From contig JAMYGW020000002.1 of assembly GCA_025617375.2 (NCBI GenBank), positions 3,038,001 through 3,102,000 on the forward strand: a DNA stretch of 64,000 nt, in the 5' to 3' direction. The stretch is from Acarospora socialis. Taxonomy: Eukaryota; Ascomycota; Lecanoromycetes; Acarosporales; Acarosporaceae. How positions within the stretch are numbered: the stretch's first letter is position 1; every line of letters begins with the position of its first letter. A model generated the notes under the pieces. The model was not told the origin of the DNA. It ran no database searches and was given only the letters and a program-made list of their open reading frames with translations. Position numbers and translations under genes: made by a program. Below, piece after piece: positions 1 through 64,000 of this stretch.

Positions 1-3000
1 TGTGATTCAGTAAAGACTGAGAATGATATTGTGAATTTAAAATCATATGAGATTGAGAAGATTCTAAAGAAACAAATTCAGAAAACATGAGAATATCTCA
101 AAATCAAATATCTTGTTCAATGATTAGATTGAAAATCTGAATAAAATGAATAAATTAATAAAAAACACCTGAATTAAATACAAGAACTGATTCAGAAGTT
201 CACTCAAGCACAATAGTGTAGTTTAATCATGCAAAGACTCTATTCTTATTAAATATATGTACTGACAAATGCTAATACTAAAAGTAATTGTTAAAATTTC
301 ATGCACTAAAATCATTCACTTGTAGTGATAATCACATCTCAGCAATGCATTCATATCAGAAATCACCTTATATGCAGTAACTACAACAGCTGCATTTCAG
401 AGACATTGATAACATTTTTGAGAGAATTATAATCAGTAAGAACTCAGACTTGTTAAGTGTGATCAGTAAGTGAACTTCATGACAAAGCTCAGTGAGCATC
501 ATTGACAGAGTTCAACAACACAGCTCACACTCAGAGTTTAGTTTACAGCAATGAGTGAGTTCAGTGACAAAGCTTCAATCACTAATGCTCACAACAAAAC
601 ACAACAACAACAATCTTATCAACTCATCTCACAGACACCAACTACACTCTTGAAAGAGTCAGAATTGATGAGCTTTGACACAAAACTCACTCAACAAACT
701 CACATTTTCTCAGTTAAATATCATTCAACACTCATCTTGTCTATCAGTCTCATTCTTCATTCATGATTGTACTGTTATCTTAACTGATAACTCACTCAGT
801 TATTACTGAAACTATCACAGAAATGATTACAATGTCTCAACAATTGATTAAAAGTGATGAGAAAAAGAAAAAATGAAAAAAAAAATCTAACAACAGTCTG
901 AAGAATATCAAAATGCAAATAATCAATGAAAGTTGCAAATCAAAATTCATCTCAAGCATCAAAATCAACAACAACTCAAATACATTAATCAAACTACAGA
1001 AGAAAGCTGACAAGAAATAACATTGTTAACAGTGTTGAGATGAGATAGAGAGAAAGAAAATGCAAAAAAGATTGATGAAAAAACTGAAGATAATAAAGAG
1101 AAAGATGAAAGCTGAGTTAATTGTGCAGCAAAACATAAGAGAGACACATCAGACAAAGCTAGAAAAACAGATGATGAAGACTTTGATACTTACACTATTG
1201 ATTTTTAAGATGAACAACTCAACAGTTAAATCAATGTTGTTGAGCAATAATTTCAAATACATCAATCAAGACAAAGAAAATATCACTACACTCAACAACA
1301 GTACAATCACATTTTATAACTTATTCACTCAGCATCACAACATCATCAAAAAGAAACTTCATATCATTATAATTGAGAAAATCATCAATGATAGTAAACA
1401 AAAAAATGAATCAATCATATTGCTGTTAAACATGATAAGTCATAACTTCATGACTTAAACATTAATTTGACTTATGCACATCATGACACTTCTTGAACTG
1501 AATAAACACAAGATAGTATGAAAACATCAAGATAAATTTAAGAGAATTGTGTTAGAAGACTTGTTGAAATGTATGATGATTGAAGAAGAAAGCACAATGA
1601 AAAACACAATTTAAGATTTAACACAGACATGTTTCATGAGAATTGAAAAGATAGAGACAATCTCACTGAAATTTTTGAAACTCAGTGCATCAGCTTTAAC
1701 TCAATTAACTTTGCTGAAGTAGTTGATAAAAGAAAATATAAATTTGAACTTACTGATCTTGAGTCAGTCTGTAAAAGAATTGATAATTGAAAAGAATAAA
1801 ATCAATGACAAAATCAATTAACTCATGACTGAGTACACAAATGAGTTGTCAGAACAAATCACAAATAAATATGATGATATTGAAGAAAATTTTGTTCAAG
1901 TTAAAAATGTCATTTATGACATCTGCATGATCAAGATTCTTAAACATGATGAAAATACAGATAGCATCATTATGATTAATGAGAACATTATTGTAATGAA
2001 TGAAGAAAAATACACTGACAACACTGAAGAGAACATCATTATGATGAATGATCAATCAGATAATATAAAAGAAACTCTGATTCTAATTAATGATAAGAAG
2101 AATAAGAAGTTCATAAACTGCATCTTGATGTCTGATGTAGAAAGTACTGACAATATCAATAAGAATGTCATCATCATTGAGAATTACACTGTGAAGAATG
2201 ATGATTTTACATTAAAGACAAGAAACAAATTGAATAATGACTGAAAAACACTCAACACAAAGAAAATGAAGCAAGAATACTATGAGTCATCAGAGTCTGA
2301 AGCAAAAAAAATGTGAAAGATATTGAAGAAAGATGTCTATGAAATTGACTGCAACAATATAAAATTTAATGAACAAGACATCAGTTATTTGATGAAGCAA
2401 AAATTAATTTTGATAATGAAAGATCAGTACTTGCTGAACACTGTGCAAAAGCAAGAATATCTGAACTCAGCTTTTGAAGAAACTTTGCTGTCTTAAATAT
2501 ATGAAGAAATTGAGCTTCTCATTGAAGTTATTTTGAAGACAATGCAGATAGTGAAATGTTTATTGCAATTGTGTGCATCTTGAATTCTCATTGATGAAGA
2601 TAAAGTCATAAACAAGAAAGATATCATCAGAGATTGTATTATCAAATTTCTTTTTCTTAAATATCAATTCTGATATACAAAGAAGATTCAGATGAAAGAG
2701 CTTAACATTTTATCTTTATTTAAGTCAGTTAAATTCACAACAAATTCAACAATAATCAAACTTCTCATAGATGTACTAAAGAACAACATGATAAACAAAC
2801 AGTATTGAGATGTTGATTCTAAGTCTCATGTTGATCTACTGACATACATAATCATCAGTATTAAAGATGATATCAAAAACAACAATATGTCTATTAAAGA
2901 CAATATATTCTTTATCTATAACAACAAATTTGATTTGATCATGTCATCAAATATTATATGATTTTATTCAAACTATGAGAATAAAGATGCATTACACTAT

Positions 3001-4385
3001 CTTGTAAATCAGATAATGAATGAACATCAAGTCTGAAAAGATCAGACAATGATTAATTACTGTTAGAAAGTGAAGAATTAAATCAAGATGTGCAAACTCT
3101 GAAAGTGACATATTGTAGAAAGAAAATGAAATAAAAAAAATAACTGTGTAATCTTTCTGAAGAATGTTATCTCTGAGATTATTGCTGTCAATGTGTTCAA
3201 TATGAATTCTGACAGCACATTATACTATGACACTGAAGATAAATTTGATGAAATCTAGTTTTAGTCAGATCTGTCATCAAAGATGCTCATGCTGTTATAA
3301 CAACAGTTTTACTCACAAACATTTCACATGCAACTTCAAGATCATTTATGCAGCATATAGCAAATTGAGCTTCATGCTTTTCACTATGATTTACTTCTTC
3401 ATGATTATCACAACAATGATTTCAGTTCTTTCTGTTGTCATTGCACATCTTTTTCTTTTATCAATTTGTCTATTGCAACACTCTTGAATTCAGCTTTGCC
3501 TGCTCAATCAGTGAGAATGCTGATCATCAGACATGTGTTATGTGATCTTATTGAGATACTTTTGCTTCTTGCACTTACTGTATTTTACAGATTGCATAAT
3601 TAGCTTCTTTACTTCATCTTAGATGCTAGTCAAGTATATAGTCAGAATGTAGTGTAGAAAAAATCAACAATCTTTGCAATCTGAATAACTTGACTCATTG
3701 CTTCACACAATATGAAGAATGACTAAGTGCTCATATCTTGATAATGACACAGCTGCTGCATGATTGACTTGAGTTCTTGCACATCAAAATTAAATGCTGA
3801 AACAGTGAAGAAAGATGATCTGAAGTGACAAATGCTCAATAATTAAAGAATCTGAAAAAAAGCAGAAATGAATCTTCTGTACTTCAGAGCATAAATAAAA
3901 GTTCTAAACAGTACAGTCTGTTCAGAAGTCTGAAAGAATTTCTGTGATGATTTGAGATGTTTTCTGTGCAGATAAATGCTCTTTCTTAATGATTATGAAT
4001 GATGATTCTGAGTCTGAAAAGAAGAAGATGTCAACTAGAATTTATGTGACTGTTTTGAACAAAAATCTATCAATCATCTTGAATATGAACTTTCTTTTCA
4101 TGCAGAACAATGCTTTCATTCATAATGTGAACAAGATTAAGAAATGATGTGAAGATAATGATGTCAACATTTTTGATTGATCTTCTTACTTCTTCAATCT
4201 AAATTCTATTGAACATCTCTGATTTTTTCTCAAAGAAAATGTCAACATGAAGACTTCAGAGCTAATGTATATGCATGAATCTGTCAACAAGATCAAGAAC
4301 ATCTTGAAATCAGTCTTACAAGCTGAGTGAGAGACTATATTACAGAAAAGAATGGATGCTCTTATAGAGAGTATGTCATGTAGAA
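1..4385. repeat. AT-rich, heavily mutated repeat block
   Basis: This stretch is strongly AT-rich and has essentially no CG dinucleotide until about position 4554. CC and GG are nearly absent, while CA/TG and CT/AG remain common. In-frame stops, chiefly TGA, interrupt every frame, and the few open frames (for example near 1060-1458 and 1825-2244) have skewed composition and no recognisable domain. The block ends inside a readable transposase remnant. I interpret it as transposon-derived DNA inactivated by C-to-T mutation (RIP-like), with a dinucleotide preference unlike classical CpA-directed RIP. No functional gene is supported here. The left boundary lies outside the window. Confidence 0.85.
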
Positions 4386-4429
4386 TTAAGGCAGTTATTG
4401 AGGCTAAAGAGTGGTATACTAAATATTAG
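4082..4429 (+). pseudogene. Tc1/mariner transposase C-terminal part, inactivated
   Basis: One frame from about 4082 to the TAG at 4427-4429 carries the C-terminal half of a Tc1/mariner DDE transposase. It reads MQNNAFIH at 4100, where the family has MQDNAPIH. It continues with D-stop-SSYFFNLNSIEHL at about 4174-4230, where the family has DWPPYSPDLNPIEHLW, and ends with ALIES..AVIEAKEWYTKY at 4358-4426. Several Pro codons have become Ser or Phe, the catalytic-region Asp has become Asn, and both Trp codons have become TGA, all explicable as C-to-T or G-to-A. The frame is kept without indels over about 110 codons, so point mutation rather than deletion inactivated it. The last 45 bases look unmutated. 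The upstream half is too degraded to delimit. Confidence 0.8.
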
Positions 4430-4560
4430 GACTTCAAATTTGGGCATTTAATAGCTTTATATATATACTAATCTATTCTAAATTATGAGATGTCAATGAC
4501 ATGTGGATAAAAAGTTATTCATAAAGACAGTGGTTGACAAAATTGTTGTTTTTCGGCTAT

Positions 4561-4583
4561 GCATACACTTATGGACCCCACTG
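4561..4583 (+). repeat. Right terminal inverted repeat of the Tc1/mariner remnant
   Basis: The sequence ends in ATGGACCCCACTG followed by TA at 4584-4585. Its complement begins CAGTGGGGTCCAT, the form expected of a Tc1/mariner terminus abutting a TA target site. It lies about 150 bp past the transposase stop codon, and base composition returns to normal here. The matching left repeat was not found and may be mutated or outside the window. Confidence 0.5.
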
Positions 4584-4858
4584 TACACGTGTACCAGTTG
4601 TCCTCGTACTCTTACTCTAGGTAGTCACCTTATGAACCACTACATTCGACACTGAACCATAACCTATAGTCAGCGGTTCTGTAGATTGAGCCACGGTTTG
4701 ACGTTTGGTGTTTGATGTGATTCTGATTACTCAGATATAATGATCCACGCCCTTATGTACTTCATATACAAAGCTAAAAAGATAACAGGACCAGCTAGGA
4801 CGGAGTCGTTATTATAAGATGAAATGCCCAGTCAGTTCGATCCGCCATAACCATCTAA

Positions 4859-5515
4859 TCATGCCGTTTCCGTGCTTCCCGACCGACCAAACCCAGCCCT
4901 CATACGAGCTTCTGCAGCGTCCAGATCAGGCTTCATACACGGTGTCATTGCCATCGGTTTCGACAATCGGTCGTGGTCGAGGATAATGTCGGAACACCTG
5001 CCCCACATGCTGCGTGTATTCGCATTCATATGCATCGGGTTGACCAGGACTGTGTCGAAGCCGTATCTGCTGTCGAAACCACCCCAACCATTTCTGAGAG
5101 CGCAGTTCGTGACCAAATCGTGTGCGCCAAACCCAGCAAAATCCCAGGTTGAGACCATGCTCTCGTCGGGGTTGGTCATATCCACGATAATGGCACAGGT
5201 ACCGACCACGAAGCGTTGAGGCATCCGGAACCAGTCCTCGGACACGCCACGGCCAAAGACACCTTTGGTGGTCAATGTTTCGCCCGTGACTTGATCGATC
5301 CTGGTGTTGGGCATGCGTCCTATTTCTTCAAGTGCCCATGCACAGTCGCTTGCTTGGATGCCCATGCCGAAATAAGGATTGCAATCTAGTTGCCGTGCCT
5401 GGATCGGGTGGGAAGGACTTTGACCATCAACGACGGGTGCTGCAGTGCCGAGCAAGGCAAGGAGAGAAACCGCCAAAGGGAACAACAATGCCTTCAACAT
5501 GGCTCGACTTGACAT
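4859..5515 (-). CDS. Small secreted cysteine-bearing protein, effector-like
   Basis: This single-exon gene encodes about 218 residues. The N-terminus (Met-Ser-Ser-Arg, then a Leu/Ala-rich core up to about residue 26) is a typical signal peptide. I chose the second in-frame Met because the longer start at 5536 places a charged MWKKKGQ in front of it; a third Met at 5500 is also possible. The mature part has six cysteines in an LDCNPYFG...DCAWALEEI...GTCAIIVDM...NCALRNGWGG...GRCSDII...PCMKP arrangement. That layout resembles uncharacterised secreted proteins of ascomycetes with DCxxAL and GTCxIxV motifs. No enzyme domain is seen. It lies under 300 bp from the mutated transposon block, a setting common for fungal effector candidates. 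Function is unknown. Confidence 0.65.
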   Translation of the reverse strand: MSSRAMLKALLFPLAVSLLALLGTAAPVVDGQSPSHPIQARQLDCNPYFGMGIQASDCAWALEEIGRMPNTRIDQVTGETLTTKGVFGRGVSEDWFRMPQRFVVGTCAIIVDMTNPDESMVSTWDFAGFGAHDLVTNCALRNGWGGFDSRYGFDTVLVNPMHMNANTRSMWGRCSDIILDHDRLSKPMAMTPCMKPDLDAAEARMRAGFGRSGSTETA

Positions 5516-6337
5516 TTGGCCCTTCTTTTTCCACAAGCAAGCTGAAGACTGTTGCCTGCAGGGCCAAGGGGAAGGAGCTTCGAGTCGTAGCGATCTTTTG
5601 TAGTTGATGTCGAACAGACATAGCCTTCTGGTCCTTCATATCATATCAATATTCGGAATTGTCTCACACCACCTCAACGTCCAAGGCTTGTTTGATTAGC
5701 CATAGAAATGTGGAGTTTGCCGTTTCAACCCTATATGCGCAAAACAAACTCTACCTGCCTCACCACCATGTGTGTGATTTTAGATCAGCCCGAGGGATTA
5801 TTTTGATGGCCACACGTGCTGCCTCTGGCTTCTAGAAGGACTTGATCAGCATCAAAGGGCGACGGCCCGCCGAGGGCAGGCTTTGGTCTCCCATGGTCGT
5901 GTTTGGTAGTTTCATGTGCCTTAACGGCCGAGACATTGGGACAAATAAGATTTGAGGTGGACCCAGGACTCCCAAACCTCGTATCGGGGATACGTCTGAG
6001 AGAAGATGATTGGTACCGACCTACCTGTGTGTAATCGATGGCTTGTTGTCCTCAATATTCGAAACACCTGAGACGTTTCGAGCGAAGTTACCTTCGTGTA
6101 ACTACCTCACCTCGAAAGCCGGGTTGCTTAGGTAAGTTTGAAGGTGGTCAGTGCGTGCATTCGCCTCCGGAGTGGTGGCCTCGTTGATGCGAACCTCTCC
6201 GCGCCCACGGTACCTTGGAAAAGGTTGAAACTTGCTTTTCGTATAGAGAGTTTCGGTGCATCCGCCATTTATTCATTTAGACTTGGTTATTGGTGCACAC
6301 CGGGTCCAGAGGCCCCCCATCTTACTCCCTTGCCTCA
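5516..6337. other. Intergenic region between divergent genes
   Basis: This holds the upstream regions of the secreted-protein gene (-) and the ClpX gene (+). Short overlapping frames occur but none has a recognisable domain. I see no tRNA or repeat in it. Confidence 0.6.
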
Positions 6338-8291
6338 ATGGCAACTGCTACCTTCACCATACCCCACCAAGCCCGCCTGTCCTACATCGCCCTCTCCTCA
6401 ATCCACCGAACATTTACTACCGGCGCATCACTCACCTCGTCTTCGCAATTCCACAGATCTGACTTCACTGGTCAGCCATTCACGGGCACCTATGAGCCTG
6501 GTTTGCCCACCGGTGGCCCCCTCGGGGAGGCCTCGATCTTCGGCGCACCACGGCTGACACCGAAGGTGCTTAAGCAGCATTTAGATCAATTTGTCGTTGG
6601 TCAAGATAGAGCCAAGAAGGTACTGAGTGTATCAGTGTACAACCACTATCAAAGGATTCAAGAGCTACAACGACGTGATGAGGAGGAAGAGGAGCTACTG
6701 CAGCAACAGATGCGACGCGAGCTGGGGCAGAGACACCCAGTCGAAGGCACGGATAGAGCCCTACATTGCCACAAAACGTAACTGATTGGGAAACATAGAC
6801 GAGTTCCCTGGCCAGCAACAAACCATCCCTCTTCAACCTCCGGGGCCAGACCCCCGCCTTGGCGCACCACCGATCCTCGACCCCACCCCGCTGACTATTG
6901 AGAAATCCAACATTCTCCTTCTCGGTCCTTCTGGCGTCGGGAAGACTCTTATGGCCAAAACGCTGGCGCGCGTGCTTTCCGTACCATTCAGCATGAGCGA
7001 CTGCACTCCCTTCACTCAAGCGGGCTACATAGGCGAAGATGCCGAGGTGTGCGTTCAAAGATTATTAGCCGCCAGTAACTACGACGTTGCGAGGGCAGAA
7101 AGGGGCATTATCTGTTTGGATGAGGTGGACAAGATTGCAACGGCGAAGGTCAGCCATGGAAAAGACGTAAGCGGAGAGGGGGTGCAGCAGGCGTTGTTAA
7201 AGATCATCGAGGGTACCACGCTACAAGTCCAGGCAAAGCAAGAGCGATCAGCCGCACATCGCCCAACAGGAGGTATGCACAACGGCTACCCGACCAACAG
7301 CCCTCTATCCGGCGGCACCATGTCCGGCGGCTCCTCGACCACCTACAACCAAGGCAGTGGCGGCGGCTCCAAAGGTGAAGTCTATAACATCCGCACCGAC
7401 AACATCCTCTTCATCTTCACCGGCGCCTTCATCGGCATGCACAAAATCATCATGGACCGCGTCTCCAAAGGCTCCATCGGCTTCGGCGCCCCAGTCCGCG
7501 CTGCCAACAGCGACAACCAAACCTCCCTCAAAGGCGGCTCCGAGGAAGCCAAACTCTTTGAAAAATACCTCCCCTTCTTCACGCCCAATGACGGCACCAC
7601 GCAAACAGACTACAACCCACTCGACCTGCTGGAGCCCTCCGACCTGCAGAAGTACGGCCTCATCCCTGAACTCGTCGGCCGCATTCCCGTCAGCACCGCG
7701 CTGTCCGCCCTCGACGAGGAGGCTCTCGTCCGGGTGCTGACGGAGCCGAGGAACAGCCTGATGCGCCAGTACGAGCAACTGTTTCAGCTCTCGGGCGTCG
7801 AGTTACGCCTCACGAGCGGCGCGCTGAGAGAAGTGGCGAAAGCGGCGCTGGGGATGGGCACTGGCGCGAGAGGTCTGAGAACGGTCATGGAAAGGCTGTT
7901 AGGGGACGCTATGTTTGAAGCTCCTGGTCAGTCGTGCTTAGCCTCCTGAAAACCCTCTCCTTATTCCTTTCAACCACCATACGCCACTAACACCCTTACC
8001 CCCGCACCACTAGAACCCCCTTTCACCTCAGATACTGACATGCCTAACAAACACCCAGGTTCCTCGATAAAATATATCCTCGTCACCGAGCCCGTCGCCC
8101 AGAAGAAATCAGCCCCGATCTACCTGGCGCGCGGCCAGCAGCATAAATTCCACGCCCTCATCGCCGCCGAGGAGGAGGAGTGGGAGAAGAGGAAGGAACG
8201 GGAGCGTGGAGAGGGTGCGGGAGGTGTCAACGCAGGTGTGGGCAGTTTCGAGGAGTATAGGGAGCGAAGCAGAGCCGCGGGGGTGATTTGA
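6338..8291 (+). CDS. MCX1: Mitochondrial ClpX-type AAA+ unfoldase
   Basis: Exons are 6338-6746, 6799-7926 and 8059-8291, giving about 589 residues. ClpX is a hexameric AAA+ unfoldase; the mitochondrial form (Mcx1 in yeast) remodels matrix proteins. The Arg/Ser/Thr-rich N-terminus suggests a mitochondrial presequence, and no zinc-binding N-domain is seen. Visible motifs are [21 protein letters not shown], Walker A GPSGVGKT, the substrate-pore region [10 protein letters not shown], Walker [11 protein letters not shown], and [13 protein letters not shown] near the C-terminus before [11 protein letters not shown]. The first intron (6747-6798, 52 nt) only keeps frame as a GC-AG intron joining HPVE to DEFPG. 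The second (7927-8058) is GT-AG and joins FEAPG to SSIKY. A Gly/Ser-rich insertion lies between the Walker B region and GEVYNI. The C-terminus is rich in Glu and Arg. Confidence 0.92.
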
Positions 8292-8906
8292 TCTGGCCCG
8301 AAGGGTTCTATAGCCTGGCTGGAATGGAAGGTGAAGGAAGAGGAGGACTGGGAGGGGCGTTTGGATGTGGGATCTACGTTTGATGAGCGGATGACGGGTC
8401 ACTTGTGCGTTGGGGAGGGGAGGGCTGCGTGTTATTTCTACGGGCGTGCAAGTGCATCTACAGGCGTTGATAGCTGTCGTTGTTCGATGAAAGGCGTTGG
8501 TATCTCGTCTGCCTTGGGTGTATTTGTGCAGTAGCGGGTGATCTATAGCAGCATGATCTACACATAGCACTACGTTCCAAGCAAAGCAAAATACATAACC
8601 ACACACCTACGGTTCTATACGAGTCCCCAACCTGTACTCGAGGCCCATTTTCTTCGCAAAAGTTCTGTACATACAGTCCGACTACCACGGCTCTACCGAG
8701 AACGGCCCTCTTCCACACCACCCGATACACTGCACCAATAACCCCACCTTCCATCTCCTCTCCCGCCCGCTCCCTCCCTCCCCTCGTACCAGACCCCACT
8801 CCACCGACTTTCGACGAATAAATATAGCTAATGTCACAACATGTACGCACACGACGAGAGGGGCGAAGGGGGAACGGAACCACGCCGCAGGCAACGCAGC
8901 CTCTGT
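8292..8906. other. Convergent 3' region between ClpX and COX5
   Basis: About 0.6 kb separates the two convergent stop codons. It should hold both 3' UTRs. Open frames here overlap on both strands and have no recognisable product. Confidence 0.6.
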
Positions 8907-9763
8907 CTAATCCCTTCTCTTCGCGCTCTGCACCATGCCTGTGCCCGTATAGCCCTCGGCCGAGAAGCCCGTGATCGGTTCCGTGTTTTGATTCTATGTA
9001 TGCGAAAAAGGCAAGTCAGTCGCCTACCCGAAGCCACGTACAAAGGCAGAACGTAACAGAGACGCCGGGGCGTAAGTGGAAGAGAAAGCGGAAGGGAGGG
9101 AAACGGACCTTGAGATATTCGTTCGATTGCTCCTGGTAAGCCTTGGTCATCGTCGTCGGCGGCTCTCTGGCAAACTGCCGCGCGATCAGGACGATGACGA
9201 GCGCGGCGCCGATGCCGTACATGGTGTAGAGAAAGACGACGCGGCGCTCGTCGGGGGGCGGGAGGGCGCGCGGGCCGTGGGGGCCGAAGGCGATCCAGTA
9301 TGCTGTTCGTATCCTCACATCAGTCTTCCACCCGTAAAACATACATTGCAAGCTCGTTGTGTCCTAAGCCAAGAAAGGGCCGCAGCAATCGCCGTCCTCG
9401 GAACTGAAAATGTCGAGGAGACGATGAAGGGAAGAGCTTCCCGCGTCCGCAAGCAAGGCAAGGCAACGTACCGGCCTTCTTCTCCTGCAGCGTCAACTCG
9501 TGCCAGTCGGCCTTCATGCGGTCCCGCAGCGCCATCCACAGCTCCGCCTGCTCCTGCGGCGGCATCGCTTCCCACCGCTTCTCGATCCCGGCAAGCGTCG
9601 GGTTCGAGATGGCGTGCGCGTGCCGGCTCTGCTGCGCCGTCCGGCTCGCATGCAGACACGCCGCCGGCGTCGACAGGAAGGGCCTCAGCGTCCGGCGGGT
9701 GGTGGTTGAGGCGAGGAGCGAGGCCGAGCTGTTGCGAGCTCCGAGTGGTAGGGAGCGTAGCAT
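8907..9763 (-). CDS. COX5: Cytochrome c oxidase subunit V (mammalian subunit IV)
   Basis: In transcript order the exons are 9763-9472, 9302-9109 and 8993-8907, encoding 190 residues, the usual length. The protein is a nuclear-encoded, single-span subunit of respiratory complex IV in the mitochondrial inner membrane. The Arg/Ser-rich N-terminus ending near HASRTAQQSRHAHA is a presequence. Then come IEKRWEAMPPQEQAELWMAL, EKKAAYWIAFGPHGPR, the membrane helix VVFLYTMYGIGAALVIVLIA, QSNEYLK, and EPITGFSAEGYTGTGMVQ at the C-terminus. The introns (169 and 115 nt) were placed by GT-AG signals and by restoring the family junctions KKA-AYW and EYLK-NQN. It converges on the mitochondrial ClpX gene. Confidence 0.93.
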
Positions 9764-12091
9764 TTTCGGAGCGGTTTGGGGTGAGTTGCGGGGCCGGGTG
9801 GGCGATTGGGGTGATGGGTGGTCGAGTGCGTGAGTTGTGAGTAGCTGCGGCAGCTTCGCACAGCTGGGCTTTTGCTCAATTGCTGGGCTCGTGTGTCGAG
9901 AAGTGCTGTTGGAGAGTGGTCGGAACCGAAGTAAGTTACCTTAGGTGTGCATTTCGAGCTAAGTTCGTAAACGGCTACGGCCAATCAGAGGCCACTACAG
10001 CAGGGAGGGAGTAATTGGGTTAGAGCAAATCACCTCAGCTTCATTCAATAAGGTTTTTCGTGATAGAGAACCATCACAGTGTTTCTATTTATCCTAACTT
10101 TATGGGTGGCCACCTCATCCGAGTTGCTCTCAGAAGCCTCATATACTTTGCTGTTTACATATTGTGTGACATTACTGTCGTTACCACACACCTGGAAGCT
10201 ATTGTGCAATAAGACAACCTCCGGCCCTGTCACTACAGCGCCGATCTGGGCTCTTAATTGGCAGATGTCAAGTTGAAGAACGAATGCATGTACTCGAGTA
10301 TACATGCCAATGCTAATTTGGCTGGATACCGCTCAATTTCAGGATCCAACGAATGCCCAGGCATCAACTCCAATATAGTCTACTGGTCGGACCTTCGTGA
10401 TTGGGCTCCCAATGTTTTATCATCTCCTTTACATGTAGGATACAGCTGTCTTGTCCCTCCGCCGCAGTTCTGAGAGGCTTTATCTTCTCACCTAATTCTC
10501 CATAACACCCCTTTTCGTGTGTCGCGTTCAGTATGGACGCTCATACAACTTCGCTCAGACCTGGAGGTATGAGTACACACACTCTCTACTCTCATCTGCT
10601 CCCTTTTTCCCAGGCATACGCGTCCCTGTGTCAAGTCCTGGAACATGTCTTTCCTTTCCACTTCTGGACCGATTTTGCTACCTGGCCAAGTCGAAACCAG
10701 CCTACATTGTTTGGTCGTACCAGCCAGGGCAAGAGGAGGGCTCGCAGCCCTACAAGTTCCCCGATACAGCCAAAAATGTGGCAAAACATACAACAGCGGG
10801 AATTCGCTGGTCGTCACCGACCCAACTACTGATCCGCCGATCTGTGGCTTGTGTATGGCAGAGCGGACGGGATGCCCAGTTCTCCACAGTCTATGGTCGT
10901 ATGTGGGAGGTGGTGTTGAGAAAGTGATTCTTACCGTTTGGTAGTGGAACCACTCTCCCACCGGCTTTCTCCCACCTCTTGACAACACAATGTCTCTGAT
11001 GAAACCTAGTCTATCTTCTCGCTGAAGCATGTATTGTTTTGATGAGGTTGCTCGCATCTGGATTCGACATATAGAATGCCATGGGTGGGAAAGTAGATCC
11101 TGTTGGTTCCAACCTCACAAATCTATCCTGTCTCATCGTAGGCGGCAGTGCATTGAAGTCCAGAGTTGGAGTTTGATACTGGTCGGATGCTAAATTCCTG
11201 AATGCCGGTGGCTGCAGAGCTTCTCGCAGCCCTAATCTTTTCATACACCCAAGACTTCAATGTTAGCCATGGCGTTGTTCCTTTGGTATCATACCATATT
11301 TGAGCTTGTTACTAGGCCTGAAAAAGGTATATACACAGCTTTCGTTACGAGTGGAGGCCGATGGCTCGATTCAAATCTACGAAATGCCTTCATAGATTCC
11401 AGAGACACTCCGTAGGCTTGAGTCACTAAATTTGATATCTAGCCTCGAAAGAAAACATCTTCGTCCTGTTCGTGCTGTGTTCATACTTTACATGTCAGCA
11501 GTGCAGGTGAACCCATACATCCGCCTGTCAGCAGCGTGCCCGAGGCTTCCGATCGGGCTGGTGGGTACGAGTACATATCACTGAAGGCCATATCTACAGC
11601 GGGCTTCCTGGTAGGTCTCTACATTGTAGCCCCACAGACCCCATAGGGCCCATTGAGGGCATACTCACATAGAGAATTTACGGAAGCCGAGGGATAAGGC
11701 AAGGTATTATCGGACCACGGGACAAACATTGATAATATAATATACCGGAGTACCTTAATGAACGCTCGTAATGGATTGGTGACTTCTGGACATCTTACGG
11801 TACAGCCACGCCCTTTTGCAAGTTACCAATGCCGACTGGTACGGTAATTTTCACTAATCTGACAGATGACGCTTGGCACACGTCTCATCAATAAAAGTCC
11901 CTCCGTCTCAACTCTCTTCATCTACCAACAAAACTACCTTTACCACAACACCTTGCACATCCATTGCACGATCCCTTCATAGAGACTTTTTCAGAGCCTA
12001 ATACTATAAGGTACTACTCCTCCTATACGGACCCTTTGAAATTCTTTCTGAGGCCGAAGTTCTTTGCTAACTGCCCCACTAGACATCACCA
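9764..12091. other. Long intergenic region upstream of GAPDH and COX5
   Basis: This 2.3 kb lies between two divergently transcribed genes. Overlapping frames near 10488-11057 (-) and 10517-10944 (+) compete over the same bases and match nothing I can name, so I do not call a gene; decayed coding sequence is possible. The part next to GAPDH has ATAAAAG at about 11891 and pyrimidine-rich tracts at about 11896-11945, typical of strong fungal promoters. Confidence 0.5.
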
Positions 12092-13495
<1,404 letters not shown>

Positions 13496-14284
13496 CAACC
13501 AGACGCAGGCTACTCAGTAGGAAGTCGTTTGTGAGCTTGCCAAGTAGATCATCAACAAGGGCGTACCTTTTGTAAGGGGACTTACTCCGGGGACCGACTA
13601 TAAGGTAAGGACTCGAAATAGTCTGCAGTAGTTTATCGTCGAGGAATGAAAAGTGTTCATGACGGTTATGCAATAGAATATGATTTCCATCCCTCACCAT
13701 TGGTAACTTCAGCTTGACCTCCGTTCCATCTGCCGTGCTTCAATGCAAAAGCAATAGCAACAGCTGCAACCAGGTGTACATGCTGTAAGTATTCAGATAT
13801 CGCAAGCATTCTAGCCACGAGGAGGCGATCGTTGTGGTGTAAGCGCCAATTAGCGCGCACGCGTCTGTCTGCAAACGTTAAGCGCGTACTAGCAACAAGC
13901 CTTCAGGGCACGCATTGACAAGCACGGCTGCTCGTACGATTCCACCTTATTAGAATGAGTAACACGCCTATGATTCATGACCACGACTTGAATTAATTTG
14001 GCGTATCACAGAATAATCTCACAAGAGGGGCAACATTTCATGATCCTCTTCGCAAAGAACCTTTTCTCAAGACTGTAGACTTACGATTTCTAGACTTCTT
14101 ATGTATTCCACGTCTTCCAAAGTGTTCTACGCTTGAAAGTTGACGCACCAGCTTTTTCTTTTTCACGCGTGTGTTTCGTGTCTAATTCCCGGTGTTGACG
14201 TCTTGGACCCGAGTCCTAACCAGAGACTACGCGGTGGACAATGCATCGGGTCTGACTTTCGTTACGGGCGTTCAATCTGAAGCC
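13496..14284. other. Intergenic, GAPDH 3' end to HDA1 promoter
   Basis: No supported gene, RNA or repeat is visible. It should contain the GAPDH 3' UTR and the HDA1 upstream region. Confidence 0.6.
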
Positions 14285-17200
14285 ATGGATCCCGAAGACG
14301 ACGATATAATCATGGCGGACGAGGGAGAGGCTCCAAGGGCCGCTTTTGCCACTCGAACGTCGCCAGGGCAGGACCGACAGTTCAGACATGCCGAACGCGT
14401 CGATGGCGGCTACAAGCAAGGCCAGGCTGCCATCCTGACCGGTGGTCGGTCAGTCAAACCGTTGGATTCTCGAAGCACCGGTCAAATACCGCGGTCCACG
14501 TCAGTCCTCGCCAACGACGTGGCCGGTAACCTGAACATATCAACCTCATACTCTGACGAGGATCGTGACGAACTGGCAGATGACGATTCTGAGGGCAAAT
14601 CCATTGTTCGTACCGACCCGTTGCCATATTCTAAGCTACCTAGCGGCTTGTGTTACGATGTCCGGATGCGGTATCATTGCGAGTTGGAACCGTTGCCCGA
14701 CGAAGAAGGCTACATACCCGGAGCTGATCCCGATCTCCACCCTGAAGACCCTCGGAGGATATGGTCGATTTATCGCGAACTGTGTCAGGCCGGTCTGGTG
14801 GATGATAAAATGTCTATATATGGCTTAGTCAAGACTCCGTTGACTCGCATTGAGGCGCGCTGTGCTACTCCTGCTGAGATCTGTCTGGTGCACACGAGGG
14901 ATCATTATGATTTTGTGGCGAGTCTACAAGGTGAGTAACAGTGAAAGTCCAAGTACGCTTCTTCATCCTTAGGCTGATATTTCATTTTAGACATGTCAAG
15001 GGCCGAGCTTCAGAGGCATGCGGCAGAGGGCGATTCTATCTACTACAACAAATACACATGGGTTTCTGCTGTACTATCCACCGGCGGAGCTATCGAAAGT
15101 TGCAGAGCTGTGGCAGCGCGTAAAGTCAGGAACGCCATAGCCGTGATAAGACCTCCTGGGCACCACGCAGAATGTGATAGAGCAATGGGCTTTTGTTTAT
15201 TCAACAATGTTTGCGTTGCCGCGAGAGTCTGTCAGCGGGAGTTTGGAGAAAGATGTAGAAAGATCTTGATTGTGGACTGGTGGGCGACTTGCCACCACTT
15301 TAGATTGAGGTTATGCTGACCTATGACAGGGATGTTCACCACGGTAATGACGGCTGTCCATCGTCACAGGTATGAAGCTAATATGCTGCGACGAAGGTAA
15401 TGGCGTCCAGAAAGCATTTTACGACGATCCGAATGTGCTGTATATCTCCGTCCATGTCCATATGGACGGTCGTTTCTATCCGGGCAGTCCTAATGGTGAT
15501 CACCTGCACTGTGGAAAAGGGGCCGGCATGGGAAAGCAAGTGTGTCTACTCCGTTTTTAGTAGGAGTGAAGCTGACTATCCCAATTTAGGAATGTTAATA
15601 TTCCTTGGCAATTGCAGGGCATGGGTGATGCAGATTACATGTTAGCGTTCCAGAGTATAGTGATACCAATCGCCAATGAGTTCGACCCGGATCTTGTTAT
15701 TAGTATGTTCCCGATATGAGAATTCCAGTCATCTGCTGATGGTTAATGGTAGTCTCTGCGGGGTTTGATGCGGCAGCTGGAGACACACTCGGTGGTTGCT
15801 TCGTTACACCAGCATGCTATGGTCATCTGACGCACATGCTCATGTCCCTGGCTGATGGGAAGGTAGTCGTCTGCTTAGAGGTCAGTAAGCAGATGCAAAA
15901 CCGATGAAGGCTGCTGATCAAGTACACCATACAGGGTGGTTACAACCTCAAGTCGATCTCCAAGTCGGCTCTTGCGGTGACACGCACATTGATGGGAGAA
16001 CCACCCGATCGATTGGCGCCAACGGCCGCGACTCCATCTGCCGTTGCGACTGTTCAAAAAGTCCGCTTGCAACAGTCCAAGTACTGGCGCTGTCTTTACC
16101 CGAAAGACCATGAGAGAGGTTCGTCCATTATAACTTACTCTTGACCCAGCTCTCACTAATTCCTGGACAGACATTCAGAACGTAATGGGCGCCGAGCGAA
16201 TGCACGGTAAGACCTATGCTCGTCTTGGTTGATTGGGGCAGCTTGACTTAAAGTTCCAGATATCATACGCGCCTACCAAAGCAAGCATCTGTACGACAAC
16301 TACAAAATGATCAACTTGTACATTTTCCGAGAACGCATATCGAAGTCGTTTGAGAACCAAGTATTGGCGACGTAGGTCAAACCGGGAGGCGCTGGTGTCA
16401 ATATTTCATCACTGATTTCTTACTAGGTGCGACTACCATAAAGCGCAGCCGTTAATAGTCATCTTTCATGACCCGTAAGCACTTGGATATCTCGTATCCT
16501 CTCTCTACTAGCGTCTGATATGTTAGGGCAGCCCAGAGATCATGGGTATACCGAATCCAGTGACCAACAAGTTAGAACTCCACAACACTTGGCTGGTAAG
16601 TCTCTTTACTTCGACAACATGCGTGACCCCGCTGACTTCGGAAGGCTGATGTCCTCAAGGACTATATTGAATGGTCGGTCAACCAAGGCTTCGGTGTTAT
16701 TGACGTGAACATACCCAAGCACATAACCGGTCAAGAGGTACGTCGTGGTATTCTCGTGTCTCAACACTCCTGACTTTTGCAAAGGACTTGGAAGGATACG
16801 TGGAAGAAGATCGACCGAAGAGGATATCCGCGACCGAAGAACTGGCCGTCTATCTGTGGGAGAACTACATCGAGTACGTGACCGAGCCGAAAAGAGTCTC
16901 AGAGCTCCATGATTGACAGCTATGCACAGATGCAACGACGCCACCGAGATCTTCTTCATCGGCGTAGGCGACGCTTTTCATGGTATTACGCATCTTCTGA
17001 TGAACCGCGGTATGTCCTGGACATATCCCCGTCACTGTCTGCCTCGATCACCACATCTACTAAATAATCTTCCTCCAAAAGGTAGCTAACAGTTCCAGAA
17101 CACTGCTTCGAGCGCATTACCGGCGTCATCAACTTCGTCGCCGAAAACCCCCTCCGCCCCGTGCACAGCCAGAACATCTATTGGCTCTCCAAATGGTACA

Positions 17201-17631
17201 TCGAGGTAAACCCCACACTTCCTTTCTTCATCCATAACCCTTCCCACATGCGCCCCCCTCCACTTCGCCCCACTTCTCAATCCCTTCCACAGCACGCCCA
17301 CCCCTCCTCCCCTCCTCCCCAGCGTCCTTTCACCCTACACCCAAAGAAAACAAAAGAATACCACACTGATCAGAATCTCATGATTCAGCACTCCCTCATC
17401 CACGTCTCCTCCGACCACCTTGTCTGGTCGCCCGACACCAAGAAAATCTCCAAGCGCTTCGGCCGCCTCGTCAGGTCACCGGGGCGCGGCCTGAACGAGA
17501 TGTTGAGCCGGCATCGGGAGGACGTGTTCGCTTGGATCGCGGAGAGGGTGGAGCGCAGTCGAGGGAAGCATGTGGCGAAGGGAGAGGCAGGGGCAGGAGC
17601 GATGGTGAAGGGCGTGGAAGGGGAGGGATAG
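14285..17631 (+). CDS. HDA1: Class II histone deacetylase, HDA1 type
   Basis: Sixteen exons: 14285-14930, 14991-15279, 15330-15343, 15397-15535, 15590-15702, 15753-15880, 15935-16118, 16171-16206, 16260-16371, 16427-16474, 16532-16595, 16645-16737, 16785-16873, 16930-17009, 17099-17205, 17389-17631; about 794 residues. It should remove acetyl groups from histone lysines in the nucleus as a zinc-dependent enzyme. The acidic N-terminus ([13 protein letters not shown]) precedes the deacetylase domain, with [32 protein letters not shown] and LEGGYNL visible. An Arb2-type domain follows ([31 protein letters not shown]). Zinc and active-site His and Asp positions are intact. The HHGNG motif is split by the third intron. 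The fourth intron (15536-15589) is GC-AG. The last intron has no in-frame stop, so its retention would still give an open product. Confidence 0.93.
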
Positions 17632-18887
17632 GTGAGCATGGGAGGAGCGAGGGCTGGGATGAGATATGACAGAGTAGAATCTCTCCGGATTTGGCTGGGC
17701 TGGGCTGGGCTGGGCCGGTCAGTGAGCGGTGGCTGGGAGGGGTCAGGCTTGTGGCTGGCTGGTAGTCGGTCAGAGTAGCGCGTAATGGAGCGTGGCTTGG
17801 TCCTGCCCTGAACGGTTTTGTGAACACCTTAGAGGAAGAATGTGGGCACGGCCTTCCTTGCTCGGCTCCCAAGTCTGCGCTGCCCACTGCCTTGCGGCAT
17901 CAGTCGGCTGGGTCTTCCTTTGTAAAGTTGTAAAGTTGGCTAATTTTCGTTGCCCGATATGATTGAGGCTGTCCGCTCCTTAGATCATATCGAAGTTGGC
18001 TTCGCTGTGAAGTGTAATGCATATGCCGTACTCTGGGTATCGGGAGTCTGTACAAGATCACGCCTTGGTCGCTGCGTTACTTGCTCTTCTTTCTATATTC
18101 ATGTCATCACAATATCAGAGGCAGAGTATCCCCGCTACGTACCTATATGCCAATGTGTGTTGATATGGCATAGCATAGCAAAAAAAAAGGCACAGCGTAG
18201 CACAGCTTACAATGAAAGAAACTCGAGCACGTCTGGCACGTCCGGTCATCACTCCACATCAAAAGCCACACGTTCACTGGGAAGCTTCTTGAGTTTGTAT
18301 AGTGTAGCAAACTAAGTACACAATGTCTTAGGTAGGCGTCCGCAAGTGCTACCGCCCACGAAAAGATGCAAGTTGCGGAGTGCTGCCTCCCACCGCCACC
18401 GGCTCTCCGCTCTGCGCTCCTAGTATGATTGAATGGATACGACCAAGGGGACGCTCGAGAAGAGAAGGTGTGGGGTAGGGTAGTAAAACAATTGAGTAAG
18501 AATCTCGGGATATGTCGTTGAGTTATGCAGTACTGCCTGCAACGCGGGGCTCTTCGAAGCAAACAAGATACGAGAGAAGGCTCTCGAACGCCGCAACGCC
18601 TAGAAGACGGAGGAGCGTGCTAGCAAGGAGGAAGCCTGTGTCAATCAAAAGCCGAAAGCTGGTAGGAAGCATGTGCTTCCATTTGAGATAAAGCGATTCA
18701 GGGAGAATAGGTGGTCTCACTGACTCTCTGATCAATGGGAGTTTCCCAAAGCTCGAACGTCCGGTAGAGATGAGGGTAGTAGAAGGGAAGAAAGGACGTA
18801 TACAGATCGCTCGTGAGAAGTAGGAAGCATGTGCTTTCCATTCGACATTGCGTCAAACGGATCGGTTCATCCCGCAAGACCCTCCAC
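17632..18887. other. Convergent intergenic region with short repeats
   Basis: It separates the 3' ends of the deacetylase and coiled-coil genes. It contains a TGGGC pentamer array at 17696-17715 and a 19-20 bp direct repeat (GTAGGAAGCATGTGCTT...) at 18662-18680 and 18820-18841. No gene is supported here. Confidence 0.55.
17696..17715 (+). repeat. TGGGC pentanucleotide tandem repeat
   Basis: Four perfect TGGGC copies follow one partial copy, about 60 bp after the HDA1 stop codon. It is a simple repeat with no evident role. Confidence 0.9.
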
Positions 18888-21800
18888 TCACTCACCGCTC
18901 CGGCCATCTCCTGGCCCCTGCAAATCGCCATTCTCCTCATCCGACCCCTCAACCCTCCTTCTCTTCTTCGTCTTCAGATAAGTCCTCCGCATCCGCATCC
19001 CCGCTGGCAGCACGTCCTCGTCATCTGCCTCGACATTCACAGTGGAAGCACTAGGTACGGCCGCGGCAACAGATGGCGTACCCGTCACGCCGCCATCGTC
19101 CGCCGCGCTAGTAGCCGGTTTTTGCTGCATGGCTAGCTTCTGCTGCATGGTAGCGATGCGCGCCCCGCCGTCCTTGGGTTTGTCGAACACGAGGCCGCAA
19201 TGCTCATTCAGTTGCTCCACCTGCAATCCAACATTTCCGAGATCGGTCAACGTCTGGTTGCCCCAGTCGTCGAGGTGCGCAGAGAGGGCGCCGACCTCCG
19301 TCCGTAGAGAGGAAATGTCCTCTCTAAGCTGGGGGTTCTGGACGTGGATTTTCAAATCAATGGAGTTGATCCGGTCGTTGATGGCCTCGTGTTCGGTATT
19401 TGTGTTGCTCCGGATAGTTTTGACCTCCTCTGCCAACGTGTCGAGTCGCTTCTGAAGTTCGTGGACCTGCTCTTTCGAGATGATGGATGATTGATTGTCG
19501 AATACGACTTGCAATTGCGCAACCTTAGTGAAAAGACCAGTAAAGGTTTGTCGGAGTTGCTCGTCTCGTTTTCTGACGAGGTCCAATTCCGCCTGGACGT
19601 TGGCGGCATGCGGGTACATCTCTGACATCTGGTGTACCATGTTCCGGGCGAGTTGATCCGTGGTTAGATTGTTGAAGCGGTCGTCGAGATGCTGATACCC
19701 CCGCTCGAGAGCGGCGATGTTGTTCCGGTGATTTTCGAGCGCGGCGCGATGTTGCTTGAGTGTATCCTGGAACTTTTTGCTTACCGCGTCGTCGAGCTTC
19801 CCAGTGCCGTTGGTCAGTGGGATTGGCGTTGGAGGATGGCTGGAAGTTACTGGGGTCGCTGCCCGGGCTTGGAGTGTAGAGATGCTGGCGTTGATCCGAC
19901 TGATAGCAGCTTCTACGTCGGTACGATTCGTTTGGACGGTTTCATCTAGTTTAGATGCTGAATTGTTGATGGCATCGATGTCAGCGGCAACAAGCTCGTC
20001 CTTCTCATCCTGCTCACGCCGAACGGTCGCTAAGTCACTCTTAAATTCTGCCATTTCTGTCTTGATGGATTCAAGCCCGGACCGAATTTCGGAATCGTCG
20101 TACTTTGTCATTGCTGTGGCTAGTTGAGGGGTCTGCCGGCGTGACGGTCCGCGTTCACCGGCCGAGATACGACCGCCAAACTTGTGTAGCTCGTCTTGAA
20201 AGCCATTGAGCTCTTCATTCATCCTCGTCATAGCGGCCCGATACTTGTCCAGGTCCTCTTCGACACTGGCTACAACATCTATAAGGCCCTTATCATCCCC
20301 TTCACCAACAACGGTGCCTTTGAGTGCGATAACCGTGTCTCTCAGCTCCGCAACCGTACTCTCAAACTCCTTGAGACTGTCTACTTGACCATTGACTGTG
20401 CCCTTCAGCTCCTGTAGACCGTCCGCTTGAACATTGACTATGCTGTTCAGATCACGGACTTCTTGCTTGGACTTGCTAAGGTCTAGTTTGAGAGTTGGTA
20501 TGTCATCAGCGCTATCTTGAAGCATGCTAAGCTTCTCTTGAAGCTTAGACAGAGTTTTATCAAGATCATTATTTGAATTCCCAGAAGGTGATGCAACAGG
20601 TGGCCTAGTTGTGGTTGCCAGAAGTTTATCCAGCTCAAATTCCATATCAGCCATGCGTTTCTGGCACTTCGTAGAGTCACGCCGTACGTCTTGAATCTGA
20701 CCGTGCTCTGAGGAAGCTCGAGTCACTTCGGCTCGGAGCCTCTGGATTTCTGACCTGGTAGCCTCAAGCTCCTCTTCCAAGAAATTTACTCTTTCACTTT
20801 CGCCCCCTCCATCACTTTGGTTTGAGATAACACTCATCGCAATGGCCTTAGCAAGCTGGTCCCGCGACCTGACATGCTGCTTGAGCTTCTTGTCTAAGTC
20901 CTCGAACTCCTTTTGTGCGCTCGCTCTACTCTTCTCTTGCTGTTCGGCCAAAGGTGGAAATGATAGATGCTGTTTCCGCCATTTGACGAATTCAGTTTCT
21001 TGTCTGGCAAGGTGTTTCTTGGCGTTGTCTCGTTGCACGTGAATCGATGCCATGCTGCTCACATGATCTGTAAAGTCACCGAGCACAGCGAGTAAACGCT
21101 CCATCTGGACAGTGGTATCGGAGGGTCGAGACATCGAGGGCGGTGGTGGTAGTGGTGGGCGTGGAGGAAGTGAGTGAGATGGAAGTCTTGGTGTAGGCGC
21201 CGTTGGTGGTATTTTCGGCCCTTGAGGAACGAAACGCTGCCCATAATTGCGCTCGCGTTCTGTCAGTGAATGCTTCCCTGAGTCCAAGCTAGCTTCACTG
21301 TATGGGCTTGCACGGCCAGTGGAAAACCCTTGAAGGACTTGAGGGGGTCTATTTTCCATACGTGAGAGTCGGCGAGAAGGATCCGTAGTAGATGAATTCC
21401 TACGAGGTAGCCCAGGTCTGGGATCTGTCTTTTATCAGCTCGCTAAACAAATACACCATGTGAGAACGTAGATATGCCCCCAATGTATCCCAAGTTGATG
21501 CTCGGTCAAGGACGGGCTTATTACCTTGTGTATCGGCGGACTTGCGATGACCATCCTGGGGAGCAAAATCTTCGGACCACTCAGTCATAGTTGCATCATC
21601 GTCTCTCGGGGCAGCTGGAGGGCCTGAATCAGGATGTGCGCTCGCTTCATGGCTCATTCTCCTTCCGCCATTGAAGGACTGAGACATGGTGAAGGCCCTT
21701 CGATCAGGATGAACTGGAGGTGACCGTCCTCCGAGGTCGTCGGCAATGGTAGGAGATGTCGGATTAATCCCGCTTTGATTACCTGAATCTTGTCGTGAAC

Positions 21801-22180
21801 CCCCTGAGTCCGGCTACACGCTTGAAGAACCGGCAATGCTTACCTGAATCAGCCATTCGAGCAGCCGAGGTTGCTTTCGTATCCCGTAGACTCGGAGACA
21901 CCCACTGGTTCCACCCAGCCTTTCGTATTGGACCCTTGGGTGATTTCATCCGCATTTGTTGAGCCACACGTCCTTCAAACCAGTCCTCATCGGCCGACCT
22001 TGCGTTGCTATTTGACAATTCCCTGTAACGTTGGTCCGCACTATGATTCCATCCGCTCGAGCCTTCTCCGCTAAATCCACGACCCCTTGCAGAACGACTA
22101 TCCCCTTCCTGACTTCCCCCTGGGCTTGAATGGAGATCATTGCTCTGGCTTCTCCGTATATATGGTTTCTGAAAGTCCAT
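18888..22180 (-). CDS. Large coiled-coil protein with C-terminal nuclear signal
   Basis: In transcript order the exons are 22180-21844, 21782-21525 and 21424-18888, about 1043 residues. I do not recognise a named family. The first 260 or so residues are Ser/Gly/Arg/Pro-rich and probably disordered. From about residue 270 the sequence is dominated by long Leu/Lys/Glu heptads (for example NFLEEELEATRSEIQRLRAE, DDIPTLKLDLSKSKQEVRDL, LELDLVRKRDEQLRQ-like stretches), indicating extended coiled coils. The C-terminus has a basic cluster KTKKRRRVEGSDEENGD, a likely nuclear localisation signal. A structural or scaffold role in the nucleus is an inference. Intron 1 (21783-21843) is flanked by an exact 11-nt direct repeat. 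Its 3' end faces the deacetylase gene. Confidence 0.8.
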
Positions 22181-23196
22181 TGCTTTATACCATCCGAATA
22201 GGGAGTGAGATCAGCTTCCCATGTTCAAAATAATTTGTGATTGAGTGTGAGCATGCCCCTTATATCAGTATTTTCAAGTTCATCAAGTTTCCCACTCCGC
22301 ATTTTCTCTTGCAGTTGGTGATATATATCCTGCTTCAGAGCGACCCAACGCAGATTGCCGTGGCTGACTGCATCCACTGTCTTGGACGAGATATACTTGC
22401 ACAGAAGAGCGCAGATTCTTCCGTCATGAAGAGACGGTCAAGCCTGTGGAAGTTGTTCGTCTCCAGTCAAATGTCGAACTCCCGAAGCTTTGATAAAGAA
22501 TCCTACAGAGACCAGCACGAGAGTAAGGTCACAAGTAGCCGGAGTAGGCGCATGCAGCTTTGGGCTTTGATGTGAGGTCTGAAGATTGGTTTGTCTGGGG
22601 CATGAGGAAGACCCAGTGTTGAACGCGAAATCCTGGTCGGAATTTGCCGTCCATGTCACGCTGTAACCGTCCATTAGCATCCTGCAACTAAATCTACGAG
22701 CTAGAGGATTTCTGTTTGTTGATAATATTGATTTGAGACTCTGGAAAGCTCTGGTTAGAAGTATGTACCTATACTTATGCTAGAAATAATCAGGCCAGTA
22801 TACGTATGCTTTGTTTTTCGATTCGTCCAACCATCTCGCTCCGTAACCAGTCGGACAATGGCCCCGCAAATATTAATAGCTTAGACAGCATGCATCGTCC
22901 AACCCAGCGAATAACTCAAGGACTGGGGAGGCGCATTGCAACTCGCTGGACCGCTTCACTCAACCAATCCCTGTAAGATCTGTAAAGGTTAGAAAGAAGA
23001 TGATGACTGGTCTTTGACACTCAACGAACACTGTTGGAACAATCGGGCAAAGAGGGCATGCTGGCAAAAGTGAAATCCTTGAAAAGAGGTTGCCAGTGGT
23101 CACATTCTGTCCATCTGAAATCGTTCTTAGTAGCCAGAAGGTACAATAAATTTAACTGAAGGTTCGCGTGTATCAACAACTCTTACCTGCTCACTA
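22181..23196. other. Intergenic region, coiled-coil gene to MITE
   Basis: No recognisable gene. Short frames at 22237-22680 overlap on both strands and have no known domain. Confidence 0.5.
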
Positions 23197-23205
23197 ATAA
23201 AACAA

Positions 23206-23472
23206 GGGTAAAAAGAGTCCCATAATCCCTGCGCCTGCATAAAAGACTCGGATAAACAAAACACACTAAGTTTTTCACACAATATGGTGGTTAGGGTAGA
23301 TTAGGTTGGTTAGGTGGTTAGGGGGTTAGGCTGTTAGGGTCAGTAATAGAATATATTTGAAGTGTTTTGATAGTAAGATTTCGGCGACGGTGAGGTTCTC
23401 ATGTATTATCTTCGGGCCATTGTCTATCCGAGTCTTTTATACAGGCGCATGGATTATGGGAGTCTTTTACCC
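23206..23472. mobile_element. Non-autonomous MITE with 9-bp target duplication
   Basis: A 267-bp element is bounded by terminal inverted repeats of about 54 bp (23206-23259 and 23420-23472). Both start GGGTAAAA, then run through CCATAATCC, TGCGCCTG and AAAAGACTCGGATA with few mismatches. The identical 9-mer ATAAAACAA lies directly outside each end (23197-23205 and 23473-23481) and is the expected target-site duplication. Nine-bp duplications are typical of Mutator-like elements. There is no coding capacity. The interior holds TTAGG/TTAGGG-like units. The right end lies 94 bp before the RVB2 start codon, so the element forms part of that promoter or 5' UTR. Confidence 0.9.
23286..23340 (+). 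repeat. Degenerate TTAGGG-like repeats inside the MITE
   Basis: Six TTAGG or TTAGGG units spaced by short GT-rich linkers occur in 55 bp. TTAGGG is the usual telomere repeat of filamentous fungi. Here the units are irregular and confined between the MITE inverted repeats. Confidence 0.75.
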
Positions 23473-23566
23473 ATAAAACAAATGATTACGGTTGCCGGTT
23501 CCCTCCCGTTGTGAATCGCGGATGTTGAATAGAGTTGAGCGCTGCTGAATCCACCAACCTCCAACC

Positions 23567-25100
<1,534 letters not shown>

Positions 25101-25265
25101 GTGGTTCAAAAAGTAAAGCATCCGGCCATTCTGCTATGAAGAGGCGTTTCGGTTAGAGGTGATACCTAGACTTTGTATTATGGCTGTCACGCCTAGGAGG
25201 GTTCCATGAGTAGACTCGCTTTTTCGATCTGTTATACCACAGAATCCTTATTCAGGTATATGCGA
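25101..25265. other. Short convergent spacer RVB2/LIN1
   Basis: Only 165 bp separate the two stop codons, so the 3' UTRs probably overlap. Confidence 0.6.
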
Positions 25266-26687
25266 CTAAACAAAATCCACCGATCGACTCCAATCTCCTG
25301 AATGATCCACACGTCGGAACTCCACCCCGTCACCAAAGTATCCGGCATCATTCCAAGAAACCATCATTGTTCCATCGTAGGGGCCATGGCTTTCCCCGCC
25401 ATCGCGCGCATCGGACCACCTATACTCCCACTGCTTCATTCCGCCGAGGTTGTCCGTATCTTCCACATCAGTATCCGGCTTGGGCGGGTCTACCCAGTCC
25501 TTCCCTGTCTCGCGCCGATACTGCCGCATGAGGGATTCTCTTTCTGCTTCATAGATTTCCGTCTGTCCTCTTGTTAACAAGAGATCTGCTGTCTCCGTTA
25601 TGGCTTCGACGGCTTCCCTCCGTCGAGTCTCTGCTGGGTCGTCCGCGGTCTTCTGAGCGTCAACATCCATATCCTCATTCTCTTTCCGCTTTGATCTGTT
25701 CTTGTTCTGCCATTTGGCCTTTTGCTTCGGCCTGCCCTTGTTCAATCGCGCCAGCGCTTCGAGGACCGTCTCGCCCCGATCCAAGTTTGGTATCAGCCTT
25801 TGTAATATATCGCTTGTAAGGAGAGCATCGTCTTCGATTGTTTTCTGTCGGCGCTCCTCGTCCCGCTTATCCTCCGCTTCTTTCGCCTTCTTCATATCCT
25901 TTTTCGACACGCCCTCTAGCCACGAGTCGTGCACAGCATCAGGGTCGGCTGCCTTTCGAACAAAGTTACCGTGAGCATCGAACCTGCCCTCCTCTTGTTC
26001 CGCTTTCATGTTGAACGCATCAAGCTTTGGTGCATGCTCCTTCTTGCCTCCTGCGCCCACTTCCTCATCGACTTGGCCCGCCACGTCGGCTCGTTCTTCG
26101 TCGTCAACGTCACTTTCACTACTGCTTTCCACTTCCTTATCCCTGACCGCGCCTTTGCCCCGCCCAGCAGCATGCCCGTTGAGCGTAAAGTCTGCACGAA
26201 CATGATCCCCGCTTTTGCTCCCAGCAACCTGCCCCTCAATCTCCTTTGCATTTAGAAACCTAACGTCCTTCTTCCGCTTCTTCGCCCCAGCCCTGTTATC
26301 CTCATCCTCGTCGCCATCGGCAAAGTCATCTTCTAGATCTGCGAACATGTCATCCTGGGCCTCCGTCTCCCCTTTCTCCTCCCTCCGACCCCCACGCTTT
26401 GCCTCCTCTGCCTTAGCATCTGCACGCGCATCGAAACCCTCATTCGAACTATCCGACATGTACCCATCGATATTGACGGCGTTCCGCTTTGCTTGCTGGC
26501 CTCGCTTGCCAATCTCGTCGGCGTCGAGGATGGCATCCTCTTCTGGCGCATCGGGCGCTAGAGCTGAAGGATTGCGAACGTCGAATCTTGGTTTCTTTGA
26601 TGAAGAAGGGCCATCGTCTACGGAGTGGTGCGTACGCGCGAACTCTTCGCCCGCGCGTTTGGGACGAGGTGCAGGGCGGCCTGACAT
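25266..26687 (-). CDS. LIN1: U5 snRNP GYF-domain protein (CD2BP2/Lin1)
   Basis: This intronless gene encodes 473 residues. CD2BP2/U5-52K (Lin1 in yeast) binds the Prp6-Dib1 part of the U5 snRNP during assembly through its GYF domain. The N-terminus is charged, with RTHHSVD, KKPRFDVRNPSA and acidic patches (DMFADLEDDFADGDEDED), followed by the family signature KRKKDVRFLNAKEIEGQ. The middle has DSWLEGVSKKDMKKAKE and ALLTSDILQRLIPNLDRGETVLEALARL. The C-terminal GYF domain spans about 410-470, with WEYRW, GPYDGTMMVSWNDAGYF and a terminal VEFRRV. Apart from the LIN1 frame, open frames on the opposite strand are shadows. Confidence 0.92.
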   Translation of the reverse strand: MSGRPAPRPKRAGEEFARTHHSVDDGPSSSKKPRFDVRNPSALAPDAPEEDAILDADEIGKRGQQAKRNAVNIDGYMSDSSNEGFDARADAKAEEAKRGGRREEKGETEAQDDMFADLEDDFADGDEDEDNRAGAKKRKKDVRFLNAKEIEGQVAGSKSGDHVRADFTLNGHAAGRGKGAVRDKEVESSSESDVDDEERADVAGQVDEEVGAGGKKEHAPKLDAFNMKAEQEEGRFDAHGNFVRKAADPDAVHDSWLEGVSKKDMKKAKEAEDKRDEERRQKTIEDDALLTSDILQRLIPNLDRGETVLEALARLNKGRPKQKAKWQNKNRSKRKENEDMDVDAQKTADDPAETRRREAVEAITETADLLLTRGQTEIYEAERESLMRQYRRETGKDWVDPPKPDTDVEDTDNLGGMKQWEYRWSDARDGGESHGPYDGTMMVSWNDAGYFGDGVEFRRVDHSGDWSRSVDFV

Positions 26688-27418
26688 TGTGATGTCGTGG
26701 TATCAGGCTTGTCACCAAACTCTGGGGAGGCTCGTCTTATGACTGTCTGCGAGAGCGTAATCGTATATCAATTCGTAGTTGAATGTTCCTCAATTATTAC
26801 TGACTCGAAAGCCACACTTCCGTAACCGGGGTCCTTCGACCGGGAGTTCCCGTACATAGCTCATACAAAGGGTTCAGGTCGCGCGTCACTCGGCGTCAGA
26901 ATTTAGACTGAGATCTCGTGTACGATCTGTGGTTATGTTACGTTGTGGAGTGCAATCACTGTCCGGTCTCATGGACAGGTGATGGAGGATGATAATGATT
27001 GGCGGGTCTGGGCCCAAGAAGACAACAATCTGCCCCGGCCTCACCCCGCTCCGGGTTTGGGGTGAGCGCCGCTTTACGCTCGCGCGACGCGGGTGAGGGT
27101 CGCGCGAGCCTGGGTGATCCTGGGTGCTGCCTAGGTTGCCATTCTTGTTTTCCAGTATCCTAACCCTGGCTTGCTGCTTGATTTCGCCCCTTCCCACTGA
27201 CCATTTGGAGTAGAATTGCACAGAACACCTCGCGTTCTCGTAACGGCAGGCGACCCCAAAAATACTATCAGAACCTATCTGCAAACCTGAAAGCCGAAGG
27301 CCGGACTTGCCCTTCCGTGCTCCAAACACTACTAAAAGTAAAGTATGCTTGTGGAAGAAATGGCAAAGGTAAAGTGTTCCCACCAGCCTGCCTCGCCCTT
27401 CTGATCCCTGTTCAGGTT
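26688..27418. other. Intergenic upstream of LIN1
   Basis: No gene is supported. A GC-rich stretch near 27030-27110 contains short near-repeats of GGGTGAG and CGCGCGA. A minus-strand frame at 26886-27545 overlaps the recombinase remnant and has no recognisable domain. Confidence 0.45.
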
Positions 27419-29095
27419 CTGCTCCGAGGTCGAAGTCGAAGCCGTACCTTTCCTTAAAGCATGCCGCCGCCGAACCCTTCAAGAACTTCCTGCAATGGAC
27501 TTTGGATAGATACCCGAATGTCAGGACGAAGGGCGGCCTGGACAACTATTGGCGTGCTTTAAAAAAATATACCTCCGATCGATGTGGTCGCGAATTGAGC
27601 GATGTGCTCACTAAAGATGTGACCAATGTAAAAGCCCATGACCTCTAGGTGATGGTCACTAATTAATGGGTCAGTATGTGCTCACAAAACGGTACGAGCT
27701 TCGGACGCTGCCTAGGGAGCATGGTGTCAGCAGCGTCGACGATATCTATAATATCCTTTTCCACCACTGGGCCCATGACAAAAATGTCTACCGTTGATGA
27801 GCAGCAGCGGCTTTATATCGCCATAGGGATCCTGATGGCTTCGTACTTTGGCTGCCGACGTGTCTCCATGTTCGACACCCGAATTCGCTTCCAGGGTGAG
27901 CAGGAAGATATCAAGCATATCAACTCGCCTACAGGCATGCAGAATCCTCAGCTCAGAGACGTCCAGAATGGCGAAGCTGTCACATAACGTCGCGATGGTG
28001 ACTTCGCTACGAGTAAAGAAGACGACACCGATGATGGCACCGACGACGACGCCAGCGCTGGTCACGACAAGACGGGTTCCCTGCTATAGAGGCACATTGA
28101 ATTCTTCATCGCTCACAACCGCCGTCACGAGGACCCTAACCTGCTCTTCGCCAAGGTTATTATTGTTCATACCAAGGGCGAAGGCAATCGTCCTCGCGAG
28201 TAAGTCCCAACCAATCCCCCCACAGCGCCAGGACGCTTATCGCTCTCGATAGGAAACCCTTCATTGTCGAGCGCGAAGAGGACCCTCTCATTTGTCTACT
28301 CGACCATCTCCTCCACCTGGCCGTTTACAATGATGTTCTCGTCTCGCCAAAGCTATGGACCGTCGACAATATCTTCGGCACTATCGTACCGCCTCGGAAG
28401 AATTCGCTGCAGTTGGAGATCAAACGCGAGGCATTCAATTTTCCCGTATTCAAGGAGCCCAAGCCGCATCATCGGTAGAAAAGGCATCCATCAAGTTACA
28501 GCTCTTCGTTCCAGCACCTGGCTTCGTTACCTGCAACGGCTCGGCCGCAGCTGCGGCTTGGAGAGGCCTTTCACGCAATGTTGCGCAAGACGAGGCTTAA
28601 TCAACGCGGTCAATAGTAAATCTACGCTCTCGTTCTCCCTTGTTCTCGAGGCTGACGTCCGGCGGACAAGACAAAGCGCCATCGTCGGTCCGGGACCAGG
28701 TCTTCGATCACCAGTCGGATACCGTCCACTATTACCTCGACCGAGAGGTCCGATTCAACACGATGGCCGCTTTCCTGGGCCGCCCATCAAATGAAACCGT
28801 TCAAAGGTTGGCTCGGCTTATGACTTCCATCGCTGACCCCAGCGCCCCGACCGCGATCAACCCAGAGATGTCAGCCAAACTGGCCAAAAGCAAGTCTTTG
28901 CTTTCGCTAAGCGCAGAAAGCAGAGCAATTACGGAGAGACTGCAAAAGAGATATGGCTCCGCGAAATATAGCCCCGATAATGACCCCGACTCGCAGCGAA
29001 AGCAGGACGTGGACGCTGCTTTGCATCGGCTGAAGAACAACAAGCGGAATCAACTTTTGGAGAAGCTACTCCTTAACTATGGAGCGCGCATATAG
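27419..29095 (+). pseudogene. Broken DUF3435 tyrosine-recombinase-like gene
   Basis: Fragments in several plus-strand frames follow the order of fungal DUF3435 proteins, the family that includes Starship captain recombinases and Crypton-like enzymes. They are FKNFLQWTLDRYP...DNYWRALKKY (27477-27580), LYIAIGILMASYFGCRRVSMFD (27811-27876), KPFIVEREEDPLICLLDHLLHLAVYNDVL (28255-28341), PRKNSLQLEIKREAFNFPVFKEP (28394-28462), and VRDQVFDHQSDTVHYYLDREVRFNTMAAFLGRP (28699-28790). The last corresponds to the C-terminal DQVxGH...YY region. Frame changes and stops (for example TAG near 27647 and tandem TGA near 27796) prevent a single product. Some breaks might be introns, but not all. GC content is normal, so this copy was not mutated like the left-edge block. 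Confidence 0.7.
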
Positions 29096-29233
29096 GGTAG
29101 CGGCGCTTTGATATTCAAGGCGCAGCAGGGCAAACTGAAAAATATAGAGCTACTGCTAGCCCGGGGCGCAGATGTGGATAAGGTCGAGTTCGTACTGTTA
29201 AGGCTAATTATAATGTACAAAAAGTTGGATTAA
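29096..29233 (+). pseudogene. Ankyrin-repeat fragment
   Basis: Directly after the TAG that ends the recombinase remnant, and in the same frame, the sequence reads GSGALIFKAQQGKLKNIELLLARGADVDKV and stops at 29231-29233. This is a clear ankyrin-repeat signature (helix, LLLxxGADV turn). The preceding LLEKLLLNYGARI also looks like the end of an ankyrin unit. It is too short to be functional alone and may be a captured or adjoining gene scrap. Confidence 0.55.
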
Positions 29234-29534
29234 ATAACATTCTATAGCACGCGTCCAAGGCAGCTCCTGATTTTACGTCACAGCTTTGCACGTAGCTATG
29301 TTTAAAGGGCATCAGACGGTTACGACATTCAAGAAAGTGTTGTACACCTTTCGGAATCAGCTGTAGTGCACCTAACACTTACAACACATTGCCTGACTCA
29401 ATCCTCCGTAGGGTTGATACAAAAAACATCCCCGCACTTCTCCGCTGCTTTTCTTCCTCTGTTCACTACATACCGATGGCTTGAACCCTAGCTAGAACCT
29501 ATTTTGCGCACCAGTAACGCATGAGTCTCCCCAA

Positions 29535-30158
29535 ATGTCAGTACCGGCGGTACCAAACACAGGACTTTATATCGGCCGCGAACCACAGCCCGAGGTAACA
29601 CAGCCTGTGGAATTGTCGATTGGAGCCGCGTTTCGTCCATTTGTCATTGCGTATAAATTCCAAAATTCCAAAATTCCAGATGAATCCTGCGTTTTAACTC
29701 CCCCACAAAAGTCCGCCACGATCATGAAATACACACAGCCAAAGCTTCAGATCAATATGAAGAATCTCCCTAACCAGATGAGCGACTGCCTCGATGCATT
29801 ATATCAATGCCGCTCTAACCATGGTAGTTCCGACGCTATGAATGTTAGCCAGGTACCCAGCGCCGTCTGTGTCCTTCAGATTGCGCAACAATTCGCAGCA
29901 AAAGCCGCAAACTGTCTCTCACAACAACAGTTTCACCAGCTACTGCAATTTCTTCGAGGTCCAGCGCACGGCAAGGTTCAGAACATGGAGTTATTGGAAC
30001 AACTTCTGGCACACAAACTTGAGCAGTTCCATTCTACAGAAGTTGAAATTTCCGGTGAAGGTTGTGATAGACTTGCCCGCCCCGGTGGTCCAGCAAATGC
30101 CAACCTAGAACTGATTCTACACATCCAAAGTGAGGATGATGTCCTAGGTGGGTTCTGA
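29535..30158 (+). CDS. Hypothetical protein, possibly first exon of a larger gene
   Basis: A 207-codon open frame. I recognise no domain. The middle is Gln-rich and helical (IAQQFAAKAANCLSQQQFHQLLQFL, ELLEQLLAHKLEQFH). It lies in a gene-poor accessory stretch after the recombinase debris. A GTGGGT donor-like site overlaps its end (30148), so it could continue into downstream exons, but the intervening 540 bp contains stops in all frames and I could not build a convincing joined model. Decayed coding sequence is an alternative. Confidence 0.3.
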   Translation: MSVPAVPNTGLYIGREPQPEVTQPVELSIGAAFRPFVIAYKFQNSKIPDESCVLTPPQKSATIMKYTQPKLQINMKNLPNQMSDCLDALYQCRSNHGSSDAMNVSQVPSAVCVLQIAQQFAAKAANCLSQQQFHQLLQFLRGPAHGKVQNMELLEQLLAHKLEQFHSTEVEISGEGCDRLARPGGPANANLELILHIQSEDDVLGGF

Positions 30159-30700
30159 GATTCTTGTAGCGCAACTATAAGTCTTCTTCATGAGAAAGAA
30201 ATCCATGAGACCTTTGTGTTCGGCTATGACTGGCATTGACGCGCACAAGGGCACTTTCATTGCAACACTTGTTGCCCTGCATCAACGTGAAACCAACAGT
30301 TGAGAGAATTTCACAACCAATTCTTCAGCGACCTACTGGAGATGTTACCGCTACCTTTCGTCATCACAACATTCAGCTGTACCCGGGACAATCTCCGGAA
30401 ATACCTGTGAAAGACTGTGATGTCTTTGGAGATTGAACTCATCACCCCTACTGGTGTTTTGAGATTCAATCTGGACATCAGAATTGATAGTACTTTATGC
30501 TGTATCATTCTCCATGTTCCTCACCCAACCACTGGGTTCTTCACAAGCCGAAAGAACAGAGGATTGATGACTATTCAAATTGATGCTGGCATGAATTTTA
30601 TTCTATGACTGATAGGTAAAGACTACAATTCTACTAGCTTTGTTAATCGGTATTCAGGCAGCCGCCTACGCTTTGTCCACACCGCACCTCTTCCAGAGAT

Positions 30701-31396
30701 GTGGGGCTATGTTTGAAAAGAGGCTGTAGAAAAAAGTTGCGGCTTGAAGACTATTCGCCAAGCTTTCTCAGCTGGGTATGCAGGTACATAGGTCACGACC
30801 TGGTGCTCGTTCTTGCTACTGGAGCCAGCCTTGCTGGGACGACAGCAAAGAAGATCGTTTCAAGGATACACAAATGCTCCATCACCACTTCATCCTTCAC
30901 GCCATTTCAAGTCGCTGAACCGACCGGCTCAGACAATCCGGAATGCGAAAAGCATTCCCAGCAAGATCAGGAAACCGACAGCAAGAGAGAAGCCCCTATA
31001 GCCCTTCTTCACGTCCCTAGATCGCCCTCCATTCTCCATCGTCCACTGGTGGACGAAATAGACATTCCTACGCCACTCGACGATTCGTATGAGGATAACG
31101 ATGAAGACCAAGGTCTTCCAATAGAAAGCGAGGCTGGTTCCGACGAGGCTGGTAAGCCAACGACTTGTCACGGAACTGCTGTCAAAGTATACAAGAATGG
31201 AAGGGTCATCATCTCTAGTGCGGAGTTCCCTTTAGAATTCCGTACTAGCAAAACACAAGCTCAGAAGATCTGCAGCTTCGGGAGCACGCCGAGAATTTAC
31301 TTCTCGCCTACACATATCGAAATTCGGGTGAACAAGGAGGTCGTCTATACAAAGTCAATTGAACGTCTTCTGGGGTCTCTTGAAGGAGCTCAGTGA
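30701..31396 (+). CDS. Hypothetical acidic protein fragment
   Basis: An open frame of 231 codons, unrecognised. The stretch around 31035-31150 is acidic (DEIDIPTPLDDSYEDNDEDQG). It ends with an ordered-looking segment, TAVKVYKNGRVIISSAEFPLEFRTSK to IEIRVNKEVVYTKSIERLLGSL, with a beta-strand-like pattern. A second frame at 31406-31963 starts 10 bp on and may be a later exon of the same gene. The true start is unclear. Confidence 0.3.
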   Translation: MGLCLKRGCRKKLRLEDYSPSFLSWVCRYIGHDLVLVLATGASLAGTTAKKIVSRIHKCSITTSSFTPFQVAEPTGSDNPECEKHSQQDQETDSKREAPIALLHVPRSPSILHRPLVDEIDIPTPLDDSYEDNDEDQGLPIESEAGSDEAGKPTTCHGTAVKVYKNGRVIISSAEFPLEFRTSKTQAQKICSFGSTPRIYFSPTHIEIRVNKEVVYTKSIERLLGSLEGAQ

Positions 31397-31405
31397 CTGT
31401 CTCGG

Positions 31406-31963
31406 TTGATTCTTGAAGAACAAGCGTTCCGGGGAACACCGCACGAAGATGAACATGCGGAAGCAGAACCTTATAGCGGCCTTGATATCGTATCTCATGA
31501 GCGCCATGGTGGCACTTATAAAAATGGAGAACTGAAGAGGAAGCTTCTGCAGGGTGCTATTTTCCACTGCGCTCAGTTGAAAAGTCGCGGAGCTCATACT
31601 GAAAATAGGGTGTTCTTTCGAGGCGTGCAATTGGCGGTCCCCTTGGAAGCGAATACTCAAACAGTTTGTGTTCGGGTCGACCTTGTTCCAGAGGGGACAG
31701 TCCATCCGCACGAATGTATCAACGGTGGCGAGGCAGGCGATCCAGCACATCGTCTTAGCATCCAAATCAGATACAGAACCGTGCATGAAAATGGACAGAA
31801 GAAATTCTGGTACAGAACTTCAGCGCAAGGCAACATTAAGAAGCTCAACTCCTTAGTTGACTTTTTAGAGAATAAGGATGGAGATTGGATAGCTACGCAA
31901 CCACGACGATTTCTTGATAGAGATTACAGCCGCAAGAGGTTCAAGACATCATACACAAGTTGA
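31406..31963 (+). CDS. Hypothetical protein fragment
   Basis: A 185-codon frame with no domain I recognise. It reads like real protein (VFFRGVQLAVPLEANTQTVCVRVDLVPEGTVH...IRYRTVHENGQKKFWYRT). It ends in a basic tail (RDYSRKRFK), a possible nuclear signal. It is probably continuous, through a small intron or frameshift, with the preceding frame. No function is assigned. Confidence 0.3.
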   Translation: MILEEQAFRGTPHEDEHAEAEPYSGLDIVSHERHGGTYKNGELKRKLLQGAIFHCAQLKSRGAHTENRVFFRGVQLAVPLEANTQTVCVRVDLVPEGTVHPHECINGGEAGDPAHRLSIQIRYRTVHENGQKKFWYRTSAQGNIKKLNSLVDFLENKDGDWIATQPRRFLDRDYSRKRFKTSYTS

Positions 31964-32921
31964 GCTCTACGAACCGGAGCTAAAGGTAAGGCCCTGAATT
32001 CTCTCCTCTGAGAACTATTACTTCCACGATAGCAGGCAGCCCTTGGTCTTGTCAAGCCTCGAGGAGCGATTGTGAGGGAGCTCGCTGAGGAGCAGAGGTA
32101 AATTCCCGTGGTGGCTATATACTACGGTAAACGAGTCTAAACGAGGCATTAAGAACAGGTGTGTGGTGGTTGGGGTGAAACGTGGTGAGGCATACGCCGT
32201 TTAGGCTTGACAGGTCTACACATGTGCCTCCTCGATGGACTTCTCTAGCAATATAAAGATCTTCAGCTAGCTCAGACCGAACTCGGAATCAGCATTAGGG
32301 CTGGAGGATACGGCGTTTGAAATCTGTCGTGCAGGTGGAATCTGGTATATATTAAGCATAGAAGGCAGGTATTATGGATGCCCAGGATCAGCAAAGACAA
32401 AGCTTCAAGACATGGTGGCATTGTCAAGTCGGGTGAAGGACTTGAAGTACAAGGCATCAATTCAATTGAAAGGATGGATTGTCAAATTGATTGCCCTCTG
32501 TTCTGGGAAGGGGAAGATGGACCAAATACAGCGAGAGACGCTAAGAAATCGATACAAGGCTTCTATGTTAAGGGCTTCACGTACGTGTCCTTCAAGATCG
32601 TGACACCAAGATGTAACGCCTGAAAACATCTGCGCAATAGACATAGCTCTTCGTAGAACATACCTTTCTCAGGACTGATATGATGGCTGGGATGGCCGCT
32701 AGCTCATTGAGGCAGACTTCTGTCCTTTAAAGGGTAGATACATCTCAGGCGGCCCGCAGTACATCACAAAACGAAGGTGGTGGTGAAATGCGATATCTCT
32801 ATATCATATGAATAGCAGTATCTAATAGATTTAGAATCCTGCTTGAAAACGTAAAGTCCTTTCTTAGAAAATTCTTTATGGTGATATATTATATTATTAT
32901 ACATGCTATTTGAGCAAATAG
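31964..32921. other. Gene-free, AT-rising region before the tRNA
   Basis: No supported gene. Composition becomes AT-rich after about 32800, and the 45 bp before the tRNA contains TATATTATATTATTATA, an upstream AT element of the kind seen before fungal Pol III genes. Confidence 0.4.
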
Positions 32922-32942
32922 GGACGTGTGGCCCAATGGTTA

Positions 32943-32994
32943 GTGCCTCGATTATTTAATTAAAGTAAATCAAAACTAACATCATTACTAGGCA
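32943..32994 (+). other. 52-nt insertion in the tRNA D-loop
   Basis: It lies between GGTTA and AGGCG. Its ends carry an inverted pentamer, TGCCT (32944-32948) and AGGCA (32990-32994), able to pair. Read as a spliceosomal-type intron it would be GT-AG at 32943-32991, with an ACTAAC branch-like motif (32975-32980), leaving three extra D-loop bases (GCA). Confidence 0.65.
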
Positions 32995-33005
32995 AGGCGC
33001 TTGAC

Positions 33006-33057
33006 GTACATCTTCCCCGGGCCCTGGAGTGATAATTATTACTAATATTTGCAACAG
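33006..33057 (+). other. 52-nt insertion in the tRNA anticodon loop
   Basis: It starts GTACAT and ends CAACAG, with TTACTAAT (33039-33046) at a distance from the 3' end normal for a branch site. It sits between tRNA bases 32 and 33. Exact excision restores the loop C-T-A-C-G-A-A. The boundaries look like a short fungal spliceosomal intron rather than a tRNA-endonuclease intron. Confidence 0.65.
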
Positions 33058-33099
33058 TACGAATCAAGAGATTCACGGTTCGATCCCGTGCACGTTCAG

Positions 33100-33111
33100 T
33101 TTTTTTTTTTT
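33100..33111 (+). terminator. Pol III terminator (T12)
   Basis: Twelve consecutive T residues begin two bases after the tRNA discriminator base, as expected for RNA polymerase III termination. This supports the tRNA as a transcribable unit. Confidence 0.8.
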
Positions 33112-33582
33112 CCTTTTTCTTAATTTCTCTAAAACAAGAGACAGGAGAGACATGATGCGACTTTACTACTCCGAGCAATCGTGGCGAATACGTGTATTCG
33201 GATTAGGTATAGAAATTTAGGCTCTCCATACTCCGTACTATATTCTGGATTCAAGGCGAAGCGAGAGGAAAGCTAGAAGAAATAGATTAAGCTTCTGGTA
33301 CTCCCTTTTCGAGAATAAGGGCGGCCGCGGCCATCTCTGTCTTCCAGTATAGGGATATAAGGTGAGTGGGAGGGTGAGCGTAGGAGACATAGCATCCCGT
33401 CCGGGTGACACGTTACCTCTGCTCACCCACCTCGCGGGCTAGAGCGGCAGGCCCCAGGCGAGCTTTGAGTGAGCGAGGGGCAGATTTTTGTCGTCTTGCT
33501 CTGCCAAGAAGTACTCCCGCATTACCTATACTAGAGTGTGGTTACGTGGAGTAACAGAGCCTTGCATTCTCCACTTGCAGGA
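33112..33582. other. Intergenic, tRNA to P450 3' end
   Basis: No supported gene. Short overlapping frames only. Confidence 0.5.
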
Positions 33583-35307
33583 TCAAACAATTGCCGCCTT
33601 TCCTCGCACCACAGCCCTCACGCCCTTGGAATTCAGCTTAGGAAAGGGAACGTGATAGTCATGCTGAAACTCCACATCTGAGATGTCGGTCTCAAAAAGC
33701 TCCATGTCGTAGCGCACCACAGCCGCCACGACCAGAAACATCACTGCGTGAGCGAGATTGATCCCAACACAGTTTCTTCCGCCCTTGTTGAATGCCATCT
33801 GATATTTACGTCTTTCGGCGCCCAGCGGACCCAACCAGCGGTCAGGATTGAATGCCCATGGGTCTGGAAAAATGGTCTCGTCCGTGTGGACGCAGAGTGT
33901 TGTCATGCTAACCGGGGTTCCGGGGGGAATGGTGTGTTGTTGGTACTGAAGGGCTTCGTCTGGTGCGATGCGGCATACTCTTGCTGTCACACCGAAGGAT
34001 AGACGATTGCCTTCCGCGATCACGGCGCTGAGGTATTGGAGTTGCTCGAGTTCGGACCAGGTAGCAGTTTCGGGGACCGTGCGAAGCTCAGCTCGGAGTT
34101 TCTCCATGAGCGGAGGGTTGGCTAGGAGGTGGAAGTGGACAGTGGCTATGGATTTGGCAGTTGATTCTGTTCCTGTAGGGCCATTAATTACTTAGACGTA
34201 CGACGCCCGCTGCAAAGACTGGAGAATACGACATACCAGCCATGACGAGTAATGTTCCTTCCTGCTCCAGCCGCAATAGGCTTTTTTCTGAAGGAGGTAA
34301 TGTTGGATTATCGCGTAACTCGTAGAAGACCGAACGCTTCCCCCCTTTCTTAGAGTTGTCTTTATCGTTCAGCACCTGTTGAATTTCGTCACGGATTTTC
34401 TAGCCTGGTGTTAGTGGGCAATGACGAGAAGGACTGCAATTTACCGTAGAGAACTCAAGCATGTCAAGCACGCCTGGCGGCATGAGGGGCTTGCCCAACG
34501 TCATCGGCAACATGTCAAGTGCCTCTACCACCCAGGGAAAATGTTGGTTGACCTTGACGCCTAAAAGGAGCCTTGACAAATTATCTCGCAGGGTGGACGC
34601 TCGTACTAAGCTTCCCAAAAGATTGTCATCGTGTCCGAAGCTGTAATGCGAGACGACACTACATCACATAAGCTAAACTGAAGGAGGGCTCAAGGACTCA
34701 ACTCACTCGTTTGCAAAAGCAAAGTAAACATCAGATAGATTGATGAGTGCTTGCTGATTGGAATGATTATCGAGGCATCGGAGAAGCTGCTCTACCTTCT
34801 GCGTAATAATTGGCTCAACAGCGGTAACGCTCTTCTTGCTGAAGAAGGGGTTGAGCGCCTCTCGTCGCTTTCGATGGAGGTCATGTTTCGTAGAACCCCC
34901 AACCGACATTGGCAACTTCAAGGTCCTGGTCTGAAACTCATACTTGTCACGCTTGCGAAAGGATGGCGCGTAGATATCATCCAAGAATCCTATGTCGTTG
35001 ACATGAACCTCCCACGGCGAGACCCGTATGATTGGTCCTATAGGTCTGTAAATCGAACCAAATGCCTTTGGCAGATCACGATACACATACCATATTCCGT
35101 GTGTAGATCCCTTATCTTCCAGACGTACTTGCCAGGCCTGATCACATCGTAATAAAACTCATACCACGACGTTAATGCAGCGAGCTTTGGACCGGGGATC
35201 TTCGCGAGAGGGCTGAGGAGAAGTCTGTAAACCACGCCGTAAATGAGCGTTGCCAGCTGTAAGAGGCTGAGGGTGATGGCTATCTCGGTCCAGGAAGTCA
35301 GCACCAT
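33583..35307 (-). CDS. Cytochrome P450 monooxygenase
   Basis: In transcript order the exons are 35307-35091, 35037-34707, 34640-34445, 34399-34237 and 34172-33583, encoding 498 residues. It is a microsomal haem monooxygenase. An N-terminal membrane anchor (ITLSLLQLATLIYGVVYRLLL) is followed by the Pro-rich hinge IPGPK. The I-helix oxygen site is MAGTEST. The K-helix ExxR is EGNR, where many relatives have EGLR. The PERF-like segment is FNPDRWLG. The haem ligand is in FNKGGRNCVGINLAHA. The order and motifs (GPIIRVSPWEVHV near the start) resemble trichodiene-oxygenase-like fungal P450s, but the substrate cannot be inferred. Four introns (53, 66, 45 and 64 nt) restore family junctions. It is divergent from a UstYa-like gene 1.3 kb away, suggesting a secondary-metabolite role. 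Confidence 0.92.
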
Positions 35308-36593
35308 AGTGACGAGAATTGGAGATATTCTCTATTAGACGTGAGCTTTATAATTTTCCTCCCAGCCGTGCGCTCAACCCATATTAGCCTCTCTTATAAA
35401 CCCCGAAACGCTCGGTCTCACAATCAGCCTTGTAGCGTTTGGTCTACGACATGATCAAGCTGTTGTGAAAATAGAGCAGCGAATGGTGTCACAATGTGGG
35501 TAAGACAGCCTCTGCGTAGGGGGTGGAGTCTTGATCTGATTACCTCAGGTAGGTTGGGATATCTGGTCCGTTTGGATTGCGCGACACAAGGTACATGTAC
35601 GGAGATGCGATGAAGGTAGAAAAATGCGGAGAAGGATACTGGACTGCCTCATCCCGCACTCAACGATCACCAACCCTTTACCCCAGCGCGACGGTGCATC
35701 ATCATTCAGTATATCCCAACATCTCAGGATTCGATAGCACTGTCTCTAAGTGGCAAACCACAGCTTCAAAACCTGTGTGGGCCGAAGGGTTGCATCATCT
35801 CTATCAACTCGTGACTGCTGTGCCACAAAGCCGTGTATTTCTCACCGGGCAGACCCACTTTTTGAGCCGTTCAAGCTGAGAACTGGTCATCGACAGAAGT
35901 AAGAGTACTTACCCTACCAGCTATCTGTGCTGCGTTCGCTCTGATCTACATGTGTGATAAGGCGCTGAGCCGCTTTCCTGCTTGATCTACTTTCAACAAG
36001 TCAAGACGTTCGGCGATAGTTGCGACGAAACACTCAGTTTGCCTTGTGCCACCCCGGATGCTGTCGGTGACAGTAGTAGGAAAGGGGGCCCGAATTCAGT
36101 CAGGCGCGAACCCGGGGCGTGAATATCGGATACAGGTGAAGCTGCCTATCCCTGCTTCCCTAGGATCAGCCCGCTTGACGGTTGGACATGGGCCCTTGAC
36201 TGTGACAGAGCACGGATCCTACGTATGGCTGTGCTGCAGTAGCACGGACAAGCAGATTCAAATGTGACTGCACAATACCTTAATAGTTGCAGTGTGACTT
36301 GCAAGGAGCTCTGGATCAATATCGAACAGATCCTTGTCATGTATAAGCATGCGGAACACCTGTCTGTTTTGTTACTGTTTCATTACAAAAGCGTTCGATC
36401 TCTGTGTGTTGAAGCTGACAATGTACCCTCACTGCCGTTGTTTCTGCCGGTTGAACATTTCGGGTCTATTGCAAACCCTTCTTCTTGATAGATTCCATGC
36501 CGGTTTTCCTAGAAACTTCCTTCAGCATTGCCGGTGATCTTTTCTTAGAAGTGCTTGAAGATTTCTACTTGCCCTTATGTGCGTAACCCTATC
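35308..36593. other. Divergent promoter region between P450 and UstYa-like gene
   Basis: This 1.3 kb is shared upstream DNA of two divergent genes. I see no precursor-peptide gene or third biosynthetic gene in it. Short frames at 35577-35879 and 36046-36267 are unrecognised. Confidence 0.5.
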
Positions 36594-37404
36594 ATGGCTT
36601 ATCAGCGATGCAAGGAATTCAGTGATGACGACGGTGAAAGCTGCCTCCTTGACAACCCTACTTCACAAGAAATACTCACGTTTCAACCTTCCAAGACGGC
36701 TAGGCATCTTATTCCTAGCGCAATCATACTGTTGATACTTCGTTGTGCGTTGATTCTCGTCGCATATATCTTCTGTAGTTCAAATGGAATCATAGGACTT
36801 CGACTTCCAGCAAGTATACCTCTTCCGGTTGAATTTTAGCTTACTGACCCGATACGGAAGCAGCTGGGATCGAATCTATAGGAGAAAAGTGGCAAACTTT
36901 CCAGACTTTTACAGAATATAGCTCAGACGACTTAACCACTGCCAACAACGCTTGGGATAAATTCGTCATCAACGGGTTCGTTGCGCTACCTCAAAGCTGG
37001 GCTGCAGACTGGAAATGGCCTGCGGCGAGGGAACTGCCTGGTGATACTGAAAAGGGTATCTACGTCGTTGACGGCTTCCCTCAGTTGCATTGCCTTGTAC
37101 GTTTTCAGCAGCCACGTCAGATGTAACGCCTATTGACAAGCTATAGATGTACATTCGAAACATGGCATCCAAGCTTATGGATCAAATCACCACACTGGAC
37201 CAGACTCACATCCGACGCCACCTCAACCATTGTTATGATGCTCTCCGACAAGCCATCATGTGCCGAGCAGATGACACCCCTCTCTACGTCCCAGTCGACA
37301 CATTCTTCACTGGGAACGGACAACAGCGCCGGTGTAGAAACTGGGACGCGCTGCAGGACTGGGTCGTTAGACATACAGCATGCTATGGCTCTGTGCGCTG
37401 TTGA
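36594..37404 (+). CDS. UstYa-like (DUF3328) membrane protein
   Basis: Exons 36594-36813, 36864-37096 and 37147-37404 give 236 residues. UstYa/DUF3328 proteins are fungal membrane-anchored oxidases; known members act in ustiloxin-type peptide (dikaritin) and related pathways, mediating cyclisation or halogenation. Here a short cytosolic N-terminus (AYQRCKEFSDDDGESC) precedes a single membrane helix (LIPSAIILLILRCALILVAYIF). Then come WDKFVINGFVALPQSW and two copies of the family HxxHC signature. The second is intact, HLNHCYDALRQAIMCRADDTP followed by CRNWDALQDWV. The first reads PQLHC, with the leading His replaced by Pro. All introns are 50 nt with good signals. Loss of one putative metal ligand may impair activity. 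Confidence 0.85.
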
Positions 37405-37954
37405 TGATAGGTAGCTGTTATACAGACAACAAAGAGGGTTGTTTGAGATCCCAACCCGCCTACCAAGCATGTTGTGCCTGTGGACAGCGCAAAGGAGTGG
37501 ATTGGCCCCACATGTGTTTATGATCTATTTTAACACATTGAACATCAAAAGACAGATTTTACAGTGAAAGAATTTTAACGACTCAACAAGACATTAGTTT
37601 TGCAGCACAGAAGCTGAATCTTAATTATACTAAGTGAATGCTTTGTTGTTTTATAGACGAGTTGCAGTGTAGGTACGAGTAGCTCTGGGTCACCTCAGAT
37701 CTGATTTTGTGTTCGCTATACATAGTTCACAATAAATGCATAATTAGGTAGATGTTAAAACTTAGCTACTTACTCAATTTGGTTAGCAGGTCCTGTCCCA
37801 AGACATCAAGGCTCGAAGCTGTCAACATTGTCTCTTCCCTTCGAACCTTTCAGTACCTTCCTGCAACTCATAGAGCTGAAATACTTAACTACACACTTGC
37901 TCTGAAACATACCGTATAATTTTTTCAGAGTATAGTCTCCACCCTTGAAGCAAC
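37405..37954. other. Intergenic, UstYa-like to UFD1
   Basis: No supported gene or RNA. It is moderately AT-rich and should contain the UFD1 promoter. Confidence 0.5.
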
Positions 37955-39298
37955 ATGGTCAGTCTTGAACTCACGTCGAATGAGAGTAGAGTTCTGTCTA
38001 ACAGCTGCACTGTAGTTTCAACCCGGATTCTACGAGGAGGACGATATGATGCAAGGCATATACCCTCCGGGGCTACTTCGTCGAGCGGGCATGGCTGCTC
38101 CCCGCCGCTTCGACGAGTACTATCGCTGTTATCCCATCGCCATGTTACCTGGTCCAGAACGGGAGAATGTAAACCACGGTGGCAAAGTTATCATGCCGCC
38201 CAGTGCGTTGGACAAGCTCACGAGGCTACACATAACGTATCCTATGCTCTTCGAGCTCATCAACGGCTCAAAGGATAGGATGACGCATGCGGGAGTGCTG
38301 GAGTTCATCGCAGAGGAGGGCAAGATCTATCTCCCTTTTTGGGTACGGACATCCACGCACAATAACCACGACCATCTCGCTGACAAACCGCATCACAGAT
38401 AATGCAAACCTTACTTCTCGAACCAGGTGACCTCCTCCAAATCAAATCGACCGATCTGCCCTCCGGCCAATTCATCAAACTCCAAGCCCAATCCACCTCC
38501 TTCCTCGACATCTCCGACCCCAAAGCCGTGCTCGAAAACGCCTTCCGCAACTTCTCCTGTCTCACCAAAGGCGACATCTTCACCTTCTCCTACAACGACC
38601 AGACCTACGAGATGGCCGTCCTCGAGACCAAGCCGGAAACAGACAAAAACGCCATCGGCGTCCTTGAAACAGACCTGGAAGTCGACTTCGCCCCACCGGT
38701 AGGCTACGAAGAACCGAAACGACCAAGCGGCACCAGCACGCCACGCAGCTTGACCGGCGCCGGTCTACCGGCCGGTGGCGTGCTTCACACCCAAGGCTCC
38801 ATGGCCCAAGCTATCAACTATTCCTCCATCGCGCCGGAGTCAAACGCAGCGGCTGCCGGCGCAAGGGCCGTTTCGTCGAACTTCCTCGTTGCCGGGCATA
38901 AGCTGAACGCGAGGAAAGGCAGCAAGGCACCGACTCCGAAAGCGTCGACGCCTGTGGCAGGAGCCTCGACCAACCCCGCGCCACAGCAGACATACGTCCG
39001 ACGGACAAACGGCCCCCAGCCGCTGCGCTTGCCGCCGGGGAAGCTGTTCTTCGGGTATGAGATTAAACCGGTGCGGAAGACGGGCGAGCAGAAAGTGGTG
39101 GACGAAAGCCAACCTAAGTTCCAGGGCGCGGGACAAACGTTGAGAGGTGGGACGAAGCGAAAGGGTGATGGGGCGGCGAATAGTGATGCCGAGGGGAAAG
39201 CGAAAGCGAAGGCAAAAGAGTCCGGGGAGAAGAAGGATGGCGCTGGTGGTGGGCCGAAGGTTAGTGGTGGGAGGACGTTGAGAGATACGCCGAGATAG
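37955..39298 (+). CDS. UFD1: Ubiquitin fusion degradation protein 1
   Basis: Exons 37955-37957, 38016-38342 and 38399-39298 encode 409 residues. Ufd1 pairs with Npl4 as an adaptor of the Cdc48/p97 segregase in ER-associated and ubiquitin-fusion degradation. The UT3 domain is clear: [81 protein letters not shown]. The C-terminal half is Pro/Ala/Lys-rich, with a GYEIKPV segment and a basic KAKAKAKES tail. The most likely start exon is the ATG alone, followed by a 58-nt intron with CTAAC, giving [11 protein letters not shown]. Without that intron the frame from this ATG stops early. An alternative start at 38046 would lose ten or eleven residues but keep the domain. Confidence 0.92.
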
Positions 39299-39676
39299 AA
39301 TAGCATTAGCGATTGCATGGGGTGGTGTTTGGGTTGGGGTCTATGGGCGGTAACAGGTTAAGACGGGGCCACGACTAAATCTCTCGTCTGTATGTTGACG
39401 ATAATACAATCACGACATGTCCATTTCACACTGCGCATATCCATCCAAGACATGATCGACCAAGACAAGATTGAACTAAATTTCCACCTCCGGCCTTCTG
39501 ACCAGCTCAGGTGTCAAAATACCAGACCAAAACTTTTAGCTAGAGGAGTAGGCAAAATCAGGGAAAGACCACAATCTGTTCCACGCCCGAACGGCACATC
39601 CTCGAAGTGCATGGTGAGCCGGACGATCCGCGGCCTCCGAACCGTCGCGTCTCTATCTCTGCGCAGAGAGCCGCAC
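39299..39676. other. Convergent spacer UFD1 / Myb-like gene A
   Basis: Contains the 3' ends of UFD1 (+) and the first Myb/SANT-like gene (-). The 311-codon plus-strand frame beginning at 39392 extends across that gene's antisense and is judged a shadow. Confidence 0.55.
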
Positions 39677-40770
39677 TCACTCCATCTCCGCCACATCCTC
39701 CATCTTCGCTTCCATGGCCTCGATCTTAACAGTCTCTCCACTACCCTCGCCCTCAACGTCAGCCTTCACTTTCTTGACCCCCTTCCTCCCATCCGTCGTC
39801 TCCGCTCTCGCTCTCTTGACTCCTTTCCCCTTCCCATCTCTATCTCCATCGACCTCAGCATCTCCCTCAGACCCATCTTCATCCCCCATCTCCACATCTT
39901 CATCCCCTTCCTCTTCCCCTTTAACCCGCACGTCGCCCGCAGCCTCCACCTCCTCCTCATCATCCTCCCCCTCCTCAACCACAGCCTGCGTCCTCCCCCT
40001 CCCGCCCGTCGCCTTACTTCCCCCTCCCTTCCCGCCCTTCCGCCCTCTCCCCCCCGTACTCGGCGCCGGCTGTATCCCAAACGCCTCGCCGGTCGTCGCG
40101 GACTTCGTCGTCTTCGACTTGCGGGGAGTGGAGTTCGAGGACTGCGGGGTGGAGGGGCCGGGGACGGGGTTCATGGTCGAGGTGCCGGTGGGCGAGAAGG
40201 CGGAGAGGTCGGTGGATTTCTTCTCGCGCTTGAGTTTCGCGATGCGTTCTTCGATTGCTTTGGGGGTTGCGCCTGCGGAGGTGAGGGTTTAGAGAGAGAT
40301 GAGAGGGGAGGGAAATGGGGTGAGTGAAGGATGGAGATTGGTGAAGGGTGGGCGGATCGTACCTTCGTACATGCTTGCTAGGGCTGCGAGGTTGGCTTCT
40401 TTGGTGTCGCGGGGGAGGAGTTGGAGGAGAAGCTAGGGTTTCTTGGTGTTAGTATATGGGTTTTAGTGTTGTAGGTGGATCATGGTGTGGAGCTTGAGAG
40501 GAGGGAAGAGGCCAGCCGTACCTTTCGATCGTTCTCGGCGTTCCAAGTCTATGGTGATGTTAATTAGCTATCCGCCAAAGGAGTCTCTAGATATCATGGC
40601 GGGCCATCGTGGAAAGCTTCGTAGTAGAGCTATGCCCTATTCGAAGAGAACAGAGCTGGGTGTATATTTCGGGTAGCGAACAGTGCGGTTGGTCGAGAAT
40701 AACACACGAAAGGCGACCAGAAGACGGTTTTCCAGCGCCCAAATGCAATACTAACCACTTTCTTCACCAT
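39677..40770 (-). CDS. Myb/SANT-like nuclear protein (cluster member A)
   Basis: In transcript order the exons are 40770-40756, 40548-40522, 40432-40363 and 40272-39677, 235 residues. The N-terminal module reads MVKKVTWNAENDRK, LLLQLLPRDTKEANLAALASMYEG, ATPKAIEERIAKLKREK: an aromatic/acidic start, a Leu-rich helix, and a recognition-like helix, as in Myb/SANT-like folds. The remainder is low-complexity: Thr/Pro/Lys (STPRKSKTTKS), Gly/Arg/Lys (GGRGRKGGKGGG), acidic runs (EEGEDDEEEVE) and basic patches (KRARAE, KKVKAD), with VKIE near the end. The two junctions after NDRK (phase 0) and at G-ATPK (phase 1) match members D and E. DNA or chromatin binding is inferred, not shown. Confidence 0.78.
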
Positions 40771-41373
40771 CTTGATCAGTCCAATAGCTCGTTCCGGTTC
40801 GTAGTGACAGCGTAGTGAGTCTCCTTTCACTTCCAGTGCGCCAAACGCGATACAGACTGATCCTGTGGTTGCAAGTTTGTCTGGATTCTGATTGCTGCTG
40901 CTTAGATGTTTCGAGTGATGTCGAAGGATGTCGAAGGATGAAGAGAGGAATCAAGATCTATTGAAATGGGTGCCTTGATGATTCATTGAATCGCTTGACA
41001 ATATGCCAGATCATTCACGGATAGACCTATTGTTGACTTGAAAGCAGTGAATGACAATAGCACGTTATGTGAAACATGGTGACCATAGCGTACACGGTAG
41101 TTTCTCCTAGTTTGTCAACAGTGTCAGAGAAAAACTATGTTATATAAGATATAGGGCTCGAATTTTGCGGAGTCAGCAACAAGAGTAGAAACTGTGAGAT
41201 ATTTCTGACCATGGTAGATCGTTTGTTTTTCTACTTAGATTATGGTACTTCTCATTACCATATTAGTTTAACGAAAACTTGAGCAGACAGGCTCTTCCGC
41301 TCATGGAGACCATGGGACTGGGCAGGCCCCTCTTCGGTGCCTACAAGATGTTCCTCAAGAAACTCAAGCTCAT
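40771..41373. other. Intergenic region
   Basis: No supported gene. A CGAAGGATGT direct repeat (near 40920-40940) is the only structure noticed. Confidence 0.45.
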
Positions 41374-42590
41374 TTATCCGCGCAAGCTCATGAGGTGGGG
41401 CGGCTTTTCTTCGGTTCGTCCAACATCTTCCACTGTGGTGACCTTTTCAGTTCCGGCGACCTTTTCCATTCGCACCAATCCTTTCATTCTCTTGAGGTAG
41501 AACTCCATGCCTCTGCGAGAAAAGCCAATCAAATCGAGAAGATCCCTTAAGATAGCCGTTCCGTAAAGCGTAAGGGCGAAGTCTTTGTCCGTCAACCATT
41601 GCGCATACCGCATAATCTTCACAATCGACCGCATCCACCAGTAAATGTCATCCGCCTGGAGAGTGCCTGCGTGCCCTCTGAACTCGACAGAGCGTACGTG
41701 AAGTTCCTGTGGTCCGCATATGGAAGGCCTCGTGATTAGCAAAGGTTTGATCTTGGCTGACTCGTCGCCAGAGGCAAATTGGCCCAATAACTCTTCGAGC
41801 TGGGAGAGGTTCGTGCAATTGTTGACGGTTCTTGTGAAGGTCTCTCGATCGCTGATACTTGGAGGGCGATGGCAGTGCCTTGGTTGTAGTTGTTCCAAGG
41901 CCTGCTCAAAGTTCGTCCATAGTACTACCAGGTTTCGGAAGGTATAGAAGGGGATTGCTCGGCCGTCGTTGGATAGCTGAATGCAGAGCCTGCACTTTTC
42001 GGGGATGCAGGATTTGAATTCCTTCGCTATTCTACCAAGTTGCCAATGTTGGTTCCCATGTTCCGGCTCGTTGTTAGCGAGCACGGTCTGGACATGGCGA
42101 AGCTCAGGAAAGATTTTATCAATGTTGGTAACATCAATAACTGGACTGAGTAGTCGAGCACTGACTAATAGCCCTGCAGAAGAATCAGCTGAAGAAAATG
42201 CAAGTATGTGGTTGCATAACATTAGGATTTCATGCCGCTTGACCCACAATTTTGTTGTCCGTTATCCCCATGGCGGATGTGTGCTTCGCACTCGGCCCTG
42301 TCGAGCTCTGAAAGATCCGAACCACGCAACATGTTCCACTCACTCTCTCTAGCGCTGTCCTGAGATTCTGCAACGAAAACATTGAAACTCGTCGACCCAT
42401 ATCGGAAGACTCGCTGCCCATGCTGATATTCTTGTAACTTTTAGGCCGCATACTCTAGGATCAAGCTATCAACAGTTCCGTCACTTGGTGGATGTACAGT
42501 ATCTGGAGGTAGCTCGTCCCAGAGATCGTCACCCAACGTGTTTGCCTCCATTGCCAAGACGAACTCAAGTTCGAACCGACATGTGAAGTC
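41374..42590 (-). pseudogene. Amidoligase-like gene remnant
   Basis: The largest open part is 42249-41374 (291 codons). Its SVEFRGHAGTLQADDIYWWMRSIVKIMRYA resembles the C-terminal signature of the amidoligase_2 family (VEFRxHxGTLD...W). Further upstream on the same strand (42590-42470) the sequence FELEFVLAMEANTLGDDLW matches the expected N-terminal F-x-E-x-EF start. Between them lie stops (TAA near 42452 and 42226) and a frame change, and the central GFHVHVG-type motif is missing. Some breaks could be introns, but no set I tried restores one frame. I call it a remnant or an unresolved multi-exon gene. Family members are glutamine-synthetase/ATP-grasp-like ligases of unclear role in fungi. 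Confidence 0.45.
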
Positions 42591-43865
42591 AACTGAAAGC
42601 CCCTCCATGGTGATATGTTCCCAGCTTCGGCAAATCCAGTCTCAAGATCAACACTTTCACAGAGTAAACAGCTGGGTTCATTACATTGCGGAAAGACTCA
42701 AGAAGAGCAATCGGTAGGATAAGAGATAAAGACACCTCTTTGTAAGTGTAAAGGCATCCACGCGGCTGATCTAACATAGCAGTCACAAAGAGACAAGGAA
42801 AGAAGCTCAAGCAGCGAACCTACAGTATCCAGAGAATACTATGTGAATCAACTAATTACTACTAGCTTGACTTTAACAGATCGCCACGTCCCATAATGAC
42901 AATCAGCCATGAACATGCTTCATCAAAGAGTATGCGGGCAAGCGTACCGCGTGCATTGTAAATCCCGCGCAGGTCAGTGATGTTGGTACAAGGGCAGGCC
43001 ATTGCACAAGATTGGTGGATGAATGATACCAATGATACGTGCTTGGTAGAGTTTACTCTCACAACGGTGATCGAGTTCAGATACATGGTGTCGGCTGTTT
43101 GGCGCTGTGGTTTGAAAAAAACTTCTGTGCCACATGGCTACCTCTAAGTTAAGCGAGGTAACGGGTTCATGTCCTGTAGCCAACACTGTGGGTACTGGCT
43201 TCTACAATGTGACAATGCAGAGTAGAAGGACCTCTTGAGACTGATCACTCAATGTTTATCAATTAGATCTATCACAAATCTTAAAGACCATCTGGCTGTA
43301 GCAGACTAGAGCATGGTTCTCAATTAGCTGTGGTTTGGGTTGGTGACGAATCAGCTCCCATTATACTTAGAATAGACATTCCGTATCATTGCTTTCAATG
43401 ATCTGTGTTGCACATGCAGTAAAGGTGCTAAAAGTCAGGAGGGTATGGGGTGCGAATCCTCTATATGCTAGAGCATGCCCGTTAACACTATAAAACCAAA
43501 CAACACAATTTTTTTTTGAGTTCAGATACATGGTGGTCGGTCAGATGTCTGTTGTCGCTGACTAATCGGCTGGGTACTCTAGGTACGAGCCACAGAGGAA
43601 AGCGCGTGTTTCGTCCATAAGGCTTTAGTGATGGCCAAGAGCAACATTAATGGTAACGAGTGTAGTATAGGTAGCTAAATTACATCTCTATTACTCTCTC
43701 CGCGCCAATCCTGCCCTCAATCCTTTTAAAATGGGAACTCGAAGCCGCCAAGCTCTCTGGAGATATGGTAAATCGAGACACGCTTTCTTCGCAAGACCAA
43801 GGGGCTTGACAAGCACCAAGTCCATTGACCTGGCGACCTCGATATTGCAGATCGTAGTGAGTTAA
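42591..43865. other. Intergenic region with short direct repeats
   Basis: No gene supported. GAGTTCAGATACATGGTG occurs at 43074-43091 and again at 43518-43535. Around 43091-43185 there is a tRNA-like pattern (A- and B-box-like motifs) that does not fold cleanly. Confidence 0.4.
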
Positions 43866-44271
43866 TCAGTAGGCAATGGCAACGCAACCATCGCCCTGGC
43901 AGCAAGCGACGGTAGCCTCGCAGATGCTCTGAACGTTCTTGCCGTAGTCGCCTAGATCATGGAGCGTCAGATGGCATTCTCAGAAGTCGAGGCGATGGGG
44001 AAGTAAGGCCAGGAAAATTCTCACCATTGATTTGATCGCATTGGGCGTCGTAGCTCTGACCGTCGTATGACACCTTATGGGAGGACTTCCCATTCTTCGT
44101 CTGATTGCAGCAGCGGATGGAGCTTTGGCTGGCAGAGCAGGACTGGCTGAGCGACCCAAAGCTCCTGGACGGCGACTTTGGTAGGCTCTTGGACTTGCCG
44201 CCCGGAGTGGGAGTGGCAGAAACGAGGCCGGCGCTGACGAGCAAAGCGAGACTGAAGATGGAGAGCTTCAT
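43866..44271 (-). CDS. Small hydrophobin
   Basis: Exons 44271-44025 and 43951-43866 (transcript order) encode 110 residues. A signal peptide (MKLSIFSLALLVSAGLVSA) is followed by a Ser/Lys-rich linker and then eight cysteines in the hydrophobin order C-CC-C-C-CC-C: SCSASQSSIRCCNQ, QCDQING, SICEATVACCQGDGC, ending VAIAY. Hydrophobins are secreted and assemble at air-water interfaces on hyphae and spores. The 73-nt intron splits the Gly in QING-DYGKN. Without it, the reading frame ends with only four of the eight Cys. The spacing is closer to short class I forms, but the class is uncertain. Confidence 0.85.
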
Positions 44272-46848
44272 AATGATCTGGTTGAGGGGCTCGAGCTGAT
44301 AGGTAGAAAGTCTCTTGGTTGTTCTAACGAAGGTAAAGAGATGTGCGTTACTTGTTTATAGAGCAAGTGCTTTCGAGGGAGCAGAGACCAGCTTTTATAG
44401 ATAAACTGCGTCCACAACAACCGTGTTGGTTCCCATTCAAACTCAATATGTCAGTCAACGAAAACGACGGGAATCAAGGTCTGATGATCTACGTAACCAG
44501 GAAGGTATTGGAACAAACGGTACTGGTCCGCGTTTCCATCACCAGAGCGATAGCAGCCTATTGGCCCTCATGGGTGCTCGACGTAAGCTCCTGCTGATCA
44601 ATTACGAAGATCAAAGAGTTATCTCCCGGTCCTGTCCGGTTGCATCTCACGGCCAAGTCTGAACTGCAACCAACATAGGAGCGTAAATGCAATGAGCCCT
44701 CGAACGAGCACGTTAAACTATGATCTGGGAACCCCTGTGCAACTGTATAACGCTCAAAAGAGATCTAATCAACACGAGAAAAGAGCTGAGACATGCATGT
44801 AAAAATGATAGGTGCATGAAACCCGGTGTAGTGCTTCCATGTCCGAAAGAAACGGATCCTGATATCAATAAGCTTGAAGCAGTGAGGGGACACCAGTGTA
44901 ATGGATGGCAAAGTTTTACATCAGTGACTATGACTCTGAAAGGATCGTAGAGGACGGAAGTACCGGCGCCATACTGCTTGTCCGATAGGTTTATCAAAGT
45001 TCTGATATAGAGCCCTCGAGCACAAGGAGCTCTGGATATGGAACCCTTTTCAGAACGGACTGCATTCCGATGAGTATGGATGCAGGAAATAACAGCGCTT
45101 TCACAGCATCAGGATGGAGCATTTATGTGGCGGCTATCTCGCAAGGGCAAACGATTAAGACTGTGGTTTCGGGGCCAAGTCCGGTAATATGGTAATGATT
45201 CTCGAGATGGGGAGGAGTTCGTGTGAAGGACCATTGTCTGCTTCAGCCTTGTTGGGGTCAAGTGCTGCCAAATGCCATTCGCCGTGCCTTGTTTTGCCAG
45301 GATGTGTGCATGATATGTCTCGAAATACGAGGCATCCACTGCCCGGCATGACATTCCCGCAAGCAGCCTTATGCGAAGTGGTCGCCATCCTTGGAGTAAT
45401 TCCTAGATCGAGCAGGAGGATGGTCTGCAGCGTGCTAATAGTATGGACGGGAACAGACTATATTGCAGTCGAACTAAGACTTTCTTCCGGTCCATCGCGC
45501 GATCCTTTAGTCTTTAATAGCTTCGATCGTTGGGTGGGCGCTTTGTGGTTTCTGTCCCCGAGGAGGAATCATTCTGCTATTCCGCTATCTCGCCCTCTTG
45601 GACCTTCCGCTCTCGAGCGTGAGCTGAGAAATGCCTCATGAATATCAACCTGATCCATGAGAGCTCGAGGTAGTTACCAAGCCCACCGTTCGATGCCGCT
45701 GATATTCACCAGGGGATGGCGCACATGTGGCTGCGAGAACTTAATCGATCGACGATATCATAGCTCGCAAAGTCAAATGTGATTATGCAACCACTACTCC
45801 GAGCAAGATCAAGGCGTTTCAACAGTTGGGAACGCTGCAGTTCGGAAGTGCACGACTATGGCCACCAATCACGAAGACTCGGGCCGAAGAAACTCCCGAC
45901 TCCACCTCCTCTTCAAGCCCCTTCTTGGACACAAAATATTGATCTCACGGGGTAGCACTTCTCCGCGGCGCGTGGATCAAAGAACTCAAATAATAAATTT
46001 GACACGTCTAAAAGCAATTACGACGGGTGAAGTGAGCCAAGACACGTCCAATGCGGCTTTTATCGATCGACAAGCAAAGCAAGTGGCTCTACAAAATGGA
46101 TCGAGGAAAGGGTTCAAAACGCCTGCTGCACAAAAAGCCGACGAATCAGGAGAGTGCCTGGCCCGAAAAGGCACAAGTAGCGGTATTGGTGAGTTTGTTA
46201 TGCTCAGCAAACCCATTGTCAGGCCAAGGACGAACTAGCTGCAGCAAAATGCGTGAGCTTGGGACTTGAACATGGTCGTTCATCTGTTCCTTTCAAGAGA
46301 GCCATGGCATGCGACTAGCAGTCTTACTACTTACACCGGCATGATCAAGCCCTCAATATCACATGATGAACAGTCCTAGGGCAATTAGAGAAATATTGTA
46401 TTCGAGTCAACAACTCTTCAATGCTGTTGCTCCATCTCAACAGTTTGGGAGCCTATGGCTTATCTTCATGCTACCTCATATCATTCTACTCTAGTCAACC
46501 GACTTTCCTCGACTGAGGACTTGCACTATGCTTACACTTCCTTTGTCCCTTTCAGAATGGCCTTGTCTCGACGGAAGGTGCAAGGACACAAAGGCCTTGA
46601 CACAAAGAGCCTGGAGAAAGAATTCGAATAAAGGGACGCTTCGCTAATAGATGAAGAAAGACATTGTACTGACCGAACAAAGCCTACCCACTACAATGAC
46701 AGTGCCTATATATGCTTATGGGGAAACCCTAGAGAACAGCATCAGCCCCTAGCCCCTCACATCATCCACTAATACTAATCTCATCACCGCCCTCACGCTC
46801 CATCAGCTCAGATCTCACATCTCCGCTAAGCTTAACCCATCCGTAAGG
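44272..46848. other. Long gene-free region
   Basis: About 2.6 kb without a supported gene. Frames such as 45189-45641 (+) and 45858-46238 (+) have no recognisable domain and overlap frames on the other strand. I see no tRNA or inverted-repeat element. Confidence 0.45.
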
Positions 46849-47847
46849 ATGCCGCGGCACGTGAGGGCATCGCGATGGGACCAACTGGATGAATACGACT
46901 CAATCCAACACCTCGCCGAAGGAGGCCAGGGCGCCTGCTCCCTCGTTCGCCGATGCCGAGACGGCCAACTCTTGGTCCGCAAGACCATCTCCAAATCCCT
47001 ACCCATCATCTCCCAAGGCCTCCCCATCGAGATCCGGATCCTCCGGGACCTCCTCCCAAGCCACCAGCGGATCGCCTCCCTCCTCAACTCTTGCATCCAC
47101 CCGGACCGAATCGAACTCTACCTGGAATTCTGCGACGGCGGCGACCTCCACGACTTCATCAACCAATACAACGGCCACGCCACCCAGATCCCGGAATCCT
47201 TCATCTGGCACACCTTCATCCAAATGGCCGAAGCCCTCGCCTTCCTGCACTACGGCTGGAGCCTGGAGGACAACACGCCCTACACGCGCTCCACCGCGCC
47301 CTGGAACCGCATCATCCACCGCGACATCAAGCCGGCCAACATCTTCCTGAAATTCCGCACCCACCACCACTGGCAATCGAGCTACCCGGACGTCAAGCTC
47401 GGCGACTTCGGCCTGGCCGCCGTCACCACGGACCCGCACCACACGGCCGACAGCTACTGCGGCACCTACGACTGGCAGCCGCCGGAGACGCCCGAGGCGA
47501 CGGCGAAAGGCGACGTCTGGGCCCTCGGCGCCATCGTCCACGCGCTCGCGCACAGGGGCGACCCGCCGCTCGCCGACCCGCCGCATTGGCGGCCGTGGGC
47601 CGGCGGCTGCGGTTTCGGCCGCTGGGATCGCGCGGCCGAGGCCAGACAGCCGAGGAGCGTCATCGGTGACTATTCGCCGACCCTCGATCGCTGGTTGACG
47701 AAATGCTTCCGCCGCGATCCGGAGCAGCGCGTGACGAGCATGGAGCTCGTGGCGGACATGGCGCCCGTGGGCAGGAGGAAGATGATGAGGCAGTGGTGGC
47801 CTCTGAGACGGTGGGCTTTTGATGGCTTGCCGGATATTGAGGATTGA
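46849..47847 (+). CDS. Serine/threonine protein kinase
   Basis: An intronless gene of 332 residues consisting almost only of a kinase domain. Visible are the Gly-loop LAEGGQGACSLV, the VAIK-type Lys in LVRKTISK, the Glu of helix C (PIEIRILRDL), the catalytic loop HRDIKPANIF, DFGLA, a T-loop ending CGTYDWQPPE, subdomain IX KGDVWALGAIVHALAH, and the RDPEQRVTS near the end. All key residues are present. The layout recalls NEK-like and other minimal fungal kinases, but no subfamily can be fixed. The last 30 residues are basic/Trp-rich (MMRQWWPLRRW). GC content of the coding part is higher than its flanks. Confidence 0.9.
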   Translation: MPRHVRASRWDQLDEYDSIQHLAEGGQGACSLVRRCRDGQLLVRKTISKSLPIISQGLPIEIRILRDLLPSHQRIASLLNSCIHPDRIELYLEFCDGGDLHDFINQYNGHATQIPESFIWHTFIQMAEALAFLHYGWSLEDNTPYTRSTAPWNRIIHRDIKPANIFLKFRTHHHWQSSYPDVKLGDFGLAAVTTDPHHTADSYCGTYDWQPPETPEATAKGDVWALGAIVHALAHRGDPPLADPPHWRPWAGGCGFGRWDRAAEARQPRSVIGDYSPTLDRWLTKCFRRDPEQRVTSMELVADMAPVGRRKMMRQWWPLRRWAFDGLPDIED

Positions 47848-48676
47848 GAAGGGAAGGCAGGAAGGAGGAGGCGACAAGATTGGATCTGGGAGGCTTTCTG
47901 TGCGGTCATGGGTGAGTGCTCTCTTGATCCTTCGCTGGACGGCTTACTTCTTCAGGACTATTTTTGTCGAGGTATAGACTTCCTTGCTCGTGTTGACGTA
48001 GGTAAGTCTGTTTCTTGTTGAATATAGATCCGCAGTGTGACGGTCGTACAAGGTGAGTCCTATAAGCTCCAAGGTAAGTCTGGTTTTTGGTTGTCCACAA
48101 ACCGCACCGAAGGTGACCTTGCTACACATAACGAATATTGAAAAAACATTATCGGAATTACGTACTACAAGTTCTTTCTATAAATGTGATTGCAGTTTAT
48201 GAATATGTCTTCCAAGCCATGTACAAGATCTGTGTACCGCCTTCAACAGTATCCCTCTATCATGTCTTATATACCTACTCCTCTTGACGTGGATAAAGTT
48301 GGTGTATGTTTCTTTGTCCTTAAACGGGTAAGAAAGGTCGTTCCCTTGGTATTTCCCAGTACGTCATGGATCCCTTCAGGCTGGTACGTTGTAGCGAGAA
48401 AATAAAAGATCATTCGGTTGGGGTGAAGTCGAGGCAGAGGAAGAAGAGTAACTCTAGCTTTGAAGCCACGGTCCTGAACGTGGTCGTGCATATATCCTTA
48501 TTCCATTGGATTATGGGAAGGCGTCCGTCTTACAAGCCCAACCATGTCATATCTCGCGCCATCCAAGACCCAAGCACAAAACAAAGGACGACAAGTCGGA
48601 TACGAGCATAAACCCCGCTGCCTCATCGCTTGCCCAATTTCCCGGCACCCGACGACGACGAAAGCTTACACCCCAA
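47848..48676. other. Convergent spacer kinase / Myb-like gene B
   Basis: No supported gene; short frames only. Confidence 0.5.
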
Positions 48677-49535
48677 CTAAACCGTGTCCTCCAAATCCCC
48701 CTCCTCGTCCTCATCCCCAACATTCCAATAATATTCCCCACCGATTCCCACTTCCGCTCCACACCCACCCCCAATCCCGTTCGTCAACCCATTCCTCGCC
48801 CTACCACCAAACGCACTCTCCCCATGCCCCTCCCCCGCACTCACACCATTCATCCAATCCACCTCCCCATCCACCACCTCATTCAACTCATCCAGCATAC
48901 TCCCGCTCCCGCTCTGCGACGACTCGCCGTTACTCACCATCTCCACCTTCACGCCCTGCTGCTGCTGCTGCGCGTGCCCATTCGTCGCCTTCCGTCCCCT
49001 TGGCGTCTTCGTCGGCGTCGAATTCTTACTCACCCTCCCTCCCACCACCCCGTTTCCATTCGCATCCTTCTTCGGCGTCCTGGGCGCACGTGCTTTTTTC
49101 GGCGTCCCGTTCCCGTTTTGGGAAGAGCCGTTGATGGACGCGGACGCGGAGGCGAAGGATTGAGCGGGAGAGTCGAGGTCGATGGAGCCGTCGGCGGAGG
49201 CTTCGGCTTTCAGGGCTTCGGCTTGTCGCTTGATGTGCCGGAAGCGGCCCTCGATGCTGTCGTAGGTGGTGCCTTTGCCGTAGTACTTGGCTATGAGACG
49301 GTAGTTGGGCTGTGGCGGGGGTTAGTGAGAGGGTGTTTGGAGGGAGAGGGAGGGAAGAACGGAGGTTGGTGGGGTGAGAAATTGGGGGAAGGGGAGGAGG
49401 GAGGAAGAACGCGGAGTGTGATGAAAGGTAGAGGAAGGCAAGGGAAGGTCAGCTTACCTTGTGAGTCTCCGACGAGGCCCACCAGGCTGCGAGGAGGCGC
49501 TCGAATGAGTCAGTCGTTTTCCAGGTGACAGGCAT
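48677..49535 (-). CDS. Myb/SANT-like nuclear protein (cluster member B)
   Basis: Exons 49535-49458 and 49309-48677 (transcript order) give 236 residues. The N-terminal module is MPVTWKTTDSFERLLAAWWASSETHK and PNYRLIAKYYGKGTTYDSIEGRFRHIKRQAE, the same aromatic/acidic start, Leu-rich helix and basic third helix as the other members. The tail contains TPKKARAPRTPKKD, an STPTKTPRGRK AT-hook-like patch, a poly-Gln run (QQQQQ), VKVE, and an acidic end (DEDEEGDLED). The single 148-nt intron lies inside the domain in phase 0, a position shared with members G and H. Confidence 0.78.
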
Positions 49536-50880
49536 ACTTGGTGGTTGTCTGTTGTTGGAAGGTAAAGATGCAGTGAATTCTGTCAGGACGTACGGCGAGA
49601 GAGACGCGTGGAAGTTGTTCGAAGAGGGTGGACTGTTGAGCATGTCAGAAAATTCAAATGTGAATGTAGTCTGTAGTGGAAGATCTCACCTTGAGGTATG
49701 GAACGCTCGCAAAGTATAGTGAGAACGATGACTGGATGATAACACAGAACAAAGTTGGGTACCCTAAGGTACTGTTGTATGTGAAGAGGCAGCGACTTCA
49801 GTGACTCTTCAAACCTATCTCTGTGGCAGCAAGGGAAGCACCAAGACTTGATAAACTCTAAGAATTCTCAAAGTCACTCTTGTAACATACACTTGCACTC
49901 CGTAAACATATACAGACCACTGGGCGCACGCCACTCCTTTAAACCAACTTCGCCATCGAAGGTCAAGGGCACCTCCCAAACCTTGAAAATGCCCTCCCCT
50001 CTCCTTTCGCCCCGTTCTCTCCTCACTCCCTACTGCACAAATCCATGCTCTGCTATGACTCACACCCTCCCATCACATAACTCCTCACAAACCCATCCTG
50101 TCAAGAGCTACGGTGCATTCTGCTGCGACGCGATGCAGCGTGACAGGTCCCCTACATTAGCCCCGGGTAGCTCTCCTTTAACCTCGGACGCGACAGCCCC
50201 GTTCCTGGAGCTAGCGCACTAAGTCCCGCTGCGTTACCGAGGATCGGGGGCAGCTGTGAGCCATGGATCGCGGTTTCGGGCGCGGTCGCGTCGAGAGGGG
50301 TGGCGGGGAAACGGGTACTTATCATGAGCTGTGCATCTACGGAGTAACAATCAATCGTCAATGGATGGATATACGTTGCCGGTGTCTCAGGCGACGAGTC
50401 TAAGAGCGATAAGTCCTCTGCGGGAGCCCTCGAGGATTCGGGGACCCACGCCACTTTACGCGTGAGGCCGGGGACGCGGCCTTATGCAGCCACTTTACGC
50501 GTGATCCTTGCATTGCGAGCGGTCAAAGTGCTTGCATGTTCGGTAGTTGCCCCGGTGACGTCGAGGCGTCGACGAGTTCAGGAGGCTGGGGCTAGATTGA
50601 TCGTGACACAGAGATGGAAGCTTACTTCGTTCATCAGAGAGCAATCTGTGCGGAGTATATGCTTAGTTGCCAGTAGTCGCGTACGGCGGTACTGAGATCC
50701 TCATATAATACATTTCCCGCAGACCTGAAGAGCTATGCAGGAGGATCGTAGATTTCCAGTAGATCAAAGGAAAATAGACCATGAATGAATAAATGGCCCT
50801 AGGACAAGAGACACCTTGAAAACCCTCCAGCATCTCAGACCAAGCTCTTGAACGTCGCAGCGATACTTGTGAGTCCCCGC
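49536..50880. other. Intergenic between members B and C
   Basis: No gene supported. CCACTTTACGCGTGA occurs twice, at 50451-50465 and 50491-50505. Confidence 0.5.
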
Positions 50881-51687
50881 TCAAGCCTCCGTGGAGACAT
50901 CTTCGCCATCGAAGTCTTTATCGCTGTCAAACGAGTCCTCGCTCTCTGAATCGGTGGCCTGACCAAAGACATTGGTTTCGTCCCCACCAATGGCCCCTTC
51001 CATATACACGAACGGATCATCGAGTTGGTGGTAATTTGGCTTGGCGCTATCGCGAGGAGAGCAACGCTTGCCTTGAATTTGGCCATCGATGTCTTTTTTG
51101 CCAGCCTCGGGAGATGGGGTGGCAAGTTTGGATGGTTTGTTAGGAGTAGTGGAAGTCTTCTTCCTCGGAGTCGCCGGTGGAGTGACGGCGTGGTCGGTGG
51201 CAGCGTTGGCCTGGTTGCCCATGAGATCGGCGACGTCGTCCCCCTCACCTTCGATGGGCTCTGTCTTGACCTTCTTGTTCGACGTACCGCTCGTAGTCTT
51301 GGTTGTCTCGCGACTACGCTTCGTGCCGGATAGCACCACCGCATCGGTGGGAACGACTCCGGGGTTGAGGGCACGAGCTTTGGCCTTCAACTTCGTCATA
51401 CGCGTTTGGATGACTGAAGCGGCGATATTGTTCCCTAGAGGAAGATATGCATGAGCTTGACGCTAGAGGAATAGAAACAGATTTGTACTTCTGAACACAT
51501 TAAGACTGTATATGAAGTAAAATCATCGGCCACATGGGGTCCAGGAGTAAATGCTGAACGCAATCTTACCGAAGACTTTTGCAACACTGGGCCCATCAAC
51601 CTTGATGTTGTGTACAGCCAAGATAGAGAGTAGCAGGCGCTCATCGTTCGCTGCTGTCCAAGTGATAGTTTTCTGGCCGGTTGGCAT
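50881..51687 (-). CDS. Myb/SANT-like nuclear protein (cluster member C)
   Basis: Exons 51687-51570 and 51434-50881 (transcript order) give 223 residues. The module is MPTGQKTITWTAANDERLLLSILAVHNIKVDGPSVAKVFG, then NNIAASVIQTRMTKLKAKAR. The 135-nt intron, in phase 1 at the Gly before the third helix, is at the same place as the second domain intron of members A, D and E. The tail has KRSRETTKTT, KKVKTEPIEGEGDD, TPPATPRKKTS, and an acidic C-terminus (DSESEDSFDSDKDFDGED). A nuclear DNA- or chromatin-binding role is inferred from the fold and composition. Confidence 0.78.
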
Positions 51688-53686
51688 TGTGTAGTGGCTG
51701 ACGGTAACCTCACCCAGTCAGTGAATTTGGTAAAGGGTATGTGACGGTGAGGACAAATAAAGGGAATGCTTATAATTGTGCTGTAACGGGATAGAGAACA
51801 CTTACTTGAGGAAGTAAATCGCGTTAGACGTAAGGTTGCTTTAAGATTGGTGAAGAGTTGTTGTGATGTTGAAGTAATGGTTGACTAGGTATTGTAAGGT
51901 CGAGGAGGGATTGTCGCTGAGATGTGCTTTTTGACTTCCAAAGTGCCCTAGCTTTGCAGAAGTTGTCCGATTCTGGTTCTGAAGTCTTACTGATTCAACA
52001 TAAACAGCTAATCCCGAAGAAGCTTTGGTTGACTGCGCTATCCAGATTGCACTCTAGAGAGAATGTCAGAATACATTGTGGTTAGTATTGTGGTATCACA
52101 ATACTTCTCTACAACCGTCAAAATGCCTTCGACGCATATACGGACACTTCGAAGAATCATCCGGAATCAAATTTAGCATAGAAGCCTGCAGCTCTTGCTA
52201 CAGGTAAGCATGGCCAATCAAACAACGCAACAAAAGAGGCTCAGCTCTCTCCAACCCTTCCAAATTCTTAGCAAAGATACCCTGGATTGAGAGCAATCCA
52301 TTTGCGGCTAGCCGTGAAGAAGAAAGCGTGTCAAGACTTATCGAGGCCTTTTAGTTCTAAAAGTAGCCAGCAGGGAAGCGTCTGCAGTAGAAGGCACATT
52401 CCCGAAGGTGCCGACGCCTTCGAGTCTTCCGGTTTGCCAGACTTGAGACGTAATATCCACGCGCAGAAGACTCGGTCGACGGATTCCCGCAGGTACCAGA
52501 CTGGGCATACCAGTCCAAGTTCAAATGAGAACTATCTGTTCAAACTGGCTCTGATAAGAGTAAGTATAGCACGCCTGCCGAGACGGTGTGTCGTAAAAGC
52601 AATCCGTCGTTCTCTACAACAATCATATTGTCAAGCTTCTTATCAACACTCGAAGCACCAACAAAGTAGCCCCAAGAACCCCCCACCAGCATCCCTTCAC
52701 ATAAACCGACCACCCGTCCACCTCCAGTCCATCCACACTGCAACTCCTAGCACACTGCACTCCGATCTACCAGAAGTGACCCGATCACACCGCTCTTCTG
52801 CCACCCAGCCCCTCCAATTTACTCGTCACATTTCTAGCGTTCAAAAGGGGACTATGAGTCACAGAACGGTCCGAGATACAGAGTGCTGTATCTGTAGCAG
52901 ATGAAGTTGGAGTAAAGTTTACGGGAGGCCGTAAGCGAAGTGTGGGGGAGCGCGTGGTTTAGGCTTCGGGCTTGCTCCTGTCGATCAGGGGCCGCCGGGC
53001 TAGCCATGCTTTAGCGTGTAGAGCGGGATGCCCAGAGTTGGGGGGGGAAGGCCGCTGGGCTAGGTGAGCTTGTGATATTGCTCGAGACGCGACTTAGGTA
53101 TGATGAGCTACGTACAGGTACACGAGCACAGGCTCGGCAGGCTGCGTTACCATGTACATACATATGTATATCTCTCAAGGACCGAAGTGGCGACGGCGTG
53201 GCGGCATGAGTACTCCATACTAAGGTATCGCCCATACCGCTGTGGATACGCTCCTTCTCCACTGGACTCGGCCAGCTGGAGTTGTTCTACAGACAATATT
53301 CTACGACTAAGTCTGACAGTATTTTAAAGCAAGTTACCTAGAAGCATTTTTACTTACAGTACAGGAAAGATTACAACAGTGCTTGATTGCCTGCCTACGG
53401 ACCTCCTTCTGACATAATTTCCATAACCTCACTTGATACTCCTCTTAACTCCTCCAACCTCCTCCAACTTCTCATGCTTTCACACCTTCACCTTGCATCT
53501 ATTCAGCACAGAACTCGACAATTAGTCAATTGAAAGCCACAACTCCTCTCTACTCATCCATAACCCAACAATGTAAGATTACCCACACTCTTCTTATCTT
53601 CCTACTTCTCTGGCTATCACAGCCCACTGACGAACTCACCAGAATTCAAAAGACCTACTCGAGGCAATCGAGTCGAATCAGTCAAA
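51688..53686. other. Intergenic between members C and D
   Basis: A 206-codon frame at 52287-52904 (+) is Ser/Arg/His-rich with no domain or splice support and is not called. No RNA gene is seen. Confidence 0.45.
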
Positions 53687-54865
53687 ATGCCAGTCAAGTG
53701 GACCCCCGACAACGACCAGATTGTAAGTCACTATCACAAGAATCCTCAATCGTTCTTCTCCATTGATACCTCGATTTACCTTACGTCTACCTTTTAATAC
53801 ACACTGCCCACTCGTTCCTTGTTCTACAATCCTCCACCTTTCAAAAACCTACCACCGTCACCTCTTTCCAACTCTTCTCAATGACAGTTAAGCTGACCAC
53901 CACCTCGATCCCAACAGCTCCTCCTCAAAATCCTCGAAACCCACTCAGAACTAACCGTCGACTCCAAGCGCGTCGCAGCCGCATGGCGTACCTCCCCCTT
54001 TCCTTTCCTTTCCTTTCCTTTCCTTTCCTTTCCTTTTCCTTCCCTCCTCATCCCCTCCCCTTTTTTCTTACCACCTCGTGCGCCTCCACTCCCTCTTCCT
54101 CTCTCCACCCACCAACCATCCCACCCTCCTCTCTCCCCCTCCACAACCTCACTAACAACCCCTATCTTCACAGCCCCAACCCGCGAACAACCCACACCCC
54201 GCGCCATAACCGAGCGCCTCGTCAAGATCCGCCAACTCGCCAAAGCCAACGGCGCCGGCCACTTCGAGATCTCCTCGGCGCAGAGCAAGTCGACCAACTC
54301 GAAATCGAAAAGCAACCCGTCGACGCCTCGAAAACCTACCTCTACCTCTACGACTGCGTCTACGCCCAAGGCAGGCGGCGGCGCGACGAAGCGGAAGCGG
54401 GGAGCGTCGTCCTCGACTGCAGCAACGGCAGCGGCAGCGGGGGGAAGGAAGGGCGTGGATGTGGGTGAGGATGATGACGAGGAGGTCGGATTGAAAGTCT
54501 CGGCTGGAAAGGCAGCGTGGTTGCAGGGGCATGGCGCATCTCATCTCAACGGCAATGGCAACTCTAACTCCCACTCCGGTTTCCCTATCGACCTCGACGC
54601 CGACGCCGACGCCGATGCCGATACAGACGTCGACGCATACCCGACTCCGAGCCGCGAACACGACGTCGGTAGTGGTGGTGGTGCGCGAGTAGGATGTGCT
54701 GTTGCGAGTCCGAGTCCGAGTAAGAGGGCCAGACGGGATGCGGGAGTGCGGGTCAAGACGGAGGGGAACGGGTACGGATCCGGAGCGGAGTTTGGGGATG
54801 GAGGCGACTGTGAAGGCGACGGGGAAAGCAGCGTCAGCGAGTTTGCGGATGGCGATGCTGTTTGA
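53687..54865 (+). CDS. Myb/SANT-like nuclear protein (cluster member D)
   Basis: Exons 53687-53722, 53918-53987 and 54174-54865 give 265 residues. The module is MPVKWTPDNDQI, LLLKILETHSELTVDSKRVAAAWP, PTREQPTPRAITERLVKIRQLAK, the clearest copy of the family pattern. Introns fall after NDQI (phase 0, 195 nt) and before the third helix (phase 1, 186 nt), as in A and E. The second intron carries a pure pyrimidine TTTCC microsatellite. The tail has STPRKPTSTS, ATKRKRGASS, an Asp-Ala dipeptide run (DADADADADTDVDA) from GACGCC-type repeats, KRARRDAGVRVKTE, and an acidic end. Confidence 0.8.
53999..54035 (+). repeat. TTTCC microsatellite in an intron
   Basis: Seven or so TTTCC units in a row, inside the second intron of cluster member D. 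It is a plain pyrimidine microsatellite. Confidence 0.9.
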
Positions 54866-55340
54866 GATGAGCCCGTCGGCCCGCTTCGTCGAAGTGGTAA
54901 GCGGGCGGGCGGCGGAGGTACAGTTTGCGGAAGAGCAAGGGGAGGGAAGTGGTTCTTCTGTCGCTCTTGTCTCTTCACTGATGGCTTTTCCTTTCTAGCG
55001 TCACTGGAACCTCTAGTGATTTCAAGGCGAGGCACGGTTCTTCGATGCAATGGGATGGAAGGTTCGCAATTCGGTCGGGAGATAGTTTTGATTTCCTCGC
55101 ACCTTTCGAAACAATGAATAATGAACCTCGAGAGGCTTTTCGTGCAAGGGGGCCGGTGTCTACAATCTACCTCAACCCGCCCAGAACGCGACATTCAATC
55201 TCATTCCCTTTATCCAACCCCCGAAACCGTGCCCTTCACCGACGCGCCGAGCATAGCGCTCCGCTAGCTAGCCCCAGCGCCGGAACGAAAAAACCAAAGT
55301 CCCAACCTCACCGGCGTGGCATCCAAACCGAGAACCTGGT
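54866..55340. other. Convergent spacer members D / E
   Basis: About 0.5 kb between the 3' ends of two cluster members. No further gene supported. Confidence 0.55.
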
Positions 55341-56027
55341 CTACGCACCACCTTCCTCCCCTTTCACCCCACCCACCCCGTTCTCCACACCATCATCTCC
55401 CAAACCCAGACCCACCTCTCCATTCCCGTCGCCGAACCCCTTCCCAAGCTCCTCCTCGTCATCCTCATGCTTCGCACAAAACTCCTCTCCCCCAAGCTTT
55501 CGCTTCTTGGCCGTGACCTTCTTCACCTCCCCCGTCCGCTTCTTCGTCGCAGCCCTACCAGCCTTCGCGGCTGTCTTCCCGGGAGGGCTGTCGTCCTCGC
55601 CCGCGACGGCGGTGGAGGAGGTAGAGGCGGCGGCTTTGGCGCGCAGTTTGGCGATGCGTTGGGTTATGGCTTTGGGGGTGACGTCTGGTTTGAGGGAAGG
55701 GAGTTAGATGGGGTTTAGTGGCGGTCGGAGTTGGGTTCGGGAGGAGAGGGTCTTGGGAAGAGAGGGGAGTAGAGAAAGGGGAGGGGAAGTACCGGGACCC
55801 ATGGCGGCGGCGAGGGCTTCGTAGTTGAGCTTGACGTTGTGGATTTTGAGGACGGCGATGAAGAGCTGTTTTGTCCGAGTTTAGTGGGGTTTCTTCAAGT
55901 GAGGAGTTCGATTTGAGGGATGGGGTGGGGAGGTGTGGTGAGCTTATAAGGGACTGAGAAGGGAAAGTAAGTGAGGTTGGTGTAGACTCACTTTCACGTC
56001 GGCTTCGTCGGTCCAGTGGACGACCAT
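55341..56027 (-). CDS. Myb/SANT-like nuclear protein (cluster member E)
   Basis: Exons 56027-55992, 55865-55793 and 55684-55341 (transcript order) give 150 residues, the shortest member. The module is MVVHWTDEADVK, LFIAVLKIHNVKLNYEALAAAMGP, DVTPKAITQRIAKLRAKA. The introns are in the same places and phases as in A and D. The tail is basic (KTAAKAGRAATKKRTGEVKK, TAKKRKLGG) and then acidic/Gly-rich, with VKGE five residues from the end. It runs convergently to member D, which shares its intron pattern, so the two may be an inverted duplication. Confidence 0.8.
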
Positions 56028-57677
56028 GTTGGCGGCGTGGAGGTTTTGGAGTGAGATCTGAAGGTGGGTTTCCGAAGATGAGGTGGAGTTGTGTGTGGAC
56101 TGTGGAGTATGATCGAGGTCTTGAAGTGATATTGCGAGGAAGAAGTTCGAGTTGTGAGAAGAAGGTTGTATGACAAGTATAGTAGTGTTGGAGCCTGGAA
56201 TGGAAGTGTGGCTGAGGTAGAAACCACTTGCCCTAAGATTTCACGGTTTGTTTGGAACCGCTCATGCGCAGGATGGAGAGTAACGAGGACTTGGAAAGTC
56301 GGCCGACCAAAACGAATCTGAGGTAGAGATTTTCTTAAACTCGAGAAGCCCTCAACGATATTGATACTGCAGAGATATTGTTTGGTTGAAATTCGTGGCA
56401 AAGCTCTTGGGATGGAGGAAGCTTGAGGAAGCTTGACTTACTGCCCATCTAGGTAAGAGTCCTTGTTTCTATATGACAGCGATCAAGGTGAAGTGGCTGA
56501 ATCATATTTGCATGTCGGAGCGCAATGACAGAGCTTGATTTTCTAGTGTTTCTACTGTGGACACGTTCGATCAATAGAAGGTACCTGATAGTGTATGAAA
56601 CTGCTGGGCTTTTCGTGTACAGACTGGAAGCAATAAGAACTTCCACATTTGGCCATGCATTGGTTTAGATCTTTCCATTCGCACAAATCAGCAGCAATGC
56701 TAAGGTGTCGTCGGGAGTTGGGAACCGCAAATGCGCAGCTGGTGATGAGCCTTGAGCTGGTGAGGAGCCCTAGGTTAAAAGTAGCAAACAGTAGTAACAA
56801 CGGGAGTTAACAAGGGTAAGCGAAGATGACGAGAACAGATTGTGACATGTCCTATTTTCTGAACATTCTGACCGCAGAAAATCTGAGGCCTACCCTTAGG
56901 TTGAGACGAATACACTCTAGCTAGGAGTCTGCTTGGAGGTTTGTTAAATAACAGTACGTTTATGACTCGTGGGACCAAGTGAATCAATGGCCACAAACCC
57001 CTCCAATTCTTCACATATTCTATCCTTTCTATTACAGGAACACTGTTGAGAGGTTCGATCAAACAGAGCAGGGCAACGCTGCATGTTTAAGGCAATACCG
57101 ATATCTGAAGGGAACGACGCAGCTGATAATCTTAACTACCCAAATCTGGAGGGATGGCACTTCTTTGGACTGCCAAGGCTTACATCGTGTCACGGACATG
57201 ATAGAAACTGAAGCGTTCGGCGCAAGGTTCTCATATAGGATATCTAAGGCTGTTTCGTCCCCTTGTCAATATTACTGTAGGGCTGCTTTACCTTCTACGA
57301 TCATGTACCGTGGTTGTCAAGGGATTTGCAGAAAGACGTCATCAGTTTGACACGAGGAAGTGGGTATCACTTATACCTAACGGGCTAGGTAGGTATATAC
57401 CAAGGTCCTGCGGTGTGTGAACCAACCCAGCTGATGATCAGACTGTGCGCAAAACTTCCCTGCCTGGTTCAAGAGAAAGAACTGTCCGCTGTCATAAGCG
57501 GTGAAATGCCTGTCCAACCTTGCTATGATATCCTCCATCAAGGTGGCGAGTGAGAGGATATAACCCCAATCTCAAATGGCCACGAAAACGCCCAGAGAGA
57601 TCAGGTAGCGCCTAGGTGTAAAGTCTACCAACCAATAAGTTGACCGTCTTCAATAGTTCTATAAAGGCCAATATGAC
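56028..57677. other. Intergenic between members E and F
   Basis: 1.65 kb without a supported gene. Frames at 56552-57062 (-) and 56979-57350 (+) have no recognisable domain. Confidence 0.45.
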
Positions 57678-58425
57678 TTACACATCGTCCACCAAATCCA
57701 CAGCGCCATCCGCCGTCAAGTCCTCGGTCTTGCAGATAGCTCCATTCTGCAAGGCGTGTTCCAGTTTGACCTTTTTCGGACTACCATTGTCGTCGACAGA
57801 GATGGCGCGACTAGTAGAGCCTCTCTTGAAGGCCGCAAGCGAAGGTTCTTCATCGTCTTCATTAGCTGCGTTGGAGCTCTCCGCTTGCTTCCTCTTCGAG
57901 CCGGTAGATTTGCCCGATTTTGGAGTGTTTTTATTGCCTGCAGAAGGCTTGCGCGGAGTGGTGGGTTCCGTTCCTCCATCTTTTGTGGTTTTCTTGATCT
58001 TCTGGTAATGTTGGCTGGAGTGTGTCAGCAGTGAGTAAAATATACCCTTGTGATGGTTGAGGACTTGGGTAGTAGGATGTAATGCAAGGCGTATGGTTGT
58101 GGCGACCGTTGCGGAGATAAGGAAATAAAGTGAAACGTGTAGGTGACTCAATATAAAGCCCACGTTATTAAACTGAAAAGATTTTATTCAAAGAGCGCAA
58201 CAACAAGGCAGAAATGAGTGAACTTGCAATAGAAGAAGACAGAAAGCTATACTGTTGGCCACCCATTGAAAGAAACTACAAAGGCACTCACCGGCAAGCT
58301 TCACTGGAGAAGCTCCCTCCCATCTTTACAGACACATCTTGCCAGCTAGGTGGCTTCGGGTTGGTGAGCTCAATGATGGCAAGCAAGAGTTTGCGCTCCT
58401 GCGCAACATCCCAGAGGGTAGGCAT
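57678..58425 (-). CDS. Myb/SANT-like nuclear protein (cluster member F)
   Basis: Exons 58425-58292 and 58014-57678 (transcript order) give 156 residues. The module is MPTLWDVAQERKLLLAIIELTNPKPPSWQDVSVKMGG, then SFSSEACRQHYQKIKKTTK. The spacing Trp...LLLAII...W..V...MGG...C..HYQKIKK fits a Myb/SANT-like fold better than any other member. The 277-nt intron is in phase 2 within the third helix, a position unique in the cluster. The tail has TPRKPSAGNK, KRKQAESS, an acidic EDDEE, and SPKKVKLEH, then an acidic end. Confidence 0.78.
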
Positions 58426-59461
58426 GTTGAAGCTTCTTTGTTTTAGAGTTGTGACTTGATCGCTGATCTTAGATTGATGAATGATGAACCAGAGGTGGTT
58501 CTGGTGAAGTGGAGGGATGATGGGACGAGAACAGTCAAAGATGAGGTGGAAGGGGTAAGTAGCCGTGGGAAGTGTGAATGTAAGATGGGTGAGAACAGCT
58601 CCAATATTCTGTGCATGTGGGTAGGTGAATACTGATGCAGCAACAGTGCAGAAGTGATGATTTGGAGTGTGGCTGCAGGACAATCGCGAGGTCGATCATT
58701 GGGACTGGAGTATTGTAGATCTGCACAGGGTTTGAGACGAGAAAAACCAGCATAAGATTGAGCGATGTAGACAATATCATAGGAGCTCAGAACGTCAGCT
58801 ACGAAATTACGTCCAACAGGAGTGCTATTTGACGATAACAACCTTGCATTGTGGTCAGTGACATAATGTATGGTTGATTCTGCTGTTTTGGGGATGTTGC
58901 AGATCGCTCAGCTTCAGAGCCCAGGCACCTAGAGGAACACTGATACAAGTGACAACAAAACATATGTCCCACCGTTCGATTGCAGAATGAAGTGGACAGT
59001 TTTATTGTGATCAGTCAACTGCTTGGAGATGTGGTTGTGCTGTATCCTTTCACCAACCGGCATATGATATCCCGCCCCTTAGCCGCTGTGCAGCATTACG
59101 GATGTGGAGATGTAGCAAACAGCGATGCACCGCTCTCGAGTCCCAGTAGCAACTTGTATGCAGTTAAACGTCACCATCCTTCCCTTTATCCTGTATAACT
59201 TAAGCTGCTGAACAAGGGCGGTAACTTGGATGTTCAGCAGATACGAATATTTCTAGCCTCCTATCACCCCTCTTCACTCCCCTTGCTACCTATCTGAACA
59301 GCATCGTCACCATTACTTGCCCATGAGGTAGTGAAAATAATTTCTTGCCACAGACAATTAAGATATTAGAAATCACTGCTATTGCTCGTACCAAGCAATC
59401 CACTCCTGAGCAAATCCCCCATCAAGCCCTCAAGCTGGCGAGCCTACGAAGGAACAAGCTT
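58426..59461. other. Divergent region between members F and G
   Basis: 1.0 kb of shared upstream DNA. No other gene is supported. Confidence 0.5.
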
Positions 59462-60080
59462 ATGCCCACGGATGGCGCCACAGCCAAGTTCCTCTACACC
59501 ATCATCAAACAACTGGATCTGAAATCGGTATACATACCCTCTTCATTCATTGCCTCTACCCTACCCAGCTTCAGGCCCGCTAATGAAAAAACGATAGATC
59601 GATTGGACCCTGGTAGCTAGCCAGCTTGGTATAACGAACGGCCACGCTGCCCGGATGCGCTTCTCGCGGTTCAAGCAACATATGGAGGGCGTCCCCACCA
59701 CCCCGCGCAAGCCTCGTAACAATGTTCCCCGTCCTGCGAGGGCACCGAAGAAAGAGAAAGGGGACATTAGCAAAGGTGGAGGTGAAGGCATGAGCGGTTT
59801 GGTTCCTCGAGGCGAGAGAAGTCATGAGGCAAGAGTGAAGGTGGAGCCAGGAGTGGTAGACTTACCTCAAGCTTGTGACGGGGTAAGAGGCGGTACAGCA
59901 GTTGATCAGGTCGGTCTATTGTCGCTGGATTCGAGGGATGAGCAAGAGCAGAAACCCCCATCGCAATTACTGCATAGCAGTGTATTGGGACCTTCTGAAG
60001 CCTTGTTTGCGCCCGGGGGGCCGTCTTTTAGAAGCCCTAACCAGGTACTGGTAAAGGTTGAGGAGAGCTGGGATGATTAA
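59462..60080 (+). CDS. Myb/SANT-like nuclear protein (cluster member G)
   Basis: Exons 59462-59527 and 59598-60080 give 182 residues. The module is MPTDGATAKFLYTIIKQLDLKS, then IDWTLVASQLGITNGHAARMRFSRFKQH. This version (FLYTIIKQL...IDWxxVAxxL.ITNGHAARMRFSRFKQ) is a form I recall as recurrent in Pezizomycotina genomes without an assigned function. The 70-nt intron in phase 0 is placed as in members B and H. The tail has TPRKPRNNVPRPARAPKKEK, RVKVEPGVVD, and a second VKVE just before the end. Confidence 0.8.
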
Positions 60081-61728
60081 GGACTTGAGCTTCTTTCGGC
60101 GCCCGTTTGTATTCTTGGCGGGTACAGGCGACGGAAGTAAGGCTTCCTCATCTTCTTCTGGTATCGTGGATAGCCTGGTCATCTGGGATAGTCTAAATCA
60201 GTAAAATGCACTTGACCTTTGTCATTACTCTCCAGTAAGGTTGAGTAGCAGGACCGAGACGACATCAGCGTGGGAAGGGTGCTCACCATTTGCTGAGTTG
60301 ACCGTCTCAAGTGTGCAATTCGCAGTCCCAGACGTTGAGTGAAATTGATCAAGTAAAGGCAGATTTCCTTGCGTGCTATGCTTGGCGGGAACAAGCTCGT
60401 GGATGATTTAGAAAATGCTGCAAGGTGCTGAGAAAGTTTTCTACTAACGAGATCAGCCACTGAGAACACCAAGCCCGCACGTAGTCACACGCAAAAGGGA
60501 CGCGGAGGCATCATCCGAGACAGATAAGCCCTGGCAACCGAACATACACTTTGTGTCGAACACGAGTCTAAAGGAGGACTTAAGTCATCTGAATGCTGTG
60601 CTCAATGAGGGAGAGAATCGAGTTTTTGGAGCTAGATTCTGAGACACCAAATACGAGTGGGGCAACGGCGGCTCGACCACGCGGCTTGAGATCGTGGCTG
60701 GAGAGACTTACACGTAAAGGGGGCACTGCAAGCGTTTTGTCACCGTCTCAGCACAGTCAAACTCGCGGAAGCCCTCATACCCTTCCGCACCCACAAACCT
60801 TACCACAACACCATTACCACCATTGAACGCCTAACTTCAACGCTCCGATCCGAGTCACTAGACAACAACGTTGAAAGCCGTTAGCACGTACTGCAAGGTC
60901 CTCCAGCTACTTCCTAGAGTGAGGACTGACCGAAGCCTACCCAGCAGTAAGAACCAAACGGGGGCCCTCACACAGCGCCATCGCGGGGATATTGTAAGTC
61001 TCCAGTACGTGATGCCTGTTCAGCAGTGCTCCTAACTGGTCGTGCTGAGAATATGATGAGGGACAGGGTCCATGTCGAAACGCCAGACCAGACATTCCCT
61101 GCTTGATTGCGCACGGTTGCACCCAAATCATAACAACAGCGATTTATCGAGGGGGAGGCCAAGTAAGTAAAGCATGCTCCACGAATTCTTTATCGAATTA
61201 GTATTGACAGCAGCATAGGTCATAGAGTAAGCTCTCCAACTGGAGTCATCCCCTAAAGAACCACCAGAGGTAACCATAGACACAGGCAGCAAGCAAACAT
61301 GTCTGATATAGAAGGACGAGCTCCACCCACTACTGAAGAACGCCACAAGTAAAAAAGAGCGCCTAATACTAGAAGTGGAGCACGCCCTAGCAACGAGGAA
61401 GCGACCTTCACACTCGATATCCTGAGGAAGACACGGGAAAGCGGAACCAGCGAGGTAGGTGCTATGCTATCTCGAACTTCCTGAATCACCGTTTTTTCAA
61501 TCCTATTGGACCCTTAAGATATTAGTCACATCCTCTCTTCATGACATGGCTCAGCCCGAGGCGTATTTGCTGGTGTCCAACTGAGACACTGTGCCACCAT
61601 GTCCATTAAAACCGGCCAAGTTAATCCGCTGACGGTTCATCCAGGTCAACTGAAATAAGGCCGCGGCCGCGGCCGGCCTCCCGAGCACTGCCGCCGCTCA
61701 CGGCAAATACGGAGATCTTCAGACGCGA

Positions 61729-62055
61729 ATGGGGTGGCGTATCCCCCAAGACGCCCAAATTGACCAACCCATCGACAAGAGAAACCCCAAGGAAAAGGGG
61801 CTCACCAAGGCCAGCATAGAAAAAGAAGCCGGAGGCAGCAACACCGACGACTCCGAAGGCGGAGTAAAGCTTAACATCAAAAAAGGTCCCGAAGACAACG
61901 ACACTGAAAACTCCGACGGCGGAGTCAAAATAAACACCGAAAAAGAGACCGAGAGACCCGCCAGCGAGGACTGGCTCCTCACAAAGGAGTTCGGAAGGCC
62001 CACCAGGAACCCGGCCAGCCGGCGCCCGACCCGCGGGCGACCCTGGCTTTATTAA
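61729..62055 (+). CDS. Short repetitive charged ORF
   Basis: An open frame of 108 codons built around two copies of a roughly 20-residue unit, (T)DDSEGGVKLNIKK and TENSDGGVKINTEKE. It is highly charged and low in complexity and ends in RRPTRGRPWLY. I recognise no family. It could be a scrap of a retroelement gag-like or disordered protein, or a chance frame, since it lies among repeated, unannotatable DNA. Confidence 0.25.
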   Translation: MGWRIPQDAQIDQPIDKRNPKEKGLTKASIEKEAGGSNTDDSEGGVKLNIKKGPEDNDTENSDGGVKINTEKETERPASEDWLLTKEFGRPTRNPASRRPTRGRPWLY

Positions 62056-62124
62056 GGAGAAAAAACCTCTAAGCCTTTCTCTTTACCTTTTCACTGAACT
62101 CCTTTGCCCATCGCGGTTATCTCC

Positions 62125-62635
62125 CGCCGCAACTCGGACTGCATACTGAGACCCGAGTCGACCGAGTGGCGGCGGGCAGTCTCAAAACCCTTGGCAGGTA
62201 GCGAGAATACTGATATTATAAGCTCGCAGAAGGAGCACTGGAGCCATCGCTGTTGGTGTCCGAACCCGATTCGGCGGCGCGCTGCTTTCCCGACTTCTTC
62301 TTCGCTCTTTAGGAGTTTCCTTTACTCTTTGCTGATCTGGTGATGTCGGCAAAGTCGTCGGTGGGAAGGAGTCCTAGACAAGAAGCCAGTCAAATCCCAT
62401 GGCCATGATTCCAAAGAAAATCTATCAATGAAGTCAGATAGGTTGGCGTCCCGTGGAGGGAGGAAGAAAGTAAGTCTTCTCTATCCCTTCTTGCTGGATT
62501 CCCTCACTTCCGGGATTGTTTCCGCCCCGACTCGGACTGCACATTGAATGTTGAGTCGTTCGGATCGTGGCAGGAATGCTTAATACTCCTGGCGGTTGAG
62601 TTAGGGTACTGATATTATACGCGGCTGTCTAGAGA
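62125..62635 (+). repeat. Imperfect direct repeat pair
   Basis: Two segments about 395-400 bp apart share the same ordered blocks. CTCGGACTGCA is at about 62135 and 62530, GAGTCG downstream of each, and TACTGATATTATA at 62208-62220 and 62607-62619. A pyrimidine-rich lead-in precedes both. The copies are diverged. They look like remnants of a duplicated mobile element or its terminal repeats. Confidence 0.5.
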
Positions 62636-63374
62636 ATCAAACCTCTTGCGGAGATGGAAAGATCAGTCTTGATCGTTCTCGTCTTATTGCACCTCTTTGC
62701 CTCGATGATTACCCTTAAAGCCGAGTCATTAGAGGCCAGACTTCTCAGCGCCCTGGCATTTTATTTAAGAGAATCTTCTTATTCGCTGGTGTCTAAGGGA
62801 AACGGACCTTGCTGGCATTTCCCCTTAGTTTGCCTCAGCTATTGATATGACTATTCGTTAGCTGTGCTTTGTATGCGTCGAATCGAGATACGAAAGCCAG
62901 TCAAGACGAAGCTCACTTACGCAAGGATACAGTGTCCATCAATGGGAGCACGCACTGATGAGAAGACTGCCGGTGTCACCTTGAAGGCTGACACCGGCAG
63001 CACAGTCCTCGGTCAACACGTATACCATCGTCTTGTCGGGTTTGGAAAGCGTGGCCTTCAAGGCTATGTGGCATGAAAAGACGGAGGGGAGTGGGATCGC
63101 GCTAGGTGGTTGCTGTGCTGTGAGAAATAGGAAAACGAGCCCTCCGCTAGTGCGGCATTGCACGACTCATACTTCCATTCCAACCCTCACTTTCCTCCTC
63201 TAACCTTACACCTTGCAGCTCCATACATCACGTTGACCGCACAACACTGCTTCGAGAAGCTGACGCCAGGTTGGTCCGCCTTCCTTCTCGAGACTTTGCA
63301 CGTGAGAGGCTCATGCACACTTCTTCAGACTCATACATCATAGACCAAAGCCTACGGAGTGATTCAAAGCCAAG

Positions 63375-64000
63375 ATGACTCCGCTCGAACATACCGATCC
63401 TGCCACTACCCTCGAAGACACCAATCCTACCAATACCCTCGAAGACACCAATCCTATTAGTACCCTTGGGACTTCCGAGGTTTCAGACGAACGCTTCTTG
63501 GCCGAATGCTTCAAGAACATCCAGGGTGTTCCCACCGTAAGTCCTTCTCTGCAAAACTTCACTGTCCCGTCATGAACGCGACCGTGTCAAGCGAACAAAC
63601 TGGCAAGCCCATCGTGCAGTTTGACCAGATTTTGCTGGACAGCATGTACCCTTTTATTTCAGCCCTCTTTATGCACTTCTCCTCCACATCTCGCCTTCTT
63701 TCTGTCCTGCATCTAGGCGAGCGGGATGCATACTTGACATTCACGGTTCAGTTGAGCATCCTGCACTTGGTCTTCCAATTCACTGCAGACTGTCCTGCTA
63801 TGGATTGCGACCGGTCGCAATGTTCCCCTAATCTCGTGAAGGAACATCATCCACAACATGTGTCTTCTCTTCTACACCTAGCTGTGCATACACCGTCGCA
63901 ATCGTACTTTCCCTTTTTGCACTAACCAAATATAACTTGGCCTCGAGCGGTTCTGACACTTAGTGTGGACATAGATCATGATGGATGCTGTGGCGGAGGC
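63375..64000 (+). CDS. Myb/SANT-like protein, partial (cluster member H)
   Basis: The gene is cut by the right edge. Exon 1 is 63375-63536 (54 codons). It has a repeated EDTNPTNTLEDTNPIS lead, then VSDERFLAECFKNIQGVPT, which fits the first helix of the family. After a GT at 63537, an intron of about 438 nt ending ACATAG at 63974 brings in IMMDAVAEA at 63975-64000, the expected start of the second helix. The intron position and phase 0 match members B and G. The unusually long intron and the very short second part make the joining tentative. Confidence 0.55.

Follow-up and report, generated by a model that had tools for sequence, protein, structure and literature searches.

Nuclear rDNA of lichen-forming ascomycetes carries spliceosomal introns (Bhattacharya et al. 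2000, cited in PMC8527467), and yeast excised one such intron from a Pol I transcript, according to the accessible text of PMC8527467. An mRNA-type intron also interrupts the U6 gene of fission yeast (Tani and Ohshima 1989, 1991, cited in PMC10484740). In tRNA genes, insertions in the D or T arm of one of many synonymous copies have been supposed to mark pseudogenes (accessible text of PMC4090602). Among the matches listed in searches of the open-licence PMC literature, for which subscription papers lay mostly outside the scope and some matches were judged by title, we found no report of spliceosomal introns in tRNA genes.

The locus described here lies in Acarospora socialis, on the forward strand of a 64,000-nt stretch (C2:3038001-3102000; the window, to which positions without a contig name refer) of a 31.1-Mb assembly of 38 contigs. 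Two protein pieces from the window fit a lichen-forming ascomycete: one of GAPDH shares 96% identity with a record named Toensbergia leucococca (best hit 98%), and one of RuvB-like 2 shares 91-93% with records of Candelaria, Candelina, Xylographa and others, although the highest score in that search went to a record labelled Exaiptasia at 74% identity. The comparison of tRNA genes was confined to this one genome and this one assembly. The original prediction read positions 32922 to 33098 as a tRNA-Arg(ACG) gene interrupted twice, and ARAGORN returned a complete tRNA-Arg(ACG) once both inserts were removed. Run without introns, ARAGORN made no tRNA call across the window; its sole fit to the unspliced gene, again an Arg(ACG), required an intron of 105 nt and left the anticodon stem weaker, and RF00005 was absent among the five Rfam matches to the gene up to E 10. 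The internal Pol III elements and terminator that had been predicted are all present on the + strand: an A box (TGGCCCAATGG, 32929-32939) whose final G also begins intron 1, a B box (GTTCGATCC, 33078-33086), and a run of 12 T residues (33100-33111) that is likely the Pol III terminator. Upstream on the same strand, an A+T-rich, TATA-like stretch recognized by eye (32884-32902) is a possible promoter element. At gathering scores, the only Rfam match in the window was a 5S rRNA gene (10785-10904, - strand; RF00001, 71.1 bits), which is full length and carries no insert.

The second insert falls where it was predicted, at 33006-33057, the single deletion that attains its fold score and the sole structural solution. 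It is a 52-nt GT-AG intron (GTACAT...CAACAG, + strand) in the anticodon loop between bases 32 and 33, and its branch-point motif CTAAT (33042-33046) places the branch A at 33045, 12 nt from the intron end. Folding does not uniquely place the first insert, predicted at 32943-32994: 33 deletions score as well or better, two of which are GT-AG. We read this insert as a 53-nt GT-AG intron (32939-32991, + strand; GTTAGT...TACTAG) in the D loop between G18 and G19, with donor GTTAGT, acceptor TAG and branch-point motif CTAAC (32976-32980; A at 32979, again 12 nt from the intron end). The D arm then reads CCCAATG joined to GCAAGGCG. GT starts and branch motifs had been claimed for both inserts, and both have them, but insert 1 as first drawn ends in CA. 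The three exons, also on the + strand, comprise 17 nt (32922-32938; bases 1-18, by ARAGORN on the spliced sequence), 14 nt (32992-33005; G19 to C32), and 41 nt (33058-33098; U33, the ACG anticodon, the T arm, the acceptor, and base 73). The product is accordingly 72 nt under the GT-AG reading rather than 73, and the inserts measure 53 and 52 nt rather than 52 nt each. Even near-equality of length is no special sign, since lengths of 50 to 57 nt are shared by 11 of the 12 introns in the class described below.

A DNA search of the genome with the 72-nt product of the GT-AG reading as query recovered the gene's own exons and two degenerate uninterrupted copies, with no intact gene found. At the junction, copy L060 (C13:727436-727495; 87% identity) reads ATGGCAAGGCG, identical to the GT-AG product letter for letter, and copy L061 (C2:3613792-3613860; 81% identity) reads ATGACAAGGTG, which has the length of that product with two changes. 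The GGTTAAGGCG required by the boundary first drawn is absent from both. These junctions therefore support the GT-AG boundary of insert 1 and contradict 32943-32994. ARAGORN found no tRNA at either locus. By eye, the D stem and acceptor of L060 are broken and its T loop is changed, and in L061 the T loop has 6 nt and G18 is altered. The anticodon stem of L061 is still paired through changes on both sides, and this copy may be functional, now or formerly. L060 and L061 have a common T stem, unlike that of the window gene. On this evidence, no Arg-ACG gene other than the interrupted one was found intact.

Candidate tRNA loci across the genome were collected with B-box patterns, which are blind to possible introns within the T arm, and with the Rfam tRNA model, which scored 63 of 1275 candidates; 58 regions were fetched and read by hand on both strands. 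The resulting catalogue holds at least 40 nuclear tRNA genes. It omits AT-rich organelle-like hits, the bacterial-looking contig C35, and ambiguous candidates such as L076, L078, L079, and L088. Nuclear genes for Asn, Asp, Cys, and Phe tRNAs, and some for Thr and Pro, were not found by this B-box- and Rfam-based route, and since these are missing, the B-box candidates came from the matches listed, and only 63 of the 1275 candidates were scored, the true total is at least 40. At C35:1600-2600 (L090), a tRNA-Ser is followed by CCA in DNA of 63% GC, and contig C35 probably represents contamination by bacterial DNA. Tandem units of about 200 bp at C2:3139300-3140500 (L065) contain tRNA-like A and B boxes, and a paired acceptor stem was looked for in them and not found. 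Two viral contigs that matched the Arg anticodon-arm pattern (10 and 6 uninterrupted tRNA genes in the fetched stretches) were dismissed as chance identity.

Twelve GT-AG introns outside position 37/38 occur at nine places in 10 of the 40 catalogued genes. Four genes have introns of this class alone: the Arg-ACG gene in the window (two), Ser-AGA L052 and L069, and Trp-CCA L063 (one each). The remaining six hold both intron kinds. Pro-TGG L046, Lys-CTT L084, Lys-CTT L053 (in which the D stem is imperfect), and elongator Met L067 combine one GT-AG intron with a 37/38 intron; Leu-AAG L071 (C6:1047200-1048200) has three introns, two GT-AG and one at 37/38; and its paralogue L074 combines a 37/38 intron with a GT-AG intron of 86 nt at a D-loop site shared with L071. 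By hand numbering, the 12 introns lie at 15/16, 16/17 (two), 18/19, 24/25 (two), 28/29, 29/30, 30/31 (two), 32/33, and 46/47; those of L063, L067, L084, and L071 include anticodon-stem introns. Ordinary 37/38 introns of up to 40 nt are present in 27 of the 40 genes (26 listed introns plus that of L023, read by eye), making this an intron-rich set. Eleven genes have an insert outside 37/38, and the GT-AG class accounts for 10 of them. The exception, L041 (C2:2067700-2068700, + strand), is tRNA-like, with acceptor, D, and T arms that pair only when a 79-nt insert near 32/33 is removed; that insert is not GT-AG and contains a strong hairpin.

With all introns removed, ARAGORN assigned the expected isotype to all eight non-Leu genes. 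Both Lys genes (L084 and L053) gave Lys(CTT) in this form and a wrong anticodon when the 37/38 intron was kept, because ARAGORN misplaced it. For L071 and L074, ARAGORN gave Leu(AAG) with the 37/38 intron kept (introns of 17 and 21 nt) and assigned no amino acid when that intron was removed one base short.

The deletion of a GT...AG segment restores the fold for each of the 12 inserts in the 10 genes. For each intron, with the others removed, we counted all deletions of at least 30 nt whose fold score equals or exceeds that of the GT-AG deletion, using our own scoring, a chance of 1/256 per deletion, and leaving L041 aside. The equally good deletions numbered 1, 1, 1, 2, 2, 5, 5, 10, 12, 12, 15, and 33, with the five inserts in D and V loops accounting for the values from 10 to 33. 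The product of chances over the 12 introns is about 1e-21, or about 1e-20 without one of the Leu-AAG D-loop introns, which occupy one site in paralogues and are perhaps not independent. Both Leu-AAG D-loop introns allow two GT-AG readings, 2 nt apart. In a looser scan in which the 37/38 intron was variable, the GT-AG solutions used had ranks of 0 to 308; it missed the second intron of L071, which had been found by eye.

All 12 introns have GT...AG ends, although the initial reading by eye already looked for such ends and the scoring was added later. Against the consensus GTRNGN, R is present at +3 in 10 of 12 donors and G at +5 in eight; two of the introns end in AAG. A CTRAY motif with its A 8 to 15 nt before the AG occurs in 11 of 12, the sole exception being the D-loop intron of L071, which has CTTAC. 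Shuffled intron bodies gave CTRAY in a mean of 0.6 and a maximum of five introns in 20000 shuffles. Among 26 ordinary 37/38 introns used as controls (L023 omitted; 10-40 nt), none had GT...AG and none had CTRAY, and sliding both ends by 3 produced GT...AG in none of the 24 tested. Because of their shorter length, these introns are a weak control for the branch motif, for which the shuffles are better.

In the window, three introns of protein-coding genes start with GTATGT, GTCAGT, and GTCAGT, and each finishes in TAG. Their lengths (49, 77, and 95 nt, just three measured) compare with 50 to 57 nt for 11 of the 12 tRNA introns and 86 nt for the other. Two of them contain CTAAC and CTGAC at 20 and 18 nt from the end, versus 9 to 14 nt from branch to AG in the tRNA introns; the 49-nt intron has no CTRAY. 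A common mobile origin of the tRNA introns was considered and found no support, the best intron-intron alignment scoring 14 against shuffle maxima with a mean of 11.65 and a top of 15. Taken with the 37/38 controls, the genome-wide class supports the original proposal of spliceosome-type introns in nuclear tRNA of a lichen-type ascomycete, and the sequence evidence is strong that such introns are a real, genome-wide feature here.

Many shrunken group I introns are described in lichen rDNA (accessible text of PMC8527467), and the inserts might by analogy be self-splicing or decayed group I or II introns. We consider this extremely unlikely. In a scan that covered the window and, of the 10 interrupted genes, the Arg gene, no group I or II intron appeared at Rfam gathering scores, and none was included in the five matches that the gene gave up to E 10. 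Nine of the 12 inserts also fall below 56 nt, which the accessible text of PMC3160393 gives as the bottom of the size range for degenerate small group I introns, and the GT-AG ends and CTRAY motifs fit the spliceosome.

A relaxed, structure-guided tRNA splicing endonuclease (SEN), as proposed for Cyanidioschyzon and nucleomorph tRNAs, could instead remove the inserts. The genome has two matches to the catalytic-subunit family PF01974, 27 of the 40 catalogued genes contain a 37/38 intron, and ectopic tRNA introns elsewhere have been ascribed to it (accessible text of PMC4090602). Strict bulge-helix-bulge pairing, however, is missing at all 12 junctions; only the second L071 intron comes near, pairing 2 of 4 central positions and 3 of 3 on each outer side. 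SEN action would also leave unexplained the GT-AG ends (12 of 12), the CTRAY motifs (11 of 12), and the 50- to 57-nt lengths, features that set these introns apart from the shorter 37/38 introns, which lack GT-AG and CTRAY. Removal by SEN is on these grounds very improbable.

The interrupted genes could also be dead copies that have received introns or other DNA, with intact genes elsewhere supplying the tRNAs. Degenerate tRNA copies and tRNA-like repeats do exist in this genome, and several needed isotypes were missed by our searches. Yet a B box and a T run (at least 4 T, starting within 8 nt) are retained in all 10 interrupted genes, the A box in the unspliced DNA has no mismatch in six and one mismatch in four, and the stems are kept, except that the D stem is imperfect in L053. 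No intron is a copy of another. For Arg-ACG, it is the uninterrupted copies that ARAGORN rejects and the interrupted gene, once spliced, that it accepts. Copy searches by DNA covered four of the 10 genes: Arg-ACG, Trp, elongator Met, and Ser-AGA L069. The spliced Trp query matched only its own exons (bases 2-27 and 28-72) and the elongator Met query only its own (1-32 and 39-74), with no other genomic match for either; the L069 query matched its own exon only (14-81). An uninterrupted tRNA-Met(CAT), L007, was read as the initiator. Trp and elongator Met have no substitute isoacceptor, and no uninterrupted gene was found for either. Both interrupted genes would therefore have to be processed, barring a copy that was unassembled or missed, a qualification that applies to every only-copy statement here because all rest on DNA searches in one assembly. 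The pseudogene alternative allowed for in the original prediction is thus disfavored, and we judge it very unlikely that the interrupted genes are dead.

We conclude that 32922-33098 is, with high probability, a functional nuclear gene for tRNA-Arg(ACG) that contains two U2-type spliceosomal introns and belongs to a set of at least 10 genes of this kind. The anatomy suggests that the internal A and B boxes would direct transcription by Pol III, which would stop at the T run. The spliceosome would then recognize GU, the CURAY branch site, and AG in the Pol III precursor; both introns would leave as lariats, and the exons of 17, 14, and 41 nt would be joined and only then be able to fold as a tRNA. 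In genes that hold both intron kinds, the major spliceosome would presumably act before SEN, because anticodon-stem and D-arm introns break the fold that SEN measures; end trimming and SEN removal of 37/38 introns would follow. As to origin, our guess is that released introns were reverse-spliced into abundant structured RNAs, as proposed for U6. In this fungus, tRNA maturation is likely to require the major spliceosome: one in four catalogued genes, including the only Trp and elongator Met genes found, would need it, some tRNAs, such as tRNA-Leu(AAG), would pass through spliceosome and endonuclease in fixed order, and all translation would hang on the spliceosome.

If this is true, translation here relies on splicing machinery that is not known to act on tRNA. 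Splicing of these genes would mean that the spliceosome handles Pol III precursors with exons of 14 to 17 nt, that one RNA can be served by two unrelated splicing machines, and that tRNA supply is tied to spliceosome capacity. Such splicing would bear on a published hypothesis that lichen rRNA introns slow growth and aid desiccation tolerance (accessible text of PMC8527467). tRNAs would, moreover, give a clean record of spliceosomal intron gain, because their sequence is under constraint and the site of an insertion can be located almost to the nucleotide. Needed genes of this kind can escape tRNA finders.

Among described systems, the canonical 37/38 introns, removed by endonuclease and ligase, share genes with the GT-AG class (6 of the 10 hold both kinds) and differ from it in position, length, ends, and branch motif. 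The ectopic introns of archaea, Cyanidioschyzon merolae, and algal nucleomorphs resemble it in occupying D and anticodon arms and in occurring more than once per tRNA; they are ascribed to structure-guided cutting by the endonuclease (accessible text of PMC4090602), whereas the introns here have mRNA-type signals and no strict bulge-helix-bulge. The fission yeast U6 intron is, like these, a spliceosomal intron within a Pol III transcript, but it concerns one snRNA of the spliceosome itself rather than many tRNAs (PMC10484740, as far as its accessible text goes). The A. socialis U6 gene (L056; C5:1983300-1984300, - strand), identified by eye, appears intronless, and a B-box-like element lies shortly 3′ of it. 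The introns of lichen rDNA are likewise short (57 bp in a Cladonia example) and interrupt, in a fungus of the same type, a structured RNA that is not made by Pol II, but there the host is Pol I rRNA (accessible text of PMC8527467), whereas here the hosts are tRNA genes with Pol III boxes and exons down to 14-17 nt.
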